Assembly: GCF_005406125.1 (NCBI RefSeq)
Contig: NZ_BIXZ01000012.1
Span: 1 to 64,000, forward strand
Length of the DNA stretch: 64,000 bases
Origin: Haloarcula mannanilytica
Lineage (GTDB): Archaea > Halobacteriota > Halobacteria > Halobacteriales > Haloarculaceae
Reading direction: 5' to 3'
Part shown: positions 1-64,000 of the stretch, in pieces
Numbering within the stretch: the first letter of the stretch is position 1
Layout: every line of letters begins with the position of its first letter
Notes under the pieces: generated by a model
Told to the model about the DNA's origin: nothing
Database searches by the model: none
Seen by the model: only the letters and a program-made list of their open reading frames with translations
Made by a program: the position numbers and the translations under genes

Positions 1-1
1 C

Positions 2-106
2 CACGCACGAGCGCAGGTGTTCCTTGCTCTGTGTCTTCGCCTCGTCGTCGCAATCACCAACTACGAACGCGAAGACAATCCAGGAAGTACCGTGATCACG
101 GTGTGA
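2..106 (+). pseudogene. C-terminal end of a gene entering from the left edge, probably a transposase
   Basis: Only the last 34 codons lie in the window, open from the left edge to a TGA at 104-106. The frame reads ...FLALCLRLVVAITNYE... and ends PGSTVITV; the other two forward frames look non-coding. The hydrophobic stretch followed by a polar tail with a GST motif recalls the C-termini of some haloarchaeal IS5-like transposases, but this is a memory-level resemblance. The gene may be intact outside the window. Confidence 0.4.
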
Positions 107-243
107 GAAGAGTTCTATGACACCCTCTTATTATCGTTACAAAACTCGTAGTTCTGCTCGATACGCGTGCTGGTTGATGGATATACGTATTCACGAAGTT
201 GCAGCGGCGGGAGTGTTAACCGTCTTGGGCAGAGAATTATAGT

Positions 244-672
244 ATGATTGATCAGATGGTGGGGGACGTGATGACGCGCTCAGTGCAAACGATTCCGCCA
301 GAGACAACGGCCTGTGATGTTGCGACACTGTTCGCGGATCACGACATCGGATCGGCAGTCGTGGTCGATCCCGAGACGGGCGAGTACATCGGTATCGTAA
401 CTGCATCCGATATCATGCGGCAGGTTGCAGCGGGGGCCGACATCGAATTCGTTCGCGTGGATGCGTTTCTGAGTACGCCACTCATCACGACTGCCAGCAC
501 GGAAGACATCCACACCGCTGCCACTCTGATGAAAGAGCACTCGATCCGGCGGCTTCCGGTCACCGACGATGGCGACATCGTCGGCATTCTCACAACAACT
601 GATCTCACACACTATCTACCTCGACTCAGGAACACGATCCTCCGTGGACGAAACGACCTGGCCGCTCAGTGA
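244..672 (+). CDS. Protein with two CBS domains
   Basis: This 142-residue cytosolic protein consists almost entirely of a tandem CBS pair (Bateman module). The first repeat covers about residues 8-62 (VGDVMTRSVQTIPPETTA, then IGIVTASDIMRQV) and the second about 72-128 (TTASTEDIHTAATLMKE, RRLPVTDDGDIVGILTTTDL). Stand-alone CBS pairs bind adenosine nucleotides or SAM and sense energy or ionic state; the partner protein cannot be told here. The ATG follows an AT-rich stretch with no strong Shine-Dalgarno sequence, so the mRNA may have little leader. It is monocistronic. GTTCTATGACAC occurs on both sides (about 112 and 720), which may be leftover insertion-sequence flank. Confidence 0.85.
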   Translation: MIDQMVGDVMTRSVQTIPPETTACDVATLFADHDIGSAVVVDPETGEYIGIVTASDIMRQVAAGADIEFVRVDAFLSTPLITTASTEDIHTAATLMKEHSIRRLPVTDDGDIVGILTTTDLTHYLPRLRNTILRGRNDLAAQ

Positions 673-1252
673 GTCACCTATATCGAACACTCACGGATGA
701 CCGGTACGGGATGGGAACGGTTCTATGACACGCTGTCGAGTGCCAATATGGGCTGCGTAATGACCGTGTGCAGATAAGCGGACTGGGGCGTTCCATACAC
801 CATGATGTTACTCAAATAACCTAAATCTTCACACCCCTACGTTCTGGGTGGCATAGTATGATATTCGAGGCGTCACAATTTTGGCTACTAACCAGGCCTT
901 ACTGTGTGAATGTGGCTAACCAATGTTCTACTGATAGTTTGAACTGGAGTGAAATCGCCTATTTTACGGCCTGTCTGGTGGATATAGCCCATATTACGAT
1001 ATGTGTTTGAGTCCCTGAAGTCAGGCACGTCGCGGATAATCGGTTGGATTAGGTGGATTTGGTTAAACTCTCAACCAATTCTTAGTATCTACCTTCTGAC
1101 AGAACCCGGGCAGATTAGAGCGGTCGTGCTGAACTCAGCGCGTGTATATTGTAGAAACAGAAGGCTTCAATCAGGGCCACTGAATTGGTCGATGTAAGGG
1201 AATACTCGTTAGCTGCTTGTGGACTTCACTACTCAAACCAGTCGGTGATTCC
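673..1252. other. Non-coding gap
   Basis: About 580 bases with stops in all frames and no open frame with haloarchaeal codon bias. It is AT-richer than its flanks. I see no repeat array, tRNA-like fold or promoter that I can assign. It is probably decayed sequence between two unrelated genes. Confidence 0.5.
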
Positions 1253-1576
1253 TTACATGAGTGGGCTTGCATCGTCACCGAATCCACTGCCATATGTCTC
1301 AACCACTTCCGTAACGGTGACCTCATACGCTTCATACCACTCCGTCCACCGCTGTTTCGCGCGTTCGTGGTCCGCATCCGCTCCAAACGATTCAAGCGCG
1401 TCCAACGACTCCCAGTAGTAGACGACAAGAACCTCCTCACTCTCCGGTGCATGCCACGTCTGCTTACCCAGATATCCCTCCGTGTCCTCGGCAGCCGCTT
1501 GTATCGCGTCATTCAACTCATGAAACTCTGCGTCGTACTCCCCGGGATCGAGGCGGAACGTTACCAAATACGTCAT
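1253..1576 (-). CDS. Antibiotic-biosynthesis-monooxygenase-fold (dimeric alpha/beta barrel) protein
   Basis: A 107-residue cytosolic protein starting MTYLVTFRLDPGEYD. The pattern of a short N-terminal strand, a helix with paired acidic residues, a W-H and YYWESLDALESF in the middle and an acidic C-terminus fits the ABM / ferredoxin-like fold of small monooxygenases and heme- or quinol-acting enzymes. The start at 1576 is preferred over an upstream ATG at 1636 because GGAGG lies about 8 bases before it and the extra 20 residues are not acidic. The substrate is unknown. It is monocistronic and faces away from the PLP enzyme gene, with about 200 bp between them. Confidence 0.65.
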   Translation of the reverse strand: MTYLVTFRLDPGEYDAEFHELNDAIQAAAEDTEGYLGKQTWHAPESEEVLVVYYWESLDALESFGADADHERAKQRWTEWYEAYEVTVTEVVETYGSGFGDDASPLM

Positions 1577-1781
1577 AACTGTGCCTTCCTCCACACGAAC
1601 AAGATGCTTCCCCTTGGAGCATACAATGAATAACAACCAACGACTCGCTGACTCACCCCCAACTCGGGTTTGGGTTTCTGGCCACCCTCGCCGGGAACCT
1701 TACATCTAACCTTCACAACTGACAACATTCCCATGAATACCCCTCTAAATCGAGTTCGAGTGACCCCATGGTGAGTACCCA

Positions 1782-2966
1782 ATGACAAGACACAATAGCC
1801 AGTCCGACAGGAATCGATTCGCAACCATCGCAGTCGGCGCAGCTGAAACTGAGAAGCAACCCCACAGAGATGGAACGAATGACGTCGTTCCGCCGATCCA
1901 CCTCTCGACTACATTCGAGTGGGCAAGCGGAGAAGATGCCAATGAACACGACTATTCGCGCGAGAGCAATCCGACGCGGGCAGCCCTTGAAGAGCAGTTA
2001 GCTCGCCTTGAAGGCGGTAAACATGCGCTGGCGTTTGCCTCTGGAATGGCCGCCACCTCAACGACGATGCTGTCGCTGGTCCCCCCGGGAGGCCACGTAG
2101 TCTCCTCGGACACCATCTATAGCGGAACCGAAAAGCTGCTCACGGAACATATGGCCGGACACCTTGACGTTGACATCGACTTTGTTGACGCCCGTGACCC
2201 CGACAACGTCGTCGATGCAGTCCGCACAGACACTGACTTGATCTGGGCTGAAACCCCGTCGAATCCCTTGATTAGATTGTGCGATATTCAAACGATCGCC
2301 GATATAGCCGATGACCACGATGCTCTGTTCGGCGTTGACAGTACTTTTGCGAGTCCGTACTACCAATCCCCACTCAAACTGGGTGCTGATGTCGTCGTTC
2401 ACAGCACTACCAAGTATCTCAACGGGCACTCTGACTCAATTGGCGGTGCCGTTATCACAGACGACAGTGGGGTTTTCGAGCAATTGTCGTTCGCGCAGCG
2501 GGTCGGATTCGGGAATATGCTGTCGCCGTTCGACTGCTACCTCGTTGCGCGAGGCATCAAGACATTGCCCGCGCGGATGGAACATCACGAGAAGAATGCG
2601 ATGGAAGTCGCCCGTTTCCTTGAAAACCATGATCGGGTCGCTCGTGTCTACTATCCAGGTCTTGAAAGCCACCCGCAACACGATCTTGCGAGTGAGCAGA
2701 TGTCGGGGTACAGTGGGATGCTGTCCTTCGAGTTTGATGGCACTCTCATCGAACTTGAGGCGTTCATTGAGGGACTTGAAGTTTTCACGCCGGGAGCGAG
2801 TCTCGGTGGGGTCGAGAGCCTTATTGAGGTACCGTCACTAATGATCCCTGAGGAATTCAGTCGTAGTGAGGATTCAGCAGAGATTCCCGAGACGTTGGTT
2901 CGGGTATCCGTTGGCCTCGAAGACGCTAATGACCTCTGCGAGGACCTCCGGAAGGCACTACCGTAG
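1782..2966 (+). CDS. Cystathionine gamma-synthase / gamma-lyase family PLP enzyme
   Basis: A 394-residue type I PLP enzyme of sulfur amino-acid transsulfuration, close to the usual family length of 380-400. Visible landmarks are the YSRESNPTRAALEEQLARLEGG substrate-loop region near residue 58, FASGMAA before the cofactor phosphate site, AETPSNPL near 160, the FGVDSTFASPYYQSPL segment and HSTTKYLNGHSD with the Schiff-base lysine at residue 211. The C-terminal VRVSVGLED is also typical. Synthase, gamma-lyase and O-acetylhomoserine sulfhydrylase activities cannot be separated by eye. It stands alone, with no other Met or Cys genes nearby. Confidence 0.85.
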   Translation: MTRHNSQSDRNRFATIAVGAAETEKQPHRDGTNDVVPPIHLSTTFEWASGEDANEHDYSRESNPTRAALEEQLARLEGGKHALAFASGMAATSTTMLSLVPPGGHVVSSDTIYSGTEKLLTEHMAGHLDVDIDFVDARDPDNVVDAVRTDTDLIWAETPSNPLIRLCDIQTIADIADDHDALFGVDSTFASPYYQSPLKLGADVVVHSTTKYLNGHSDSIGGAVITDDSGVFEQLSFAQRVGFGNMLSPFDCYLVARGIKTLPARMEHHEKNAMEVARFLENHDRVARVYYPGLESHPQHDLASEQMSGYSGMLSFEFDGTLIELEAFIEGLEVFTPGASLGGVESLIEVPSLMIPEEFSRSEDSAEIPETLVRVSVGLEDANDLCEDLRKALP

Positions 2967-3076
2967 CACACGTTTCTCTTTTCTCCGATGCCCCGGTTCA
3001 CAAGTGGTCCGATTGTCCACCAGAGGTAGCAGCCACAAGCGGGAATACGAACTGTTTCTACACGAGAGAGTACGAA

Positions 3077-3568
3077 TTATTCGACTGGTTCGATTACATC
3101 TCCAGGGCGGATAGTCCCATCTTCAAGAATGTCTGCCCGGAGCCCACCTCGGTGAGTGAGTGCCTGCAATACGCCGTCCTGAGTGATGCGTTGAAGATGA
3201 TTACAGGGTTCACACAGTCGATCCCCTCGACAGATGGCGTCACCGACTCGGAATCGTTGTCCGACGAGATGGTTGAGTGCGGCATCACGGGTTTCAATGT
3301 TTCGTCGGTGTTCTCCAGGTGCGAGTTCGATTCCCGTTTCACGTTCGATTGCTGTTACAGCCTCTTGCTCGATCAACGTGAGGTCGTACCCATCGTGGCG
3401 TTCCTCATCTGACTCCCACCCGACGAAGGTTCCCGTCTCAATCTCACTAAAGTAGCGATCGCCTCGGAGTCCCTGTCCGGCAACTGCTTCAACGCCGGTC
3501 TGCTCTTCCATCTCCACTTCGGCTTCAGGTGCGATAAAAACCCGTTCGACAGTGCCACTCCCGGTCAT
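3077..3568 (-). CDS. MOSC-domain protein
   Basis: A 163-residue stand-alone MOSC domain, the sulfur-carrier C-terminal domain of molybdenum-cofactor sulfurases. Support comes from the N-terminal VERVFIAPEAEVEMEE, GLRGDRYF, DLTLIEQEAVTAIERETG, the ETRDAALNHLVGQRFRVG stretch (similar to NIVTRGVDLNALVGR) and the conserved cysteine in CEPCNHL at about residue 120. Small MOSC proteins occur in molybdoenzyme or sulfur-transfer settings. No molybdenum genes are in view, so the substrate is open. It converges on the PLP enzyme gene, with about 110 bases between the stops. Confidence 0.85.
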   Translation of the reverse strand: MTGSGTVERVFIAPEAEVEMEEQTGVEAVAGQGLRGDRYFSEIETGTFVGWESDEERHDGYDLTLIEQEAVTAIERETGIELAPGEHRRNIETRDAALNHLVGQRFRVGDAICRGDRLCEPCNHLQRITQDGVLQALTHRGGLRADILEDGTIRPGDVIEPVE

Positions 3569-3814
3569 ATGTGCTCTGCACGTTTAGCACAGTATAAACA
3601 CTCGGGTGTAGATAATGTTTACAAGGTGACTTGTAGGTGTGTCAGAAAACCATTCCGAGTGGCTGGTTCCTTGGCTACCAAGTGAAACAAACGATGCCGC
3701 CGCGCTGAATATCCTCTCAGTTCATCACGCCACTCCTGTCAGGTCATGGTGATTTCAACAGAGCCGGTAGAGTGTGATTTAAATGTGACTATTAACAAAT
3801 CAATATAGTATACG

Positions 3815-4306
3815 TTAGAAGTAGTTGCTCATTTTTGGGATTGAGAGATGGTCGAGAGCTGTATCAATCGCTGTCGTCAGCTCGTCGAGCGAGTCAAAGA
3901 AGAGGTTGCTGAGGGATGCTTGAAGCTGTCTCCAGCACTCTTCGACAGGATTCAGTTCCGGCGAATACGACGGTAACGTCACGAAGGCGAGGTCGTCACG
4001 GGCCGCTAGGTCCGTGACGGCTGACGCCTGGAAATATGGCGCTCCATCTAACACAACGATCAAGTTATCTTCGAATTCTTTGCATAATGCCAAAATGAAA
4101 TGTTTTGCATGTTCGGCGGTGACGTACTCAGTAAATCGGGAGAAAAACCGATCACCGTTCTCGGTGATCGCGCCCAACAGACACGTCCAATCGCGTTGGC
4201 CAGAGAGTTCGACGGAAGGCCGCGTGCCGCGAGGAAACCACGCGGCACGCGGCTCAACTTGGACGGATTTCTTCGTTTGGTCAATACAGACTACGGTGGC
4301 GTCCAT
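3815..4306 (-). CDS. IS630-type transposase, catalytic DDE frame
   Basis: A 163-residue second frame holding the RNase-H-like DDE domain: ATVVCIDQTKK (first Asp), VVLDGAPYFQAS (second Asp) and LPSYSPELNPVEECWRQLQ (the LNPxE motif with the final acidic residue), as in the IS630/Tc1 superfamily. It overlaps the upstream frame by 16 bases in the -1 frame and has no ribosome-binding site of its own, which agrees with expression by frameshifting. The stop lies inside the left terminal repeat. Confidence 0.85.
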   Translation of the reverse strand: MDATVVCIDQTKKSVQVEPRAAWFPRGTRPSVELSGQRDWTCLLGAITENGDRFFSRFTEYVTAEHAKHFILALCKEFEDNLIVVLDGAPYFQASAVTDLAARDDLAFVTLPSYSPELNPVEECWRQLQASLSNLFFDSLDELTTAIDTALDHLSIPKMSNYF

Positions 4307-4827
4307 CTCCCACCGCTTTTTTTGAGCTCGTCGTAGAACTCCTCTTTCTCGTTTTCATCGGATTCGGCGGCTGAACGGCGCGGTTTTTGATAGCTCAATC
4401 CCGCTTCTTTCAGTAACCGCCGACAACTCGGGATTGAATACTTGACACTGTACGTTTCTTCGAGATAGTCTTGAGCAAGCGCCGGCGTCCACGCCGGCGT
4501 GTCGATTCCAGCTTGTTCCGGCGGTTCGTGAACAGTCTCTTGGAAGTGTTTTAACTCTAAGTCTGATAATTTTCTTTTTCTACCAGTTCTTTTATCATCA
4601 GCTACAGCCTGCTCAAGCGGCTCGTCGGTGTCGAGTCGCTTGAGCCAGCTATAGATCGTTCTTCGACCAGTGTCGTGCCACTCAGCAAGTTCGGTCTGCG
4701 TGACACCATTTTTGTAGGCGATTGCCGCTAACAACCGTTGTGTCGGCTTGTTTCCGTCCACGTTTTCCAGAGCGTCTTGAAGTTCCTTGACGGAGATCTC
4801 GTCAAGATGATCCATTAGATTACTCAA
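4291..4827 (-). CDS. IS630-type transposase, N-terminal helix-turn-helix frame
   Basis: A 178-residue first frame with helix-turn-helix segments (GVTQTELAEWHDTGRRTIYSWLKRL near residues 38-58 and a second winged-helix region EETYSVKYSIPSCRRLLKEAGLSY). It ends just after a run AAAAAAAG that also lies in the overlap with the catalytic frame. The two frames differ by -1, and a -1 slip on that A7G run would fuse them. This is the usual two-frame design of many IS630 elements rather than a disabling mutation, but it could also be a real frameshift. Confidence 0.8.
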   Translation of the reverse strand: MSNLMDHLDEISVKELQDALENVDGNKPTQRLLAAIAYKNGVTQTELAEWHDTGRRTIYSWLKRLDTDEPLEQAVADDKRTGRKRKLSDLELKHFQETVHEPPEQAGIDTPAWTPALAQDYLEETYSVKYSIPSCRRLLKEAGLSYQKPRRSAAESDENEKEEFYDELKKSGGRWTPP

Positions 4828-4862
4828 CGTACTACGGGCGGAAAGTTCTAACGTCTACTATA

Positions 4863-5046
4863 GGACAGTTGCTACTTGCGGTCTTCGTGGTGTTCCTACT
4901 CGCATTAGTCGTTTTCTCTTCCCGTACTTCCTAGTTTCTGTGTTTATTTTTGCGTTCGTGCTCGGAGCGCTATTCATGGAGATCGGCGGATTCGCGGTTG
5001 GTACTGTCCCGTTTTTAGACCGGGCTGGAGGATGTAGGCAAGGTTG
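4863..5046 (+). pseudogene. Remnant of a membrane protein gene cut by the IS630 element
   Basis: Directly right of the IS630 TA duplication, one plus frame reads GQLLLAVFVVFLLALVVFSSRTS then a stop. After a frame change it continues LVSVFIFAFVLGALF and ends RAGGCRQG at 5044-5046. Two strongly hydrophobic segments in adjacent frames look like a membrane protein with one frameshift whose 5-prime part was displaced by the insertion. No matching coding sequence is obvious left of the element, so this is tentative. Confidence 0.3.
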
Positions 5047-5217
5047 ATGTCGATAGTGGACAGCTGGATTTTGTGTTTGGCGAGATTGTAGCCGTGGTCC
5101 CATCTGCTGTTTTATACAACTTTCCCTGCCAAAAACCAGAAGATCACAAAGCTAGTGCTTTCTACGGACCCGCGAAAAGGTGGATAACTTATACACTCGG
5201 TCAAAGGCGCAAGAAGT

Positions 5218-5310
5218 ATGCCCGAAATCGGCATCTACGCCCGTGTATCGACAACAGATCAGGGCCCACCATGCCAAATACACGAACTTCGCAAGTTTGC
5301 TGGGAATACA
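5218..5310 (+). pseudogene. N-terminal stump of a serine recombinase (resolvase)
   Basis: The frame starts MPEIGIYARVSTTDQ, the catalytic-serine signature of resolvase/invertase-family recombinases (Y-A-R-V-S-T-x-D-Q with Ser about residue 11), followed by QIHELRKFAGNTY, which matches the next helix of the family. Similarity then stops and the frame runs into unrelated sequence. Only about 30 of the expected 200 or so residues remain. It is a relic of a resolvase, perhaps from an IS607-like element or plasmid. Confidence 0.6.
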
Positions 5311-5392
5311 TACCGTCTATGCAGCACTGAAGCGACGAGGTCAAAGTCCCAACACGGTGTGTCGTGGTCGTTGGCTCCAGAGTGGGTCGATA

Positions 5393-7246
5393 TTAGCTTT
5401 CTTGGTCCCGTGCAACCTCGGAAAGGGCATTCGACACTCGTCCATCAACGGTGATACTCGGACGCTGGGCTGTATCTCGGTACCCGTACTCCGTAAGCCG
5501 GTTGCGGTTCAAGCAGATTTTCTTGAACGACGGGGCCAGCAAATCACACTCCTCGAAACGATCGGTCAGTTCGGGGAAGCGCGTCTGGTAGGCGATGATA
5601 CGCTCTCGTACCTGCCGCCAGAATCTGTCCTCGTCGTAACCGTGTTGCCGTGCAACGAGATCCGCGAGATAGCGGAACACGCAGACGAAGAGGCTAGCGA
5701 CGAGACACTGTCGCATCCGGGACAGCGGTTTCGTCACGAGAGCGTCCCAGCATTCCGGTGAGAACGGTGACTGCTCTGGCCGGGGTGTTTCAGTCAATGT
5801 TAGGTCGATAAAATCTTTGACGCCGGCCCGAACAGGGAGGCCGTCTTCGATGACAATGATGGCGTCCTCACCGTGGGGAGAGAAGCCGACCCCGTACTGG
5901 TAGAGGAAGTGCAACAGTGGCGGGAGCAGGACGTCGAAAAGGTCACCGAGCCACTGGTCAACACCTACGCCGGCCGCCGCTGCAAACTCTCCGAGCATCG
6001 TCGTTCCTTCGTGCTCGTAAAGCAAAGCTGATAGTGGGATCGCCTGCTCGCTTTCGTTTATACATTCTGTGATACTTTCGCGCCAGATGGCACATAGCAT
6101 TTCTTGGTACTGGTAGGGTGTGCCGTCGATCTCGTCGTAGACTGGATGGTCGTAGTCGATACTCGCGACCTCGCCCGGGAGCAGAAACTCGTGTTCGTCT
6201 GCGAGGAACGAGTCTCCGTTGCGGATTTTCCAGAGTGCGTCGGTGACTTGTGGGGCGAGGCGGACACGTTCGCCCGGGATGCCCCGATAGATCAGTGTGT
6301 TCAACATTCGAAGGGGCAGTTTGACGTCGTGGGCAGCGGGGTCGGTCGTATTCACGAGTGTTCGGACCGACTGTAAGGGCTGGTAGACCGGTGGTCCCGC
6401 TTCGAGAGGTACGAGCCTGTCGGCGGCTATCTCGTCTGCGAAGAAGGTCGCGACCGTGTTGTGCCACTGCCACTCGTGGACCGGGAGGAGCCGGTAATTT
6501 TCAGGATCGAATCCCCGTTCGGTGAGCATCTCGCCGAATCGTCCGGCCCGTCGGGTCCCGAGTTCCGAACTGACGAACGACTCGTAATCTGTTCCGCTCA
6601 CAGTCTCTGCAGTCGTTTGTGTCCGTCGTGCAGCCAGCCAGTACAGGCGGAGCGATGGTTGTTGCTCCGGTGCATACCGATGGTGATCCTCGTACCCGAA
6701 TCCCAGACGACCCTTGCTGTACGTAATCCAAGGGTGGCCATCGAGTTCGGCGTCCAGATTAGCGTAGCTCAGCTCGGTCGGATTCGGCGGGGACTCTCGG
6801 TTCTCACGCCGTGTTCGGACGTGCGCGTCGACCAACAGCGTGTTGACGTGTTCGCGGATCAACTTGCTCACGGTCATCCCCTCAATGTCGAGATTGCTCC
6901 CTAATTCCCGGAGAAAGCGGACGGCGTCAACGGCGAGTACCCACTCCTCGCCTGCTACCGACCGTTCGACGGATGCCGGGTCGACGTAGTAGCTGTCGAA
7001 CCGTCGCGGTGTCGCCTCGAATCGGTACGTAGTTTCGCCGACAACCAGCCGGTACTGTACTCGCCCGTCGCTCGCCCATATTGGTTCTGGAGCGAGTAAC
7101 CCCTCGTACAGCAACTCCGCGATGGCTTTGGCGACCATCTCGCGGTTTACCGTTTCCCAGGTGTCGCCGTCGACAGCTTCCCTGATGGCCGCCAGTGTCG
7201 CCGGCCCACGCGTCTGACCGTGGCTGCCGGGCAACTGTTCAGTCAT
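5393..7246 (-). CDS. IucA/IucC-type (NRPS-independent) siderophore synthetase, distal copy
   Basis: A 617-residue enzyme of the NIS synthetase family, which uses ATP to join a carboxylate such as citrate to amines or hydroxylamines in siderophore assembly. Family features are LLPVHEWQWHNTVATFF, the SVRTLVNTTDPAAHDVKLPL phosphate-binding region, MLNTLIYRGI and GVGFSPHGEDAIIVIEDGLPVRAGVKDF. SPHGED stands where most relatives have EAHxQN. The start at 7246 is chosen over 7261 because GGAGG lies 7 bases upstream and it gives an 8-bp overlap with the previous gene, implying coupled translation. It is the last gene of the leftward iron operon. Confidence 0.88.
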   Translation of the reverse strand: MTEQLPGSHGQTRGPATLAAIREAVDGDTWETVNREMVAKAIAELLYEGLLAPEPIWASDGRVQYRLVVGETTYRFEATPRRFDSYYVDPASVERSVAGEEWVLAVDAVRFLRELGSNLDIEGMTVSKLIREHVNTLLVDAHVRTRRENRESPPNPTELSYANLDAELDGHPWITYSKGRLGFGYEDHHRYAPEQQPSLRLYWLAARRTQTTAETVSGTDYESFVSSELGTRRAGRFGEMLTERGFDPENYRLLPVHEWQWHNTVATFFADEIAADRLVPLEAGPPVYQPLQSVRTLVNTTDPAAHDVKLPLRMLNTLIYRGIPGERVRLAPQVTDALWKIRNGDSFLADEHEFLLPGEVASIDYDHPVYDEIDGTPYQYQEMLCAIWRESITECINESEQAIPLSALLYEHEGTTMLGEFAAAAGVGVDQWLGDLFDVLLPPLLHFLYQYGVGFSPHGEDAIIVIEDGLPVRAGVKDFIDLTLTETPRPEQSPFSPECWDALVTKPLSRMRQCLVASLFVCVFRYLADLVARQHGYDEDRFWRQVRERIIAYQTRFPELTDRFEECDLLAPSFKKICLNRNRLTEYGYRDTAQRPSITVDGRVSNALSEVARDQES

Positions 7247-9005
7247 GGCTTGCCTCCGCAACGAGCGGATTGGTGACGGGCGTGTAGACCGCTTGTCGAT
7301 TCAGGCGGTCAGCGGACTCGTCGAAGTCACGGAACCGGGTTAGCAGGTTTCCTTTCCGTGCGATTCGGGGTTTAGTAATTAGCGCCGAGACGAACTCCGA
7401 GTGGTCATCCTCTATTCGTTGGAGGTCTCTGAGACGGTCACGCAACGCGGCCAGCAGATCGGCTTCGTCGGCGACACCGCCGGTACCGAGTGCGTCGACG
7501 ACGCCGAAGACATTGTTGACGAACAGTTGGTATCGGAGCCGCTCGTCGGCGACAGTATCGGGATACACAGTGCCAAAGCGGTCACGGAACTTAGGGGCGT
7601 AGGATATTATCTGTTCGGCCTTCGATTCGGTGGCGTAGTAGCCCTGATTATCCCGGTGGTAGTAGTGGTCTGGGAAGCCCGCATCGAGTCCGAGCACGAC
7701 GTTCTGCTGGTGGGCTTCGATAGCGAGGCCGTGCTGGAGATACAGCCAGGCCACCGGTTCAACCACGACGTCGAGATATCTCCGGAACCATTCCTTTGCG
7801 ACGGCTCTAACCGGTCGCCCAGTCGCCTCGGCGATCGCACTGACGTGGCGACCCAGCTGGGTTCCATTCCCGTCGGACACGTCCTGACAGAGCGCCACGA
7901 TCGGTGCTACACCGCTCGCGCCGCCACGGAAGGGATTCTCCCGAAGAAGTACCTCAAACCCGGATTCGTCGCCCTCATTGGTATCGACGGTGAGAAAGGC
8001 AGGGTCGCCGACCAGCGAAAAGGAAGGGTATCTCTCCGTGAGTTCCTCACCGAGTTCGCCCCTGAACAAGTCGACAGCAGCGATTCCTCGCACGAGTTCG
8101 TCCCGTTTGTTCGTGCGGACGGAATTGGTGATGGCGACTGCCAGAGAGCATTTGACCATGAACTCCGCGGCCGGGTGATACAGCGTCCGGACAGAGGTGG
8201 TGGGGTAGAACTCCTGACCAACTAAGCCGAGGTCGCGAAGTGTTCCGGTGTCGAGGAGCCGTTGTACGCGAGGGCTTTCACGCAGCCGGGCGGCCTGCCA
8301 GGGATGGACCGGAAGGAGCACGTCCTCACTCTCGACGTGTTCCGCCACGAACTCCTCACTGACCGTTGGGTCTTGGCGGAGCAGGTCCCGTACAAGATCC
8401 GGCGCCGACCGCTCAACCGCGGAGTCGGACCAGACGAGTCTCGGCTTGGCCCGGAAGTAGGCCAGCGAGACCGATCCGCCGAGTTCGGGCACGTACGCGT
8501 CGGCTTGGCCCGGCGAAAACCCGACACGACTCTTGGGTGAGGGGTGCATCTGGTGGCCGAACAGTAGCGACTGCTCAGCCTCATGGAACGACCACTCTCC
8601 AACATGGTCGGGTAGACCACCGTCGCGGGCTTCGAGGGACCGTTCGATATTTCGATAGCTCTCTAAACTCCGTCGGAGGACTGCTGTACGGTTGTCCTCC
8701 TCATCGCGTAGCTGTCCGAGCTCTTCGAGTAGCAGAGAGAGACAGGCAGGTAGTGTGAGGGGTCGGAATTCACCGTCACCGAGCTTATACTGTCCTGGCA
8801 AGCGGTAGCGGTGGCGACCGACCTTTGATCGGTGCCTAAGTTCCAGACGGATTTCTCCATTTCTCTGCCCGAGCGGTACACGGATAGTCGGTATGTCATC
8901 GGCTTTTTCTGACCCAACACTCAGTTGGTATGCGTTGGTTTCACGGATATAGCAGTTGAGAAACGACTGAAGTGTCGCCTCTCGGGCACGGGGTTCCGGC
9001 TCCAT
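7239..9005 (-). CDS. IucA/IucC-type (NRPS-independent) siderophore synthetase, proximal copy
   Basis: A 588-residue NIS synthetase. Clear motifs are LLPVHPWQAARL near residue 205, YPTTSVRTLYHPAAEFMVKCSLAVAITNSVRTNK (nucleotide site) and the catalytic-core LYLQHGLAIEAHQQNVVLGL near residue 430. It is only distantly similar to the downstream copy, so the two probably make the two successive amide bonds of one siderophore. The ATG follows the decarboxylase stop with no gap, and its own stop overlaps the next start, so the three genes form one transcript led by the iron-responsive promoter at 10.69 kb. Confidence 0.9.
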   Translation of the reverse strand: MEPEPRAREATLQSFLNCYIRETNAYQLSVGSEKADDIPTIRVPLGQRNGEIRLELRHRSKVGRHRYRLPGQYKLGDGEFRPLTLPACLSLLLEELGQLRDEEDNRTAVLRRSLESYRNIERSLEARDGGLPDHVGEWSFHEAEQSLLFGHQMHPSPKSRVGFSPGQADAYVPELGGSVSLAYFRAKPRLVWSDSAVERSAPDLVRDLLRQDPTVSEEFVAEHVESEDVLLPVHPWQAARLRESPRVQRLLDTGTLRDLGLVGQEFYPTTSVRTLYHPAAEFMVKCSLAVAITNSVRTNKRDELVRGIAAVDLFRGELGEELTERYPSFSLVGDPAFLTVDTNEGDESGFEVLLRENPFRGGASGVAPIVALCQDVSDGNGTQLGRHVSAIAEATGRPVRAVAKEWFRRYLDVVVEPVAWLYLQHGLAIEAHQQNVVLGLDAGFPDHYYHRDNQGYYATESKAEQIISYAPKFRDRFGTVYPDTVADERLRYQLFVNNVFGVVDALGTGGVADEADLLAALRDRLRDLQRIEDDHSEFVSALITKPRIARKGNLLTRFRDFDESADRLNRQAVYTPVTNPLVAEASHD

Positions 9006-10538
9006 CTATGCACTCCCAGCCACGCTTGTGTTTTCGGCACGTTCGCCGTGTTTGGCGAGAGTATCGAGAATCAAAGCGATGTCATCCTGCGTCGTTTTGG
9101 GGTTCATGAATGTGAACTTCAAGCAGGGTGTCCCTTCGACGATGGTTCGGGCGACAATCGCATCGCCCGCCTTCCTGGCTCGGTCACGTATTTCGTTAGT
9201 CAGCTCGCTGTGCCACCGCTTTTCCTCGACATTAGACGGGAACACGGATGGCCGATAGCGGAACAGAACGGTCGTCAGTTCGGGTTCGGTGACGAGCTTG
9301 AAAGCGGACCGCGAACGGATCTGCTGGGCGGCCACCGACGCCAGATTGGCCGTCCGTTCGACGCAGGCGGCGACACCGGAGGTGCCGACAGCCTGGAATG
9401 TCAGAAACGGCTTCAACACGTCGAACCGGCGTGTTGTCTGGACCGACTTCGAGACTGGGGTCGGCGCATCCGTGTCCGCCGGATTCAGGTACGACGCGTT
9501 ACGACCCGTGTACTCGTAGTTTGTCTCGTCACGGACCAGGATAGCGCCGCAACTGACTGGCTGATAAAACAGCTTGTGGAAGTCGACAGTCAACGAGTCA
9601 GCCCGTTTGATACCCGCGAGCCTGTCGGCATGCCGGTCGCTGAAGGCCAGTGCACCACCCGAGGCCGCATCCACGTGATACCACATATCGTATCGGTCCG
9701 CACGATCGGCTAGGCCATCGAGGGGATCGATCGAGCCAAAGTCAGTCGTGCCGGCAGTCGCGACCAGCGCCGCCAGTTCGCCGCCGGAGGATTCGATCTT
9801 TGCGAGGGTCTCATCAAGCGCGTCTAAATCCATCCGGTGGCGGTTGTCAGTCGGGACTCCAACCACGGCGTTCTCGCCCAGTCCCAAGTGCGAGGCTGCC
9901 TGTGCGACCGAGAAATGGGCGGCTTCAGAACAGAGTATTCGGAGGTCACCTGCCGCTTCTGGTACGCCGGCAGATTGTGCGTCCACGCCGTGGTTGACGT
10001 CGAGGTGTCGGTTTCTAGCCAACAGAAGCGCCGCGAAGTTCGACTGTGTCCCGCCGCTCGTGAACACACCATCCGCGGTATCGGGAAACCCGTAGACCTT
10101 CGCCAACTGGTTGACGAACCGCTGTTCGAGGACCGTCCCGGAGGGACTTTCACCCCACGTATCGAGGGACTGGTTTGACGCTGCCAGCAGTAACTCCGCT
10201 GCGATACCCGGTATCGACGGCGGACACTGGAGGTGTGCAACGTATTGCGGGTCGTGAAACCCGACCGCATTCGAAAGGAGTTGCTCTCCGACTCTCTCAA
10301 TCGCGCTCTCGAGTCCTGTGCCGGTTTCGGGCAGACAGTCGATGTCGGCGAGTTCGGACCGCACTTCCGAAATCGACGCGCCAGTGTACGGCGTTGCAGC
10401 CGGGAGATACGACTCGCGAATCGCGCAGCAAGCAGTTTCGACAGCGGCTTCGAACGTTTCCAGCGTGTCGCTGTCATTCCCGAGGAACATCGACTCCGGA
10501 ACTGCGCTCCCCGACGGAGGGAACTCCGTATCACTCAT
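9006..10538 (-). CDS. PLP-dependent (group II) decarboxylase, diaminobutyrate- or glutamate-type
   Basis: A 510-residue decarboxylase of the aromatic-amino-acid/glutamate/diaminobutyrate group. Landmarks are FTSGGTQSNFAALLLARN, SEAAHFSVAQAA, ALVATAGTTDFGSIDPLDGLA, MWYHVDAASGGAL and the PLP lysine in LTVDFHKLFYQPVSCGAILV. In known siderophore clusters this enzyme supplies a diamine (1,3-diaminopropane from 2,4-diaminobutyrate); that role is inferred here from its two NIS synthetase neighbours. The start at 10538 has GGAGG 7 bases upstream. An in-frame ATG at 10685 would add 49 residues rich in Arg and Cys and is less likely. Neither diaminobutyrate aminotransferase nor monooxygenase or acetyltransferase genes are adjacent. 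Confidence 0.85.
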   Translation of the reverse strand: MSDTEFPPSGSAVPESMFLGNDSDTLETFEAAVETACCAIRESYLPAATPYTGASISEVRSELADIDCLPETGTGLESAIERVGEQLLSNAVGFHDPQYVAHLQCPPSIPGIAAELLLAASNQSLDTWGESPSGTVLEQRFVNQLAKVYGFPDTADGVFTSGGTQSNFAALLLARNRHLDVNHGVDAQSAGVPEAAGDLRILCSEAAHFSVAQAASHLGLGENAVVGVPTDNRHRMDLDALDETLAKIESSGGELAALVATAGTTDFGSIDPLDGLADRADRYDMWYHVDAASGGALAFSDRHADRLAGIKRADSLTVDFHKLFYQPVSCGAILVRDETNYEYTGRNASYLNPADTDAPTPVSKSVQTTRRFDVLKPFLTFQAVGTSGVAACVERTANLASVAAQQIRSRSAFKLVTEPELTTVLFRYRPSVFPSNVEEKRWHSELTNEIRDRARKAGDAIVARTIVEGTPCLKFTFMNPKTTQDDIALILDTLAKHGERAENTSVAGSA

Positions 10539-10681
10539 TTTGACCCTCCAGGGGGAACCGACAAAATTGGGCCATCTGTCACAGGAACTTGCCGAACAGC
10601 ATCTGTCTCCTCTATATCTGTCACGCACCGACTTTTCGGTCGCTCTCGATTCATAGGTTCTAATTGATTTACCTCTGTCAT
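10535..10681 (-). CDS. Possible 48-residue small protein leading the siderophore operon
   Basis: Between the iron operator and the decarboxylase lies an ATG-initiated frame of 48 codons beginning MTEVNQLEPMNRERPKS and ending SVPPGGSK, acidic in its first half. Its TGA overlaps the decarboxylase ATG (ATGA), typical of coupled archaeal genes. The ATG is 7 bases from the operator, so the message would be nearly leaderless. I recognise no domain. It could be a real small protein, a leader peptide coupling translation, or chance. Confidence 0.4.
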   Translation of the reverse strand: MTEVNQLEPMNRERPKSRCVTDIEETDAVRQVPVTDGPILSVPPGGSK

Positions 10682-10687
10682 ACATAT

Positions 10688-10701
10688 TTAGGTTGGCCTA
10701 A
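10688..10701 (-). promoter_or_regulatory. DtxR/IdeR-like iron operator of the siderophore biosynthesis operon
   Basis: TTAGGTTGGCCTAA, a near-perfect 14-bp palindrome (TTAGG-N4-CCTAA), sits just upstream of the leftward operon. TTAGG...CCTAA half-sites are typical of DtxR-family metalloregulators (SirR/Idr in haloarchaea). Matching copies are at 10782 and 12213. With iron the repressor should block transcription. Confidence 0.7.
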
Positions 10702-10781
10702 ATGATTGTTAATATTTGCGAACTGAGTGAATTGCTAGAATTATTCGCTAGATTTACGATTATATTGTAACCTATAACCTT

Positions 10782-10795
10782 TTAGGGTAGCCAAA
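10782..10795 (+). promoter_or_regulatory. Second DtxR-like operator, before the glutamine-synthetase-like gene
   Basis: TTAGGGTAGCCAAA matches the TTAGG-N4-CCTAA palindrome with one change in the right half-site. It follows a TATA-like CCTATAACC and lies about 33 bases before the start codon at 10828, a position that would cover the transcription start. Its presence ties the ligase gene to the iron regulon. Confidence 0.55.
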
Positions 10796-10827
10796 ACTTA
10801 AAGTGTCTCTGCAACGCCACCCTTTCC

Positions 10828-12177
10828 ATGTGCCAGACACCTTCGGAATTGTTAGAACGTTGTTCAACTGAGGACATCTCATTTGTTCGTCTCCTCTACG
10901 TTGGAAATGACGGCATTACCCGCGGACAGACAATAAATAAAAGTGAACTGTCTGAAGCGCTCGAAGCTGGTATAAGCCTCCCCACATCAGTCCAGTCGCT
11001 TGCACCACCAGACGACAGAGTCGTCGGGGGGCAGTACGATACAGTAGGTGAGGTTCGATTGATCCCACAGCCACGGACGTTCCGGATACTTCCATACGAA
11101 GCTGAGACGGCTGCGATGGCGTGTTCAATAGAGACCCTCAATGGCAATCCGTGGACGGCCGACCCGCGCTCGGCGCTATTGGCGTATCTTTCGGACCTCG
11201 ACGACAGGGGGTACGAGGCTGTGACTGCCTTCGAGTCGGAGTTTCACCTCATGACGGAGACAGAAGACGGTTTCAAACCCCATGACGACCGCGGCGTCTA
11301 CACGACAAATAGTGCGCGGGACGCGAGTCATGTTATCCACGATATTATAAGCGCATTGGAGGCACAATCTATCCCAGTCAAAAAATACTATCCCGAACAC
11401 GGAGCCGGGAAACACGAGGTCGTCACTGGCCACGCCACCGGTATTGATGCGGTCGACGACCACGTGTTTCACACTGAAACGGTCCAAGCTATCGCCGATG
11501 CACACGGACTGCTGGCCACGTTCCTCCCCAAACCGGTTCCTGGCGCGACCAACGGGTTGCACCTCCACCTGTCGTTATGGGACGATGGGAACGCCTTCCA
11601 CGACGAAAGTGTGGACGGCCCCTATCCGCTTTCCCGAACGGCCAAACAGTTTATCGGGGGTATCTTGGCGCACGCAGACGCACTCACAGCCCTGACCGCT
11701 CCCGCCGTGAACTCCTATGCGCGTCTAGCTCCGCGCCAGGAGTCGTGTGCATACGCGTGCTGGGGCCATGACAACAGGGAGGCCATGGTGCGTGTTCCGT
11801 CATCCAGCTCCAGCGATGAGAGCGGAACGACACGGCTTGAGTTCCGTGCCGCCGACGCAGCCGCGAACCCCTATCTGGCATTGCTCGGCCTGCTTGCAGC
11901 TGGCGTCGACGGTATCGAGCAGGGAATCGACCCCGGTGATCCCGTACAAACCGGACCGGACGCACTCTCGGATGATCAGCGCCACCGGCGCGGAGTTGAG
12001 CGATTGCCAACAACACTCGGCGAAGCAGTCCGTGCACTCGAAGCTGACAACACACTCCGTGCAGCACTCGGGGAGGAACTGGCGTCGTCGTACCTGGAGA
12101 GTCGTCGGTCAGCCTGGGAGGCCTTTACCGAATCCGCTGGAGAGTGGAACAGGGATATTCTTCGACGATTGCTATGA
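10828..12177 (+). CDS. Glutamine-synthetase-like ATP-dependent ligase (GlnA3/PuuA-like) in the iron locus
   Basis: A 449-residue member of the glutamine synthetase superfamily. Catalytic-site motifs are FESEFHLM (residue 133 area), EHGAGKHEV, NGLHLHLSLW, NSYARLAPRQESCAYACWG, NREAMVRVPSSS and RLEFRAADAAANPYLALL. The substrate-binding segments differ from true glutamine synthetase (for instance EHGAGKHE for EGGPGQYE), so it more likely joins an amine to a carboxylate, as gamma-glutamylpolyamine synthetases do. Divergent from the siderophore operon and carrying its own operator, it could add an amine or amino acid to the siderophore. That role is inference. Confidence 0.8.
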   Translation: MCQTPSELLERCSTEDISFVRLLYVGNDGITRGQTINKSELSEALEAGISLPTSVQSLAPPDDRVVGGQYDTVGEVRLIPQPRTFRILPYEAETAAMACSIETLNGNPWTADPRSALLAYLSDLDDRGYEAVTAFESEFHLMTETEDGFKPHDDRGVYTTNSARDASHVIHDIISALEAQSIPVKKYYPEHGAGKHEVVTGHATGIDAVDDHVFHTETVQAIADAHGLLATFLPKPVPGATNGLHLHLSLWDDGNAFHDESVDGPYPLSRTAKQFIGGILAHADALTALTAPAVNSYARLAPRQESCAYACWGHDNREAMVRVPSSSSSDESGTTRLEFRAADAAANPYLALLGLLAAGVDGIEQGIDPGDPVQTGPDALSDDQRHRRGVERLPTTLGEAVRALEADNTLRAALGEELASSYLESRRSAWEAFTESAGEWNRDILRRLL

Positions 12178-12212
12178 GTTAGGGGCACCAAAAACCAAAA
12201 CGCTTTTAATAT

Positions 12213-12226
12213 TTAGGGCGGCCTAA
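12213..12226 (+). promoter_or_regulatory. Third DtxR-like operator, overlapping the binding-protein promoter
   Basis: TTAGGGCGGCCTAA is a TTAGG-N4-CCTAA palindrome directly after a TATA-like TTTTAATA and 4 bases before the ATG at 12231. The geometry implies a leaderless transcript and repression by blocking the start site. Confidence 0.7.
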
Positions 12227-12230
12227 AAAA

Positions 12231-13385
12231 ATGATGACTGAAAATTCAATTACAGAGACAACGAGGCGTAAGATCTTACAAGCGAGTGTCGGTACTGCGG
12301 GTGCACTGGGGATAGCTGGGTGTCAATCCGGTTCGAAGGATACCACGACTGCCTCCAGCTCGTACACGGTGTCGATGGAACCGGTCGGAGAGGTATCGTT
12401 CGAATCGGTCCCCGACCGCTGGATGAGCTACTACAGCACGTTCGGAGATATGGGAATCGCCCTCGGTCAGCTCGAAAGCCTTGCCGGGCTGTTTTTCGTA
12501 GACAATTGGCCGACGGCGTTCTACGACCAGCTTCCCGGTGTCGAAGTCTCCTTTGAGGACGTCGAAAAGATAGAGATGGGCGACGGTATCGATCGAGAAG
12601 TGTTCTACGAGCTGAACTCTGACGTCCACCTGATGGACCCTAACATGCTGAGCTGGATTGACGACAACTGGTCCCAGTCCGACATCGACGATATCCGTAG
12701 TGATGTTGGCCCTTTCGTCGGAAACCACATTCGCCGACGCGGGTACGAGTGGCACGATTACGAGTACTACTCGCTGTACGAGGCCTTCGAGGTGGTGGCC
12801 GAGGTATTCCAAGAACGTGATCGGTACAGTATAATAAGTGAAGTTCATGATCAACTTCTCACAGACTTGCAGGAGGATCTCCCCTCGGAAGAAGATCGTC
12901 CGTCGGCCGGCTTCCTCTCTGTCAACTCCGATTTCGAGAACGGAACCTTCTACGCCTACCCTCTTGGCGAGGGCAACGGCAAAAAACAGTACCATGACCT
13001 CGGTATCGATGATGCCTTCGAAGCGTATATCGATGGATCGTTCGCTGAGTGGGACTACGAGCAGTTGTTGACGGCTGATCCGGATGCACTCGTGTTCCTG
13101 TATGGTTTCTCGAACGCGAGTACCGAAGGGTTCGAAGACAAGGTTGAGCGGATGCGAGATGACCCGGTTGGCAGTCAACTGACTGCCGTCGAAAACGACA
13201 GGCTCCATCGCGGCGGCACCGAGTACCAGGGACCGATAATCAACCTCTTCCAGACAGAGGCTGCGGCAAAGCAGCTCTACCCCGACCAGTTCGGCGCGTG
13301 GAACGGCCTCAACGAATCTCTGCCTGAGAACGACCGTCTGTTTGATTACCAGCGTGTTGCCGACGTGATCAATGGCGAATCCTAA
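12231..13385 (+). CDS. Exported iron-siderophore-binding lipoprotein of an ABC importer
   Basis: A 384-residue solute-binding protein of the FepB/FhuD class III fold. The N-terminus carries a twin-arginine signal (TTRRKILQASVG) and a lipobox LGIAGC with Cys near residue 34, so it is exported folded and lipid-anchored outside the membrane. Downstream are GEVSFESVPDRWMSYYSTFGDMGIALG, an early binding-lobe segment, and DPDALVFLYG in the linker/second-lobe region. No permease or ATPase gene is adjacent, so it must use an importer encoded elsewhere. The tight operator at 12213 makes it iron-repressed. A second in-frame ATG at 12234 is equally possible. Confidence 0.85.
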   Translation: MMTENSITETTRRKILQASVGTAGALGIAGCQSGSKDTTTASSSYTVSMEPVGEVSFESVPDRWMSYYSTFGDMGIALGQLESLAGLFFVDNWPTAFYDQLPGVEVSFEDVEKIEMGDGIDREVFYELNSDVHLMDPNMLSWIDDNWSQSDIDDIRSDVGPFVGNHIRRRGYEWHDYEYYSLYEAFEVVAEVFQERDRYSIISEVHDQLLTDLQEDLPSEEDRPSAGFLSVNSDFENGTFYAYPLGEGNGKKQYHDLGIDDAFEAYIDGSFAEWDYEQLLTADPDALVFLYGFSNASTEGFEDKVERMRDDPVGSQLTAVENDRLHRGGTEYQGPIINLFQTEAAAKQLYPDQFGAWNGLNESLPENDRLFDYQRVADVINGES

Positions 13386-13553
13386 GAGGGGAGGACAGTA
13401 GTATTTGGCTCATCGACAAAATTACTGATTCAGCTGAAACCACTTATCATAACCCTGCTATACCGTGTATAGACTCACCTTCCAGTGTGGCGTGGTAGTT
13501 GAGACTCAGTACCACACAAAGCCGGTTAGTTAGAACGTCTGCTTGCTGATGGT

Positions 13554-14821
13554 GTGTTCAAGACCAAGCAAGCAGACAGTGAAATCCACGAAGACCAGCT
13601 TCTTAACTTTCTCGTCAACACGCTCAGCGATGAAATCGATCTTGACCTCGGCGCTAATACTGAAATCGAAGCTGAGGACATCTACGAGGTCCCCGTCGGC
13701 GCTTGCGCCGACGGGACCTCGATATCCGAACTCTGTGAGACCAGTGACGACTCTCCGGACGAAAACACGGTTCTGTACCACCTCCGCGAGAAATTCGAAC
13801 TAGCGTCGGTTGAACAAATCGGGAACGCACTCCTGCAAAAGGATGTTCTAGAGGTGCTTTCCAAGCAGGTGGAGGTCGTCGCAGACCTCCACCTGCGGCC
13901 CTACTACGGTGAGGAAGATGAGACAGCTGGTCTCTATCATTCGGAAGCGAAGCGTGGAACTACCGCATTCCACGCTTACCGGACACTCTACGCACGTGTG
14001 AAGAATAAAATGATACACGCTGGCGGTGCACCGTCTCGTCGACGGCGACACCGCCAGCAGTGTCCTCGCGGAGTTTCTTGGTCTCCTCGACGGCCTTGAC
14101 CTCAGCGTCAAGGCCGTCTATCTTGACCGGGAATTCTACGATAGCAAGTGTCTCACGCTCCTTCAGGCACACAACTACGCGTACGTAATGCCGATTGTCC
14201 GATGGGGAAAGACGATCAAGCAGGAACTCTCGGAAGGATGGAGTCGTGTCATCCAACACTAGTTTCCCGTCTACATCGACTGTACCTACCAAAACGGACG
14301 ATGCGACGAACACGGAGTGGCGCGTCACGGCTACTCCGCTGACGCGCCGTTTATTGAAACACCACGAGATGCTCGATACCACTACGCGAAACGCTTCAGT
14401 ATCGAGGCCAGCTACCGACTCTCTGAACAAAGCGTTGTAACGAACACAACGCAGAATCCGGTTGTACGGCTGCTGTATGTCGTAGTTAGTCTCCTCTTGC
14501 AGAATGTGTGGCGGTATCTCCATTGGGAGTATGTGGCGACGCCCCGCCGGAGTGGTCTGCGTTAGTCTTGAATACTGGACTCAGTAATCGAGATGAGATA
14601 GCACATGGTCGCAGTTGTTCGGTTTGTGAGTGACTCCTCTCAAAACGGATCTATCTCCTCCAATATTCAGAAGTTGCAGTGATCACTCTGGCGGGCGTCG
14701 CCTCTGGAAATGGTCGTTCGAGGAGTTCATCAACATGCTGTGTCGGGCAGCGTGGACGGCCCTCGTGGTGCGTCGGGCCGTCCCCGCGAACCGGCCACCG
14801 GACGACCGGTTCCACCGGTAA
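13554..14821 (+). pseudogene. ISH3-type transposase, frameshifted and interrupted
   Basis: Reads MFKTKQADSEIHEDQLLNFLV through AKRGTTAFHAY RTLYARVKNK in one frame, then switches frame around 14010 (VDGDTASSVLAEFLGLLDGLDLSVKAVYLDREFYDSKC) and again after the loss of part of the segment around 14.26 kb. The last part (EEFINMLCRAAWTALVVRRAVPANRPPDDRFHR) is separated by about 139 foreign bases. The order of segments matches the intact 388-residue transposase at 27939-29105, with a few per cent difference, so the decay is recent to moderate. Confidence 0.85.
14550..14688. other. About 139-bp insertion inside the dead ISH3 transposase
   Basis: Alignment with the intact copy shows continuous sequence up to GCCCCGCCG (to 14549) and from TGGCGGGCGTCGCC (14689 on); the bases between are absent from the intact copy. 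The insert begins GAGTGGTCTGC and ends GCAGTGATCACTC, an imperfect inverted match, so it may be a small non-autonomous element. No open frame. Confidence 0.45.
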
Positions 14822-14997
14822 TCACCAACCGGGGGCGCTGCCTTGTGAGTGGTAACGCTGCCGCGTCGGCGGCTGATCGCCGCCGACAGCGACAGTTCGG
14901 CCTTCGATTAGCGTCCTTCGACCACTATCGACGACTCATCCCAAGAGAACAGGTCACTCAGGTCAGGTCAACTGGCGATGCTTTGTGAGGTACTGAG

Positions 14998-15340
14998 TGT
15001 AGTTTACAGCAGAGGTCGGGGGAGGGAAAGAAGGAATGTACGGGGATGGAGCGCGTGAGGGGGCATGTCAGAGGGCACTCGGTGGGCTCCAGCCCCAAGC
15101 GGGGAACGGGCGTGGGCGATGGTAGGCAGGTGTGTCGGATACTTTTCGGGGACCGCCTCCGACCGGCGGCTACCTATATCTACTGGCTGATGTGTACTAA
15201 AACCCCTCAGCGAGTTTCTGAGTCAGAAACTCTACTTCCAATTGGCACCTGTCAAGCACGGCGAACCAACCGATTTTCCTGTAGTCCAGATCCTCCGTTT
15301 CCGGAGTCAGCGACTCACCTCTGTGGCGAACCGAATGGAT
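14998..15340. other. Non-coding, purine/G-rich stretch beside the origin repeats
   Basis: No gene. The plus strand at about 15010-15130 is strikingly G-rich (runs such as GGTCGGGGGAGGGAAAG and GAGGGGGCATG). G-rich strings are found next to origin repeats at several haloarchaeal origins. A short palindrome GAGTTTCTGAGTCAGAAACTC lies at 15212-15232. Confidence 0.4.
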
Positions 15341-15615
15341 ACACACCACTCTTTCACGTGAAGGGGCAGAGACACACCATCCGTTCAAGTGAACTGGAGA
15401 CCCAGACACACCACTAATTCATGTGAAGAACGGATCTGATTCACACACCACTCTTTCACGTGAAGAGGTAGAGACACACCATCCGTTCAAGTGAACTAGA
15501 GACTGGGACACACCACTGATTCATGTGAAGAACCAAACCGATTCACACACCACCCTTTCGAGTGAACAATACAGTCTTCAAAATTCAGAATTTCACTTGA
15601 AAATGTGGTGTGTCT
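15341..15615. repeat. Origin-repeat array, variant family with TTCAnGTGAA core (8 copies)
   Basis: Eight copies of ACACACCA-N4/5-TTCAnGTGAA: 15341-15363, 15371-15395, 15405-15428, 15442-15465, 15473-15497, 15507-15530, 15544-15567, and one inverted at 15591-15615. The layout (ACACC, short spacer, palindromic TTC..GAA) copies the haloarchaeal ORB at 16.4-18.9 kb but with TTCACGTGAA, TTCAAGTGAA or TTCATGTGAA in place of TTCCGGTGAA. Copies 1-3 and 4-6 form two 102-bp higher-order units. The array lies directly downstream of the truncated orc gene. Confidence 0.75.
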
Positions 15616-15663
15616 CTACAGGCGGAGCAGGCCGAGTGCCTCGGGGCTTGACCCCGAGGCGGT

Positions 15664-16299
15664 TCACCCAACGTTATTCATTGATGCAATGTCACGAATT
15701 GTATCAATCTTGGTTGTAAGACGAAGAACATCGGACATAGCTTCAATAGCACTGCTGAACGGGACATCTAATTCATAGTTATAATAATTTCCTCTGGATC
15801 CACTCCTGTTTTCGTGTGCAGAGAGGATTCCTAACATCCGAAGGTCAGACAAGTGGTTGTGGAGAGACCTCTGTCCCAGTGATTCGGTTTCAGAAGACTC
15901 ACACAGAGTAGTATACTCCTCATAGATTTCACGTGTACGGCAGGGTGTTTCTTTTTTAGCTGCTTTCGAAATGACGGCTAAGAGCGCGAGACGACCGTGA
16001 GTAGTAAGCTCACGCATCCCCTCTTCTACTCGCTCCTGTTCCAACTGTGAGCGTGCATCATCAACATGGTCTTCGTTGATCACTTCGGCTTCTTGATTCT
16101 CTGCAATTTCACCAGCCAACCGAAGGAGGTCAAGAGCTTGTCGAGCACTTCCACTGTCCCGTGCAGCGAGAGCAGCACATAATTGAATGACACCTTGATC
16201 AACTGAATCCTCCGTAATGGCCACATCAGCCCGGGATTCCACCGTGTTCACGCGGGAGAGGAGGAGGAGGTCAAGTTGTAGCACCTGCCTGAAGAACAC
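15664..16299 (-). pseudogene. Truncated Orc1/Cdc6: AAA+ lid and winged-helix half only
   Basis: About 200 codons match the C-terminal half of haloarchaeal Orc1/Cdc6: lid segment ALAARDSGSARQALDLLRLAGEIAE, then the winged-helix domain (TTHGRLALLAVISKAAKKE, REIYEEYTTLCESSETESLGQRSLHNHLSDLRMLGIL). Walker A and B are missing, since similarity fades upstream of about 16240. The only upstream start is a GTG at 16297-16299 without a ribosome-binding site. The DNA-binding part is intact, so if expressed it could still bind origin repeats. It is distinct from the full-length copy to its right and probably belonged to the variant repeat array. Confidence 0.75.
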
Positions 16300-16426
16300 G
16301 GGAGGAGTCTGTCACTCTGTGTGTGGTCTGCTTCACCGCCAGTTTTATCGAAAATCTATTCCAGCAACGTACCATGAAAAACCTTGTCTCTTTAATGATC
16401 TGTTGTCGGCGAGTCACTATCCAAAC

Positions 16427-16447
16427 ACACCGGGTTTCCGGTGAAAC
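16427..16447 (+). repeat. ORB origin repeat downstream of orc1
   Basis: ACACCGGGTTTCCGGTGAAAC, a perfect match to the haloarchaeal ORB consensus, in the AT-rich gap between the truncated and intact orc genes. It is identical to the copy at 17873. Confidence 0.85.
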
Positions 16448-16656
16448 GAATCGTTCGATTCGGTCTCGGTGAACTACTTATTACGGCTTCAATGAGAAAA
16501 GGTGAGTACGAGAATAATCGGAATAATAGCTGTTCACAAGACCTGTTCTGAAAGACCTACGTAAGTATGTAAAGTGGTTTATGATTTTCTAACGACCAGA
16601 TATTACCTAGTTCAAGTGATCACAGAATTTAATCCAAGAAAGTAGGTGGTACGGGA

Positions 16657-17865
16657 TTAGCTAATTGTATCTTCAAGAACCTGCTGTACAACATCCGGAT
16701 TTTCTAGTAACTGATGCTCAGTATAGCTGCCTTCTGCGCTCCCCCCACTGTGACGAGTCTGTTCAATAATATCGAGGAATGCATGTTCTTTGAGCAGATC
16801 TCGAACCCGACGCAGAGATAACGGGTCAGATCCTTGCTGACGGCAAATCTCCTCATAGACCTCATAAATACGGGTCGTTCGGAAGCCGACTTCCTCAGTC
16901 AATTTATTCTTATTATCAATGGAAAGGACTGTCAGTGCTTGTAGGACGTATCGTGAGTGTGGCGTGGATCCACTGATGAGCTCACGGAACCGGTCTGTCT
17001 CAGCTCGCTCACGTGCTTGTACAACAAAATCTTCGTGAACAGTATCTGAGCCAGAGGATTGCGCTATTTCACCTGCGTATCGAAGAATGTCAATTGCTTT
17101 ACGCGCATCACCATGTTCACGAGCAGCAAGCGCTGCTGCACGAGGAATGACGCTACTTTCAAGGACACCATCGCGGAATGCGTCACTCCGAGCGCTCATG
17201 ATATTGTTGAGTTGGTTTGCATCATATGGTGGAAAGACGAACTCTCGCTCACAGAGGCTAGATTTAATTCGCTCATCCATTCGCTCCTTATATTTGATTT
17301 TGTTACTGATTCCAATCACACCGATTTTACACGAGGCTATTTTCCCAGCCTCTCCTGCTCGTGATAGTTGCATCAGAATATCGTCATCCTCCAACTTGTC
17401 AATCTCATCTAAGATGATGATCACAACGTCATAATGAGCATCTAGGATGCGCCAGAGACGTTTATAATAGGTCGCAGTGCTGATCCCTTTATCAGGAATA
17501 TAAATATCGTCTTTCCCCGTATTAACTGAATCAGCGATTGTCTGTACAGACTGCGTCTCTGTACTATCTTGAGCGCAGTCAACATAGGCATATGCTGCAT
17601 CAACGTCTTCTTCAGCTGCTGTGTCGACTAATTGTCGTGAGACATATTTAGCACAGAGTGACTTACCAGTACCAGTCTTACCATATAGAAGAACGTTGCT
17701 GGGGCTCTGGCCAAAGATTGCAGGATTGACTGCATTTGCAAGTTGACTAATTTCTTCATCACGACCGACGATTCGTTCACCTTCTGGGAGATGGCTAATC
17801 TCCAAGAGTTCTTTATTAACGAAAATCGGGTCCTCACGAATGAACAGATCGTCGGAGCCAGACAT
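16657..17865 (-). CDS. orc1: Orc1/Cdc6 replication initiator
   Basis: A 402-residue initiator, normal length for the family. It binds ORB repeats, opens the origin and recruits MCM. Walker A is GKTGTGKSLCAKYV (about residue 63), Walker B VVIIILDEIDKLEDD (about 150), sensor 1 GVIGISNKI and the lid AREHGDARKAIDILRYAGEIA; the C-terminal winged helix includes RTTRIYEVYEEICRQQGSDPLSLRRVRDLLKE. The start at 17865 (MSGSDDLF) is chosen because the upstream extension to 17943 is made of ORB repeat sequence. Two ORBs sit immediately before the start, so the protein may also control its own gene. Confidence 0.93.
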   Translation of the reverse strand: MSGSDDLFIREDPIFVNKELLEISHLPEGERIVGRDEEISQLANAVNPAIFGQSPSNVLLYGKTGTGKSLCAKYVSRQLVDTAAEEDVDAAYAYVDCAQDSTETQSVQTIADSVNTGKDDIYIPDKGISTATYYKRLWRILDAHYDVVIIILDEIDKLEDDDILMQLSRAGEAGKIASCKIGVIGISNKIKYKERMDERIKSSLCEREFVFPPYDANQLNNIMSARSDAFRDGVLESSVIPRAAALAAREHGDARKAIDILRYAGEIAQSSGSDTVHEDFVVQARERAETDRFRELISGSTPHSRYVLQALTVLSIDNKNKLTEEVGFRTTRIYEVYEEICRQQGSDPLSLRRVRDLLKEHAFLDIIEQTRHSGGSAEGSYTEHQLLENPDVVQQVLEDTIS

Positions 17866-17872
17866 TACTTGT

Positions 17873-17941
17873 ACACCGGGTTTCCGGTGAAACGACTTGA
17901 TACTTTCGCCGAGACACACACACCGTGTTTCCGGTGAAAAC
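17873..17941 (+). repeat. Two ORB repeats at the orc1 promoter
   Basis: ACACCGGGTTTCCGGTGAAAC (17873-17893) and ACACCGTGTTTCCGGTGAAAAC (17920-17941), same orientation. They occupy the first 80 bases upstream of the orc1 start codon. With the inverted copies at 18.3-18.85 kb they bracket an AT-rich segment. Confidence 0.88.
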
Positions 17942-18292
17942 ACCTCATAGCAACACTATCGTCCAGATGAAATAGGGGTATCAGTCCATCAGAAATGCAG
18001 TGTTTTGCCTAATATTATCGAGTTGTGTATAGAGATAACTCCTGAAAACCTGAATTAGCAGAGTGGATAACCTCGTATATAGTTTATCAACAAGAGTGAC
18101 TCTTCATCTGAATTGTCGAGATCTCTCTGCGAGAAACAAGGTTTTCTCCAATTGCGATTCAGTCAATGGAATATTATAGCAGCTAAGTATTTAAAACTAC
18201 GTCAGACAAAGATAAAGTATATAACATGTAGTAGTAAGGAAGTCCCATTTAGAGGGATGGTGAATTTGATATCTTCTTGCTCCCATGTGGAA
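17942..18292. other. AT-rich core of the origin, probable unwinding region
   Basis: No gene. The segment between oppositely oriented ORBs is AT-rich, especially 18170-18240 (runs like TATTTAAAACTACG and AAAGTATATAACATG). Haloarchaeal origins unwind at such segments between ORB clusters; the exact site is inference. Confidence 0.5.
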
Positions 18293-18946
18293 TTTCACCG
18301 GAAACGTGGTGTGTGTCTGCTAACTTCTGATTCTGACGACACCCACACCAGACCGCATCGTTTACAGACTATTGAGGCGGTTCACGGTGTACGGGTCGTC
18401 ACTCAGTGAAACAAATTACAACGGGTTTCACCGGAAACGCGGTGTGCGTCTCATTTTAGATCAGGGCAAGTACTTCGTCCTGAGAGACTTCACAATTCGA
18501 TGGCGCTTGCTTTTCTTGTGATTCACCGGAAACCCGGTGTGCGTTCGCTTTGGTATGGCACTATCACAATGCTATTGAGTTTGTTTAGGCTGCTTGTCCT
18601 GTGATTCACCGGAAACTTGGTGTGTCAGTAGTCTACCGAAGCAGTTTGTTTGATTGTGCTAACCCAATGAGATGGATCGTTTCGGAGATGCTGGTGTGTT
18701 TTTGGAGAATATGTCCTATCCCCTTGTTAGTTTGAATGAGAGGGTGATGACTATCTTGAATCCCGTAGCTCCGGAAATAGTAGTGTGTGTTGACATGCGA
18801 CTGGGAGAATATTTAGAATTTCACCGGAAACCCGGTGTGTCCCAACAAGGGCATCGGTGAATTACCCCGAACTATCATGCTCGGGCCATAGTCTGTACTG
18901 GTTTGTTGAGGGAAGAGTCTCAGACACCGTCCTTCCGGTGAAAATT
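18293..18946. repeat. Six ORB origin repeats upstream of orc1
   Basis: Inverted ORBs TTTCACCGGAAAC-N-CGGTGTG at 18293-18313, 18426-18446, 18521-18543, 18604-18626 and 18819-18842, and a diverged forward copy GACACCGTCCTTCCGGTGAAAA at 18925-18946. Spacing is 80-215 bp. Five of six face the orc1-proximal pair. This is the main initiator-binding cluster of the replicon. Confidence 0.88.
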
Positions 18947-19021
18947 TGATCCAACTACCACATTACTCATTTCCAGTGGGGCTAGGAAACTGCCACTCCA
19001 GAAGCATAGCAAGCAGCTAGG

Positions 19022-19327
19022 TTAGTCGTCAGGATTTGCCGGTCCGATGTACTTGGATTTGATCTTGTCCCCGTCTCGCCACTGCCAGTACCGGTAGCGA
19101 TTGTCATTGATTTCTTTGACTGTGACTGATGCCCCAGCTGGGACAACATCTGGTCGATCATCGGGTTCGTTTTTTGATGCCTCTTTTTCGGCTTCGCGTC
19201 TGTCCTGATACTCTGCAAGTGACTCAGCATACTTGGCAAGTACCTGGAGCTGGTCCGCTGATAGTGACCGACACTCGTCAGTGAGCCCCGACGGTAGCAT
19301 CGCCGGTGGGGTGGGCTCTTCAGGCAT
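19022..19327 (-). CDS. Small haloarchaeal protein (DUF6788-like)
   Basis: A 101-residue acidic cytosolic protein from MPEEPTPPAMLPSGL to KYIGPANPDD. A helical middle (SADQLQVLAKYAESLAEYQDRREAEKEA) is followed by a conserved-looking tail RYRYWQWRDGDKIKSKYIGP. The YWxWRxGxKxxSxYIG tail recalls DUF6788 proteins of mobile DNA; function unknown. The start codon touches the target duplication of the IS1595-type element, which has cut the gene from its original promoter. Confidence 0.65.
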   Translation of the reverse strand: MPEEPTPPAMLPSGLTDECRSLSADQLQVLAKYAESLAEYQDRREAEKEASKNEPDDRPDVVPAGASVTVKEINDNRYRYWQWRDGDKIKSKYIGPANPDD

Positions 19328-19333
19328 TAGTGT

Positions 19334-20379
19334 CGCTCTTATGCAAAGCTGCGGAAAGACCGTATAGTTACACTGAGCCGACGCTAATTTGGCGATATGG
19401 TTTCTGCTCAGCCAGCGTTCGGAGCGATGTTTCGAGAGCTGATCGAGCTGGGCGTTGTCGAGATCGACACGGAGCCGCTCGATGCCCGCATCGAGCGGCG
19501 ACTCAAGGAATTCTGGGAGAATACGTCCTGTCCACGGTGCGGCCATCATAGCATCGTGACCTGGGAAAGTATCGACCGAATCTGGTGCCGTGACTGCAAT
19601 TTCAAGCCGGTTTTCACCTACGGAACGCCGTTTCACGAGAAGCACCTCGCCACAGGTGAGGTGCTTCTCGCGTTCACGCTGTACGCCGATACGTTGCTGA
19701 GTATCAACCAGATCGCGCCGTTCCTCGGGCGAGCCTATGGAACCGTCTATACAGCCATTCGAGACGTGGAAGCCGCGGTTCAGCGCGGCTTCCCCGTCGT
19801 CTGGAAGCTACTCGACCAGACAATCGATGGACCGACGCAAGTCGACGAATCTGGCGAGGTCTGTTCGGGCTACAAAGGCCAAGAGCCGCCGCGGAACAGC
19901 CGTTCTCGCGGCGGCTCGTCCCAAACAGGCCGCTCACGCTGGCGAGGGCGTCACGGTGATCAACTGACGCTCGTCGCGGCGTGCCGCGACTCGCTTCGCG
20001 TGATTCGTGGTCAACTCGGCATCGACTATAGCGGCGATCTTGAACCAGTGATTCGCGAGGCTGAAGACCTCTCCCAGGCGCTGGGAGAGGTCTGGACCGA
20101 CGGGCTCCAAGCCTATCGAGAAATGGACTTTGACCACCGAACGGTCGTGCACAAGGACCGGTACGTATCGCCCGACGGCGTCCACATTAACCAAGCTGAG
20201 TGCCTGTTTTCGCTCGTCCAGCCGTGGTTGCGGAAGTTTCGCGGCCTGTCCAAGCAGGGCTTGGAGCAGGCCGCTCACACCTTCGGTATCGTTCGGTCAT
20301 TCAACCTAGCGGGTGAATCCGCCGAGTCAATCGTTGATTGTCTCGTTATCGGGGCTTTCCGTAATTCTACATAAGAGCG
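19334..20379. mobile_element. IS1595-type insertion sequence
   Basis: Terminal inverted repeats start CGCTCTTATG (19334-19343, and inverted 20370-20379), with further scattered matches such as GCGGAAAG inside. TTAGTGT flanks both sides (19327-19333 and 20380-20386), a 7-8 bp target duplication as expected for IS1595. The element has one intact transposase and looks recent. Confidence 0.8.
19397..20374 (+). CDS. IS1595-family transposase
   Basis: A 325-residue transposase. An N-terminal zinc ribbon (CPRCGHHSIVTW...WCRDCNF, residues 44-65) is followed by a helical DNA-binding part (LATGEVLLAFTLYADTLLSINQIAPFLGRAYGTVYTAIRDVE) and an ISXO2-like catalytic domain: QVDESGEVCSGYKG (first Asp), LTLVAACRDS, VWTDGLQAYREM (second Asp) and HINQAECLFSLVQPWLRKFRG (the N-x-E-x-x-x-S region). 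An Arg/Gly-rich insert lies after the first Asp. Intact, with no frameshifts. Confidence 0.88.
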   Translation: MVSAQPAFGAMFRELIELGVVEIDTEPLDARIERRLKEFWENTSCPRCGHHSIVTWESIDRIWCRDCNFKPVFTYGTPFHEKHLATGEVLLAFTLYADTLLSINQIAPFLGRAYGTVYTAIRDVEAAVQRGFPVVWKLLDQTIDGPTQVDESGEVCSGYKGQEPPRNSRSRGGSSQTGRSRWRGRHGDQLTLVAACRDSLRVIRGQLGIDYSGDLEPVIREAEDLSQALGEVWTDGLQAYREMDFDHRTVVHKDRYVSPDGVHINQAECLFSLVQPWLRKFRGLSKQGLEQAAHTFGIVRSFNLAGESAESIVDCLVIGAFRNST

Positions 20380-20619
20380 TTAGTGTTAACCAACACTCGG
20401 AGCCAGGATCTTCACTTTGTTGGTTAAGGTACAAGCCACCTGTCAGGTATCGGATTCAGCGATCAGCGGAAATTACTATTACCTCTCGAAATACCTCATC
20501 AGTAACGCCCAAACTGGGGTGAGAGAGAGAATACACGATATAGTTGTAGGATGCTTAAATCTCATAATAGCTGTATTCCAGCACTAGGTTTATACCGGTC
20601 GGCGGACTTCCTTTCAGGT

Positions 20620-20724
20620 ATGACCCTAGAAGAGACGGTTGACTACCTCGCCGAAGAACTCAACCTTGAGCGAAGTGAACACGTCCGTGAGGTCGGGCAG
20701 TCGGTTGCAGAGCTTCGCGACTGA
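20620..20724 (+). CDS. Possible 34-residue small protein converging on the Fic/Doc-like gene
   Basis: The frame MTLEETVDYLAEELNLERSEHVREVGQSVAELRD is acidic and helical and stops one base before the stop of the opposite gene. It follows a plausible AT-rich promoter. The size and helix resemble the C-terminal part of small antitoxins, but the convergent layout is unusual and no family is recognised. It could be chance. Confidence 0.3.
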   Translation: MTLEETVDYLAEELNLERSEHVREVGQSVAELRD

Positions 20725-21612
20725 TTAGAACATTTCTCTGAAGTCTCGTTCAACCAGTCCTTCCTCCAGATAGGTGATGAACTCCTGTTTCGTTGGTCCC
20801 GGCTGATTGAGTAAATCATCCCGTTCTGCACGTTTGAGGACAGCCTGAGCGAATTCCGTACAGTGTGTTTCGTGCAGACTGGCGTACTTTGAGAGAGCCT
20901 CTCGCCAGTGCATATCCAGATCGAATTCAGCTAATCGGATTTGGATTCCATCTTTCCGTTCGACGAGATCAATGTCCAACTCTTTGAGCTTCTTGAATCG
21001 GAGATTGTTCCGACGAACGGTGATAAGCCGTTTTGAATCGATGATGTAGGGGTCAACCCATTCACGCCAGGTATCATCGTCGACGTGAGTTCGTGGCATC
21101 GTAAAATCCGGGTCTACACTCTCAATACAGAATTGAAGCATTGCGATACCAGTTCGGTGATTCGCATTTGGAAGAGAGTGGCGGAGGATCAAATTCGACA
21201 TCACTTCGCCGGCGACTTCTGGAACTGATTTTCTCCACGATGTGTGATTAAGTGCCTCGTGAATCTTCTTCGGTTCGAACTCCTTGTATAGCCGGAATTC
21301 ATCTGCTTCCCGAACATCCACAGCGGCCTCAAGCAACTCGACAAGTCGGAATGCTACAACTTGCCCAGCACGAGGAAGGTCAGAAATACGACTACTCAAC
21401 CACTCCTTGTCGAAGTCAATCTCTTCGGCAGATTCGATCTCTGTATCTCCCTCATAGAGTACATAGATCGGTGTTTCAAAGGGGTACCCGATCAGCTTGG
21501 TCGGTTCGGCGGACTGTTCACGCAGAGACTGTATTTCTCCCAGTGACACCGAGCTAAATTTGAGTGAAAAATTTTCGGCTTGTGGATGATGATAGAAGAC
21601 GAGCCGGGCCAT
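20725..21612 (-). CDS. Fic/Doc-family protein, probable toxin
   Basis: A 295-residue cytosolic protein. HSLPNANHRTGIAML at about residue 150 matches the Fic/Doc active-site loop (HxFx-D/N-A/G-N-K/R-R-T). As in Doc, the glycine is replaced by Ala and the basic residue is His. The catalytic His precedes a Leu-Pro rather than Phe. Fic/Doc enzymes add AMP or phosphate to a protein such as EF-Tu; archaeal targets are unknown. The N-terminal 90 residues are a beta-rich domain I do not recognise. It lies downstream of, and on the same strand as, an HTH gene at 21897 with a transposon relic between them, so the two were probably a toxin-antitoxin pair. Confidence 0.65.
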   Translation of the reverse strand: MARLVFYHHPQAENFSLKFSSVSLGEIQSLREQSAEPTKLIGYPFETPIYVLYEGDTEIESAEEIDFDKEWLSSRISDLPRAGQVVAFRLVELLEAAVDVREADEFRLYKEFEPKKIHEALNHTSWRKSVPEVAGEVMSNLILRHSLPNANHRTGIAMLQFCIESVDPDFTMPRTHVDDDTWREWVDPYIIDSKRLITVRRNNLRFKKLKELDIDLVERKDGIQIRLAEFDLDMHWREALSKYASLHETHCTEFAQAVLKRAERDDLLNQPGPTKQEFITYLEEGLVERDFREMF

Positions 21613-21613
21613 T

Positions 21614-21896
21614 TCACTCTATTTTCGTGGGGAACCGGTAAAGCAGTCCTGATAGAGATCGATAGCGTACTCCGTCTTTAGGCGGAGGCCAAGCGATAGG
21701 CATAGTGTGTTGGTCAGCGACTCCCGCGAGCCCTGTAGGCTGAGGATGGGGCGCGTTTGACCGTGCCACAAGACAGCCACATCGATGCTGAAACCCAGCA
21801 GGAGACGTGTGGAACGTATGCGTCTTCAAACTACAGGGCCAGACCCGGCCTGAAATCCCGTGGCGGGATTCCCGCGTCCTCAGGCGAGGGGGTAGG
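21614..21896 (+). mobile_element. Relic of an IS200/IS605-type TnpB element (right end)
   Basis: The plus strand contains a short hairpin CTCCGTCTTTAGGCGGAG (21669-21686), a C-terminal-like frame (ETQQETCGTYASS), a perfect hairpin AATCCCGTGGCGGGATT at 21854-21870 and then CCCGCGTCCTCAGGCGAGGG. Haloarchaeal TnpB elements end with this kind of GGAATCCC...GGGG hairpin, which forms part of the guide RNA. The tnpB body is gone. Tentative. It splits the HTH gene from the Fic/Doc gene. Confidence 0.35.
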
Positions 21897-22520
21897 TCAA
21901 TCAGTGTTCGGACGGGGCGTAGATACGTCAAACTCGCCTTCGAATTCGATATCATCTGCTATTTCCGGAAAAATCACATCGAAGTAGGGATCGTATTCGC
22001 GCCCGACTGCAAGTGCCGGCTTGAGTGCGAGGATGATACTGACCGCCTCACCAGTGGAGATCTCAAGTGGATCGGCGGCCATCCGCTGTGTGATCTGGCC
22101 TGCATAATGGAGGCCAGCCTGACGGACTGCAGCAGCGAGTTTGCCAACGCCGTGTCGCTCGACGAAGTATGAGATATCTTCGTCGACTTCTTGCAGCGCA
22201 ACCGCATGAAGGATTGTCGGTGTCACCACGGTGCCGTCAGTGGTGATTCGGACCGGCTCTGCTGTCACTTCCACCGGTCGTTCTCCTGCCAGCGTGACGA
22301 TACCGAGTGTCTCAAGCGTCTCCACGTGATCGTAGACTATGGTCTTCGGGATTTCTAATGCCGCTTTGATTTCTGGGCGGGTGACCGGCCCATAATAACA
22401 GATGTACACGTAGACGCGCGCGAGTTCCGGATGATCTAACAGCCGTCCGATAGTTGCGAGCTGATTGATACCGGTTTCGAGATCTTGTGAGGGCGTCTCC
22501 GAAACAGGATGAGGGGTCAT
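21897..22520 (-). CDS. Winged-helix transcriptional regulator, probable antitoxin
   Basis: A 207-residue regulator. Helix-turn-helix segment VTRPEIKAALEIPKTIVYDHVETLETLGIV (about residues 46-76) precedes a beta-wing and a C-terminal domain with DISYFVERHGVGKLAAAV. The same architecture and the signature NISLYIDRHGVSGLATAI occur in the regulator at 35239-35826, which adjoins a PIN toxin. The start at 22520 is preferred because upstream codons look non-coding. A palindrome ATTCGT-AAT-ACGAAA abuts the start and may be its own operator. Here the paired toxin is probably the Fic/Doc gene. Confidence 0.7.
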   Translation of the reverse strand: MTPHPVSETPSQDLETGINQLATIGRLLDHPELARVYVYICYYGPVTRPEIKAALEIPKTIVYDHVETLETLGIVTLAGERPVEVTAEPVRITTDGTVVTPTILHAVALQEVDEDISYFVERHGVGKLAAAVRQAGLHYAGQITQRMAADPLEISTGEAVSIILALKPALAVGREYDPYFDVIFPEIADDIEFEGEFDVSTPRPNTD

Positions 22521-22535
22521 ATTCGTAATACGAAA
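22521..22535 (-). promoter_or_regulatory. Palindrome at the regulator start, candidate autoregulatory operator
   Basis: ATTCGTAATACGAAA, an inverted repeat with 3-base spacer (five or six paired bases each side), directly adjoins the start codon at 22520. Confidence 0.35.
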
Positions 22536-22684
22536 TCCTTGAACTTCAAACTCCCTCTGCTGAACGAATTGATACGGAGCATCCTTTGGGTAGTGAACCA
22601 CCTCAAAGCCTGCGCCGAGGCCGAAACCATCGGTAGAATTAACCAACAGTGACCGCCGCACATCCCGACTGTTGGTTCACTCCG

Positions 22685-22712
22685 ATTTTGTGTCTCCCAG
22701 CTGGGTGAGGGA
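22685..22712 (+). promoter_or_regulatory. Stem-loop leader L1
   Basis: ATTTTGTG followed by stem TCCC / GGGA enclosing the 10-base loop AGCTGGGTGA. First of eleven such leaders on the plus strand between 22.7 and 37.8 kb. The ATG of the broken gene follows at 22722. Confidence 0.7.
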
Positions 22713-22721
22713 TTTCATTCT

Positions 22722-22985
22722 ATGGACCCGACCGAAACAGTCCCAGACTAAGAACGATTCGAGCGTGAACAGATTGCACAGGACCGAGACCGGCAGCGTC
22801 CCGATACTATCGAGATTGATGAGCCACGTGGCCGCGAAATGGTGACTCGTCTGCTTGAGGAGGGCGTAGTCGCGCCAATCCCTGAAGCGGAAGTGTTGCA
22901 GCACGTCCCATCCAGCCAGTGCTTCGACTCGGACTTAGCGCTGGTGTACTTCCACAAGGGCTGGGAGGCGCAAAGCGAGGAGTAG
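22722..22985 (+). pseudogene. Small leader-preceded gene with an in-frame TAA at codon 10
   Basis: After leader L1 the frame reads MDPTETVPD, stop TAA (22749-22751), then in the same frame ERFEREQIAQDRDRQRPD through FHKGWEAQSEE to a TAG at 22985. The acidic composition and codon bias continue right past the TAA, so this is an 87-codon gene with one premature stop. There is no nearby downstream start. No family recognised. It might be a point mutation or a base-call error. Confidence 0.6.
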
Positions 22986-23020
22986 TCAGCTCACTCTTCT
23001 CTCAGTGAGCTACAGCGTCG

Positions 23021-23050
23021 ATTTTCTGTCCCCCAGTGGCAGTGCGGGGG
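23021..23050 (+). promoter_or_regulatory. Stem-loop leader L2 (long class)
   Basis: ATTTTCTGT, stem CCCCC / GGGGG, loop AGTGGCAGTGC. About 32 bases of GC-rich spacer (CGTACCCGAGAGTGCGTCCC) separate it from the ATG at 23083, as in leaders L7, L8 and L11. Confidence 0.7.
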
Positions 23051-23082
23051 CGTACCCGAGAGTGCGTCCCGGAAACAGACCA

Positions 23083-24042
23083 ATGTCAACGATACAGTCA
23101 GACACTCCAGAGCAGTCCAGCCAACAGAGCACCTGCACATTCGACGATTCAGACTCCCGAGACGACGACATGCGTGGGCAGCTTGACTCGTGGGTTGAGG
23201 ATCTTGTCGACCTCACCAACGAGGCACAGGCCAGCGAGCAGTTTCAGGAATGGCTTGACGTACAGAGCAAGTTCCACGACTACAGCGCTCGGAATACGCT
23301 GCTTATCAAGCTCCAGTGTCCCGAAGCAACGCGGGTTGCGGGGTACAATACGTGGAAAGACGAGTTCGACCGGTACGTCCAGAGCGGCGAGAGCGCTATC
23401 TGGATCTGGGCACCGATTATCACGAAGAAGTGTCCCGAATGCGGGAACTCGCCATCGTATCACGAGAACACGGAGTGTGAGTACGACGAAACAGAGCCCG
23501 AGCAGTGGCAGCGGGGGCTGGTCGGCTTTCGACCAACGTCGGTGTTCGATGTCTCCCAGACCGAAGGCGAGCCGCTTCCTGAACTGGAGACAGAAGCTCA
23601 CGGCAACCCAGATGGACTAGTCGAGGATCTGTTGGACGCCACCGATGAGATCGGCGTCGACGCACGAATCGTCGCTCCAGGGGAGTGGGAGCATGGGTCT
23701 GCACGTGGTGTCTGCCAGCGCCGGAGCGTGACAACGGCGAACCCGATGGTAGAAGCGGTTGACCGAAACAATCGGGCCGCTCTTGCGAGTACACTGATTC
23801 ACGAGTTCGCCCACGCTGATCTTCACTTTGATGTCGACGATGAGACAGAGCGGTCGAAACGCGAGATCGAAGCCGAGGCGGTCGCCTACGTCGTGAGTCG
23901 GAATTTCGGGCTGGACCCCGATAACTCAGCGTTCTATCTGGCCTGTTGGGACGGCGATGCTCCCGAGACGTTGCAGGACCGGTTGAACCGTATCTCATCA
24001 ACTGCGGCGGATCTGATCGACGCCGTCAAAGGTGAGAGCTGA
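23083..24042 (+). CDS. ArdC-type antirestriction protein with HExxH metallopeptidase domain
   Basis: A 319-residue protein. The N-terminal half (SEQFQEWLDVQSKFHDYSARNTLLIKLQCPEATRVAGYNTW, then AIWIWAPI) matches the ArdC ssDNA-binding domain found on conjugative plasmids. A Cys pair CPECGN near residue 118 lies in an insert. The C-terminal half carries STLIHEFAHADLHF (HExxH, His about 242) and a downstream EIEAEAVAYVVSRNFGLD that supplies the third zinc ligand. ArdC proteins protect incoming DNA from restriction. The start at 23083 follows the long-class leader; an upstream in-frame ATG at 23005 lies in front of the leader and is rejected. Confidence 0.85.
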   Translation: MSTIQSDTPEQSSQQSTCTFDDSDSRDDDMRGQLDSWVEDLVDLTNEAQASEQFQEWLDVQSKFHDYSARNTLLIKLQCPEATRVAGYNTWKDEFDRYVQSGESAIWIWAPIITKKCPECGNSPSYHENTECEYDETEPEQWQRGLVGFRPTSVFDVSQTEGEPLPELETEAHGNPDGLVEDLLDATDEIGVDARIVAPGEWEHGSARGVCQRRSVTTANPMVEAVDRNNRAALASTLIHEFAHADLHFDVDDETERSKREIEAEAVAYVVSRNFGLDPDNSAFYLACWDGDAPETLQDRLNRISSTAADLIDAVKGES

Positions 24043-24079
24043 GAGGGGCTGTGTCTTTTCGGACAGGCTTGAGAGCCGT

Positions 24080-24109
24080 ATTTTGTGACTCCCTTGCTGG
24101 GCGAGGGAG
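24080..24109 (+). promoter_or_regulatory. Stem-loop leader L3
   Basis: ATTTTGTGA, stem CTCCCT / AGGGAG (24089-24094 with 24104-24109), loop TGCTGGGCG. The ATG of the truncated gene follows 3 bases later. Confidence 0.7.
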
Positions 24110-24112
24110 AAT

Positions 24113-24296
24113 ATGCGTTCAACAGCAGCGTCTGGTAGCAGTCCTGTCGGACAGTTCTTGAGTGTTTTAGCAGATTTGCGTGACCAGATTGGAGGGCCGT
24201 ACTACCTCGGAGATATAAACGGGCGACTGGACTGGCCCGACAGAGGGGTGTATTTCTTTTTCTCACCGGCGAGTGACCTCCGAGCAGACAAAACGG
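24113..24296 (+). pseudogene. Leader-preceded gene truncated by the transposase fragment
   Basis: MRSTAASGSSPVGQFLSVLADLRD is followed by GGPYYLGDINGRLDWPDRGVYFFFSP and ends at DLRADK, where the sequence switches to transposase code at about 24297. The WPDRGVYFFF motif is familiar from a haloarchaeal family of short uncharacterised proteins. About 60 N-terminal codons are left and the rest is lost. Confidence 0.65.
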
Positions 24297-24667
24297 AAGC
24301 TGCTTCTCGAAGTTGACGTGTTCAGCCGCCGCGGGACTGACCCCGTGGCGGCGTTCCTGCATCGGCTCACTCAGAAACACGATGTCGCCGATTCAGTGTT
24401 TCTCGTTGATGCTGGCGGCTATCTGACTGCCCTCTCATGTCACGATTTGAGCGGTCGGCTTGACTACCGAATCCGGAACCACATCGAAAAGTGGTTCCAG
24501 ACTGTGACCATGCGAATCGACCGCTTCCATTCCTTCTGGAGGGGCAGTCAATCCAGCGCTAAACAGAGGTTACGACGCTTCAGACACCACTACAACCACG
24601 AACGACCGAACCAAGCACTCGACGGACGAACGCCAGCTGAGGTCATCCAGAACTAGACAGTGCCGCC
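24297..24667 (+). pseudogene. C-terminal half of an IS6-like transposase with right terminal repeat
   Basis: The frame KLLLEVDVFSRRGTDPVAAFLHRLTQKHD, VFLVDAGGYLTALS, NHIEKWFQTVTMRIDRFHSFW and NHERPNQALDGRTPAEVIQN is the second half of a DDE transposase (second Asp in LVDAG, Glu in IEKWF). The stop is followed by the terminal repeat AACTAGACAGTGCCGCC (24651-24667), the inverted match of GGCGGCACTGTCTAGTT at 27371. It begins exactly where the N-terminal half at 27428-27753 breaks off; both share AAGCT at the break. Confidence 0.8.
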
Positions 24668-24675
24668 AAAGCTAA

Positions 24676-25257
24676 TTTATCCTCGAATTAGAACCAGCTT
24701 CCGTAGTCTCGCTACTTCCACTGGCAACACCTGTTGCTTCGGCTCTTCTGGGTGCGCTTTCCATCCGGTTTGTTGAGACACTGTATGCACAGCGTCAGGG
24801 TATCAATGCTATCCACGACGAAATCATTGAGAATTTCTGGCAACTTGAAGACGAAATATCTGATATCAAGCGAGGAGAGTGGGACGAACAGTATACACGA
24901 CAGGTCCGGTTAGACCGGCTGCAAGCGACTAAAACAGTCTCACCCGGGGTTTATGCCGATATTCTTGATTCTGTTGACAAGTCTCCTGTGCTGCTGACCT
25001 CTCTCGAAAATATCCAGATGGAACAGAAAGAATCTCGACGTCCTAGAGCATATGTATCTGACTCTGCTGAAGACGTTGCTGCGAGACTGCAGGACATCCA
25101 AGCGATTATCGTTTCTATTGAGAATAATCTCCAACAATATCGACAGGCTACGCGTCTTCGTCGGTGTGTGTTGGCGGGCAAAGGCAAGGATTTTGATCCA
25201 CAAGACGAGCGAGCATCAACTAACGCAACAGTCGAGAATTCGCTATCCCAGCAGTAG
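24676..25257 (+). pseudogene. 5-prime-truncated membrane-anchored coiled-coil protein gene
   Basis: An open frame of about 193 codons without a start: LEPASVVSLLPLATPVASALLGALSIRF (one membrane segment), then a long helical polar region (EIIENFWQLEDEISDIKRGEWDEQYTRQ, SAEDVAARLQDIQAIIVSIENNLQQY) and the end VENSLSQQ. The start was lost at the IS6-like element that ends 9 bases upstream. No family recognised. Confidence 0.55.
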
Positions 25258-25473
25258 TTTTTCAGGCACTGGCATCGCGGGCCCCACTCCTATCTACGAG
25301 CCCCTGATTGCTGTCAACAAATGAAGCGGCCTTGAGGAATCATAAACTAACTTCGTAGAACTGGTTTCAGCTGACACAAAGCTGATTATCCACTATCATG
25401 GGTACTATTAGGGCCTCATCGAAGCGATGTTGGGCGATACTATTCCAACTTTCCCGGAATCTCTGTATCTATA

Positions 25474-26202
25474 TTATAAATTTAATTTATCGGCAGAGGT
25501 GTTTAGATTATGTTGAGTACAATCGGTGATATCTAGTCGAATATCAGAAGCAGATTGTTGGGGTTCGTTATCACAATTATTACACGGGGGATCGTTTCCC
25601 GATAGAGGATTAGTTGTATACCAAATCTGGGCGGGGGTCACAGCATCATTATTTGTGATTTTACCGAGTGAGTGATCCTTTGATGAAGACATAGAACAAT
25701 CGTCAGCCGGAGTAGTCACTGAATCTAAGCAGAGCCCATGTATGGCGTTATGACGCACAGTGGCTTTAAACGCCTTATCTCCGTTGCCACCATAAATTCC
25801 CGAGGTGTTCGCAAAAACCTTAACAGCGACATTCACTCCGCCTACAACGGCCCATGAATTGTCACAGGGAGTGTTATTAACAAATGGATCATATCCTCCT
25901 TCAGCGTTTACTGTCCCGATCGTCATCCCGGCACCGGGATTCCAGGATTGTTCATTAACAAGTAACATATGATACTCTTTATCTCCCGGGCAGCCGTATC
26001 TACTGTGAACTTCAGATGTAAATTCATCTAGAAGTATTGTTTCCCATGAGGTAACACTTGTGTCGACACGTGGCAGGTCTCTATCCTCCGACCAGACCTC
26101 TAACTCAAAATCAACCTCATCAGCTAGGTCTGTCAGTGTTGCCATAGCCCCCGTCTGAAATCCTAGTGCAACTTGGTCCGTAGTCCAAATGTGGAATTCC
26201 AT
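25474..26202 (-). CDS. Putative exported protein with a metallopeptidase-like HNAIH motif
   Basis: A 242-residue protein read 2 bases after the stop of the exported protein upstream. VRHNAIHGLCLD at about residue 155 resembles the HExxH zinc motif with Asn for Glu, and a second conserved-looking DHSLGKI follows; eight cysteines include CNNCDNE. It has no signal peptide of its own. The His-rich motif suggests a metallopeptidase relative that may be inactive. AT-rich composition and weak codon bias mark it as acquired DNA. Confidence 0.5.
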   Translation of the reverse strand: MEFHIWTTDQVALGFQTGAMATLTDLADEVDFELEVWSEDRDLPRVDTSVTSWETILLDEFTSEVHSRYGCPGDKEYHMLLVNEQSWNPGAGMTIGTVNAEGGYDPFVNNTPCDNSWAVVGGVNVAVKVFANTSGIYGGNGDKAFKATVRHNAIHGLCLDSVTTPADDCSMSSSKDHSLGKITNNDAVTPAQIWYTTNPLSGNDPPCNNCDNEPQQSASDIRLDITDCTQHNLNTSADKLNL

Positions 26203-26204
26203 TG

Positions 26205-26855
26205 TTATTCCCCCCTCACTGTTTTTACATAATGGTCGACTTTTCCATAGTTGGTCGATTTATATTTCACACTCATATCCTCTTTTACCAAGTCTATCTC
26301 AATGGATTTTGTTTCTCCAGGTCCAACAGTAGATTTCTCGTTTTTGTGTGCTAACTGAATCGAATCAGACGAACTTTGGCGCACTCGAACTGCGGGGAAT
26401 TTGATCTTTTCATCCAATAGTGCTGTCTCGAATGTGTCGAGATTATTGTTCATGCTCATTGGAATAAGCCGTCTTTTTTTCCCGTTATTTACAATCAGGG
26501 GGAGTGAATCAATTGATTCAGCATTTACTATTCCATCGTTTTGTGTGATGGTATTTTTTGTTTCTTCCGAGGTTAAGTAGAACTGAACTGTCCGTTCTCC
26601 AGTGTCCACGTAATATGGTGAAAGTTGGTCAATGTGACATGAATAATCAATACTTTCCGATGATACGACGAATCCTACTTCCGCGAATAACGCTGTGCCC
26701 AGATGTTCCCACTCCTCGCTCTGCTCCAGTGTTGTTTGTTCTTGGGTTCTTTGGGCAGCGACCGTACTGACACCGGTAAATGCTAGGGAACCGGCTGAAG
26801 CTTTCAAAGCTGTTCGTCGAGTTATCCGGTCTTGACTGCTATTTCTCTCGGTCAT
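26205..26855 (-). CDS. Exported protein with twin-arginine signal, function unknown
   Basis: A 216-residue protein whose N-terminus (DRITRRTALKASAGSLAFTGVSTVAAQ) is a twin-arginine signal with an Ala-x-Ala-type cleavage site near residue 35. The rest is beta-rich (HLGTALFAEVGFVV, RTVQFYLTSEE, GPGETKSIEIDLV) and unlike families I know. It is the middle gene of a three-gene minus-strand operon with the membrane protein upstream and the HNAIH protein downstream. Confidence 0.65.
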   Translation of the reverse strand: MTERNSSQDRITRRTALKASAGSLAFTGVSTVAAQRTQEQTTLEQSEEWEHLGTALFAEVGFVVSSESIDYSCHIDQLSPYYVDTGERTVQFYLTSEETKNTITQNDGIVNAESIDSLPLIVNNGKKRRLIPMSMNNNLDTFETALLDEKIKFPAVRVRQSSSDSIQLAHKNEKSTVGPGETKSIEIDLVKEDMSVKYKSTNYGKVDHYVKTVRGE

Positions 26856-26941
26856 GACTATATCTAAGTCACCGTTCCTTCAGATGACATGTCTTATTAT
26901 AGTAAAATAATACCATTGCATGATAGTCAAATTATAAAAAC

Positions 26942-27322
26942 TCAATTATTTATATCGTTATTCAAAACAAAGTTTGTTAATAATGATAATATAATCCCGA
27001 TCAATAACACAAACATAAACATTGGGGCAAGTGGATCTGTGGAACTATAAACTAAATATAAATAAATAGGTGTCATAGGAGATATAACAAATAATAATGC
27101 GTAAATGTAGCTAGATAACCCCGAATGCTTATTCATCGGATATCCGGAAAATGAAATTATACCTCCAATTATCGCCGTAATCATAAATCCAATACTTACT
27201 AAAATTAAACTGAAAAAGTTTAATGGACTAGTCCAGGGTGCCCAAAAAGGGGGAACTAAGGCTGCCATCCCACCGTAAGAGAACAATATAATGACCATAC
27301 CAAGTTTACTTCTCAGCTCCAT
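26942..27322 (-). CDS. Four-helix membrane protein of the secreted-protein operon
   Basis: About 126 residues from MELRSKLGMVIILFS with four hydrophobic segments (VIILFSYGGMAALV, FFSLILVSIGFMITAIIGGIISF, YIYALLFVISPMTPIYLYLVY, MFMFVLLIGIILSLLTNFVL). No family recognised. The upstream end is unsure: the IS6-like element begins at 27371, about 50 bases before the chosen start, so the true N-terminus or promoter may be lost. Very AT-rich. Confidence 0.55.
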   Translation of the reverse strand: MELRSKLGMVIILFSYGGMAALVPPFWAPWTSPLNFFSLILVSIGFMITAIIGGIISFSGYPMNKHSGLSSYIYALLFVISPMTPIYLYLVYSSTDPLAPMFMFVLLIGIILSLLTNFVLNNDINN

Positions 27323-27370
27323 ATCCTGACTGGATACTGAATAGTTATATACTTTGATATATTTCCTCGC

Positions 27371-27753
27371 GGCGGCACTGTCTAGTTGAGGGATTGAGAA
27401 GTGAGCAGGCCGTAGCGGGAGGTGTTCATGACACTCGCGGACCTGCTCAGCGAAACGTTGGAAACGGACAGTCAAGACGTTTGGGAGAATGAGCGTACCC
27501 TGACACCCGTCCGGCGATTCGGGGTGCGTCTCCATACTGCGGGGTTGTCGATCAGGGAGACGGTCGCTATCTTAGACCTGCTGGGTGTCGATCGCTCTCA
27601 CGGGGCGGTCTGGAACTGGGTCCATACATTGTCTGAGGCTCAGAGCGACCCGCCGACGGCGGAGCCGTCGCGGGTCGCAGTCGACGAGAAACAAATCGAG
27701 GTTGACGGCGAAAAGAAGTGGTTGTACGCCGCTGTCGATACTGAATCAAAGCT
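27371..27753 (+). pseudogene. N-terminal half of the IS6-like transposase with left terminal repeat
   Basis: The terminal repeat GGCGGCACTGTCTAGTT (27371-27387) is followed by ATG at 27428 and MTLADLLSETLETDSQDVWEN, AGLSIRETVAILDLLGVDRSHGAVWNWVH (helix-turn-helix) and RVAVDEKQIEVDGEKKWLYAAVDTESK (first catalytic Asp). It stops at the ISH3 junction. The codon after the break is supplied exactly by the C-terminal half at 24297, so the two are halves of one gene in permuted order. Confidence 0.8.
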
Positions 27754-29152
27754 CAGTACCTCACAAAGCATCCTCGGCTAGCTGTTTCTGAAGCCTGAGT
27801 TCTGTGTCGGAGCGGTTGCACTGATGGTCTCGACGAGAGTATCATTGGGCGAACCGACGGAGAACGGTCGCTGTCGGCGGCGATCAGCCGCCGACGCGAC
27901 AGCGTCACCACTCACACCGCTGGCTAGCCCGGTGGGAGTTACCGGTGGAACCGGTCGTCTGGTGGCCGATTGGCGGGGACGGCCCGACGCACCGCGAGGG
28001 CCGTCCACGCTGCCCGACACAGCATGTTGATGAACTCTTCGAACGACCACGGCCAGAGGCGACGCCCGCCACGGCGGGGCGTCGCCACATACTCCCAATG
28101 GAGGTACCGCCAGACATTCTGCAAGAGTAGGCTTACCACGACGTACAGCAGCCGTACAACTGGATTCTGCGTTGTAGTCGTCGCAATGCTTTGTTCGGAG
28201 AGCCGGTAGCTGGCCTCGATACCGAAGCGTTTCGCGTAGTGGTATCGCGCATCTCGTGGTGTCTGGATAAACGGCGCGTCAGCGGCGTAGCCGTGACGCG
28301 CCACCCCGTGTTCGTCGTACCGTCCGTTTTGGTAGGTACAGTCGATGTAGACGGGAAACTCGACGGTCCAGCTGTGACTGTCGAGTTTCCCTGTCAGATC
28401 GTGTTGAATGACCTGACTCCATCCTTCCGAGAGTTCCTGCTTGATCGTCTTTCCCCACCGGACGATCGGCATGACGTACGCGTAGTAGTGAGCGTGAAGG
28501 AGCGTGAGACACTTGCTATCGTAGAATTCCCGATCAAGATAGACGGCCTTGACGCTCAGGTCAAGGCCGTCGAGGAGGCCAAGAAACTCAGCGAGCACAC
28601 TGCTGGCGGTGTCGCCGTCGACGAGACGGCGCACCGCCAGCGTGTATCGTTTATTCCTCACACGCGCGTAGAGTGTCGCGTAAGCGTGGAACCACCGCGT
28701 TCCACGCTTCGCTTCTGAGTGATAGAGGCCATCTGTTTCGGTCTCGTCACCGTAGTAGGGCCGCAGGTGGAGGTCTGCGACGACCTCCACCTGCTCGGGA
28801 AGAACCTCTAGAACGTCCTTTTGCAGGAGTGCGTTCCCAACTTGTTCAACCGACGCTAGGTCGAACTTCTCGCGGAGGTGGTACAGAACCGTGTTTTCGT
28901 GGGGAGAGTCTTCACTGGTCCCACAGAGTTCGGATATCGAGGTCCCGTCGGCGCAAGCGCCGACGAGGACCTCGTAGATATCCTTAGCATCGAATTCAGC
29001 ATTAGCTCCAAGACAGAGAGCAACTTCCTCGTCAAGGGTGTTGACGAGGAAGTAAAGAAGCTGGTCCTCGTAGATTTCATTGTCTGCTTGCTTGTTGGAG
29101 TGCACATCCTCAGCAAGCAGACGTTCTAACTAACCGGCTTTGTGAGGTACTG
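27754..29152. mobile_element. Intact ISH3-type insertion sequence
   Basis: About 1,399 bp with perfect terminal inverted repeats CAGTACCTCACAAAGC (27754-27769; inverted 29137-29152; CT/AG extends the match by two). It carries one intact transposase. The left flank ends AAGCT, and the matching AAGCT is not at the right end but at 24297-24301. The right end abuts leader L4. Confidence 0.88.
27939..29105 (-). CDS. ISH3-family transposase, intact
   Basis: A 388-residue transposase. N-terminal part MHSNKQADNEIYEDQLLYFLVNTLDEEVA with VGACADGTSISELCGTSEDSP; catalytic DDE core includes VKAVYLDREFYDSKCL and RFGIEASYRLSEQS (the YREK-like region). Full length with no internal stops, unlike the copy at 13.5 kb. 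The presence of an intact and a dead copy suggests the element is active in this host. Confidence 0.9.
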   Translation of the reverse strand: MHSNKQADNEIYEDQLLYFLVNTLDEEVALCLGANAEFDAKDIYEVLVGACADGTSISELCGTSEDSPHENTVLYHLREKFDLASVEQVGNALLQKDVLEVLPEQVEVVADLHLRPYYGDETETDGLYHSEAKRGTRWFHAYATLYARVRNKRYTLAVRRLVDGDTASSVLAEFLGLLDGLDLSVKAVYLDREFYDSKCLTLLHAHYYAYVMPIVRWGKTIKQELSEGWSQVIQHDLTGKLDSHSWTVEFPVYIDCTYQNGRYDEHGVARHGYAADAPFIQTPRDARYHYAKRFGIEASYRLSEQSIATTTTQNPVVRLLYVVVSLLLQNVWRYLHWEYVATPRRGGRRLWPWSFEEFINMLCRAAWTALAVRRAVPANRPPDDRFHR

Positions 29153-29154
29153 AG

Positions 29155-29181
29155 TTTTCTGGTCCTCCGGCGGGTGAGAGG
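29155..29181 (+). promoter_or_regulatory. Stem-loop leader L4
   Basis: TTTTCTGGT, stem CCTC / GAGG, loop CGGCGGGTGA, then ATG at 29182 directly after the stem. The ISH3 right end is 2 bases upstream, so anything before the T-run has been replaced. Confidence 0.7.
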
Positions 29182-29862
29182 ATGACAACAACTGATCCGA
29201 CTCAGACACAGGATGGACAGCCAGACCACCAAGGCGGGTTCGACTTCAGCAAGCCAGATCAAGAACATGAGATCGAGGTGTCGTACTCTTGGGGATATGT
29301 CGATACCATCCACACGGACGACAACGGGGAAATCATCCGTTCACAGGATACCGACGGCTACTACCGAAACGATGAATCGTTCGAGTGTACCTGTGGGGAG
29401 ACATTCGATTGCGAGGAAGAGGCAGAAGAACATATTCGCGACGAGGCCTTCCGAGGCCCGCCTGTGCCGGTCGCCGGACATCCAGAAGAATTGAGTTGGA
29501 AAAACGAAGCGGTGACTGGATTCGACGAATGTGTCGACTACATTCCGGATGTAGCGAACACAGCCGGCAAAGTTGTTGAGGGAGCTGATTACCTGACCGC
29601 GACAGCCCGGACAGCGCTGACGCCGCCGGCTAACCACGAGTTCGAGGACTGGGAACCACTGCAATCTGGCCACCTGTCGAACCATCGTGGCGACCCGCTG
29701 TTCTCGGAACGGCTCTTATCGAAGGCCATCGCAACGCTCTCGACCGGACATCAGTACGTTCCAGACCGCTACACGCTGTATTTCCGCGGGCATACAGCAC
29801 TGTATCTGGAGGGGCCGAGTGGCGGCATCATCATCGCTGAGCGGCTGCCAAGCCTCGACTGA
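29182..29862 (+). CDS. Leader-preceded acidic protein with a zinc-finger-like motif
   Basis: A 226-residue acidic cytosolic protein. FECTCGETFDCEEEAEEHIRDEAF near residue 68 has the Cys-x-Cys...Cys...His spacing of a degenerate zinc finger. The C-terminal half (HLSNHRGDPLFSERLLSKAIATLS, RYTLYFRGHTALYLEGPSGGIIIAERLPSL) looks like a compact alpha/beta domain. I recognise no family. It is the first complete gene after the ISH3 insertion, with 36 bp to the Mom-like gene. Confidence 0.65.
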   Translation: MTTTDPTQTQDGQPDHQGGFDFSKPDQEHEIEVSYSWGYVDTIHTDDNGEIIRSQDTDGYYRNDESFECTCGETFDCEEEAEEHIRDEAFRGPPVPVAGHPEELSWKNEAVTGFDECVDYIPDVANTAGKVVEGADYLTATARTALTPPANHEFEDWEPLQSGHLSNHRGDPLFSERLLSKAIATLSTGHQYVPDRYTLYFRGHTALYLEGPSGGIIIAERLPSLD

Positions 29863-29870
29863 CTTGGGTG

Positions 29871-29898
29871 ATTTTCTGTTCCTCCGACGGGTGAGAGG
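29871..29898 (+). promoter_or_regulatory. Stem-loop leader L5
   Basis: ATTTTCTGTT, stem CCTC / GAGG, loop CGACGGGTGA, ATG directly after the stem. Begins 8 bases after the previous stop, so it is intercistronic. Confidence 0.72.
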
Positions 29899-30663
29899 AT
29901 GACCCACACAGCCTCGACACAACCGCAGTCGTTCCAGCATCGCCCGCCAACAGACGGCAACCAGTGTTCCTGTCCGATTCACGCTGACAGTGACCCGTTC
30001 ACCGCGCCGCTTGGAGTTCGATTCGCTGACCACGTCGCCGTTGAGCCAATCGACAGAGAAACCGCAGCCGCCGTGTACGAGGCTCATCACTCCTACATGG
30101 GCTCGCTCCCGTTTGTCAATCTCGCCCACCACGGGCTATATTTTCAGGATTCGCTGGTCGGCGCGATCACGTATCGCTACCCACTGATCTCGAAGAAGCG
30201 AATCCGGTACGGCGTCGAAGGTGAACTCTGTCCCGGACCAGTCGAGATCGATGATCTTCCAGCAGAGATTCGAAGTACTGCCCGGCGGGTTCTCCCGTCG
30301 ACGGACACGCCAGTTGTCGACAGTGAAGTCGTCGCCGGCGACACTATCGTCGAGGCCGCACGGATTTGCCTCGGTGTCCGGATGCCAAACCTCGCTTCAG
30401 CGGCGTTGGCTCGCTCACAGAAGCGATTCTTAGCGGGCGACGACCGCGACACTCGCTTCTTGTTGACGTGGGTTCGCTCGGATTATGATGGAGCGATGGT
30501 TCGAGCACTGAAAGACAAGGGCTGGACCTGTACCGGCTATCGCGAGCCGGGGCAGGCAAGTAACCGGGAGGACAAGCCGATCAGAGAACGGTACAAGTGG
30601 CGGTTTCTCTGTCCTGTCGAGACTGCTCGCGAACAGTCAACACTTGCACGGTGGTCCCGGTGA
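29899..30663 (+). CDS. Mom-like DNA adenine modification protein (GNAT fold)
   Basis: A 254-residue protein. The core AAAVYEAHHSYMGSLPFVNLAHHGLYFQDSLVGAITYRYPL, then ARICLGVRMPNLASAALARSQKRF and RFLLTWVRSDYDGAMVRALKDKGWTCTGY, resembles Mom-family proteins, acetyltransferase-fold enzymes that modify adenine (methylcarbamoyl-adenine in phage Mu) to block restriction. An N-terminal Cys-x-Cys pair (QCSCPIHAD) precedes it. Antirestriction fits the ArdC and methylase genes in the same backbone. Its stop overlaps the next gene's GTG start. Confidence 0.7.
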   Translation: MTHTASTQPQSFQHRPPTDGNQCSCPIHADSDPFTAPLGVRFADHVAVEPIDRETAAAVYEAHHSYMGSLPFVNLAHHGLYFQDSLVGAITYRYPLISKKRIRYGVEGELCPGPVEIDDLPAEIRSTARRVLPSTDTPVVDSEVVAGDTIVEAARICLGVRMPNLASAALARSQKRFLAGDDRDTRFLLTWVRSDYDGAMVRALKDKGWTCTGYREPGQASNREDKPIRERYKWRFLCPVETAREQSTLARWSR

Positions 30664-31190
30664 CCGACATCCAGCCCGAAGCAACGGCTGACCGGTGTCG
30701 GTTCTGCGGGGACAGGACAGCTTATATTTTCGGCGAGGCACGCAGCTACGTCCGGTGGCCCGACGAGGTCGACCGAGCGGATGGTCTGTTCCGGTTTACG
30801 ATCTGCGAGCAGTGTGCGCTCCAGAGGCGTTCCAACGTCGAGCAGGCGGCTTCGCTCTTCCACGAGGCAGATCGAGACTATCTCCTAACCTGCGACGTCT
30901 GTGGGGCTGTTGGCTGCCAGTCTGCCAGCACTCGTCGTCCAGCAGCCGACACGTACCGGATCGCAAGTATCGTCACCTGGTCGGTGACGATCAACGGCTT
31001 CGACGGAGCAACACGCTCTTGTGTTGACTGTAGTCCCATTGTGCCGGTCGAGTGTGTCAAGTCTCCAGATCGGACGTACAACGACGAACTGCCCCGTCTC
31101 GTTGAACCACCGTTTGACTCAGTTGCGAAGACAGCGGACGACGATCCAACTGACAGTGAACAAGTTGAGATCGGTGGCTGGGTCGGCTAG
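30660..31190 (+). CDS. Cysteine-rich, zinc-binding-type protein
   Basis: About 176 residues if the GTG at 30660-30662, which overlaps the Mom-like stop (GTGA), is the start; a longer frame from 30597 lies inside the Mom gene and is rejected. Four Cys-x-x-Cys knuckles (CRFCGDR, CEQCAL, CDVCGAVGC, CVDCSP) suggest two zinc sites. ARSYVRWPDEVDRADGLFRFTIC links the first two. It is translationally coupled to the Mom-like gene and may assist it. Function unknown. Confidence 0.65.
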   Translation: MTDIQPEATADRCRFCGDRTAYIFGEARSYVRWPDEVDRADGLFRFTICEQCALQRRSNVEQAASLFHEADRDYLLTCDVCGAVGCQSASTRRPAADTYRIASIVTWSVTINGFDGATRSCVDCSPIVPVECVKSPDRTYNDELPRLVEPPFDSVAKTADDDPTDSEQVEIGGWVG

Positions 31191-31275
31191 CTGGCAGTGG
31201 ATTTGTGACAGATGAGTTTACTTCCCCGTTGTGTGAGCAATACAGGTGAAGTATCTATTGCGAGTTGCGTCAGAT

Positions 31276-31746
31276 CTAATCGCTGTTTATGATGATTGTA
31301 TAGTAGAAGTCGTTCGAGTGTGGTTCACCAATCTCTTCTGAGATACTGAATCCCCATTCGTATTCGCCGGGTGATGCATCCGAAGCGACAGAAACTGGTA
31401 GAGTAATATCAACAGTGGTGCAATCTTCCCATCGCCAGACAGGTGGTGAAGAATCTAATGCTTGGTCGGGTGTCGGAGAAACCATATCCTCATCAAAGCT
31501 CAAATCAACAACGTCTGAATCATGCACTAGGTGTCCAAATAACTGAAACCTAGTGAGGCTACTGATATGAACGTCAATTTCGGTAGAATTGCCGGGTGAC
31601 AGAGTCACAATTTCTGCTTGGACACGGGGTGACCAGCTGGATTCGTCAGAGCAAGTTGGTTCACTAGAGTTCCCACTGCTTAGACATCCTGTTAATGCCC
31701 CTGTGGTTGCCACTGAGATGGCAGTAAGATACTGGCGGCGGTTCAT
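31276..31746 (-). CDS. Twin-arginine lipoprotein, function unknown
   Basis: A 156-residue protein with signal MNRRQYLTAISVATTGALTGCLSSG: twin arginines at 3-4 and a lipobox ALTGC with Cys 21. The mature part is a beta-sandwich-like domain (SPRVQAEIVTLSPGNSTEIDVHISS, TTVDITLPVSVASDASPGEYEWGFSI), acidic and Ser/Thr-rich. It faces against the leader-gene backbone and is probably cargo. Confidence 0.75.
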   Translation of the reverse strand: MNRRQYLTAISVATTGALTGCLSSGNSSEPTCSDESSWSPRVQAEIVTLSPGNSTEIDVHISSLTRFQLFGHLVHDSDVVDLSFDEDMVSPTPDQALDSSPPVWRWEDCTTVDITLPVSVASDASPGEYEWGFSISEEIGEPHSNDFYYTIIINSD

Positions 31747-31903
31747 ACGGAGCTATTCCGAATCTTGGCATAATTGCATGATGATAAGTAAAACGGCAAT
31801 CTATGTTTCACCCGCAGTCACTGACCCTTGCGCAGTCTTATCGACCATGTATTCCAGCAACTCAGTAGGTAAATAAACCGAATACACGGCCGCCTCACGC
31901 CTA

Positions 31904-31931
31904 ATTTTGTGTTCCTCTGGTGGGTGAGAGG
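31904..31931 (+). promoter_or_regulatory. Stem-loop leader L6
   Basis: ATTTTGTGTT, stem CCTC / GAGG, loop TGGTGGGTGA, ATG directly after the stem at 31932. Confidence 0.72.
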
Positions 31932-32234
31932 ATGTCTCGAAATATGTCTTGTCGTGGTCCAGAAGACCTGTCTCAGCCAACCGCTCCGAAGTTCGTCGAG
32001 TCCATCGCGACGACTCTTCGAGCGCAGTCTGACAGTACCGACGTTGAGGCCGCGGTCCTCCGTGCTGTAGCCCGGCAATCGGACAGCATCGCCCTACCAG
32101 ACGTGCTCGAACTTCGCTCACTGCTGGACGTCGACAGCGAGCAAGCAGACACTCTGGAGGAACGAGTCACGACCGTCATCAACACCATTGACGCCGAACT
32201 CGCTGGCTGGGACCGACAGGAGGTTCTCGCATGA
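31932..32234 (+). CDS. Small acidic helical protein, first gene of a four-gene set
   Basis: A 100-residue protein (MSRNMSCRGPEDLSQPT to DRQEVLA), mostly helical and acidic (SIATTLRAQSDSTDVEAAVLRAVARQ, LRSLLDVDSEQADTLEERVTTVINTIDAELAG). No family recognised. Starts at the end of leader L6; its stop overlaps the next ATG (ATGA). The four coupled small genes share one leader. Confidence 0.65.
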   Translation: MSRNMSCRGPEDLSQPTAPKFVESIATTLRAQSDSTDVEAAVLRAVARQSDSIALPDVLELRSLLDVDSEQADTLEERVTTVINTIDAELAGWDRQEVLA

Positions 32235-32545
32235 CGCCAGCGGGAACAGCGACATTGGGCGATTTCGGTGCTGGTGGTCGGCGGTCGGATGCACTGATCG
32301 ACACGGAGGCCGCAGCACAGGAGGCCGTCGCCGGCGAGTGGGAATTTCTCGCCGCTGGGAACGATACAATCGGCTGGCACATCCCCGACACCGGAGCGAC
32401 AGTCCTGTTGAAAGGAGGCGACGATGGCTGGACGCTCGAACGCGCAACCAAACTGGTCGGGACCCGAAGCACACTCGATGCTGGGCTGGAACTCGCCCAC
32501 ACCTACATGGCAGATCGACCGGAGGGAGCATCGACATGGCGATGA
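32231..32545 (+). CDS. Small protein, second of four coupled genes
   Basis: A 104-residue protein with AGEWEFLAAGNDTIGWHIPDTGATVLLKGGDDGWTLERATKLVGT, a short beta-rich domain, and a helical end. No family recognised. ATGA overlap with the gene before and after. Confidence 0.6.
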   Translation: MTPAGTATLGDFGAGGRRSDALIDTEAAAQEAVAGEWEFLAAGNDTIGWHIPDTGATVLLKGGDDGWTLERATKLVGTRSTLDAGLELAHTYMADRPEGASTWR

Positions 32546-32742
32546 TCGAACGCGACAGCTGGCATCGCGAGGAATGCCCTCGCGTTCCGGCCGCACTGGC
32601 ACGGGCCCGGTTCTGGCAGTCGGTTGCGCCACACAAGATCGGGTTCTGGGAAGCCGTCGACGAAACGCTGCTGGCTCACTACCCCGACTGTCGGTACACG
32701 CGCAAAACAACACTCGATGACTTCCGGGGAGAGGACGCATGA
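32542..32742 (+). CDS. Small protein, third of four coupled genes
   Basis: A 66-residue protein (MIERDSWHREECPRV to LDDFRGEDA). The start at 32542 gives an ATGA overlap with the stop before it; an ATG at 32536 is also in frame. Trp- and Arg-rich (WHREECPRVPAALARARFWQ), unlike typical acidic haloarchaeal proteins. No family recognised. Its own stop overlaps the next ATG. Confidence 0.55.
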   Translation: MIERDSWHREECPRVPAALARARFWQSVAPHKIGFWEAVDETLLAHYPDCRYTRKTTLDDFRGEDA

Positions 32743-32974
32743 GCGACCTTGACCCGATTCTCGATAAACTCCCGCCAGAGCGGCTGTTGGACGCCGATCA
32801 TCTCCAACCAATTGTCGCCGGCATCAACTGTATGCACTCGATTGAAACGATCCAACAGTATCTCGCCCACGAGAATCAGCACGCGAACCGGACGCAGTCC
32901 AGTCTCAACTTCGAGAGCGGGCACGCGAGATCCGTCGCGACGAATCGGATGCCGAGGAGCGAATTATCGTGTAA
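32739..32974 (+). pseudogene. Small protein gene with a single-base frameshift, fourth of four coupled genes
   Basis: Starts MSDLDPILDKLPPERLLDADHLQPIVAGINCMHSIETIQQYL. Around 32868-32875 the coding bias moves to another frame, which continues RESAREPDAVQSQLRERAREIRRDESDAEERIIV to a TAA at 32972-32974. The original frame instead runs to 32996 with a poor-quality tail. A one-base insertion in CGCCCACGAG would explain it. Mutation or base-call error. Leader L7 overlaps the restored stop. Confidence 0.55.
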
Positions 32975-33000
32975 TTTCTGTGCTCCTTGGGGGTGAGGGG
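32973..33000 (+). promoter_or_regulatory. Stem-loop leader L7 (long class)
   Basis: AATTTCTGTG, stem CTCC / GGGG, loop TTGGGGGTGA, followed by CGTCCCACTGCGGGCGCT and ATG at 33032. Overlaps the restored stop of the gene before it. Confidence 0.65.
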
Positions 33001-33031
33001 CGTCCCACTGCGGGCGCTATGCCTACCAACC

Positions 33032-33235
33032 ATGACTGAGAACACAACAGACGAGACGGCTGCACAGCAGTATGCTAACTACCCTGATCCCGATGCCATC
33101 GTTCACTTTACCGATGCCTCAGAGGACCTGGTTGACCTTGTTGCAGAGACACTGGAGACCTCTGAGTTCCTTTCAGTGTCGTGTCACGCACTGCCCGAAA
33201 CGATGCTTCTCGTCGAGGAAGTCGAAGATGAGTGA
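33032..33235 (+). CDS. Small acidic protein, function unknown
   Basis: A 67-residue protein, MTENTTDETAAQQYANY to LLVEEVEDE, strongly acidic. DPDAIVHFTDASEDLVDLVAETLETSEF looks like a helix-strand segment. No family recognised. Preceded by long-class leader L7 and coupled to the next gene by an 8-bp overlap (ATGAGTGA). Confidence 0.6.
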   Translation: MTENTTDETAAQQYANYPDPDAIVHFTDASEDLVDLVAETLETSEFLSVSCHALPETMLLVEEVEDE

Positions 33236-33443
33236 CGACGCGTTCTTCATTGTAATCAGGGGCATCGGGCCAGCTGACTTCCCCGAACACGAGGCAAGTT
33301 CTCCCAAACGAGACGAAGCCGCTGCTCTCGCAAACGACATCCACGATCTGCTTCGTGAGGAGTACGGAAAAGACGAAATCAAGGGCGTTATCCCGGTGGT
33401 CAATCCCCACGCACACGAGGAACTGGTGACTGCAAGACGCTGA
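33228..33443 (+). CDS. Small protein coupled to its neighbour, function unknown
   Basis: A 71-residue protein, MSDDAFFIVIRGIGPADFPEHEASSPKRDEAAALANDIHDLLREEYG, ending VNPHAHEELVTARR. An N-terminal strand followed by a helix. No family recognised. Its stop is 8 bases before leader L8. Confidence 0.6.
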   Translation: MSDDAFFIVIRGIGPADFPEHEASSPKRDEAAALANDIHDLLREEYGKDEIKGVIPVVNPHAHEELVTARR

Positions 33444-33451
33444 GTGCGCAC

Positions 33452-33479
33452 GTTTTGTGCGCCCCATTGGGGTGAGGGG
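33452..33479 (+). promoter_or_regulatory. Stem-loop leader L8 (long class)
   Basis: GTTTTGTGCG, stem CCCC / GGGG, loop ATTGGGGTGA, followed by CGTCCCACAGAGGGCGTTCC and ATG at 33511. The spacer is very like those of L7 and L11. Confidence 0.7.
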
Positions 33480-33510
33480 CGTCCCACAGAGGGCGTTCCG
33501 CCTGTTACTC

Positions 33511-34197
33511 ATGGCTACAACGGAATCCAGTAGCGACACTGGCAGCATCGACACCAGCGATATCGAGGAAGCTGCACCGAACAGCCGCACGGTTTCGGCG
33601 CTGACCGAAGTGATGACCGTCTTGGACTCGATTGGGCGGGCACGAAACGCCGACGACCTCTTCCTGGTCAACTCCGGGTCCGGCTCAGAGTACCTCGTCG
33701 ACACCAGAACAGGAAGTTGTGAGTGCAAATGGAAGCAGTACAATCCCACGAAAGAATGTAAACATCAGAAGCGAGTCGCCTTTGCGACCGGCGAGCGGCC
33801 CATTCCTCAGTGGGTAGACGACGAGGCTCTGGACGACCAGTTCGGGATGCATGTCGACGGCGAACCCCGGCAAGCAGTCGCTGACGGCGGAGTCACGCAA
33901 GTTCGGTTCGACGCCGGCGGCGTCACAGACCCGACCGAGGACCCCCTAGCTGTCCATTCCGAGGACGAGCCACGAACGAAGCGAGCGAAACGGGAAGATA
34001 TCGATGTCTCGTTTCTGGCAAAACCGGGTCGCTACGAGATCCACTCAGCATCGGACAGTCGCTACGAGGTCGATGTGCTTGAGGAGACGTGCAGTTGTCC
34101 CGATGTCGCTGAGCGATGTAAGCATCTTCGCCGGGTCGATATCGAAATCAAGGCTAAACGGGTCCCCCGGCCAGATGGAAAACTGCCAGACGCCTAA
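33511..34197 (+). CDS. Protein with two SWIM zinc-finger motifs
   Basis: A 228-residue protein with two CxCx(n)CxH modules: CECKWKQYNPTKECKHQKRV at about residues 72-91 and CSCPDVAERCKHLRRVDIEI near 197. Each follows a beta hairpin (EYLVDTRTGS; RYEVDVLEET), as in SWIM domains, which bind DNA or proteins. An acidic linker separates them. It is common in haloarchaeal mobile DNA. Likely a DNA-associated accessory factor of the element; the exact role is unknown. Confidence 0.8.
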   Translation: MATTESSSDTGSIDTSDIEEAAPNSRTVSALTEVMTVLDSIGRARNADDLFLVNSGSGSEYLVDTRTGSCECKWKQYNPTKECKHQKRVAFATGERPIPQWVDDEALDDQFGMHVDGEPRQAVADGGVTQVRFDAGGVTDPTEDPLAVHSEDEPRTKRAKREDIDVSFLAKPGRYEIHSASDSRYEVDVLEETCSCPDVAERCKHLRRVDIEIKAKRVPRPDGKLPDA

Positions 34198-34270
34198 TCA
34201 GACGGAACAGGCTGTTCTGGATGCCGTAGCAGAATGAGGTACAGTCTATAGAGTACCCTAAGAGAATCGT

Positions 34271-34789
34271 ATGTCAGTCAACAGTACTCCTGAGACAGTA
34301 GGACAGCACCACTCAGAGAGTGTCTTTGAGTCGACTCCAACGCTACAGCTCCAGACGAAGGTAGCATCATTCGTTGAACGCGTTCTCGTCGGACTCCGTC
34401 ATGAACCGGTGGCTACTCGATATGTGACCAATCTGGGTCCAGAAAACGTGGAGACGATCTGGTGTCGAGCCGAGTACATGCCTTTGGATGTCGATACCGC
34501 GTATATCCAGATTTGAGACGATCCGCGATTAGGTGTTGATCTCGAGCCGTGTTCTCGGGCAGTGATTCGGAAGCGGTTGTGTCAGTGCCTCGACCAAGAC
34601 TGCTTGGATGCGTTGATAGCCGACTGCTCGCAGGTATTGCTCTCGATAATTTCTAAGATCTGGACCACGTCAGGCTTGCTCAGTACAGAGGAAAAGAGAT
34701 CACTCCGAGAACTGGTACCGATCTTCGACAGACGTGACGAAGTCGAATGCCTTGATGAGCTGAACCGAGTCTTCGTAGCCGTGCTTTGA
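34271..34789 (+). pseudogene. Unknown gene with an in-frame TGA
   Basis: The frame MSVNSTPETVGQHHSESVFEST runs to TGA at 34514-34516 and continues in the same frame DDPRLGVDLEPCSRAVIRKRLCQCLDQDCLDALIADC, overlapping the 3-prime end of the PIN gene on the other strand. Coding character after the stop suggests a gene broken by one nonsense change and possibly truncated near 34700. No family recognised and no stem-loop leader in front. Confidence 0.4.
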
Positions 34790-35233
34790 GAGGGCTCGCT
34801 CAATCCCGCGGAACGCCGGTAAGTCATTTGTGTAAATGGCGATCGATTCTGTCTGCCCTTGTTCGAGGAGTGTTGCTGCCGCGCCACCAACTTCCGCATC
34901 TGCTTGCTCTATCGTGTGCTCGGGACGGTCGGTGGCGGCAGAGATATACTGACGAACCATATCCATCGTCTCTGAAACGACCGGGTTGGAATAATCAACC
35001 TCCCCAAGAAGCTGTACCCAGCCAGCGTCAATTGCATCCTCTACTGGCGGTGTACCGTAGGGATATGATTCGGGGGTGAGTTCCTCGTAGACCCTTGCGG
35101 GCAAGAGAAGGATGACATTATGCTCTGTGACAGCCCGCTCAAGCAGACCGATCGTATCGTGGCGCTCGAATCGGATGAAGAGATTTGCGTCGATGAGATG
35201 GCTCTCGACCGACGGAAATAGTTGCGTTGACAC
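34700..35233 (-). CDS. PIN-domain ribonuclease, probable toxin
   Basis: A 177-residue PIN-fold protein. Acidic active-site residues are visible in SHLIDANLFIRFE (Asp 15), LLLPARVYEELTPE (Glu 50 area) and SIAIYTNDLPAFRGIERAL (TND near 140). PIN toxins cut RNA. It starts 5 bases after the stop of the HTH gene at 35239, so the pair is an operon with the regulator first, the usual antitoxin-toxin order. Confidence 0.75.
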   Translation of the reverse strand: MSTQLFPSVESHLIDANLFIRFERHDTIGLLERAVTEHNVILLLPARVYEELTPESYPYGTPPVEDAIDAGWVQLLGEVDYSNPVVSETMDMVRQYISAATDRPEHTIEQADAEVGGAAATLLEQGQTESIAIYTNDLPAFRGIERALSKHGYEDSVQLIKAFDFVTSVEDRYQFSE

Positions 35234-35238
35234 GGATC

Positions 35239-35826
35239 TTAGTGGTCCATTTGGTCATCTACGGCGGCGTCAAGCTCCTCGATATCGAGATTTGTTGAGA
35301 CATCGGGCTCAGTCTCTATAATGACCTCTTGAAGCTCTTGGAGGATAGTTTCTGCTTCGAGAACGGGGAGTTCCTGTTCACGGGCCATAATTCGAGCATT
35401 CATTTTCGACTGTGTGTACGCACGAGCGTACTCAATTGCTGTTGCGAGTCCGCTGACACCATGGCGGTCGATGTAGAGGCTGATATTCTCGTTCGATGGG
35501 CGTTCGGCGAGGGCGACCAGAAGCGTCGGGGTGATCTGGACGGTATCATCACCGGCCTGAATAGTCATATCGACGCGACTCGCTTGATAGCGATGCGGCT
35601 GCGTCTCTGTAATACGCTCCAAGAGGCCAATCTCAACGAGATGTTTGACATCCTCGTAGACGGTTGTCGTCGAACTTTCAATGCCCTCGGCCAGTTCCTC
35701 GACAGTTGGAGAGTCGAATTCGAGGACTCGGGAATAGAGCTGTGCCAGCCGGTCGTTCCGAATCACGTCGGAAACGGCCAGCATTGTATCAAGTGGATGT
35801 GAATGTGTCACAGCAGATTCTGCCAT
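35239..35826 (-). CDS. Winged-helix regulator, probable antitoxin of the PIN gene
   Basis: A 195-residue regulator. LAQLYSRVLEFDSPTVEELAEGIESSTTTVYEDVKHLVEIGLL (about 28-70) is the winged-helix segment. The C-terminal part carries NISLYIDRHGVSGLATAI, shared with the regulator at 21897 (DISYFVERHGVGKLAAAV). Same domain order and length, so the two are paralogues. Here the gene directly precedes a PIN toxin. Confidence 0.72.
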   Translation of the reverse strand: MAESAVTHSHPLDTMLAVSDVIRNDRLAQLYSRVLEFDSPTVEELAEGIESSTTTVYEDVKHLVEIGLLERITETQPHRYQASRVDMTIQAGDDTVQITPTLLVALAERPSNENISLYIDRHGVSGLATAIEYARAYTQSKMNARIMAREQELPVLEAETILQELQEVIIETEPDVSTNLDIEELDAAVDDQMDH

Positions 35827-35971
35827 ACATTTTAATTTCTGCGGAATCCTAAAAACTCTATCGGTGGAGTGAGATTACGTGGGAGGACTCAGTCGTTTTC
35901 ATAGTGAGTAGACTTACTCACTATTAATCCAACACAGGGGAATGAATCATCTTAGGAGTAGTATACGGCTT

Positions 35972-36000
35972 ATTTTGTGATTCTCAATCGGGTGAGAGAA
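35972..36000 (+). promoter_or_regulatory. Stem-loop leader L9
   Basis: ATTTTGTGA, stem TTCTC / GAGAA, loop AATCGGGTGA, then TCCAATC and ATG at 36008. The stem sequence is wholly different from L4-L6 yet fully paired. Confidence 0.72.
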
Positions 36001-36007
36001 TCCAATC

Positions 36008-36448
36008 ATGGGTAGTAAATACCAACACGGAAATCGTGGATCAACGAAGCGAAAATGGCGCTGGAACGATAGAACGGAGAATCGAGCATTCCCCCAATCA
36101 TGGGCTGACAACGGGCGAACAGAGGCACCCGAAGATGGTGAAATCGAACTGTACGCAATCCAATGGCGGGCTGGTCTGTTGTTGGAGTGGGTGATCAATA
36201 TTCGGACTGGCAAACTCGTCAAGGGACCACTCCGTGAGCAACCGGGGATTCGTGTCCTTTACGTCACCGCTGACGGTGACCGAGGGATGGTTCAAGAGTG
36301 GCAAGCCCGCGAAACAGATGGTCGCTTGAAACCTCCGACGGAATTCGCTAGTATCGTCGCAAAGTCATCTGAAAAGACCGACGCCGTTCAGGACTCCGAT
36401 CAAGACTACTACCGTCGCTCTGTTGACGTCCTGTACGACGTGGAGTAG
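36008..36448 (+). CDS. Leader-preceded protein, function unknown
   Basis: A 146-residue protein: basic N-terminus (MGSKYQHGNRGSTKRKWRWNDRTENRAF), then ELYAIQWRAGLLLEWVINIRTGKLVKG and VLYVTADGDRGMVQEWQARET, a beta-rich core. No family recognised. Preceded by leader L9 and followed by about 110 bases of spacer. Confidence 0.6.
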   Translation: MGSKYQHGNRGSTKRKWRWNDRTENRAFPQSWADNGRTEAPEDGEIELYAIQWRAGLLLEWVINIRTGKLVKGPLREQPGIRVLYVTADGDRGMVQEWQARETDGRLKPPTEFASIVAKSSEKTDAVQDSDQDYYRRSVDVLYDVE

Positions 36449-36565
36449 GGGTGAAATAGAGTTTCGTTATCGCTGAAAGCGATTGAAACACCCGATCGAT
36501 CTGCGTGCGAATTTAGCATGTCGCCCACTGCCTATTTACTCTTCTAAACCATTCCTCCTAACACG

Positions 36566-36697
36566 ATGTATCCCGCCTTACAAATTGGTCTTGAGGGCTC
36601 GGGAAGTCCTATCGATTTCCTTCTAGCGGTGTTGGTTTTGTTCGGTGCATTCGTCGTTGTCTTCCTGATCGGCAGGCTATTTGATGCCGTTTTTTGA
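36566..36697 (+). CDS. 43-residue single-span membrane protein
   Basis: MYPALQIGLEGSGSPIDFL is followed by a clear membrane helix (LAVLVLFGAFVVVFLIGRLF) and ends DAVF. It lies in a gap otherwise without genes, after TATA-like TATTTAC. Too short for similarity; the hydrophobic run and full frame support it moderately. Confidence 0.45.
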   Translation: MYPALQIGLEGSGSPIDFLLAVLVLFGAFVVVFLIGRLFDAVF

Positions 36698-36806
36698 CGC
36701 TGCGAATATCGACATTTCGTAAACAGTTAGCTGGTCGCTGTATCCCCCGTACTGACCAGAGGACGCTATGGTCAGAGTGACCAGATTCTCGACTGTCGGG
36801 TGGCCG

Positions 36807-36835
36807 GATTTGTGACTCTCTCTGGGCTGAGAGAG
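36807..36835 (+). promoter_or_regulatory. Stem-loop leader L10
   Basis: GGATTTGTGA, stem CTCTC / GAGAG, loop TCTGGGCTGA, ATG 1 base after the stem at 36837. Confidence 0.7.
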
Positions 36836-36836
36836 T

Positions 36837-37727
36837 ATGGCTTCGCCACAGATCGACGTCGACGAGATTATTGAAACGCTTGTACAGATCCGCCAGCGCG
36901 GGCACAGCGCCCACTCGGTCTTCCGAGATTGGGTCAACCTCATGTTGTTCGCACTCCAGCGCCGGGACGATCCGTACCTGGAGATCGTCGACGACTATCG
37001 CGAGCGCGGCGATATGGATCACCCCGACGGGCAGCGGTCGGTCGACCTCTTCTCGAAAGCGTTCGGCCAGCTCCAAGAGCGGATGGCGGCCACCGATGCT
37101 GACGTTCTGGGTGCAGTGTATGAAGAGTATGGGATGTCTAGCGATACCTTCGGCCAGCATTTCACGCCACACAGGGTTTGTGAGACAATGGTTGAGATCA
37201 CCGGGCTCGTCGACAAGAACGATACCGAGGACCGGCAGTCGGTTTGTGACCCTGCCTGTGGAAGCGGTCGGATGCTCTTGACTGCCGGTCGGAAACAGCC
37301 AGACGCGCTGTTTGTCGGGCAAGACAAGGACCCACTGTGTGCCCGCATGACCGCGCTGAACTGCTGTTTCCTGAATCTGGATGCCTACATCGTGCAAGGT
37401 GACTCGCTGACTGTCGAGTTCCAACGGGCGTGGGAAACCTCCTACTCTCCGATGGGTGGAAGCGTTCGCGAGCTAGACGACGAGGGGGTCGAGGATCTTC
37501 ACGGGTGGATGACCGACGCACACAGCGTTTGTTAGAGACGAGCGGCTGTCTCGGTCGAGGATCTTCACGGGTGGATGACCGACGCCTTCGAGAACACGGC
37601 CGAGGAGGAGAACCGGTCCAGTCCAGCACAGCAGACAGAGACGGATTCGGGTGACCGGACACCGCCGGTCGCGATGTCTGTTCAGAGTGAACAGGCCAGT
37701 CTGGGTGCGTTCGAGAGCGGCGATTGA
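36837..37727 (+). pseudogene. N6-type DNA methylase-like gene broken by a tandem duplication
   Basis: The N-terminal helical part (VFRDWVNLMLFALQRRDDPY) leads to the SAM-binding motif VCDPACGSGRMLLTAGR at about residue 139 and a second motif FVGQDKDPLCARMTALNCCF, then GDSLTVEF. The catalytic NPPF/DPPY motif that should follow is absent. A 33-bp direct repeat (37487-37519 and 37555-37587, 68 bp apart) shifts the frame so the protein ends at 37535. Removing one unit restores AFENTAEEENRSSPAQQ to GAFESGD, stop 37725-37727. Likely catalytically dead even when whole. Confidence 0.7.
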
Positions 37728-37732
37728 CGGCT

Positions 37733-37760
37733 GTTTTGTGTGCCCCAGTCGGGTGCGGGG
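37733..37760 (+). promoter_or_regulatory. Stem-loop leader L11 (long class)
   Basis: GTTTTGTGTG, stem CCCC / GGGG, loop AGTCGGGTGC, followed by CGTTCCAGTGAGAGCGTCCT and ATG at 37791. Begins 5 bases after the restored methylase stop. Confidence 0.7.
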
Positions 37761-37790
37761 CGTTCCAGTGAGAGCGTCCTGAGAAGACCC

Positions 37791-38051
37791 ATGTCAACAG
37801 AACAAGAATCAGAGCCAGAAGCGGCTCCAGATTCGGTCGAAAAGATCGAACGAACGGACTTTGGGTGCAGTATGGAAGCACGGTTGGATCGAGGCACTGG
37901 CACTCGCGATCAAGACAGAGTCACGATCAAGTCGAAGGGTGAGACTGCTGCGGAGACGATCGAGGAGTTCTACAAGCTCATGTCGGAGTACGATACGGAG
38001 ATCAGTGGTCGGCTTCGGGATATCCAGCCAGGGGAAGACGAAGAAGAGTAG
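37791..38051 (+). CDS. Small acidic protein (DUF7389-like), last leader-preceded gene
   Basis: An 86-residue protein, MSTEQESEPEAAPDS to IQPGEDEEE. The middle MEARLDRGTGTRDQDRVTIKSKGETAAETIEEFYKLMSEY resembles small haloarchaeal proteins seen beside plasmid genes (LKRGTGTRDEDK pattern; DUF7389 from memory). The start at 37791 is set by the long-class leader. It converges on the integrase gene with a 6-base gap. Confidence 0.6.
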   Translation: MSTEQESEPEAAPDSVEKIERTDFGCSMEARLDRGTGTRDQDRVTIKSKGETAAETIEEFYKLMSEYDTEISGRLRDIQPGEDEEE

Positions 38052-38057
38052 GTCATC

Positions 38058-39080
38058 TCACTCACTTCCAATGATATCGTTCGCTTCGTCGCGTGTCCGC
38101 TTCGCAGCCTCCTGTGCATAGCCTTCGTGGGTCGTCTCGATGGACTTGTGACGGAGTACGTCCTGTGCCAGCTGTGGGTTCTCGCGATAGATTTCTCGCC
38201 CGAGGCCACGGCGAGCGCCGTGAGGTTTCAATGGTTCTTCGAACCCATAGTCGGACCACTCACAGAGGTCAGCGAGGATATTTCGTGCTGACTGGGTTGT
38301 GATCGACGGTGTCGGGTCCAGTGCCTTCGCTGCGTTGTCAAGTCTGGGGAACACAGCCTCGTCGTCAGAAGGCTCTCGAAGTTGCTTCCAGCGTCGGAGT
38401 GGACGGATAGCATCGTCGAGGATCGGCGCAGACTCACGAGTACGATTCTTACCGAACACCTGCATCGTGCCGGCGTCGAGATCGACGTGACGCCAGCGAA
38501 GGCCGTTGCGGTCTTCATCGTCGGAGACGGCGACGAGTTCGGCGCTGCGAGCACCAGAGTAGGCGAGAAGGAAGACGAGTGCTTGATTGCGGTACGCTGC
38601 TGTCCGGTCAATGTTATCGCTCTCGCCGGCTTGATCAACGCGGGCAGTGGCAGTCGCACAGATGGCTTGCCGGTCCCGTGTCGTCCAGTACTGTTGGTCG
38701 CTCTCTGTCTCGTCGGTTGGAAGCGGATCTTCGGCGTGGTTGGTCTTGGCCGGGTTCGTTTGGATCAGACCCTCGTAGACAGCCCAAGTGAGGAACGAGC
38801 GCAGATAGGCGAAGTACCGTCGTGCTGTCTCTGGAGAGATATCGTCTCGATCCTCGGCACGCGCCAAGTCACGAGCGTACTGTCGACAGAGGTCGTCGTC
38901 AATATTCTCTGGACTCGTGATCCCATGCTGGCCCCGGGACCAAGCTGCGAACTTTCGGAGGACGCTGGCGACGTTGGTTCGGTACCGTCCGGAGTCGATA
39001 TCGACGAGTCGTTTCTCGATGGCTGCTTCGAGGGCGTCATCCCCGGGAGTAGCGTCGTACTCAGGCGGAAGACGATTCAT
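38058..39080 (-). CDS. Tyrosine recombinase / integrase
   Basis: A 340-residue phage-type integrase. The N-terminal SAM-like core-binding domain (IEKRLVDIDSGRYRTNVASVLRKFAAWSRGQHG) precedes the catalytic domain: AYSGARSAELVAV (first Arg), KPHGARRGLGREIY (His-x-x-Arg), VLRHKSIETTHEGYAQEA (His and the nucleophile Tyr). All catalytic residues are present. The start at 39080 is preferred to 39137. It bounds the leader-gene backbone on the right and converges on it. No tRNA or att repeat was found beside it. Confidence 0.88.
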   Translation of the reverse strand: MNRLPPEYDATPGDDALEAAIEKRLVDIDSGRYRTNVASVLRKFAAWSRGQHGITSPENIDDDLCRQYARDLARAEDRDDISPETARRYFAYLRSFLTWAVYEGLIQTNPAKTNHAEDPLPTDETESDQQYWTTRDRQAICATATARVDQAGESDNIDRTAAYRNQALVFLLAYSGARSAELVAVSDDEDRNGLRWRHVDLDAGTMQVFGKNRTRESAPILDDAIRPLRRWKQLREPSDDEAVFPRLDNAAKALDPTPSITTQSARNILADLCEWSDYGFEEPLKPHGARRGLGREIYRENPQLAQDVLRHKSIETTHEGYAQEAAKRTRDEANDIIGSE

Positions 39081-39345
39081 GCTTCCCGTACAGCGGGGGT
39101 GCGGGTAAAACTGGTGGTGCTTACTACGATAATACAAACCTCTGGTCGAATTCTGAATATTGCCGTTTCGGGTAGTTTCAGCGTATTCAGGCAGGGTTTC
39201 TCCCTTTCATAAATCATATAGTGCTATACCAAATTTGGGGGGCCAGAAGTTCACAGGTTCGGAGGATGGCAGAATACAAAGCACTAGCGGAGCGATACGA
39301 CGGAGTATCGTCACACTCAGTCGGGAGCGGCGTCGGCATTCTGCT

Positions 39346-41073
39346 ATGCCGACGCCACGAACGGGAGTCGCGGTGGATGCCCTCGTCGAGCAGGCTGAGG
39401 AACTGTGTACGCTTCACGATCACATCACTCGGGTGATTGCTGCTCTCGACGTGTCGAAAGGGTCATTCTCCGACCAGTACGGACGGACCAGCACGACCGA
39501 CTTCGCGTTCGAGTCGGTCGTGCGGATGTTTCTCTACCAGCACGCGCGCAGGTTCAATGACAGCGAACTCCACCGCCGGCTGAAAGGGACCGCCTACGTG
39601 CACATCCGATTCGAACTCGGGCGAGCACCGACCCAGCAGGCGATCAACTACATGTGGCGGCGCCGGTTCTCGCTGGCTGACCGCCAAGCGATCGAGGCCA
39701 CCGCCCGCGAGATCCGGGCGGTGGCCGCTGACCACGACATTGTCTCCGATGGAGAGCCACGCCTCGATCCCGACGAAGTCAGTGACGAGGGCGTCACTGA
39801 CGAGCACATCATGCAAGCGATCCGGACTGCTCGTGACCGCGGACTCGGTGCCTTCGAGACCGACCGCGCAGCCAACGCACAGTATCCCGACGACCTGTTT
39901 TTCGAACGCCAGGCCTACCTCAACCTTGCCGACGTGGGGACGACGACCCCACGTCGGCGCTTCGACAGACTCAGCGACTGGGACAAAACACCTCACGGCG
40001 ATACCCACCTCCGCACGATGAAGCAGATCGCTGCACCCGCCCAACAGACGTCACTCACCGACTATGCAGACGGTGAACGACCTCTCGACTGGCGGCGAAT
40101 CCGTGACGAGATTCTTGAGCCTTTTCACGCTGGCTTGGAGTGCTTACTCGAGGAACTCGACGCGACTGACGGGCTCGCGGAGCCAGTCATCGCGGCGGTC
40201 GACATCACCCACTGGGAGTTCTATCCCTCGCCGTACAAAGACGATGACGACGTCAAACCAGACGACGACGTCGTCATCGTCAACAGTGAAAAAAAAGTCC
40301 CCAAAGAGGAGTTTCCCGAGATGGTTAGTGGCGACAAAGAGGGTCGCAGCTACAAATTCGCGACGCTAACGATCATCGGCCAGGACACACCGATCGTCCT
40401 CGGGATCGAACCGGTCCGGGAGGCGTCGGCCTGGGAAGGCGACGCCTCCCAGGTCGACAGTCACTCGAAAGCCGACATCGTCCGGCGGTTGCTCGAACAA
40501 GCGAGCCAGCACGTCGAAATCCACAAACTCTTCGCAGACCGCGAGTTCGACGCCATGGAGGTACGCGACGTGATCGACCGACGCAACATCACCTACCTCA
40601 TCCCACGTCCGGTCTACGCCGCCGATCTCGACCATATCGAGAACATCGAGGCTCACCCGCTCGCCGACGTTGCCGTCGAGCGAGCGGTGACCCTCTCCGT
40701 AGACGACCGTACGCACGACCTCAGTTTCATGTACGTCCCATCGACCGAAGAAGACGGGAAATACGCCGTCTTCACGACCAATCGCGACGTAACTCCGGAC
40801 CAAGCGATGGGACTCACCGCACAGTACAGCCACCGCTGGCAGATCGAAAGCGAATACAAAACCATCAAACACCACTTCCTCCCGACCGCAGCCTCTACCG
40901 ATTACTGCGTGCGCCTCCTGTACTTCGTCCTCGGTGTTGTCATGTACAACATCTGGCGCCTCACGAACCTCCTGCTTCGTGAGGCGGTTTCCAGTAATCT
41001 TGGCGCGAAGCCGCCGCTTCGCGCCGGCGAAGTCGTCGAACTAGTCGGATTCTGCTTAGTCCCGCCTGATTGA
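39346..41073 (+). CDS. DDE transposase of a large haloarchaeal insertion sequence (IS4-like fold)
   Basis: A 575-residue protein starting MPTPRTGVAVDALVEQ. N-terminal helical part with FAFESVVRMFLYQHARRFNDSELHRRLKG; catalytic domain with AAVDITHWEFYPSP (first Asp), KLFADREFDAMEVRDVI (second Asp) and YSHRWQIESEYKTIKHHFLP (Glu in the Y-x-x-R-W-x-I-E-x-x-Y-K pattern), ending at LLYFVLGVVMYNIWRLTNLLL. This layout is that of transposase DDE domain PF01609 (IS4-like). Intact. The ends of the element were not resolved. Confidence 0.85.
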   Translation: MPTPRTGVAVDALVEQAEELCTLHDHITRVIAALDVSKGSFSDQYGRTSTTDFAFESVVRMFLYQHARRFNDSELHRRLKGTAYVHIRFELGRAPTQQAINYMWRRRFSLADRQAIEATAREIRAVAADHDIVSDGEPRLDPDEVSDEGVTDEHIMQAIRTARDRGLGAFETDRAANAQYPDDLFFERQAYLNLADVGTTTPRRRFDRLSDWDKTPHGDTHLRTMKQIAAPAQQTSLTDYADGERPLDWRRIRDEILEPFHAGLECLLEELDATDGLAEPVIAAVDITHWEFYPSPYKDDDDVKPDDDVVIVNSEKKVPKEEFPEMVSGDKEGRSYKFATLTIIGQDTPIVLGIEPVREASAWEGDASQVDSHSKADIVRRLLEQASQHVEIHKLFADREFDAMEVRDVIDRRNITYLIPRPVYAADLDHIENIEAHPLADVAVERAVTLSVDDRTHDLSFMYVPSTEEDGKYAVFTTNRDVTPDQAMGLTAQYSHRWQIESEYKTIKHHFLPTAASTDYCVRLLYFVLGVVMYNIWRLTNLLLREAVSSNLGAKPPLRAGEVVELVGFCLVPPD

Positions 41074-41092
41074 CCGCCGTGCTACTGACCCG

Positions 41093-41144
41093 GACAGACC
41101 GCGGGACTCGGGAGTGGCAACTCCCTCCCGAGTCCCGCTCTGTC
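41093..41144. terminator. Strong hairpin after the transposase gene
   Basis: GCGGGACTCGGGAG (41101-41114) pairs perfectly with CTCCCGAGTCCCGC (41125-41138) around a 10-base loop, extended outward by GACAGA / TCTGTC across a small bulge. Twenty base pairs, 20 bases after the transposase stop. Probably a transcription stop or the element's end structure. No T-run follows. Confidence 0.5.
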
Positions 41145-41479
41145 ATATCTCAGCCCGACTCCCAGAGCCAATGCCGTATACTCCAGCCGATCCATGCATT
41201 GATCCTGTCGTCCAACCACTAATCTTCGCCACGAAACACCCGTCTTCAACAACATCTCGCTTGTATTTTCGACATCCTCCGAACCTGTGGAAGTTGAGAC
41301 TACGGCGGGTTTAGCGGGGCTGTAATGCGTGGTTTCGGGCGAATTTGTGAGTGGAGGACGCTTAGAATCCCCTCTCAAAGATTTTCTCGTGTCGTACTGC
41401 CAACTGGATCGAGGAATTTCCAAGATTCCCGACAGTGTTGCCACTCAGGAATCCGCATTGCCCAGGACAGAGTACCGCT
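41145..41479. other. Non-coding; left end of the next insertion sequence
   Basis: No gene. GGAAGTTGAGACTAC-GCGGGT at 41290-41311 and the following 30 bases (GGGGCTGTAATGCGTGGTTTCGG) recur at 50229-50280, next to the related transposase pseudogene, and so mark the left end shared by both elements. Confidence 0.55.
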
Positions 41480-43156
41480 CTATCCGATTCCGGTCTCCTT
41501 CTTCAGCAGCGTAAGCGTATTGTCGGCCGTCACAATGGGTGAGTGTTCGTACTCACCCGTCAACTCGACTTGGACGAGCAAATCGACCACTCGCCAAATC
41601 GAGTACAACAAACAGGCGAACGCGAAGTAGAAGAATCGCAGCCCGAAATCCGTCGATGTCGTCGCAGCCATGAACCGCTTAATCGATCGATAGCCACTCT
41701 CGATCTCCCACCGGTGCCCATACTCGCTGAGGAGTCCACCGCCACGGTTGGACATGAACACTGAGTACTGCCGGTGATCATCGTGTTCAGAGTTCTCTTT
41801 GCGTCGGTAGATCAGCGTCGTCTCGTGCCACTCGTTCTTCCCGAGATGGAGTTTGCGGTCGGTCTCGTACCGATCTTGATCCCGCTTGAGCAACCGCTTG
41901 GCCTGGGCTTTCTCGCTCGTCTGCATCCGCTTCGGCACGACGTATGAAAGCCCACGCTGGCTGATCATCTCTAGAATGTGCTGGCTGTCGAACTCCCGAT
42001 CCATCAGGACATTATCGACGTGAACGAGGTCCTCAGCGGAGTCGAGTAGATCTTCAACGATTTCCTTACGTGACTCGCCTTTCCGTACCGGGCGGGCATC
42101 AAGGACGAGCGGGACAGCGTTGCCGACCAGCTGGACTGTCGCCCACTGGTAGGCGTATTCGTCGTTCTTCTCCTTCGTTCCGATAATCTCGTCTTCGTGT
42201 CCCGTCCTATCGCCGGTAAAGGGATCGTCCTCAGTGACGTCGATGGCGACAATACCCGCTCGGAAGAACTCCTCTGTCTCCGCGAGCTTGTTGATGAGCT
42301 GTCGGAGTGCCTGTCGGTACATCTCGCGGATCTGCTTGATGGAGAGATCGCGTATCTGGTCGCGATGACTGTGCCCGAGTGGTGTTCGATCACGCGTCGA
42401 TTCGTGAATGAAACTCCGAGCGCCCTCGTTAGCCGCCAAGTTCTCTCGCAGGCCTAGATAGGTCTGTAAGTCCCAGTAAGCGTGTTCGTGGATTTTACAC
42501 CCCTCGCCACGGTCCAGCGAGAACGCTGGGTAGACGGTTCGGCTGACCTCTTCGGCGACGTCCTCTGTCCGGTCGAGGACGGTCTGATCGTCAAGGTCTG
42601 TCACCTCATCATCGGTATCACGGAGTAGATGGCTGGTGTCGGGTTCGCGGGGAACGGAAAGGCCTGCTTGGGACGCTTTGATCAGGATCGTCCGGGCGGC
42701 CGTCTGCACCGTTTCCCGGAGGTCGGCACTGAAGCGCTTGTTCCAGCTGCGCCACAGCGTCGACTGGTCGGGAACTGTCTGTAAGTCTAATCGCTGACGT
42801 AGGTCGGGATGTGTCTCGAGGTGCGTGACGAGAGAGGTCTCGTGCGCCCAGCCGTGAAGGGCTTTGATCAGGAACGCCCGGAACAACTGCTCTATCTCAT
42901 ACCGTGTATGGCCAGCGTAGCGGTCGTGAGCATCGAACTCGACGTAGGCCAGCGGCCAGTGACAGACGAATTCCTCGACGGACTCGTGCGCCTCGTGGTC
43001 GAACCAGACGCTTGCGAGGACGTGCACATCTTCGGCGAGCCCGCCTGTCGAACTGTGGTCGTACAGCGGCGTGTCCGTATAGGCGGGCCAAGCGTAGAAG
43101 GAGTTCTGTGCGATACGTCGAAAGACAGCGCGACGCGAGGAGGGTGTGCTTACCAT
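41480..43156 (-). CDS. DDE transposase of a second large insertion-sequence type, intact copy
   Basis: A 558-residue transposase. It has an N-terminal region typical of this family (RRIAQNSFYAWPAYTDTPLYDHSS), LRQRLDLQTVPDQSTLWRSWNKRF, the first Asp in AGIVAIDVTEDDPF, NVLMDREFDSQHILEMIS and YGHRWEIESGYRSIKRFMAATTS, then LRFFYFAFACLLYSIWRVVDLL. The order and final motif place it with IS4-like DDE transposases. A related, broken copy in the same orientation is at 50425-52090. The two bracket the redox island. Confidence 0.85.
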   Translation of the reverse strand: MVSTPSSRRAVFRRIAQNSFYAWPAYTDTPLYDHSSTGGLAEDVHVLASVWFDHEAHESVEEFVCHWPLAYVEFDAHDRYAGHTRYEIEQLFRAFLIKALHGWAHETSLVTHLETHPDLRQRLDLQTVPDQSTLWRSWNKRFSADLRETVQTAARTILIKASQAGLSVPREPDTSHLLRDTDDEVTDLDDQTVLDRTEDVAEEVSRTVYPAFSLDRGEGCKIHEHAYWDLQTYLGLRENLAANEGARSFIHESTRDRTPLGHSHRDQIRDLSIKQIREMYRQALRQLINKLAETEEFFRAGIVAIDVTEDDPFTGDRTGHEDEIIGTKEKNDEYAYQWATVQLVGNAVPLVLDARPVRKGESRKEIVEDLLDSAEDLVHVDNVLMDREFDSQHILEMISQRGLSYVVPKRMQTSEKAQAKRLLKRDQDRYETDRKLHLGKNEWHETTLIYRRKENSEHDDHRQYSVFMSNRGGGLLSEYGHRWEIESGYRSIKRFMAATTSTDFGLRFFYFAFACLLYSIWRVVDLLVQVELTGEYEHSPIVTADNTLTLLKKETGIG

Positions 43157-43269
43157 CTGAGCAGCGATGTTCGAATGGTAATGAGCGCTTGTTTTGGGTA
43201 TCTACTCGAAAGCTGCTGTAGAACGTATTGATCGTCTCGATATCGTTCAATCTCAATTTGTGTTGGCCG

Positions 43270-44247
43270 TTACTCGTGCGTGGTTACTTCGATCGGTTCG
43301 TAGGGTTCTTCGAGGTACTCGATATCCGAGTCCGACAGGTCGATATCGAGCGCCTCGACCGCTTGTTCGAGGTGTTCGACGCTCGTCGTCCCGACGATCG
43401 GTGCGTCGACGACGCCCTTGTGGAAGTGCCACGCCAGGGCGATCTGCGCCATCGTCACGCCGTTCTCCTCGGCGAGTTCTTCCACTCGCTCGTTGATCTC
43501 GATGCCACCACCTTCTCGGTAGGGATGGTCGTAGAGCGGGTCGTGGGTCTCGCCGCGTGTGGTCGCGTCCATCTCCTCGTGAGGACGCGTGAGGTAACCG
43601 TGGGCGAGCGGCGACCACGGGAGAACACCGATGCCCTCCTTCTCGCAGAGGGGCAACATCTCGCGCTCTTCCTCCCGATAGGCCAGCGCGTAGTGGTTCT
43701 GCATCGTCTGGAACCGTTCAAGGCCGAGACGGTCACTGGTTTGCAGCGCTTTCTGGAACTGGTGCGCCCACATAGACGAGGCACCAATGTATCGGACCTG
43801 ATTGCGGCGGACCGCGTCGTCAAGGGCTCGTAGCGTCTCCTCTATCGGCGTATCGTAGTCCCACCGATGGATCTGATAGAGGTCGACGGTATCCATCCCC
43901 AACCTGTCAAGTGAGTGTTGGTTTTCTTGCTCGATGGTCTTCCGAGACAGTCCCGCCGCGTTCCGGTGGTCCGTCGCGCCCGGGAACCGCACTTTGGTCG
44001 CGACGACCTGCTCGTCCCGGTCGTAGTCCGAAAGGACGTTCCCCAAGATCTGTTCGCTCGTGCCGCTGGAGTAGACGTTGGCGGTGTCGAAGAAGTTGAT
44101 ACCAAGGTCGATCGCTCGCTCGATGATCTCACGGCCCTCTTCTTCTCCGAGGATCCAATCCTCTTGCGCGTTCGATCCGAAGCTCATGCAGCCGAGACAG
44201 ATCTTCGAGACCTCCATCCCGGTTGAGCCGAGTGTCGTGTACTCCAT
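43270..44247 (-). CDS. Aldo-keto reductase
   Basis: A 325-residue NADPH-dependent oxidoreductase of the AKR superfamily (YghZ/AKR11-13-like). Motifs are MEYTTLGSTGMEVSKICLGCMSFG, INFFDTANVYSSGTSEQILG (catalytic Asp and Tyr), ATKVRFPG (Lys) and VDLYQIHRWDYDTPIEETLRALDD (His). It begins one base after the cupin stop, so the two genes are one operon from the promoter at 44.69 kb. The substrate is unknown; the island suggests sugar or carbonyl metabolism. Confidence 0.9.
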   Translation of the reverse strand: MEYTTLGSTGMEVSKICLGCMSFGSNAQEDWILGEEEGREIIERAIDLGINFFDTANVYSSGTSEQILGNVLSDYDRDEQVVATKVRFPGATDHRNAAGLSRKTIEQENQHSLDRLGMDTVDLYQIHRWDYDTPIEETLRALDDAVRRNQVRYIGASSMWAHQFQKALQTSDRLGLERFQTMQNHYALAYREEEREMLPLCEKEGIGVLPWSPLAHGYLTRPHEEMDATTRGETHDPLYDHPYREGGGIEINERVEELAEENGVTMAQIALAWHFHKGVVDAPIVGTTSVEHLEQAVEALDIDLSDSDIEYLEEPYEPIEVTTHE

Positions 44248-44628
44248 TCAGGGGGCCTCCTGGATCGTCAATTCACCGTCGTCCGGTTCGGCGAGGAAGT
44301 AGACGTGGCTGAACTCGCTGCCGGCATCCTCGCTCGTCCCGTGCCAGTGTTCCTCCCCGGGTTCGAAGACAACCAGATCCCCTTCCGACACTTCACGCTC
44401 TTCCTCGCGGTTGCCGACCATCCCGACGCCCCCGGTAACGTACAGAATCTGCACGCCGGCGTGGGCGTGAAACTTGGTGCGCTCGCCCGGACGGAACGTC
44501 ACTTCTGCGGCGCTGACGGTCGTCCCGTCGAAGGCATTCTCGACACCATCGGTAATCAGCGGCGAGCCGACTTGCACTGGGTGGTCCGATTCTTCCCTGT
44601 CCGCGGACGGAACGTTGGTAACGTCCAT
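44248..44628 (-). CDS. Single-domain cupin protein
   Basis: A 126-residue cupin. Motif 1 is GERTKFHAHAGVQILYVTGGVGMVG (two His, Glu replaced by Gln) and motif 2 GDLVVFEPGEEHWHGTSE. Small cupins bind a metal and act as dioxygenases, isomerases or sensors of small ligands. First gene of the cupin/AKR operon, with its own promoter overlapping the 3-prime end of the MFS gene. The promoter shares the island element. Confidence 0.85.
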   Translation of the reverse strand: MDVTNVPSADREESDHPVQVGSPLITDGVENAFDGTTVSAAEVTFRPGERTKFHAHAGVQILYVTGGVGMVGNREEEREVSEGDLVVFEPGEEHWHGTSEDAGSEFSHVYFLAEPDDGELTIQEAP

Positions 44629-44667
44629 GATTCGGTTCTAATTGAGGACAGTCAGTTGCTTGAGTCC

Positions 44668-44695
44668 GATGCTATCTTGAAGCGCAATTTAAATA
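44668..44695 (-). promoter_or_regulatory. Cupin/AKR promoter with the island element
   Basis: Read on the minus strand: TATTTAAAT (TATA) followed by GCGCTTCAAGATAGCATC. The same element next to TATA precedes the SDR, alcohol dehydrogenase and HTH-10 genes. About 40 bases from the cupin start. Confidence 0.6.
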
Positions 44696-45903
44696 CCGAC
44701 GCTGTGTTCAGACGCAGTCCCCCAATAGAAGAGGGCAACTCCGACGACAGTGATAACGCTCAGACTGACAAGCGGGGCGGTGTAGCTGCCTGTGATCCTG
44801 CGTAGCGCGCTAACGGCGAGCGGTGCGAGGAAGGCCGACCCTGCGATCGCGGTGTTGAGGAGCCCGACAGTCGCGGTTGCATTCTCGGTCCCAAAGCGCC
44901 CGAGGACTATCGGTGACCAGAGAGCAGCGAGCGTCCCGTTGCCGATTCCAAACCCTACAAGAACGACGTAGAGTGACAGTCGCGACCCGATAGCAGGGAG
45001 CACGACGACGCAGGCGGCAGCGAGAATGACACATGCAGCGAACACGTCACGCTGACCGACGTGGTCGCCGATGAATCCCCCGCCGACGCGGGCGACGATG
45101 CTGACGCCGCCGACGATGCCGAACGCGCCAGCGGCCACGGCGGCGTCGATGCCGTTCGCGGTGAGGATATCGACGATCTGCGAGGAGAGGACGTAGTACC
45201 AGGCCCAGAGGAGTGCGTACCCGACCGTGGCAACGAGAAACCGGGTGTCGCCGACGCGCCAGCGGAGCCACTTGAAGTCGACATCGGGGGCGTCGATCGA
45301 CTCGCCGGGCGGTCGCCGGTAGACGAGACTCGACACGAGGACGACGAGTGCGGCCGTCCCGGTAACTGCGGCGAAGGCGACGCGAAAGTCAACGCGGTCG
45401 AACAGCCAGAGCCACACGAACGGAAAGGTGAGCACGCCGAGCCCGTTGCCCGTCAGGGTGATGCCCATCGCACTCCCCTCGTAGGCGTCGAACCACTGCG
45501 GGATGAGTGAGACGACAACAATGAACGCGGTACCCGCGGTCATCCCGAGGAGTGCGAACACGGCAAGCACGCCCACATACGAGTCGACGATTTGAAAACC
45601 AGCGGCGACGGTCGCCAGTCCGACGCCAGCCGCCACAACCACCGGTCGCAGCGGGAACCGCGCCGCGACCACACCGAAGACGCCGCCCGAAATCAGGAAC
45701 ACCGCCGTCGTAATCGAAAACACCGACGAGACCTGTAGCCCGGAGAGACCGAACGCTGTGGAGAGTCGACTCGCGTAGACGGTGAACGTGAAGAGCGTCC
45801 CCCAGATGGTGGTGAGCATACAAACACCCAAAGCGACGAGCACCCAGCCCTGTGCAGAGTCAAGTGCTTCCTCGCGTGCCGTGGATTCCTCAGTTCTTGT
45901 CAT
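44689..45903 (-). CDS. Major facilitator superfamily transporter
   Basis: A 404-residue membrane protein with 12 predicted hydrophobic spans, starting in a cytoplasmic acidic tail (MTRTEESTAREEALDS) and then WVLVALGVCMLTTIWGTLFTF. Loop motif GVVAARFPLRPVV between spans 2 and 3 and GDHVGQRDVFAACVIL between 8 and 9 are MFS signatures. The closest general type is oxalate/formate antiporter-like MFS. It follows the SDR gene by 21 bases and is probably co-transcribed with it. Confidence 0.85.
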   Translation of the reverse strand: MTRTEESTAREEALDSAQGWVLVALGVCMLTTIWGTLFTFTVYASRLSTAFGLSGLQVSSVFSITTAVFLISGGVFGVVAARFPLRPVVVAAGVGLATVAAGFQIVDSYVGVLAVFALLGMTAGTAFIVVVSLIPQWFDAYEGSAMGITLTGNGLGVLTFPFVWLWLFDRVDFRVAFAAVTGTAALVVLVSSLVYRRPPGESIDAPDVDFKWLRWRVGDTRFLVATVGYALLWAWYYVLSSQIVDILTANGIDAAVAAGAFGIVGGVSIVARVGGGFIGDHVGQRDVFAACVILAAACVVVLPAIGSRLSLYVVLVGFGIGNGTLAALWSPIVLGRFGTENATATVGLLNTAIAGSAFLAPLAVSALRRITGSYTAPLVSLSVITVVGVALFYWGTASEHSVGI

Positions 45904-45924
45904 AGTCTGTTCTTCGAAAGTTCC

Positions 45925-46812
45925 CTACGCGTCGTCGTACGCCATCGATGTTGAGAGGCCACGGTAGGCGTCGATTTGCTCCTGGAGTTCGGCGACTTTC
46001 CCCTCGGCGAGTTCGATCGCGTCTTCACCAGCGATGAACCGACGCGGCGGGTCGTCCTCGCCGGCGATCTCGACCAGTGCATCCGCCAGCTTGGCCGGGT
46101 CGTTCGGCTGCTGGCCGTCTTGGTTTTCCCACCACTCCATCTGCTCCGCGCGGCGCTCGTCGTAGTCGTCGATGGCGGGGTCCGTGAACGGCATCGATTC
46201 TTCTGCGGTGAGGGTCGTGCGGAACCAGCCCGGATTGACGACGGTCGTATCGATGCCGAAGGGCTCGACCTCGTCGTGCAGGGCGTCCATCCACCCTTCG
46301 AGACCGAACTTCGAGACGGCGTAGGCGGAACTGAACGCGAATCCGGACAAGCCAGCACCCGAGGAAATCGAGATGACATGGCCATAGCGCTGGTCGCGCA
46401 TGACTGGGAGGACAGCGCGGGTGACGTGCATCGCACCGAAGAGGTTGACCTCCAGCTGGTCTCTGATCTCCGCCATCCCCGTCTCCTCGAAAAAGCCCTT
46501 GTAGGAGACGCCGGCGTTGTTGACCAGCACGTCGATCCGGCCGAAGCGGTCCACGGCGGCCTCGGTGGCTGATTCGGCGGCGGCGGGCTCCGTGACGTCG
46601 AGTTCTGCGACCATTCGGTCCTCGGACTCGTCGACGGCCCCGGCCACAGCGCTGGTGTCCCGGCCGGTCGCCACGACCGCGTGTCCCGCGTCCAGGGCGG
46701 CGCTGGCGAACTCGGCACCCAGACCGCGGCTCGCACCCGTGATGAACCAGACCTGGCCGTCGAGCCCGGGCTCCGACGGGGATCCGGACTCGGACTCGGG
46801 AGTCGGTGACAT
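45925..46812 (-). CDS. Short-chain dehydrogenase/reductase
   Basis: A 295-residue classical SDR. Cofactor site TGASRGLGAEFASAALDAGH (TGxxxGxG), the ATGRD end of strand beta-2 favours NADP, NNAGVSYKG in the core, catalytic SSGAGLSGFAFSSAYAVSKFG (Ser, Tyr-x-x-x-Lys) and PGWFRTTL. A long acidic N-terminal tail (MSPTPESESGSPSEPG) is typical for halophiles. First gene of the SDR-MFS operon; its promoter at 46.86 kb carries the island element. Confidence 0.88.
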   Translation of the reverse strand: MSPTPESESGSPSEPGLDGQVWFITGASRGLGAEFASAALDAGHAVVATGRDTSAVAGAVDESEDRMVAELDVTEPAAAESATEAAVDRFGRIDVLVNNAGVSYKGFFEETGMAEIRDQLEVNLFGAMHVTRAVLPVMRDQRYGHVISISSGAGLSGFAFSSAYAVSKFGLEGWMDALHDEVEPFGIDTTVVNPGWFRTTLTAEESMPFTDPAIDDYDERRAEQMEWWENQDGQQPNDPAKLADALVEIAGEDDPPRRFIAGEDAIELAEGKVAELQEQIDAYRGLSTSMAYDDA

Positions 46813-46846
46813 CTATTGACCGGTGGGTGCTACAGCCAATAGGGCT

Positions 46847-46874
46847 GGTGCTATCCAGAAAGTGTATTTAAGTA
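46847..46874 (-). promoter_or_regulatory. SDR/MFS promoter with the island element
   Basis: Minus strand: ACTTAAATA (TATA) then CACTTTCTGGATAGCACC, matching the element at 44668, 49013 and 50049. The expected transcription start lies about 30 bases before the SDR start codon. Confidence 0.6.
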
Positions 46875-46882
46875 CGAGCCCG

Positions 46883-47803
46883 TTACAGTTGTCTGACGAC
46901 TTCTGCAGGCACTCCCGCGACGACGGTGTTGGCAGGCACGTCGTTCGTTACGACGGCACCAGCGGCCACGACCGAATTTTCACCGATCGTCACATCGGGC
47001 AGTATCGTCGCCCCGGCACCAATCCACGCATTGCGTTCGATAACGACCTCCCCTGGCACCAGCGTCTTTCGACGATCCGGTTCCACCGGGTGACTTTCGG
47101 ACGTAATACTCACGTTCGCACTGATCAGGACCTCGTCTTCGATGGTGATACCTCCCAAGTCCAGAAACGAGTAGGCGTGATTGATGAAGACGTTACGCCC
47201 CAGGCTGGTGTGTTTTCCAACGTTGATGTGAAACGGTGGAAAAATCGTGGTGCTCTCGTCGACTTCTTCCCGAATAATCCTCCCCAGGTAGTGGCGTATC
47301 TCGTCGATGTCTGTCGCCGCATTCAGCTTCCTCATCAGGCCTATCGTTCTCTCTACTTCCTCGAAGACCTTCGGATACTCCGGGTCATTTAGTGGGACCG
47401 GCTCACCGGCTTTCATCCGATCGAAGATATCTCTCGGGCGGACCCGGACCGTCGCGGACCGGGCTCGCTCGCTGACCATCGAGTCGAGGTACGGGCAGCC
47501 TTCGTACTTCGTGCGGTAGGCGTCGTCGATGCGGTCGTTCAGTGCCTCGTCCTCTACCGACTCAAACGAGACGTCCTTCGTCTTCCCGGCCGCCTCGATC
47601 CGCCCGGCGTTTTCCCGAACGGCAGCCTGGTACCAACTCGAATCCTGACCGTTACAGGCGCGCACGTAGAGATCGCCCTCTACAGCGACGCTCCAGATCC
47701 ACGTTGGTGTGCCGTGGGTTTCGCCGTCCTCACGGAACGGTGCAATGTGCAAGTCATCAGACTCGACGATCTCGGTCAGTTCGTCTTCTGGCCATTGATT
47801 CAT
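46883..47803 (-). CDS. Fusion of a DUF2255-like domain and a left-handed beta-helix acetyltransferase
   Basis: A 306-residue protein with two domains. Residues 1-120 (MNQWPEDELTEIVESDDLHIAPF, TWIWSVAVEGDLYVRACNGQDSSWYQAAVRENAGRI) look like DUF2255, a small flavin-reductase-like beta domain. Residues 125-306 form a maltose/galactoside O-acetyltransferase: NVGKHTSLGRNVFINHAYSFLDLGGITIED, SHPVEPDRR, GEVVIERNAWIGAGATILPDVTIGENSVVAAGAVVTNDVP. Both are normally separate proteins. The gene may have its own promoter, since GCTATCTGA at 47873 weakly recalls the island element. Confidence 0.8.
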   Translation of the reverse strand: MNQWPEDELTEIVESDDLHIAPFREDGETHGTPTWIWSVAVEGDLYVRACNGQDSSWYQAAVRENAGRIEAAGKTKDVSFESVEDEALNDRIDDAYRTKYEGCPYLDSMVSERARSATVRVRPRDIFDRMKAGEPVPLNDPEYPKVFEEVERTIGLMRKLNAATDIDEIRHYLGRIIREEVDESTTIFPPFHINVGKHTSLGRNVFINHAYSFLDLGGITIEDEVLISANVSITSESHPVEPDRRKTLVPGEVVIERNAWIGAGATILPDVTIGENSVVAAGAVVTNDVPANTVVAGVPAEVVRQL

Positions 47804-47925
47804 TGTTGAGATTTGCTCGAAATTGATGGAAGCATACTCGGGTTCGGTCCCAGTTGTAGTGGCGTTGGATCAGCTATCTGACTCTCGGTCGTACATTATC
47901 TGTGAGCTAGAGGGGATATGGCACT

Positions 47926-48969
47926 TTATTCGTCGAGATCTACCATAACCTTGATCGCCTCTCGATCGTCCATCGCCTCGTAGCCCTCCGAGACGCCGTC
48001 GAGGTCGACTGTCTTCGTGAAGATGGGTGACGGATCGAGAGTTCCCTGGAGAACATCCTCCATTAATTCCTCGGCGTAGTTCCGAACGGCCGCAGGACCA
48101 CCGGTATACGAGGCGTTCTTAAAGAACAGTTGCTCGACGAAGCCGGCACTCTCGAGGTGGGGGACGCCGACGTAGCCGATATTCCCGCCCGGACGGACGA
48201 CGTTCGCGGCGGTCTCCAGTGCGGACTCCGCGCCGACACATTCGAGAACGTGGTTCGCACCGCCGTAGGTGAGCTCATGGATCTCTTCGATTGCTTCGTC
48301 GCCGCGAGCGGAGACGACCTCCGTCGCGCCGAACTTCCGGGCGAGTTCGAGGCGATCCTCGTGGTGGCCCGCCGCAATGATTCGCTCTGCGCCGAGGCGT
48401 CGCGCCGCGAGCACGCCACAGAGGCCGACCGCACCGTCACCGATCACGACGGCCGTGTCACCAGACTCAACGTCAGCACTGACAGCGGCGTGATGCCCCG
48501 TCGCCATCACGTCCGTCAGCGGGAGTAGGGCTTCGAGCGCGTCCTCGTCGTCGGCGTATCGGTCGGGAACGCGAACGAGGGTGCCGTTGGCGAACGGCAC
48601 GCGGAGCTTCTCGGCCTGTGCACCCGTCCTGCCGTGTGGACCCAGGAACTCCCTGTTCACGCAGGCGGGGTGGAGCCCCTTGCGGCAGAACTCACACTCC
48701 CCGCAACTAATCGAGAACGGAGCGAAGACACGGTCTCCAGGCCGGACGTGGCGTACCTCGTCACCGACCTCTTCGACGATCCCCATCGGTTCGTGGCCGA
48801 CGCGAGCGCCGTCCTCGTGGTCCTCCTCGCCGCGGTAGAACCACAGGTCTGAGCCGCAGATAGCGGTGTGCGTGATGCGGACGACTGCGTCTGTTGGTTC
48901 CTCAATTTCCGGTTCGGGTCGCTCTTCGATACGGATGTCACCTGGCCCGTGATAGACTGCTGCCTTCAT
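47926..48969 (-). CDS. Zinc-dependent alcohol dehydrogenase (MDR family)
   Basis: A 347-residue medium-chain dehydrogenase. Catalytic zinc ligands in TAICGSDLWFYRG and GHEPMGIVEEVG; structural zinc knot CGECEFCRKGLHPAC; Rossmann GDGAVGLCGVLAARRLGAERII. The DVMATGHHAA helix and GANHVLECVG are typical. The start at 48969 (MKAAVYHGPGD) is preferred to 49023, which adds 18 residues within the promoter region. Monocistronic, with the island element at its promoter. Confidence 0.9.
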   Translation of the reverse strand: MKAAVYHGPGDIRIEERPEPEIEEPTDAVVRITHTAICGSDLWFYRGEEDHEDGARVGHEPMGIVEEVGDEVRHVRPGDRVFAPFSISCGECEFCRKGLHPACVNREFLGPHGRTGAQAEKLRVPFANGTLVRVPDRYADDEDALEALLPLTDVMATGHHAAVSADVESGDTAVVIGDGAVGLCGVLAARRLGAERIIAAGHHEDRLELARKFGATEVVSARGDEAIEEIHELTYGGANHVLECVGAESALETAANVVRPGGNIGYVGVPHLESAGFVEQLFFKNASYTGGPAAVRNYAEELMEDVLQGTLDPSPIFTKTVDLDGVSEGYEAMDDREAIKVMVDLDE

Positions 48970-49012
48970 CGTTGAATCCAATCTCACGTGGGGGGCTGGA
49001 GCGCATAGGTTC

Positions 49013-49040
49013 GATGCCATCAAGAAAGTTCATTTATATA
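49013..49040 (-). promoter_or_regulatory. Alcohol dehydrogenase promoter with the island element
   Basis: Minus strand: TATATAAAT (TATA), GAACTTTCTTGATGGCATC. The core CTTTCTTGATGGCATC differs from the SDR copy at few positions. About 45 bases before the start codon. Confidence 0.6.
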
Positions 49041-49194
49041 GTCCATAGACCGGGCGGGAGTTTTCGACGAACATCGACTAGTTATTGACCGGTATCGACT
49101 GGTGGGACATTTGATGAAGAGTTGATGTGACCGTGCAGTCGAGTTCAGTACTTCGGCAGTGGCAGAAACGTGTTCACGCTAGTTCCTGCGAAGC

Positions 49195-49240
49195 CTGTGC
49201 ACGAGGGTTCCCTCGCCTCCTTTCGTCTGCCCGTGCACAG
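49195..49240. terminator. Nested hairpins downstream of the HTH-10 gene
   Basis: CTGTGCACG (49195-49203) pairs with CGTGCACAG (49232-49240); inside lies GAGGGTTCCCTC (49203-49214). Positioned 70-115 bases after the stop of the leftward HTH-10 gene, in an otherwise empty gap, so it may end that transcript. Confidence 0.35.
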
Positions 49241-49309
49241 TGTTAGCTGTTCTGCTGCGCTCAATACAGTCCAAAAACACTTCGAGAGATCGCTCGAACG
49301 AGTGGCCCG

Positions 49310-49984
49310 CTACTGCGCGAGGATCTCCAGACGGGGAGAGGGGCCGAGTGTTGCAGAGATGAGTTGGCTCTCGGCGCGGTTGAGAAGGTCCGACAACGAG
49401 GGCTGGGAGATATCCATCTCGTCCGCGAGCTCTTTAGCGGTCGTCTGGCGTGGCTGTTCGTAATAGCCACGAGACAGCGCGAGTGATAGCGCCTCGTATT
49501 GTCGCTCCGTCAATCCATACGGCACCGAATCCTCGGATGTCGAAGGGTCCTGCGTAATTGAGAGAATCTCGACCGAGATGCCGTGCTCCTCACAGCTGGT
49601 CTGAAACATCTTGAACGCGGGATAGTCTTTGAAGACTTTCTGCTCGTACCACCCCTCTGGAGTAATGCGTATCGCGTCGACAAGCCCTGCATCAGGCGTA
49701 TCTTCGAACGCGTTCGCGACCGACTCTCTCAGTACGACAGTTAGTTTGTAGACCTCCTTCCCCCTCGCAGTTCCGATATCGGTCGCTTCGATTATTTCAT
49801 CGAGTTCTAGGAACTGGTCTTCGGAGAGGGATTCAGTGGCGTCGATCTCGACGACGAACCGTTGGACGCCCTGTTCCAGTCCGAGTACGTGTGGGCACTG
49901 TACCTCGTCGATCTGTGGCAGTTCAGCGACGCTAACGAGTGGTAACAACGGCGAACGGAGATGGACTTCGGCAGTGATCGTCAT
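49310..49984 (-). CDS. HTH-10 (bacterio-opsin-activator-like) regulator
   Basis: A 224-residue regulator. The N-terminal 150 residues form a beta-rich sensor domain. The C-terminal HTH-10 domain reads YGLTERQYEALSLALSRGYYEQPRQTTAKELADEMDISQPSLSDLLNRAESQL. Such proteins usually control neighbouring metabolic genes in haloarchaea. It is the last gene of the island and its own promoter carries the element shared with three other island promoters, so it is the natural candidate to bind it. Confidence 0.88.
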   Translation of the reverse strand: MTITAEVHLRSPLLPLVSVAELPQIDEVQCPHVLGLEQGVQRFVVEIDATESLSEDQFLELDEIIEATDIGTARGKEVYKLTVVLRESVANAFEDTPDAGLVDAIRITPEGWYEQKVFKDYPAFKMFQTSCEEHGISVEILSITQDPSTSEDSVPYGLTERQYEALSLALSRGYYEQPRQTTAKELADEMDISQPSLSDLLNRAESQLISATLGPSPRLEILAQ

Positions 49985-50424
49985 TGTTGAGTATTATGTG
50001 TTGACGGCGTTTCTCTGCGAGACTTGGATACCAACCGGCTTTGCACTTGCGCTATTATGAAAGGGAGTTTTATATATGCGGAGTGGAGTTATATATGGAC
50101 TAGTGGGACTCAGATTGTGACGGCACCTTCACCAGATAGAGTTTTCTCTCCGCTTTGGTATCCTGTTCCCTGAGAAGAATGGGAGCGTATGCATTAGGAA
50201 GAGTAGTCTCATCTTCTGCGGGGAAGGGGAAGTTGAGACTACAGCGGGTGTATCGGGGCTGTAATGCGTGGTTTCGGCTGTTTCAGTGATCGGGAACTGG
50301 CTCAGATTCCTCTCCATACGGTTATTCCTGTTGAAATCTCAACCACATACACGAATTTTGGCGACTTCCAACAGCATTGCCACCATACGCCACGCTAACA
50401 CACGGGTAAAACCCCTCTCTATCC
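49985..50424. other. Regulator promoter, then the left end of an insertion sequence
   Basis: No gene. Contains the HTH-10 promoter (50049-50076) and a second TATA-like TTATATATGG near 50089. From 50229 the sequence matches the left end of the insertion sequence at 41290 (GGAAGTTGAGACTAC-GCGGGT). Confidence 0.5.
50049..50076 (-). promoter_or_regulatory. HTH-10 gene promoter with the island element
   Basis: Minus strand: TATATAAAAC (TATA), TCCCTTTCATAATAGCGC, the most diverged of four copies (one extra base between TATA and CTTTC). Suggests autoregulation. Confidence 0.5.
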
Positions 50425-52090
50425 AATTCCCGTTTCCTTCTTCAACAGCGTCAGCGTGTTATCAGCCGTCACAATTGCGAGTGCTCGTACTCACCGGTCA
50501 ACTCAACCTGCACGAGCAAATCCACTGCTCGCCAGATCGAGTACAACAGACACGCGAATGCGAAGTAGAAGAACCGGAGGCCAAAGTCCTTCGAGGTCGT
50601 GGCGGCCATGAATCGCTTAATCGACCTGTACCCACTCTCGATCTCCCAGCGATAGCCGTACTCAGTGAGGAAGCCACTACCGCGATTGGACATGAATACC
50701 GAGTACTGCCGGTGATCATCATGTTCAGCGTCTTCCTTCCGTCGGTAGATCAGCGTTGTCTCGTGCCACTCGTTCTTCCCGAGATGGAGCTTGCGTTCGG
50801 TCTCGTACCGGCTTTGATCACGTCGGAGTAACCGCTTTGCCTGGGCTTTCTCACTGGTTTGCATCCGCTTCGGCACGACGTACGACAGCCCGCGCTGGCT
50901 AATCATCTCTAGAATATGCTGGCTGTCAAACTCGCGGTCCATCAGCACGTTATCGACGTGAACGAGGTCCTCGGCAGAGTTGAGCAAGTCTTCGACGATT
51001 TCTAGTCGTGTCTCTCCCTTTCGGATCGGGCGCGCATCCAGCACGATTGGAACGGCGTTGCCGACCAACTGGACCGTCGCCCACTGGTAAGCGTATTCAT
51101 CGGTTTTCTCCTTCGTGCCGATGATTTCGTCTTCGTGTCCGGTTCTGTCGCCTTTGAACGGGTCTGCTTCAGTAATATCGATAGCGGCGATCCCAGCTCG
51201 GAAAAACTCCTCTGTCTCTGCAACTTCATCGAGTAATCGATTTACGGCTCGCCGGTACATCTCTCGGACCTGTTCAATCGAGAGATTACGAATCTGATCG
51301 CGGTGGGCGTGTCCTAACGGCGTCCGATTCCGGGTCGTCTCATAGACGAAGCTGCGGGCTCCTTCGTTGGCAGCCAGCCCATCACGAAGCCCAAGATGCG
51401 TTTGTAAGTCCCAGTAGGCGTTCTCATGGATCTCACAGCCGTCGTCCCGGTTCAGTGAGAAGGCTGGGAAGACGACACGGCTGACATGGTCCGTAATCGA
51501 TGCTGCTTCGTCGAGGATTGCTTGGTCACCAGTGTCTGATTCTTCCTCGTCACGCTGAAAGGGAAGCTGCCGTTCTGGTTCACGCGGAACAGTCACACCC
51601 ACGTCCTGAGCTTTGATCAGAATCGTCCGGGCGGCTACCTCAATTGTCTCACGAAGATCCGCAGTGAACCGTTCGTGCCATGTACGCCATAGCGTCGACT
51701 GGTCCGGGACTGTCTCCAAGCCTAACTGCTCACAGAGTTCTGGGTGGTGGGTGAGGTACGTCCGGAGTGCCGTTTCGTGGGTCCAGCCGTGAAGTTCTTT
51801 CAGCAGAAACAATCGGAACAGTTGGGCCATCCCGTACTGGGTTGCTCCAGAATACCGGTCGTGTGGTCGAAACTGGAAATACGCTACTGGGTAATGGGAC
51901 GCAAACTCGTCGACGGAGTGTGAGCTTGGTGGTCGACCCATGTGGAGGCAACCGTACGGATGTCTTCTTCCAGGCCGGCGAGAGAACTCCTGTCATAGAG
52001 TGGCGTCGAATCATATGATGGCCATTCCGCGTATGACTGCTGTGCGATTCGTCGAAAGACAGTGCGTTGTGAATCACAACTCGCAACCAC
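50425..52090 (-). pseudogene. DDE transposase, frameshifted copy related to 41480-43156
   Basis: The frame begins GTG at 52090 (VASCDSQRTVFRRIAQQSYAEWPSYDSTPLYDRSS), shifts near 51930, then runs 51941-50469 through VPDQSTLWRTWHERFTADL, AGIAAIDITEADPF, NVLMDREFDSQHILEMIS and YRWEIESGYRSIKRF. It shifts again at about 50475, where the last 20 codons (VTADNTLTLLKKETGIG) lie in another frame. It differs from the intact copy at many synonymous and some amino-acid positions, so the two are not a fresh duplication. Confidence 0.85.
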
Positions 52091-52151
52091 TACGAGATGC
52101 TGGCCACGGCAGGCTCAAGAATCCGTTTACTGCTCAGTCCAGTAACCAGTG

Positions 52152-52667
52152 TTAGCAGCCCATGGTTGTAGAAACAGTCCCAGAATCGATGTTTCCGTTG
52201 CCATCAATACGGACTTCTGCAAACCGAGAATTACAGTCGAAATGATCAGTTGTTACCGGGTACGTTCCGGTCGTCTGTGTTGATTCGTCGGTCACTTTGA
52301 GAAGGTAGCCCGGAGACCGAATTTCCAGCCGAAGTGTCCCGTTCGGCGGAAGTGTTTCTCTCTGGGTTACGAGTGATGAGTTACTCTCGTTATGAATTAA
52401 TTCGACAGAGACAGTTCGGTTCCTCGGGCTATCATTCCAGATCTGAATTGGCAACGTTTCACCGGCTCCATCAACTTGGATAACGGTCGTGGGTTCGGCT
52501 TTCGTTCCTTGGTATGGAGCCGGAACAGATGGATCAGTCGTTGGCGTGTCGAATATCGTTACGTCGGGCGGACCGCTGAGGTACGAGAGAGTTGGAAACA
52601 AGAACACCGAAGCGACGATGCCGGCACAGATAACGAGAAAGACCGCAAGAAGCGGGCGTACATTCAT
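52152..52667 (-). CDS. Membrane-anchored extracellular protein, function unknown
   Basis: A 171-residue protein with an N-terminal membrane helix (LLAVFLVICAGIVASVFLFPTLSYL) followed by a Thr/Pro-rich and beta-rich outer domain (TVIQVDGAGETLPIQIWNDSPRNRTVSVELIHN, TLPPNGTLRLEIRSPGYLLKV). Several Asn-x-Ser/Thr sites. It ends DSGTVSTTMGC. No family recognised. Confidence 0.65.
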   Translation of the reverse strand: MNVRPLLAVFLVICAGIVASVFLFPTLSYLSGPPDVTIFDTPTTDPSVPAPYQGTKAEPTTVIQVDGAGETLPIQIWNDSPRNRTVSVELIHNESNSSLVTQRETLPPNGTLRLEIRSPGYLLKVTDESTQTTGTYPVTTDHFDCNSRFAEVRIDGNGNIDSGTVSTTMGC

Positions 52668-52718
52668 ACCTCAAGCGACTTCTCTCTGTATTCATATGTT
52701 TTCTGGTAGTTACATTCG

Positions 52719-52801
52719 CACACCCACTGAAGGGCTGTTTCACTTCAAATCCGATAATTAGAACCCGCCTCGCGGTGGTGAGTAACTTCGGTCAGTACAG
52801 A
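52719..52801. repeat. Diverged 83-bp direct repeat, left copy
   Basis: GCACACCCACTGAAGGGCTG... through GTGGTGAGTAACTTC to CAGTACAG. Matches 53527-53609 at roughly four of five positions, same orientation. The two copies bracket the gene at 52837-53468. Confidence 0.6.
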
Positions 52802-52836
52802 CAAGACATTTATTTCCCTCTCCAGACACCCTACTC

Positions 52837-53468
52837 ATGAATCACCGATTGGTCCTTTCCATCTTTGCCCTCCTAATTGCAGCCTCACTCATCGGTGCTC
52901 CGATCACAATGTTGGATTGGGGTCAGCAAGCTTCCTTCAGTACGACGCCCATCGAAGAATCCGATATCAATAAAAACAGTCCGGTATTCCAGTATGAAGA
53001 TCTCCCAAAGTCCGCGCAAGATGCTGTTCGACGAACTATTGAATCCCTGACAACTACTACACGATCTACGGGCAAGAAGACTTCCCCGAGCCATTCAACT
53101 ACGGTGACAACATTAACCCCGGCCAAGGCCAGTATGTGATTGTTTATGAGGGGCAGTACTATCGGCTTCGTACGGGTGGTGGCGGCGGATTCTTCTTCGT
53201 CTACTTGTTCTACCAACTGCCGTTCATCATCTATGGGGTTCTCCTCGCCGCAGTTGCGTTCATGCCGTCAAAGGGTTTGACTGGACCTCGAACTGAGTTA
53301 CTTATTGCCGTCCCCGGTATCGTGTTTCACCTGCTTGGCCCCGAATTTGACTTTCCACTGCTTGCCCCAATGCAATTCGTTAAACTTGGCGTCCTCGCCG
53401 TTATTGTCGTCCTGATAGGACTCCTGTGGGCATATCTGAGAGAGAGGAATATAGTGGCCGCAAACTAA
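52837..53468 (+). pseudogene. Two-span membrane protein (DUF7979-like) with one frameshift
   Basis: Frame 1 reads MNHRLVLSIFALLIAASLIGA (signal/anchor) to YEDLPKSAQDAVRRTIES (to about 53045). The next frame continues PDNYYTIYGQEDFPEPFNYGDNINPGQGQYVIVYEGQYYRLRTGGGGGFFFVYL and two membrane helices to AYLRERNIVAAN. The EDLP..AQ..v..A-x(n)-Y-x-v-Y-G...QYv-x-Y-x-x-x-Y-Y pattern is a haloarchaeal family I associate with DUF7979. A one-base change in GAATCCCTGAC explains the break; it could be a base-call error. Confidence 0.65.
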
Positions 53469-53526
53469 CAGCGCCCCGTCTGCTGACCACTCAGTAGCGC
53501 AACATAGTCCTCCGTATTGTGGGTTT

Positions 53527-53609
53527 GCACACCTGCTGAGCGGCCATTTCACTCTAAATCCACTAATGAGAATCCGCCACACTGTGGTGAGTAACTTCTG
53601 TCAATACAG
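53527..53609. repeat. Diverged 83-bp direct repeat, right copy
   Basis: GCACACCTGCTGAGCGGCC... through GTGGTGAGTAACTTC to CAATACAG; partner of 52719-52801. This copy lies past the gene end and drives nothing obvious. Confidence 0.6.
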
Positions 53610-53618
53610 GGAATCCAG

Positions 53619-53786
53619 CTATCGTTTATCGTTATTGAACCGTTTGATGAACTCATCGAGAGAGAATGAGAGAGTTCCGCCGCCGTGATAGTACTGGAGA
53701 GCGAGTACCGTGCCAACGAACGAGCCTGCAACAAGAATTCCAAAAGCGACAGGTATCCAGACGAGCAGATAGCTAAGTGCTACCAT
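53619..53786 (-). CDS. 55-residue single-span membrane protein
   Basis: Reads MVALSYLLVWIPVAFGILVAGSFVGTVLAL (membrane helix), then QYYHGG and an acidic-basic tail ending KRFNNDKR. Good codon bias and a complete frame. No family recognised. It converges with the gene at 52837. Confidence 0.5.
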   Translation of the reverse strand: MVALSYLLVWIPVAFGILVAGSFVGTVLALQYYHGGGTLSFSLDEFIKRFNNDKR

Positions 53787-53833
53787 ACATAGAGATGAAA
53801 CTATCTCGTCATAGTGTTTCGCACTGCTAACTA

Positions 53834-54465
53834 GGTCGTGTTTAGTTAAGCGTCAAAAGTGAGGCGGACGGATTTCTTGCTGGTTCATGCCAGAAATCAG
53901 CCGCCTCAGCGGACATTGAGACTGGATTGATTTGGATTTTGTGGAGCGGACACCCGAGTCGGCGATGGCGTTGGGTATTCAATCGCACGTTGCAGGATTG
54001 TCACTGTCGAATACCGTCGAATTACTCGCTTCACTGGGTGTCCAACGCAGTCGCAAAGTCGTATTGCTCTTGACGAAACAGTGATTCGCATCAACGATCA
54101 GCAATTCTGGCTGTACGCCGCTGCCGATCCGCAGTCCAACGAACTGCTTCACGTCCGGCTGTTTGCGACGACTACGACCACCTCACGGAAATTTTCCTGC
54201 GTGAACTTCAGCAAAAGCACGATGTCGAAACTTCCGTCTTTCTCGTCGATGGCGCTCAACACCTCCAAACTGCACTTCAACAAGCTGGGCTCCGATTTCG
54301 GATGTGTCGCCACGGAAATCGGAACGCTATCGAACGGAGTTTTCGAGAGCGGAAGCGTCGAACCTCGTCGTTTTCAAACTGCTTCAGCCACGTAGATCCC
54401 GAAACCGCCGAAAACTGGCTACAGAGCTTTGCTCGATGGCTCAATGCTACTAACTAAACACTACC
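53834..54465. mobile_element. Decayed IS6-family element
   Basis: The ends GGTCGTGTTTAGTTA (53834-53848) and, inverted, GGTAGTGTTTAGTTA (54451-54465) match with one difference. A second partial right end lies just outside: CTCAATGCTACTAACTAAAC occurs at 54440-54459 and 54471-54490. Total about 632 bp, typical for IS6. Confidence 0.75.
53888..54457 (+). pseudogene. IS6-family transposase, multiply frameshifted
   Basis: MPEISRLSGHIE..., then in other frames ALDETVIRINDQQFWLYAAAD (first Asp), FLVDGAQHLQTALQQAGLRF (second Asp), HGNRNAIERSFRERKRRTSSFSN (Glu) and HVDPETAENWLQSFARWLNATN. At least three frame changes. The order and motifs are those of haloarchaeal IS6 transposases. Confidence 0.8.
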
Positions 54466-54480
54466 GATGACTCAATGCTA

Positions 54481-54858
54481 CTAACTAAACCCTGCCATTG
54501 TCCCACGCACAAGATACTCAACTATGCCCAACACGAGGATGATTCCGAGCGGTACAAACCACCATCCAAAAAAGAGTGGTGCCGGACTATCCACAATTGC
54601 GGTATAATCTCTCCAAAGTACATTACCGGTCATTAATATAGCGGATAGTAGAGGAAGCACTAGAGAATATCTTAAAAGTAGGTATATAGGAATAGCCAGC
54701 AACAGAATACTTCCAACCGCCATCCACGGGGCCCAAAGACCAAGTCTCCTTACTGTGGTCTGTCTTAGGAGCCGGCTCATACTGAGTATCATTGTGAGTG
54801 AACCACCAACTAAAGCCAGTGCAATTTGAGTTCTACTTGATAGATTTTGGCCAATCAT
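54481..54858 (-). CDS. Membrane protein near the halocin-like gene
   Basis: A 125-residue protein with four hydrophobic segments (IALALVGGSLTMILSMSRLL, WMAVGSILLLAIPIYLLL, LVLPLLSAILMTGNVLW, GWWFVPLGIILVLGIVEYLV). Its last codons and stop lie in the duplicated IS6 end, so the native C-terminus may be lost. Same strand as the two exported proteins upstream. It could serve in export or immunity of the halocin-like peptide, which is inference from position. Confidence 0.5.
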   Translation of the reverse strand: MIGQNLSSRTQIALALVGGSLTMILSMSRLLRQTTVRRLGLWAPWMAVGSILLLAIPIYLLLRYSLVLPLLSAILMTGNVLWRDYTAIVDSPAPLFFGWWFVPLGIILVLGIVEYLVRGTMAGFS

Positions 54859-54925
54859 TTTTATAATTCTGTTTACTAAGTCCTGACTGAAGTTGGCGGT
54901 GATTTATTCTGTGTATAGTTATAAT

Positions 54926-55828
54926 CTAATAGACTGCTCCAATCCAGCCGTCGTGGGTATCCCACTTTGTGTACCCAGTATTGATTGTGCTATCATCTGT
55001 CTCGTATCCCCAGTCATTCCAATCTGAAAGGGCTTCACTTCTGGCCGAATCAAATTGCCACGGCTTGTTACCTATCTGATTGTGATCATATGGATCCTTA
55101 TGTGCTTGTCCAATAACTGCGACCTCATTCTCGTCTACATCCCAGACGCGGATGTGCCACTGCTTAGATTTGTCTATTTCCTTATATATGTGTTCTTCTT
55201 CCACTTTTGCATTCCCATCGTACATAATATAACGACTTTTCGAAGGAGGGACATACCATGGGTGTGTCCACCCCCTCTCATGCATGTAAGAATAGACATC
55301 ATCTGCACTATTATCGACGGAATCAGACCAAATAATATTGATAGGTGCTTTTCTTTTTCCCAAGTCTTCTGCTTCCTCTGCAGTTTTATATACGAATTTG
55401 GGACCCTCATAATCATCTGGGGCGTCTCCGCTTCCAAAAGTCCCGACTACATCAACACCAATTTGTTTCTCCGCGATAGTATGTTGCCTGTTCGTCCCGA
55501 ACACACTTACTTCGTCTACTTTCTCTTCTATTGTTTTGTTTTGTTCTGTTATCTCATTGGGTAAAGCCTTACGAGGAATATTTTCAGGAGCTAATTGTAT
55601 TGATTTGGTCCCATACGCCTCTTTGAGGTCTTGACTGACTACAGTTTCAACATACTGATAATACGATCCATTGGACCTAAAAGTATGTATTGTGGTCCCA
55701 TCTGCGTGTACTAACTCATCATCGTGTTTATCCGTTTTTGCTCCTCCAATTCCTGATAGTAGGGTAGTCAGCGTCAGGCCGCCTGCAATCGTTTTCAATA
55801 CATCCCTTCTGTTATTATGCTCAGTCAT
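54926..55828 (-). CDS. Large exported protein with twin-arginine signal, function unknown
   Basis: A 300-residue protein with signal RRDVLKTIAGGLTLTTLLSG (twin arginine) and a cleavage site near residue 30. The mature part is rich in Trp and Tyr near the end (HERGWTHPWYVPPSKSRYIMY, WDTHDGWIGAVY). No domain recognised. It starts 10 bases after the stop of the halocin-like gene, so both are one operon. Confidence 0.65.
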   Translation of the reverse strand: MTEHNNRRDVLKTIAGGLTLTTLLSGIGGAKTDKHDDELVHADGTTIHTFRSNGSYYQYVETVVSQDLKEAYGTKSIQLAPENIPRKALPNEITEQNKTIEEKVDEVSVFGTNRQHTIAEKQIGVDVVGTFGSGDAPDDYEGPKFVYKTAEEAEDLGKRKAPINIIWSDSVDNSADDVYSYMHERGWTHPWYVPPSKSRYIMYDGNAKVEEEHIYKEIDKSKQWHIRVWDVDENEVAVIGQAHKDPYDHNQIGNKPWQFDSARSEALSDWNDWGYETDDSTINTGYTKWDTHDGWIGAVY

Positions 55829-55838
55829 TTCTAATATA

Positions 55839-56588
55839 TTATTGCGGACAGTATCCGATTATTTGACACACTGCTCTTGGGGTTTCATCCTCTCCACAAC
55901 TGTTATCCGATACGTAATCGCAGACTTCGCCAGCTATTGCCGCACAAATACTACTTCCAACGGCAACTGACACGTATGTACAAAGTGCTGAGAGCCCATA
56001 ATCGCAGCCAATATCGCATGCTGCCCCATATAGGACCTTACAGGGATTGCAATACTGAGTAGCTACGGAGCTTGGGCTAAGGTTTTGCGCCTCTTTATCA
56101 GTCTTGTCAATCTTCTTTGATTCTGTAGTTACCTCCCTATCTTCATAACTTAATGCTTCAACTTCAGTCAACACATTACTATCGTCAGGCTCATATCTGA
56201 TTGACCCCTTAGACTTAATTACCGATAGGTCAGAATTTAACAAAAAGGCCATATCAGCACTGACAATTGTCCGTCCTTTCTTCTTTTGTGGGTCAATACA
56301 ATCGGGCTTGAATGATGTTAGAATTTTCTCCTCCCCATCTTTTTTTGTTTTAATTGCGCGACTATTACTATCAGATATTTTTATCGCATCTCTGGAGTTG
56401 AGCTCTTGCTTTATTTCACTATATTGTACTGAAGATACTACTTCTTCGATGGCCTTTCTTTCCTTATCGGATTCTAACTTCTCAGTTTCCAACGCAGCCG
56501 CTGATGTTGATAAACCAGTTGATGCGATGGTACCGCTACTCATCATTTTTAATATATTTCGTCTTGTCTTTTCCATCTGCAGTGTCAT
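55839..56588 (-). CDS. Halocin C8-like precursor (microhalocin)
   Basis: A 249-residue precursor. The twin-arginine signal KTRRNILKMMSSG is followed by a polar middle of about 145 residues and a C-terminal cysteine-rich segment of about 70 residues with ten Cys: CNPC, AAC, IGC, LC, IC, EVC, SC, VC and the final C. The number and order match the mature halocin C8 peptide (Cys-x-x-Cys start, then GC, IC, C). In halocin C8 the middle part is the immunity protein HalI, released from the same precursor. Export is by Tat; the target would be other haloarchaea. The exact cleavage point is not visible. Confidence 0.72.
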   Translation of the reverse strand: MTLQMEKTRRNILKMMSSGTIASTGLSTSAAALETEKLESDKERKAIEEVVSSVQYSEIKQELNSRDAIKISDSNSRAIKTKKDGEEKILTSFKPDCIDPQKKKGRTIVSADMAFLLNSDLSVIKSKGSIRYEPDDSNVLTEVEALSYEDREVTTESKKIDKTDKEAQNLSPSSVATQYCNPCKVLYGAACDIGCDYGLSALCTYVSVAVGSSICAAIAGEVCDYVSDNSCGEDETPRAVCQIIGYCPQ

Positions 56589-57755
56589 GTTTTCAATCTG
56601 GTGTATTAAATCTTTTTACCATTATTATTTCGGAGTGAAACATCATAATGCAACGGTGCTTGAGAACATACTGGGTACCTATTGCCATTCTGAATATATA
56701 ATACCCTGACCGAACCATGGTTTAGTCGATTTATAGTACTTATTTGTTGTATTTTTGGAGTATATTAGTTATAAAGGACCAAGATCAGTCTAACACATCA
56801 TCAACTTCCTAAAACCGATCTCTGGCAGTACCTTGGCGCCAAGCCTTCGCTTCTCAATGTGCCCGGGGTCGCTTCTTGCTCCGGCCGCCTACGCTGTTAG
56901 CCGACAGTATGAGCGATGCAATAAGCAGTTCTGTGAGTGAATGAGAGGTACTATCGTACAGCCCATCCGGTTGCCAAGATTCACTGAGTCGAAGCTGGTG
57001 ACCGGAAGTCTACGTTTGACGAAGCCACCTTATAACGCAAAAAACAGCTTTAACTCTCAACGAAAATACGCTTTAGAGACAAACAAGTAGAGTTGACATA
57101 CAGCTATATCACTTGTCAATTCGATTGTAGGTTTCGGCCGGCCCGACGAGGTCCAAATATACGATACGTCTTACTATGGATATATTCGTTTCTGGGCCAT
57201 CGTAAAGACCTCCACGTAGAAACCGTTGCTACCAAGTTTTTGAGGGTTCAACTCAAAACGCAGGCCGACCAAAATGTATTACCGCAACTCTATTAGCTAA
57301 CTTTAAATCCAGCAGCATCACAAAAGCCACCATGCGGCGGTAACCTCGGTTATCGCTCGCGCTAGACAAGAGGGACTGCTCACCGGCAAGCAGACCATTG
57401 CAATCGATATCACCGAGAGAAAGAATTTTAGTAACTACCGAATTACTGAGTATTATAAGTGTACACTTGTTATACCATGTTCTGTATGTTTATACTTGTA
57501 AACTCAAGGCTATTAGTGTCAAGTAATAATGTAGTGTGTTGTCGCATAGTAGTCACTAGATATGGGTTGTAATACACTGCACCAATCACACTGTTCGCCG
57601 TAAATAACGGTTAATCCACTTTACTGTTGACTAGCAGGACTTCAATGGACTGATCACGTCGAGACGCCCTGTTCCAAGCCCTGCAGTGGTTCCCGGGGAG
57701 TTCAACTGCACCCCTTTCGATAGCTTGCGTGACACGGCGGGGATGGTGACCTAAC
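56589..57755. other. Long non-coding gap with one transposase scrap
   Basis: About 1.17 kb with no complete gene. At 57340-57420 a plus frame reads TSVIARARQEGLLTGKQTIAIDITE, like the pre-catalytic part of an IS4-like transposase, then breaks off. The remainder is AT-rich decayed sequence; the halocin-like promoter should lie near 56600-56660. Confidence 0.45.
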
Positions 57756-58680
57756 TCAATTTCGCAGGTGAGACAGGCGAGTCCACCGTCGTCGAGTTAC
57801 AGAGGCGGAAAGCGGTCCCACTCCAAGACAGATATTAACTACGTCAGCCCCGATTACGACGGCATAGCCTAGCGCATGCAGCGTATCAGCGATGGTTATT
57901 TGTTTCACAGAGTAGTAATCGCTGAATTGCTTATAGAACATTGTCCGAAGTGGGACAATCGTTGCATCGGGTGCAGTGCCAATAATTCCGGAGTCGGTAC
58001 CACCGGCAGCGGCAATCCCAGCAACATGGGTGCAATGCTCCTCAATATCGATCCCGGCCAGTCGGTTGACCGTATCCCTTCCCAACTCTCCCTCTTTACG
58101 GAATGTAACAGGGATCTACACGGTGTGACTATGGCCGTTTCGGAACAATCAGCCACCGCCTACGACATCGCCACTGGTGACTGCTCCATATCGAGCCTCG
58201 CTTCAAGATCTGGATGGAATGGACTGATACCAGTGTCAATGACCGCAAGTGTGGTCCCGTCACCAGTGGCGATGTCGTAGGGGTAAATGTATTTGTCAGT
58301 TTCTTGTCTCACTGCAGTTCAAACATTGGCATTGCATCAGAGACAGACTCCTTCGTCTTCTGTGTGGGATCACCGACCTCGAAGATCTGGTTTGCAACAG
58401 TATCATTGACCGCGGGAAGTGACTCGAGATCCCTATCGCTGTCTGCCGGCCCCACAACTAGGACGAGTGAGCCCCCTGCCAGTTCCTGCAGTAGTCTATA
58501 CCCCTTACTCGCAAGTTGGTCGCTTAGTCCTTCCCCACCGCAATGACAATATACACTTTTTCGTTATCGGCCATCGACTGGTCATCTGCAAGTCCAGTCC
58601 CAGCAGTCCCTATGGTGGCACTACCTGCGGCAATGCTACCAAGAAATGATTGTCTCGTGGAAATTATATCTGTTGACATT
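57756..58680 (-). pseudogene. Subtilisin-like exported protease, decayed
   Basis: From 58680 the minus strand reads MSTDIISTRQSFLGSIAAGSATIG (signal-like) to MADNEKVYIVIAVGKD, breaks, then YPYDIATGDGTTLAVIDTGISPFHPDLEA (the catalytic Asp motif), breaks again, and 58085-57756 reads EEHCTHVAGIAAAGGTDSGIIGTAPDATIVPLRT (His motif with HCTH for HGTH) to GADVVNICLG. The Ser motif is missing. A 23-bp inverted repeat disrupts it between the Asp and His parts. Confidence 0.75.
58159..58281. repeat. Perfect 23-bp inverted repeat inside the subtilase relic
   Basis: The arm at 58159-58181 (CCTACGACATCG...) and its exact complement at 58259-58281 (...CGATGTCGTAGG) flank 77 bases. Part of the protease coding sequence appears once in each direction, as produced by a template switch or a fold-back event. 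Confidence 0.75.
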
Positions 58681-58785
58681 ACGTGTGATTATTTGTATAA
58701 CTGTTGAAATATTCTTTCGAGTTGCGGTTTATGTGTAATTCAAATATAAAAGTAAATATCATATCGGTACATGAGTAGGAGTTGT

Positions 58786-59757
58786 ATGGACACAGATGTA
58801 GTAGATACCCTCCGGCAACCAGAATATACTGGAGAGAACCGGTGTGAGCCATGTACAGTCCTCAATCTAGCTATTGCAATGATACTTGGATCTGCTATCG
58901 CCCGTAAATCAAAATTGGGCGGGATCATTGGATTCGGTATCTCAGTCGGGTTGATCTATCTGCGCGGATATCTCGTGCCAGGAACCCCAACATTCACCAA
59001 GCGCTATCTCCCTGCAGAGGTACTCCGTTGGTTTGGGAAAGATCCGGAGCCTGAACTGGCTACGGGCTTTGCTGACATCAAGACTGGTAACAATGCGTCC
59101 CCCGATAATAAAGCAGCTGTTGAATCTACAGGAGGAATGAAAGCTGACGGGGAAATGGCTACTGACAACGTTCCAACCAACGGCCATGACACATCAGCTG
59201 ATGAACAGCCACCATCAGAGGAGGATCTTGAGTTATTCTTCACTAAACACGGAATACTCGAACCCTGTTCTGATTCAGATGATCTATGTCTAACAGACAC
59301 CTTTCAAACAGCTTGGCTAGACGAAATTGATTCACTGAATACGACAGAAATCACGGCATCATTAATTGCGGATACTATTGGGATCGAAACTGAGGACAGA
59401 GAGTTCGAACTTACTGAACAGGGCGAAGCCAGAATTTTACTGACCAATGACCAGACGGTCTCACAGTGGCCTTCCAAAGCAGCGCTTCTTGCGGATATCG
59501 CCGCCTGTCGCGTACTTCGGTCAGAGATCGCTGACTGGAGTAAATATAAGATTGAAAAGAAAGGACAGATTCTCAATTCTCTCCGAATGTTCATCGAAAC
59601 TTGCCCGACAACAGGCGGAGACATTCAGATGGGTGAAGAAATCGTGGAATCTTGCTGCAGTTCGCAGAAAGTGGTTACTGTCACCTGCGAGGAGTCCGGT
59701 GAACGCCTCTTCGAACATCCACTCCCGGAGAGTGATGTGGAGGAGCAACCGTCCTAG
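58786..59757 (+). CDS. Membrane-anchored protein of a halocin-associated type
   Basis: A 323-residue protein. The N-terminus DTLRQPEYTGENRCEPCTVLNLAIAMILGSAIA (Cys-x-x-Cys then a membrane helix) is a signature I recall from haloarchaeal proteins, some beside halocin genes. A second helix GGIIGFGISVGLIYLRGYLV follows, then a large soluble acidic part with SCCSSQKVVTVTCEESGERLFEHPLP near the end. The start at 58786 has AGGAG 6 bases upstream; an ATG at 58771 is less well placed. Function unknown; possibly maturation or immunity. Confidence 0.6.
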   Translation: MDTDVVDTLRQPEYTGENRCEPCTVLNLAIAMILGSAIARKSKLGGIIGFGISVGLIYLRGYLVPGTPTFTKRYLPAEVLRWFGKDPEPELATGFADIKTGNNASPDNKAAVESTGGMKADGEMATDNVPTNGHDTSADEQPPSEEDLELFFTKHGILEPCSDSDDLCLTDTFQTAWLDEIDSLNTTEITASLIADTIGIETEDREFELTEQGEARILLTNDQTVSQWPSKAALLADIAACRVLRSEIADWSKYKIEKKGQILNSLRMFIETCPTTGGDIQMGEEIVESCCSSQKVVTVTCEESGERLFEHPLPESDVEEQPS

Positions 59758-60084
59758 TTGAGTGACGATCAAAGAGGGATTTATTGGATCCGTTCATGAG
59801 AGTACATTGTTGGTGTAATCATATCGCTTGAACAGCCTGTTGAGCGCGTCTTTGGCTGGCTTTGGAGATATTCTCGACAAAATCTGAAGACTACGAGATA
59901 CTATGTCAGTTGATCTTTAGAGATATCGGCCTTGTTTAGACGCGGGACCAGCCTATCTATTTTGACGATGACACTCCGAATCAGGTGCTCAGTGAATCTG
60001 TATATCGAACGATAACCAAGAACAAATGAGGGTTTGTTCCTTAAGAACCCTTTAAACAATCCGTGCCAAAGATCAAGTTAGCAA
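59758..60084. other. Non-coding gap
   Basis: No gene. AT-rich. CTTGTTTAGACGCGGGACC at 59932-59950 resembles CCTGTTTAGATGTGGGACG at 62928 and may be the end of an IS element whose body is gone. Confidence 0.35.
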
Positions 60085-60471
60085 TAAATTGACGGACGGC
60101 CCTCGATATCCCAGTCGGCTCATTTATTTCGCTGATCAGCGGGTGCCTTGAGGGAGAACGGAATGATGAATTTGCTAATCTAGAGGCGGATCCATTTCCG
60201 GTATCTGCTGAAAATGCGGATAGGGGCGGTGCTGAAACAATCGTTTCTCAAACTGTCGAAGCAGGAAGTGAGTACGAGGTTGTCCACCGGAATGCGTATG
60301 ACCTGTGGCTCAGTCCTCGGACCGTGTTTCGACCGGAATGGTCTATACGACAAGACACCAAGAAAATTACTGCGCTGAAACGTACAGCTACTTCCGTCAC
60401 ACCCACATTTCCAGCGGTTGGACGATTTGTAGATTGCGCTGTGATCTGGGGAGTAGTCCCGATTTAAGCGG
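60085..60471 (+). pseudogene. Lipoprotein relic without a start codon
   Basis: A plus frame reads RTALDIPVGSFISLISGCLEGERNDEF (twin-arginine-like start and lipobox LISGC) and continues ADPFPVSAENADRGGAETIVSQTVEAGSEYEVVHRNAYDLWL. A TGA precedes the first Arg, and the later part loses coding character before the TAA at 60469-60471. A dead exported lipoprotein gene. Confidence 0.45.
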
Positions 60472-60808
60472 ATTACGTCACGGTTTTCAACAAGGCCACT
60501 TCAACTAATTCGGCGATTTTCGGTAGCTGTCTTCGAACCGAAGTCAGTGTAGAAGTTGTAATTCGAGTGTCACCCACCGTTGCGAGTTCGCTCTTATGTT
60601 CCCAACACCTTTTTGACTAATTGTCGACAGTACCAACGAAGTTGAAGAGACTGACCCAGATAGGCAAAGTCGAATTCCTCTGCTAAGTTTTTCTATCCGA
60701 TTCACCGTCGATCTAACCGCCATTTAACGCGACAGTATAGTCCTCATATATGCCGAATTTTGAAATGACAAGTATTATATTATTGCGTGTGTATAATTTA
60801 ATCGCGAC
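60472..60808. other. Non-coding gap with the promoter of the next exported protein
   Basis: No gene. AT-rich near its right end, with TATTATATTATTG (60774 on) as a likely TATA region about 30 bases before the next start. Confidence 0.4.
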
Positions 60809-61777
60809 ATGTCAGACCATAGCTGGAATAGTGTAAATCGGCGGAAAGTTCTAAAAACGACAGCAGTTAGCCTTGGAGGCATTTCAGCCTTCACAGGAAT
60901 TACAACTGCAGATAATGACTCTGAACCCGCTCGTACAATAGAACTCCAAATCCCGGACACAGAAAACTCATCCACAAATATGGACACATCGGCGGCTAAG
61001 GATCTTACTTCGAGTAACCCAAGTGTAAAAGAAGTTGATACCGCCGTCGTTAAGTCTTCTGCAATTGATACTGTTCGTGTTGACCTCTACAACGATGAGA
61101 AAATTGAAGTTGGAGTCACCGGACCAAGATCAAAAGAAGCAGACTCATCGGCGATGATAGTTCGAGTTGATGCGCAGGATTCCAAAGGTCACTATAATCC
61201 AGATAGTGCAATAATTGAACTCAAAAACCCCAATAATAATGGTAAAAAACCCAATACCACACAAGTCGGAGGGGGATCATCCGAAGTAGAAACTCCCTCC
61301 GGTGGGACTACAATAAGCAAATCTGATTCTGAAGATAGTGATGACGGAACTGATTACACAAGTAATTATGGAGGTGGCATAATAGTGAGCGGGAACACAT
61401 CTGAGGGGAGTTGGTTTGATGACTGGTGTCGCCATGCTCAAACGGTTGAGTGGGAGGAGTCAAATGGAGAAGTTGACTGGGCAAGATATAATAAATGCTG
61501 GAAGACAGAATCCTATGGTTCTGGTTCTTGGGATGTGAAAGAACACAGGTGGCGCGATCGGAACTTTAGTGGTGACGATTATTATGCAGGATCAACGTCT
61601 ACCTTCGAAAAGTTTGAGTCAGGTGGAGAATGGACTTATACACTAAGATCCTCAATGACATGCAAACCCAATGGTGAAAACGATTGGTGGGGTTGGGGTC
61701 GGTGCTACGACTCTGACCGCCCAGAGTTTCGTTTTGATATGAAGACTGATTATGGCCCACCATGTGATAGTTGGTAA
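60809..61777 (+). CDS. Exported protein with twin-arginine signal and Cys/Trp-rich C-terminus
   Basis: A 322-residue protein. The signal NRRKVLKTTAVSLGGISAFTG is twin-arginine. The middle is Ser/Asn/Gly-rich and low-complexity (NPNNNGKKPNTTQVGGGSS, SDSEDSDDGTDYTS), then a Trp/Cys-rich domain (SWFDDWCRHAQTVEWEE, YNKCWKTESYGSGSWDVKEHRWRDRNF, CKPNGENDWWGWGRCYD) with 5 Cys. AT-rich with poor codon bias, so probably acquired. Secreted adhesin, toxin or bacteriocin-like factor are all possible. Confidence 0.65.
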   Translation: MSDHSWNSVNRRKVLKTTAVSLGGISAFTGITTADNDSEPARTIELQIPDTENSSTNMDTSAAKDLTSSNPSVKEVDTAVVKSSAIDTVRVDLYNDEKIEVGVTGPRSKEADSSAMIVRVDAQDSKGHYNPDSAIIELKNPNNNGKKPNTTQVGGGSSEVETPSGGTTISKSDSEDSDDGTDYTSNYGGGIIVSGNTSEGSWFDDWCRHAQTVEWEESNGEVDWARYNKCWKTESYGSGSWDVKEHRWRDRNFSGDDYYAGSTSTFEKFESGGEWTYTLRSSMTCKPNGENDWWGWGRCYDSDRPEFRFDMKTDYGPPCDSW

Positions 61778-61945
61778 CTACTAAATTACACCATCTCTGC
61801 TTAAATTGTATATGAACTAATCACTATTTAGATATATAAGTGTAAAATTATACGAGTGGTAACGTAAATATATTAAGTACGCACTTAGAAGAATTTTTCT
61901 AGCTCTGAACTTCCTAAGCTAGTGTTCTTCCATCGAAAGGATGGT

Positions 61946-62370
61946 TTAGCACTTCGTAGTTTTAGTGGTACATGCAGCCCGATAACCTGTTTGGATTGGA
62001 TTGACTGCCCCTCTAAAAGGAGGAATCGATCGATTCACATGGTCATAGTTTAGGACGTTTTTGATCTGGTTCTGGGTTTTGTAGTCAACCTGACCGCTCA
62101 ATTTATTAAGAGTTAGGGAAGTTAGATAGTCGTCAGTATCGACGAGAAATTCAGTCTCGAGGACATCGTATCCCTTGGTAAGTTTGTGCAGAAATACTTC
62201 CGTGGGCCAGTCCCGCGGCGGTTGAACACTCAATTTCGAGCTGTAACTTTGATTCAGCCAGTGTCGACGGCGGCGTATAAACTTCTTTTCTCCGTTAACC
62301 TTGATCTGTTTATCGCCATTTGCAATCCGCAGCGGCTTCGCTGTGAGGGGTTGTTCTGGGCTTCAGACAG
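61946..62370 (-). pseudogene. Decayed IS6-like transposase of the type split at 24.3/27.4 kb
   Basis: The minus strand reads TLSEAQ..., GEKK..YAAVD in shifting frames, then EVFLHKLTKGYDVLETEFLVDTDDYLTSLTLNKLSGQVDYKTQN, matching the other copy (FLHRLTQKHDVADSVFLVDAGGYLTAL..LSGRLDY). The C-terminal end is scrambled. Many frame changes. Confidence 0.65.
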
Positions 62371-62389
62371 TGTTTGAACCCAGTTCTAC

Positions 62390-62570
62390 CTCAACGAGCC
62401 GAGTTTCGGCTTTAGGTCGACCACTATGACAATCGGAATATTATCAAACCCAACATTCGAAATATAAAACTACTATGTTATACCTTTTCAAATGTTTCAG
62501 CTACGACGAACCGAGTACCGCTGAAAATCGGCTCTAGAATTTTCTCGCTGGCACAATAATCTAAAATACA
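62390..62570 (+). pseudogene. Fragment of an IS6-family transposase C-terminus
   Basis: Plus-strand words resembling the end of the 53.8-kb copy: GTTTCAGCTACGACGAACC..CCGCTGAAAATCGGCTC corresponds to the FSHVDPETAENWL part. Very decayed. Confidence 0.35.
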
Positions 62571-62665
62571 TACAATTTTATAAATAGGCACTAACAACTA
62601 TTTTAAGAAGGAAAATATCTCAACGGACCGGTAAGGTTATTTCGTCTCATCTTGAAAGAACAGAT

Positions 62666-62860
62666 ATGAAGAATATATTAAAACAAGCATCTCAAATAGG
62701 CCACTTCAGAGATCTGTTCTTTTCAATTATCGCTATGATTATATTCGTGATCGTGGCAGGCATTTTGGAGTACGGAAATCTAGTTACCACTTCAGCCGGG
62801 TTGATCATGATTCTGCTGGTTGGCTTGCTTGGTTTTCTGCTAAGCAGAGCCGTCAATTAG
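62666..62860 (+). CDS. Small two-span membrane protein
   Basis: A 64-residue protein, MKNILKQASQIGHFRD, then two hydrophobic segments (LFFSIIAMIIFVIVAGILEY and SAGLIMILLVGLLGFLLSRAV). No family recognised. Preceded by GAAAGAACAGAT with no strong ribosome-binding site. Size and topology are those of halocin-immunity-like or DUF-type membrane peptides, but this is only a possibility. Confidence 0.5.
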   Translation: MKNILKQASQIGHFRDLFFSIIAMIIFVIVAGILEYGNLVTTSAGLIMILLVGLLGFLLSRAVN

Positions 62861-63095
62861 CATGGAAACCGGTCAGCAACAACTCTACAACTGATTTCGA
62901 TGTTGGAGTGAATGTGATTGGGTTGGACCTGTTTAGATGTGGGACGTAAGCAGCTATCGTTAGCTAATGGCGCTATAAATTAGTTGCCCAGTTTTTTCCT
63001 TCCGCCGTGTTGAATTTGGAGAATAGACATTACATCCCACCCATGCGGTGATTTGGAACATTTGAACGTGGTAAATCACCAGTCAGAGCTTGATT

Positions 63096-63651
63096 TCACT
63101 GCTTCAGAGATTGCTTGATGTTGTGCACCGTACACATCAGGATGAGCTCACGAAATTCACCGTACCAAGTTCGCGCACGCACGGTGTCACACGAGCGTGC
63201 GCTTGATCGTGGAGAAGACGGTTGCACACATCGCTTGTTGACGGTAGCGATGTCCATCGATCCGTGCGTTATACGCGTGACCGATGGGCTGGAACTCACG
63301 ATATTCAATCAGTGGTCTCACGCCTTCTTCGCGGAATTTGTCGCGTAATTCCATCCAGTCGTAGCCTTTGTCCGCAACGAGGCTGGCGAGGTCGCCCGCG
63401 TTGCGGCGGGCGACCTGCCAGCCGAGCTGTGTGTCATGGCGTTTCTCAGTCGTACAGTGAACGTCTAGAATCGCTTGATATCTGTGTCGATGAGTGCTGT
63501 TGTTTTGAGCGTCTGAACCCGGTAATTCGTCCGCCAGCAGTAGTGTTTGTAGCGCTTTCGCGGTCGAAAAAGGTCGCGTCGATGGCGGCGTGACCGCTCG
63601 GCTCGTGCTCCTGCGCCGAGAGTGGTCCTCAGTTACCGAATAATCGTACAC
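63096..63651 (-). pseudogene. IS5-family transposase, decayed
   Basis: The frame HRYQAILDVHCTTEKRHDTQLGWQVARRNAGDLASLVADKGYDWMELRDKFREEGVRPLIEYREFQPIGHAYNARI, YRQQAMCATVFSTIKRTL, then in another frame VRARTWYGEFRELILMCTVHNIKQSL. ADKGYD is the second catalytic Asp region and the YRxxxxxETxFSxxKR-like end is IS5. The first 30 codons and the junction are scrambled. Confidence 0.75.
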
Positions 63652-63772
63652 GGAGAGATATAAGGGGTAAATTCAGCAACCAACTCTCAGTTATTTATCA
63701 TTTGATAGAAGTGCTGTCAAATCGAAAGAACAAACTTATAATGTTATCCTGGGCAAAGTGGAAGGCAAAGAC

Positions 63773-63961
63773 ATGACATCTGAGATACTTACCCGTTCAG
63801 AGCCAGCATTACTATTGGGTCTTGGCTTCTTAGTTTTTGTGTACGGAGCGGCCCAATGGACGGGTTTTGTCACGTACACACCCCCTGCCATCGTATATAT
63901 CATTGCAGGTATTGTCGCCTTGCTTTGGGGTGTGTCACTTAACAGTCGACGGACACGTTGA
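63773..63961 (+). CDS. Small two-span membrane protein
   Basis: A 62-residue protein, MTSEILTRSEPALLLGLGFLVFVYGAAQW, GFVTYTPPAIVYIIAGIVALLWGVSL, ending NSRRTR. Two membrane helices. GGAAGGCAAAGAC precedes the chosen ATG at 63773; an ATG at 63758 is also in frame. No family recognised. Confidence 0.5.
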   Translation: MTSEILTRSEPALLLGLGFLVFVYGAAQWTGFVTYTPPAIVYIIAGIVALLWGVSLNSRRTR

Positions 63962-64000
63962 GATTGCGCACGGATGGAGACACGAGGGACAGAACTGCTC

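Follow-up and report, generated by a model that had tools for sequence, protein, structure and literature searches.

A divergent halocin C8-like precursor gene and an adjoining gene pair in Haloarcula mannanilytica

Gene content of the locus

Three genes lie in tandem on the minus strand of the window, the 64,000-nucleotide stretch of Haloarcula mannanilytica DNA analysed here (contig NZ_BIXZ01000012.1, positions 1 to 64,000). The first, at 55839..56588, encodes a halocin C8-like precursor. It is followed after 10 nt by a gene for a secreted protein of 300 aa with a Tat signal (54926..55828; junction read directly), and after a further 67 nt by a gene for a membrane protein of 125 aa, for which hydropathy indicates four helical spans (54481..54858). 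Judging by spacing alone, the halocin gene and the two genes that follow it are most likely co-transcribed. The three genes have a GC content of 42.0%, compared with 53.5% for the window, and form an AT-rich island. An earlier note on this sequence had proposed the precursor, but overlooked both the three-gene operon and the fact that a curated model already exists for the halocin C8-like family, which is widespread.

The precursor ORF lies exactly where the earlier note had placed it; the frame, read directly, has an ATG start and runs for 249 aa with no internal stop. The twin-arginine signal that had been proposed is found as KTRRNILK at residues 7-14 and lines up with the RR of the family. 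The signal region (residues ~1-32) is followed by a HalI-like middle (~33-166), a linker, and a C-terminal peptide with ten cysteines (~172-249), and it is between the signal motif and the ten-Cys segment that the polar middle region described from the sequence is located. In total there are eleven cysteines, of which one (C97) is in the middle and the other ten are C-terminal, at residues 180, 183, 191, 195, 203, 215, 223, 231, 241 and 247. The predicted mature peptide (55839..56075, minus strand), delimited by the linker and helices of an AF2 model, would have a mass of 8.0 kDa and a pI of 4.05 according to its composition, values that depend on an approximate N-terminal boundary. A genome-wide search with the TIGR04449 model found the precursor as a single copy.

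The surroundings contain several further features. Just upstream of the halocin gene is the remnant of a halolysin-like subtilase (57756-58700, minus strand), which has stops in all frames and Peptidase_S8 fragments with E 3.6e-9 and 1.6e-4. Halocin C8-type precursors require an extracellular protease, and the position of this remnant is therefore of note, even though the gene is dead. A plus-strand gene at 58771-59757 encodes a protein of 328 aa that has a CxPC motif in its N-terminal part, probable membrane spans and a cluster of Cys at the C-terminal end, to which no Pfam or NCBIfam name could be assigned. Homologues occur near 7 of 64 halocin loci (Poisson p 4e-4), and a role as a halocin-linked maturation factor was considered; however, the family is present in 358 of 391 haloarchaeal genomes, frequently with more than one copy per genome, and no link is claimed. 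Also on the plus strand, 60809-61777 encodes a protein of 322 aa that has a Tat signal and several Cys close to the C-terminus, and for which there was no NCBIfam or Pfam match. Elsewhere, two large siderophore synthetase-like ORFs (5393-13385) have decarboxylase-like, glutamine synthetase-like and binding-protein-like neighbours, assignments made by visual inspection of the translated sequences. Insertion sequences are abundant in the region, which contains two related transposase genes (50469-51941 and 41480-43156, minus strand), the first of which matches ISH3-type models weakly.

Membership of the halocin C8 family

The NCBIfam model of the halocin C8-like domain, TIGR04449, covers residues 180-247 over its full length with 31.5 bits (E 2.7e-7; 34.5 bits in the genome-wide search), above the curated cut-off of 24 bits. 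Within the family this ranks among the lower scores; locus L045 reaches 56.9 bits. The cysteine spacing of the precursor (2-7-3-7-11-7-7-9-5) is near-identical to that of the halocin C8 peptide (2-7-3-7-13-7-8-8-5). When aligned, the ten cysteines pair one-to-one with those of halocin C8 and of the family, in the order that the earlier note had recognised within the last ~70 residues. The note had also pointed to strong divergence outside the cysteines, which is borne out by an identity to halocin C8 of 16% over 62 aligned non-Cys positions of the mature part.

The Cys pattern alone is insufficient to explain the match. Against a C-terminal profile made from the other members, with the window left out, the precursor scored 39.1 bits. 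None of 1000 shuffles in which the cysteines were kept fixed reached this value (mean 7.6, maximum 25.7 bits), and full shuffles gave at most 9.4 bits. The AF2 model of the precursor (pLDDT 83, pTM 0.79) shows four helices in the ten-Cys part (175-193, 199-206, 212-228 and 237-243), preceded by a linker of low confidence and presumable flexibility (167-172); this model was built with the family alignment and hence cannot count as separate evidence for homology. A fold search of PDB at E 0.001, carried out with this model and with that of the 300-aa protein, gave no matches. Profile search of the C-terminal segment and structure prediction were the two computational checks that had been suggested, and the family assignment is supported by the curated model, the held-out profiles and the confident structure model.

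The ten-Cys segment opens with a CxxC pair, as might be seen in a zinc or Fe-S domain, and could in principle bind metal instead of forming a disulfide-bonded peptide. This is very improbable, given the Tat export signal, a spacing and non-Cys residues that fit the halocin C8 family and are unlike those of metal ribbons, and a Pfam search that found no metal-binding family.

TIGR04449 domains above the cut-off are found in 42 of 391 haloarchaeal genomes, in some of them in multiple copies. Thus, the family is widespread, and with the window gene it gains a very divergent new member, much as had been foreseen; the gene does not represent a new kind. In a tree of 27 family members its best match is ~25% identical, its branch is among the longest (terminal, 2.34 changes per site) and it has no supported sister. 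A family-level search with the full protein gave just two weak halocin-domain relatives, at 29% identity. No close relatives were found in the genome contigs searched, plasmid records gave no tblastn matches to the precursor, and the halocin C8 domain was absent from the sampled congeners.

A protein of the halocin C8 family that lacks antimicrobial activity, be it a secreted signal, a structural protein or a decaying import, might also show such a long terminal branch and unusual composition. The location in an AT-rich island within an IS-laden region, the lack of a counterpart in congeners and the pseudogene state of the adjacent halolysin-like gene would all be in keeping with this. Set against it are an intact frame, ten cysteines in register, a retained Tat motif, a confident fold and two following genes that are intact as well, and we consider a loss of activity unlikely. 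For so divergent a precursor, the intact reading frame is the sole sign of function. To our knowledge, few archaeal antimicrobials have been characterised so far, and the halocin C8 literature known to us deals mostly with close relatives of one peptide. A divergent member shows the reach of the family with the Cys frame kept, and can be used to test residues for activity versus immunity.

The HalI-like middle region

The middle region (residues 33-166; 56091..56492, minus strand) had been suggested to serve as a counterpart of HalI, the immunity part of halocin C8. A profile that was built from 31 other members over their middle regions, and that excluded the window, finds residues 33-158 with 26.5 bits (E 6.6e-7 in a search of every ORF from 20 loci), compared with a maximum of 10.2 bits for shuffled middle regions. 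When 168 non-family Tat-type proteins were compared with the same profile, the best score (13.0 bits) was that of a stand-alone HalI-like protein, and the next was 4.0 bits. The AF2 model predicts a helix-loop-helix (40-51 and 54-67; pLDDT ~97 in most of the block) followed by a six-strand sheet (71-161). A helix-loop-helix at the HalI N terminus is reported to be essential for its immunity function (Mei et al. 2008, doi 10.1128/JB.00665-08, as cited in PMC11509114).

By contrast, PF22862 (Hac8_like_N, the HalI-type N-terminal domain) does not match the precursor at E up to 1, and the gene was not listed by a genome-wide search with this model at E up to 10. PF22862 matches 16 of 27 halocin C8-like family members, and comparison of the middle with core PF22862-type members alone gave a weak match of 32 residues. 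The two are alike in precursor position and predicted topology, and are linked only via intermediate members. The suggested HalI counterpart thus holds with respect to family-level homology and the predicted helix-loop-helix, but not with respect to PF22862 or the core members: by profile comparison, the window middle is homologous to the middle regions of the family via intermediates, and lies outside the narrow Pfam family. A Pfam Toxin-deaminase match on the middle (E 0.027) was below the cut-off and was taken as chance.

In a class-wide search with the HalI-like region, where the window formed one row of the profile used, two genomes were found to carry the domain without a signal peptide or Cys domain (G342, 229 aa; G147, 146 aa). 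These proteins have PF22862 scores at or just below the cut-off. Their occurrence fits a self-contained immunity function and, together with the fusions to other Cys-rich C-termini described below, it would fit the wider picture of the HalI-like region as a self-contained immunity or leader domain that is common to several types of Cys-rich peptide.

The stand-alone HalI-like proteins without a Cys domain lie at L246:2089-2778, L250:2190-2630 and L037:8888-9460, two of them without a signal peptide, and are candidate orphan immunity proteins. Elsewhere the region is fused to other Cys-rich C-termini (L247:1894-2832, L248:2142-2948, L249:2055-2834, L251:2204-3178 and L252:1579-3645). TIGR04449 gave no match to the C-termini of L247-L249 and L251, and that of L252 looks alike by eye; possibly, these represent further microhalocin types. 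A much enlarged precursor is seen at L042:7500-9620 (G183), a secreted protein of 706 aa in which a long additional stretch at the N terminus precedes a HalI-like region and a C-terminus resembling halocin C8; L252 is similar.

The following gene pair and comparison with known systems

Members of the 300-aa protein family are found in 36 of 391 haloarchaeal genomes (~9%). Alignment of 23 members shows invariant Q223-H225-R227 and H243-D245-H249, residues that the structure model would place on two adjacent predicted strands and just after them. The protein belongs to no family in Pfam, NCBIfam, PADLOC or PHROG, has no sequence match in PDB, and its model has no fold match among viral structures at E 0.001. 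A likeness to LssY_C (PF14067) was not borne out by the Pfam search (a single hit at E 0.064 among 23 members, and none of 6 genomes above the cut-off).

Homologues of the 125-aa membrane protein adjoin four further 300-aa family members, and at L099 the membrane gene is present in tandem copies. More generally, 16 of 25 family members are followed within 260 nt by an ORF of 90-185 aa with at least three spans, compared with 7 of 158 other Tat proteins (Fisher p 9e-12, uncorrected for relatedness). The same two-gene order is found on plasmids of Natribaculum luteum (WP_246975258.1 / WP_246975260.1) and Halomontanus rarus (WP_276255805.1 / WP_276255806.1), where all four proteins are annotated as "hypothetical protein". 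Their secreted proteins are 36-41% identical to the 300-aa protein, with a gene of ~132 aa directly downstream; unlike in the window, no halocin gene lies in front. The pair of secreted and membrane protein thus recurs across haloarchaea and is undescribed, in that nothing in the family and fold searches matched it. An effector and its immunity protein would be expected to show just such an arrangement, in which the secreted protein has an invariant site of enzyme-like character and its membrane partner varies. The pair is probably a second secreted effector with its own membrane immunity protein, for which the 125-aa protein is the candidate. If so, this type of archaeal competition factor would be one that the family libraries used do not describe.

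The whole operon might be one system, in which the 300-aa and four-helix proteins act as halocin maturation, delivery or extra immunity factors, which would be needed since the HalI-like part has diverged and is no longer sufficient. The gap of only 10 nt between the first two genes is compatible with this, as is the occurrence of the 300-aa family in 13 of 47 genomes with a halocin C8 domain versus 23 of 344 without (Fisher p 6e-5), although this statistic is uncorrected for relatedness. In G025, G091 and G107, a family member is found 13-14 kb from a halocin gene. However, a 300-aa homologue is never the direct neighbour in the other halocin loci fetched, which makes the join in the window unusual. 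Most family members are far from any halocin gene, and halocin C8 itself is reported to work without such genes (Sun et al. 2005, doi 10.1111/j.1365-2958.2005.04705.x, as cited in PMC11509114). A single system thus seems to us rather unlikely, and an independent function of the pair more likely than a part in halocin C8 biology.

On balance, we favour as probable a precursor of the halocin C8 family that works by export, cleavage and self-protection, next to which an independent module has been joined. The precursor would be exported in folded form by the Tat route, and a putative extracellular protease would cut the linker near residues 167-176. This would release a C-terminal peptide of ~78 residues with ten cysteines, disulfide-stabilised and helical, with antimicrobial action against other haloarchaea. 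The HalI-like middle, with its helix-loop-helix, would bind the peptide and so shield the producer. Tat export, cleavage into HalI and peptide, and immunity are known for halocin C8 and may be transferred by homology to this protein, in which the ORF, the signal motif, the family match, the homology of both parts and the predicted fold are observed. For the divergent precursor, expression, processing and activity are our inference. The two following genes would form the independent secreted and membrane module, joined to the halocin gene here. More tentatively, and with some doubt on our part, the operon could be a two-weapon cassette that combines a halocin C8-type peptide with built-in immunity and an undescribed class of haloarchaeal Tat effector with membrane immunity. 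In such a cassette the effector would have a QxHxR...HxDxxxH site on a predicted beta hairpin, and its multi-pass immunity gene would sometimes be in tandem. The wider interest of the locus lies in the attached, undescribed gene pair.

The known system closest in kind is the halocin C8 precursor (ProC8 / HalC8) of Natrinema sp. AS7092, a near-identical sequence of which is present at L045 in G004. PMC11509114 describes it as a precursor of 283 aa that leaves the cell by the Tat route and on maturation gives rise to HalI and a peptide of 76 aa. Common to ProC8 and the window precursor are the Tat motif, the HalI-like middle and a C-terminal ten-Cys peptide with the cysteines in register, and both peptides are acidic (halocin C8 has a pI of 4.14). 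Identity over the full alignment is 21%, and the window peptide is less hydrophobic than that of halocin C8. Finally, ProC8 is a single gene, whereas the window precursor is part of a three-gene array.
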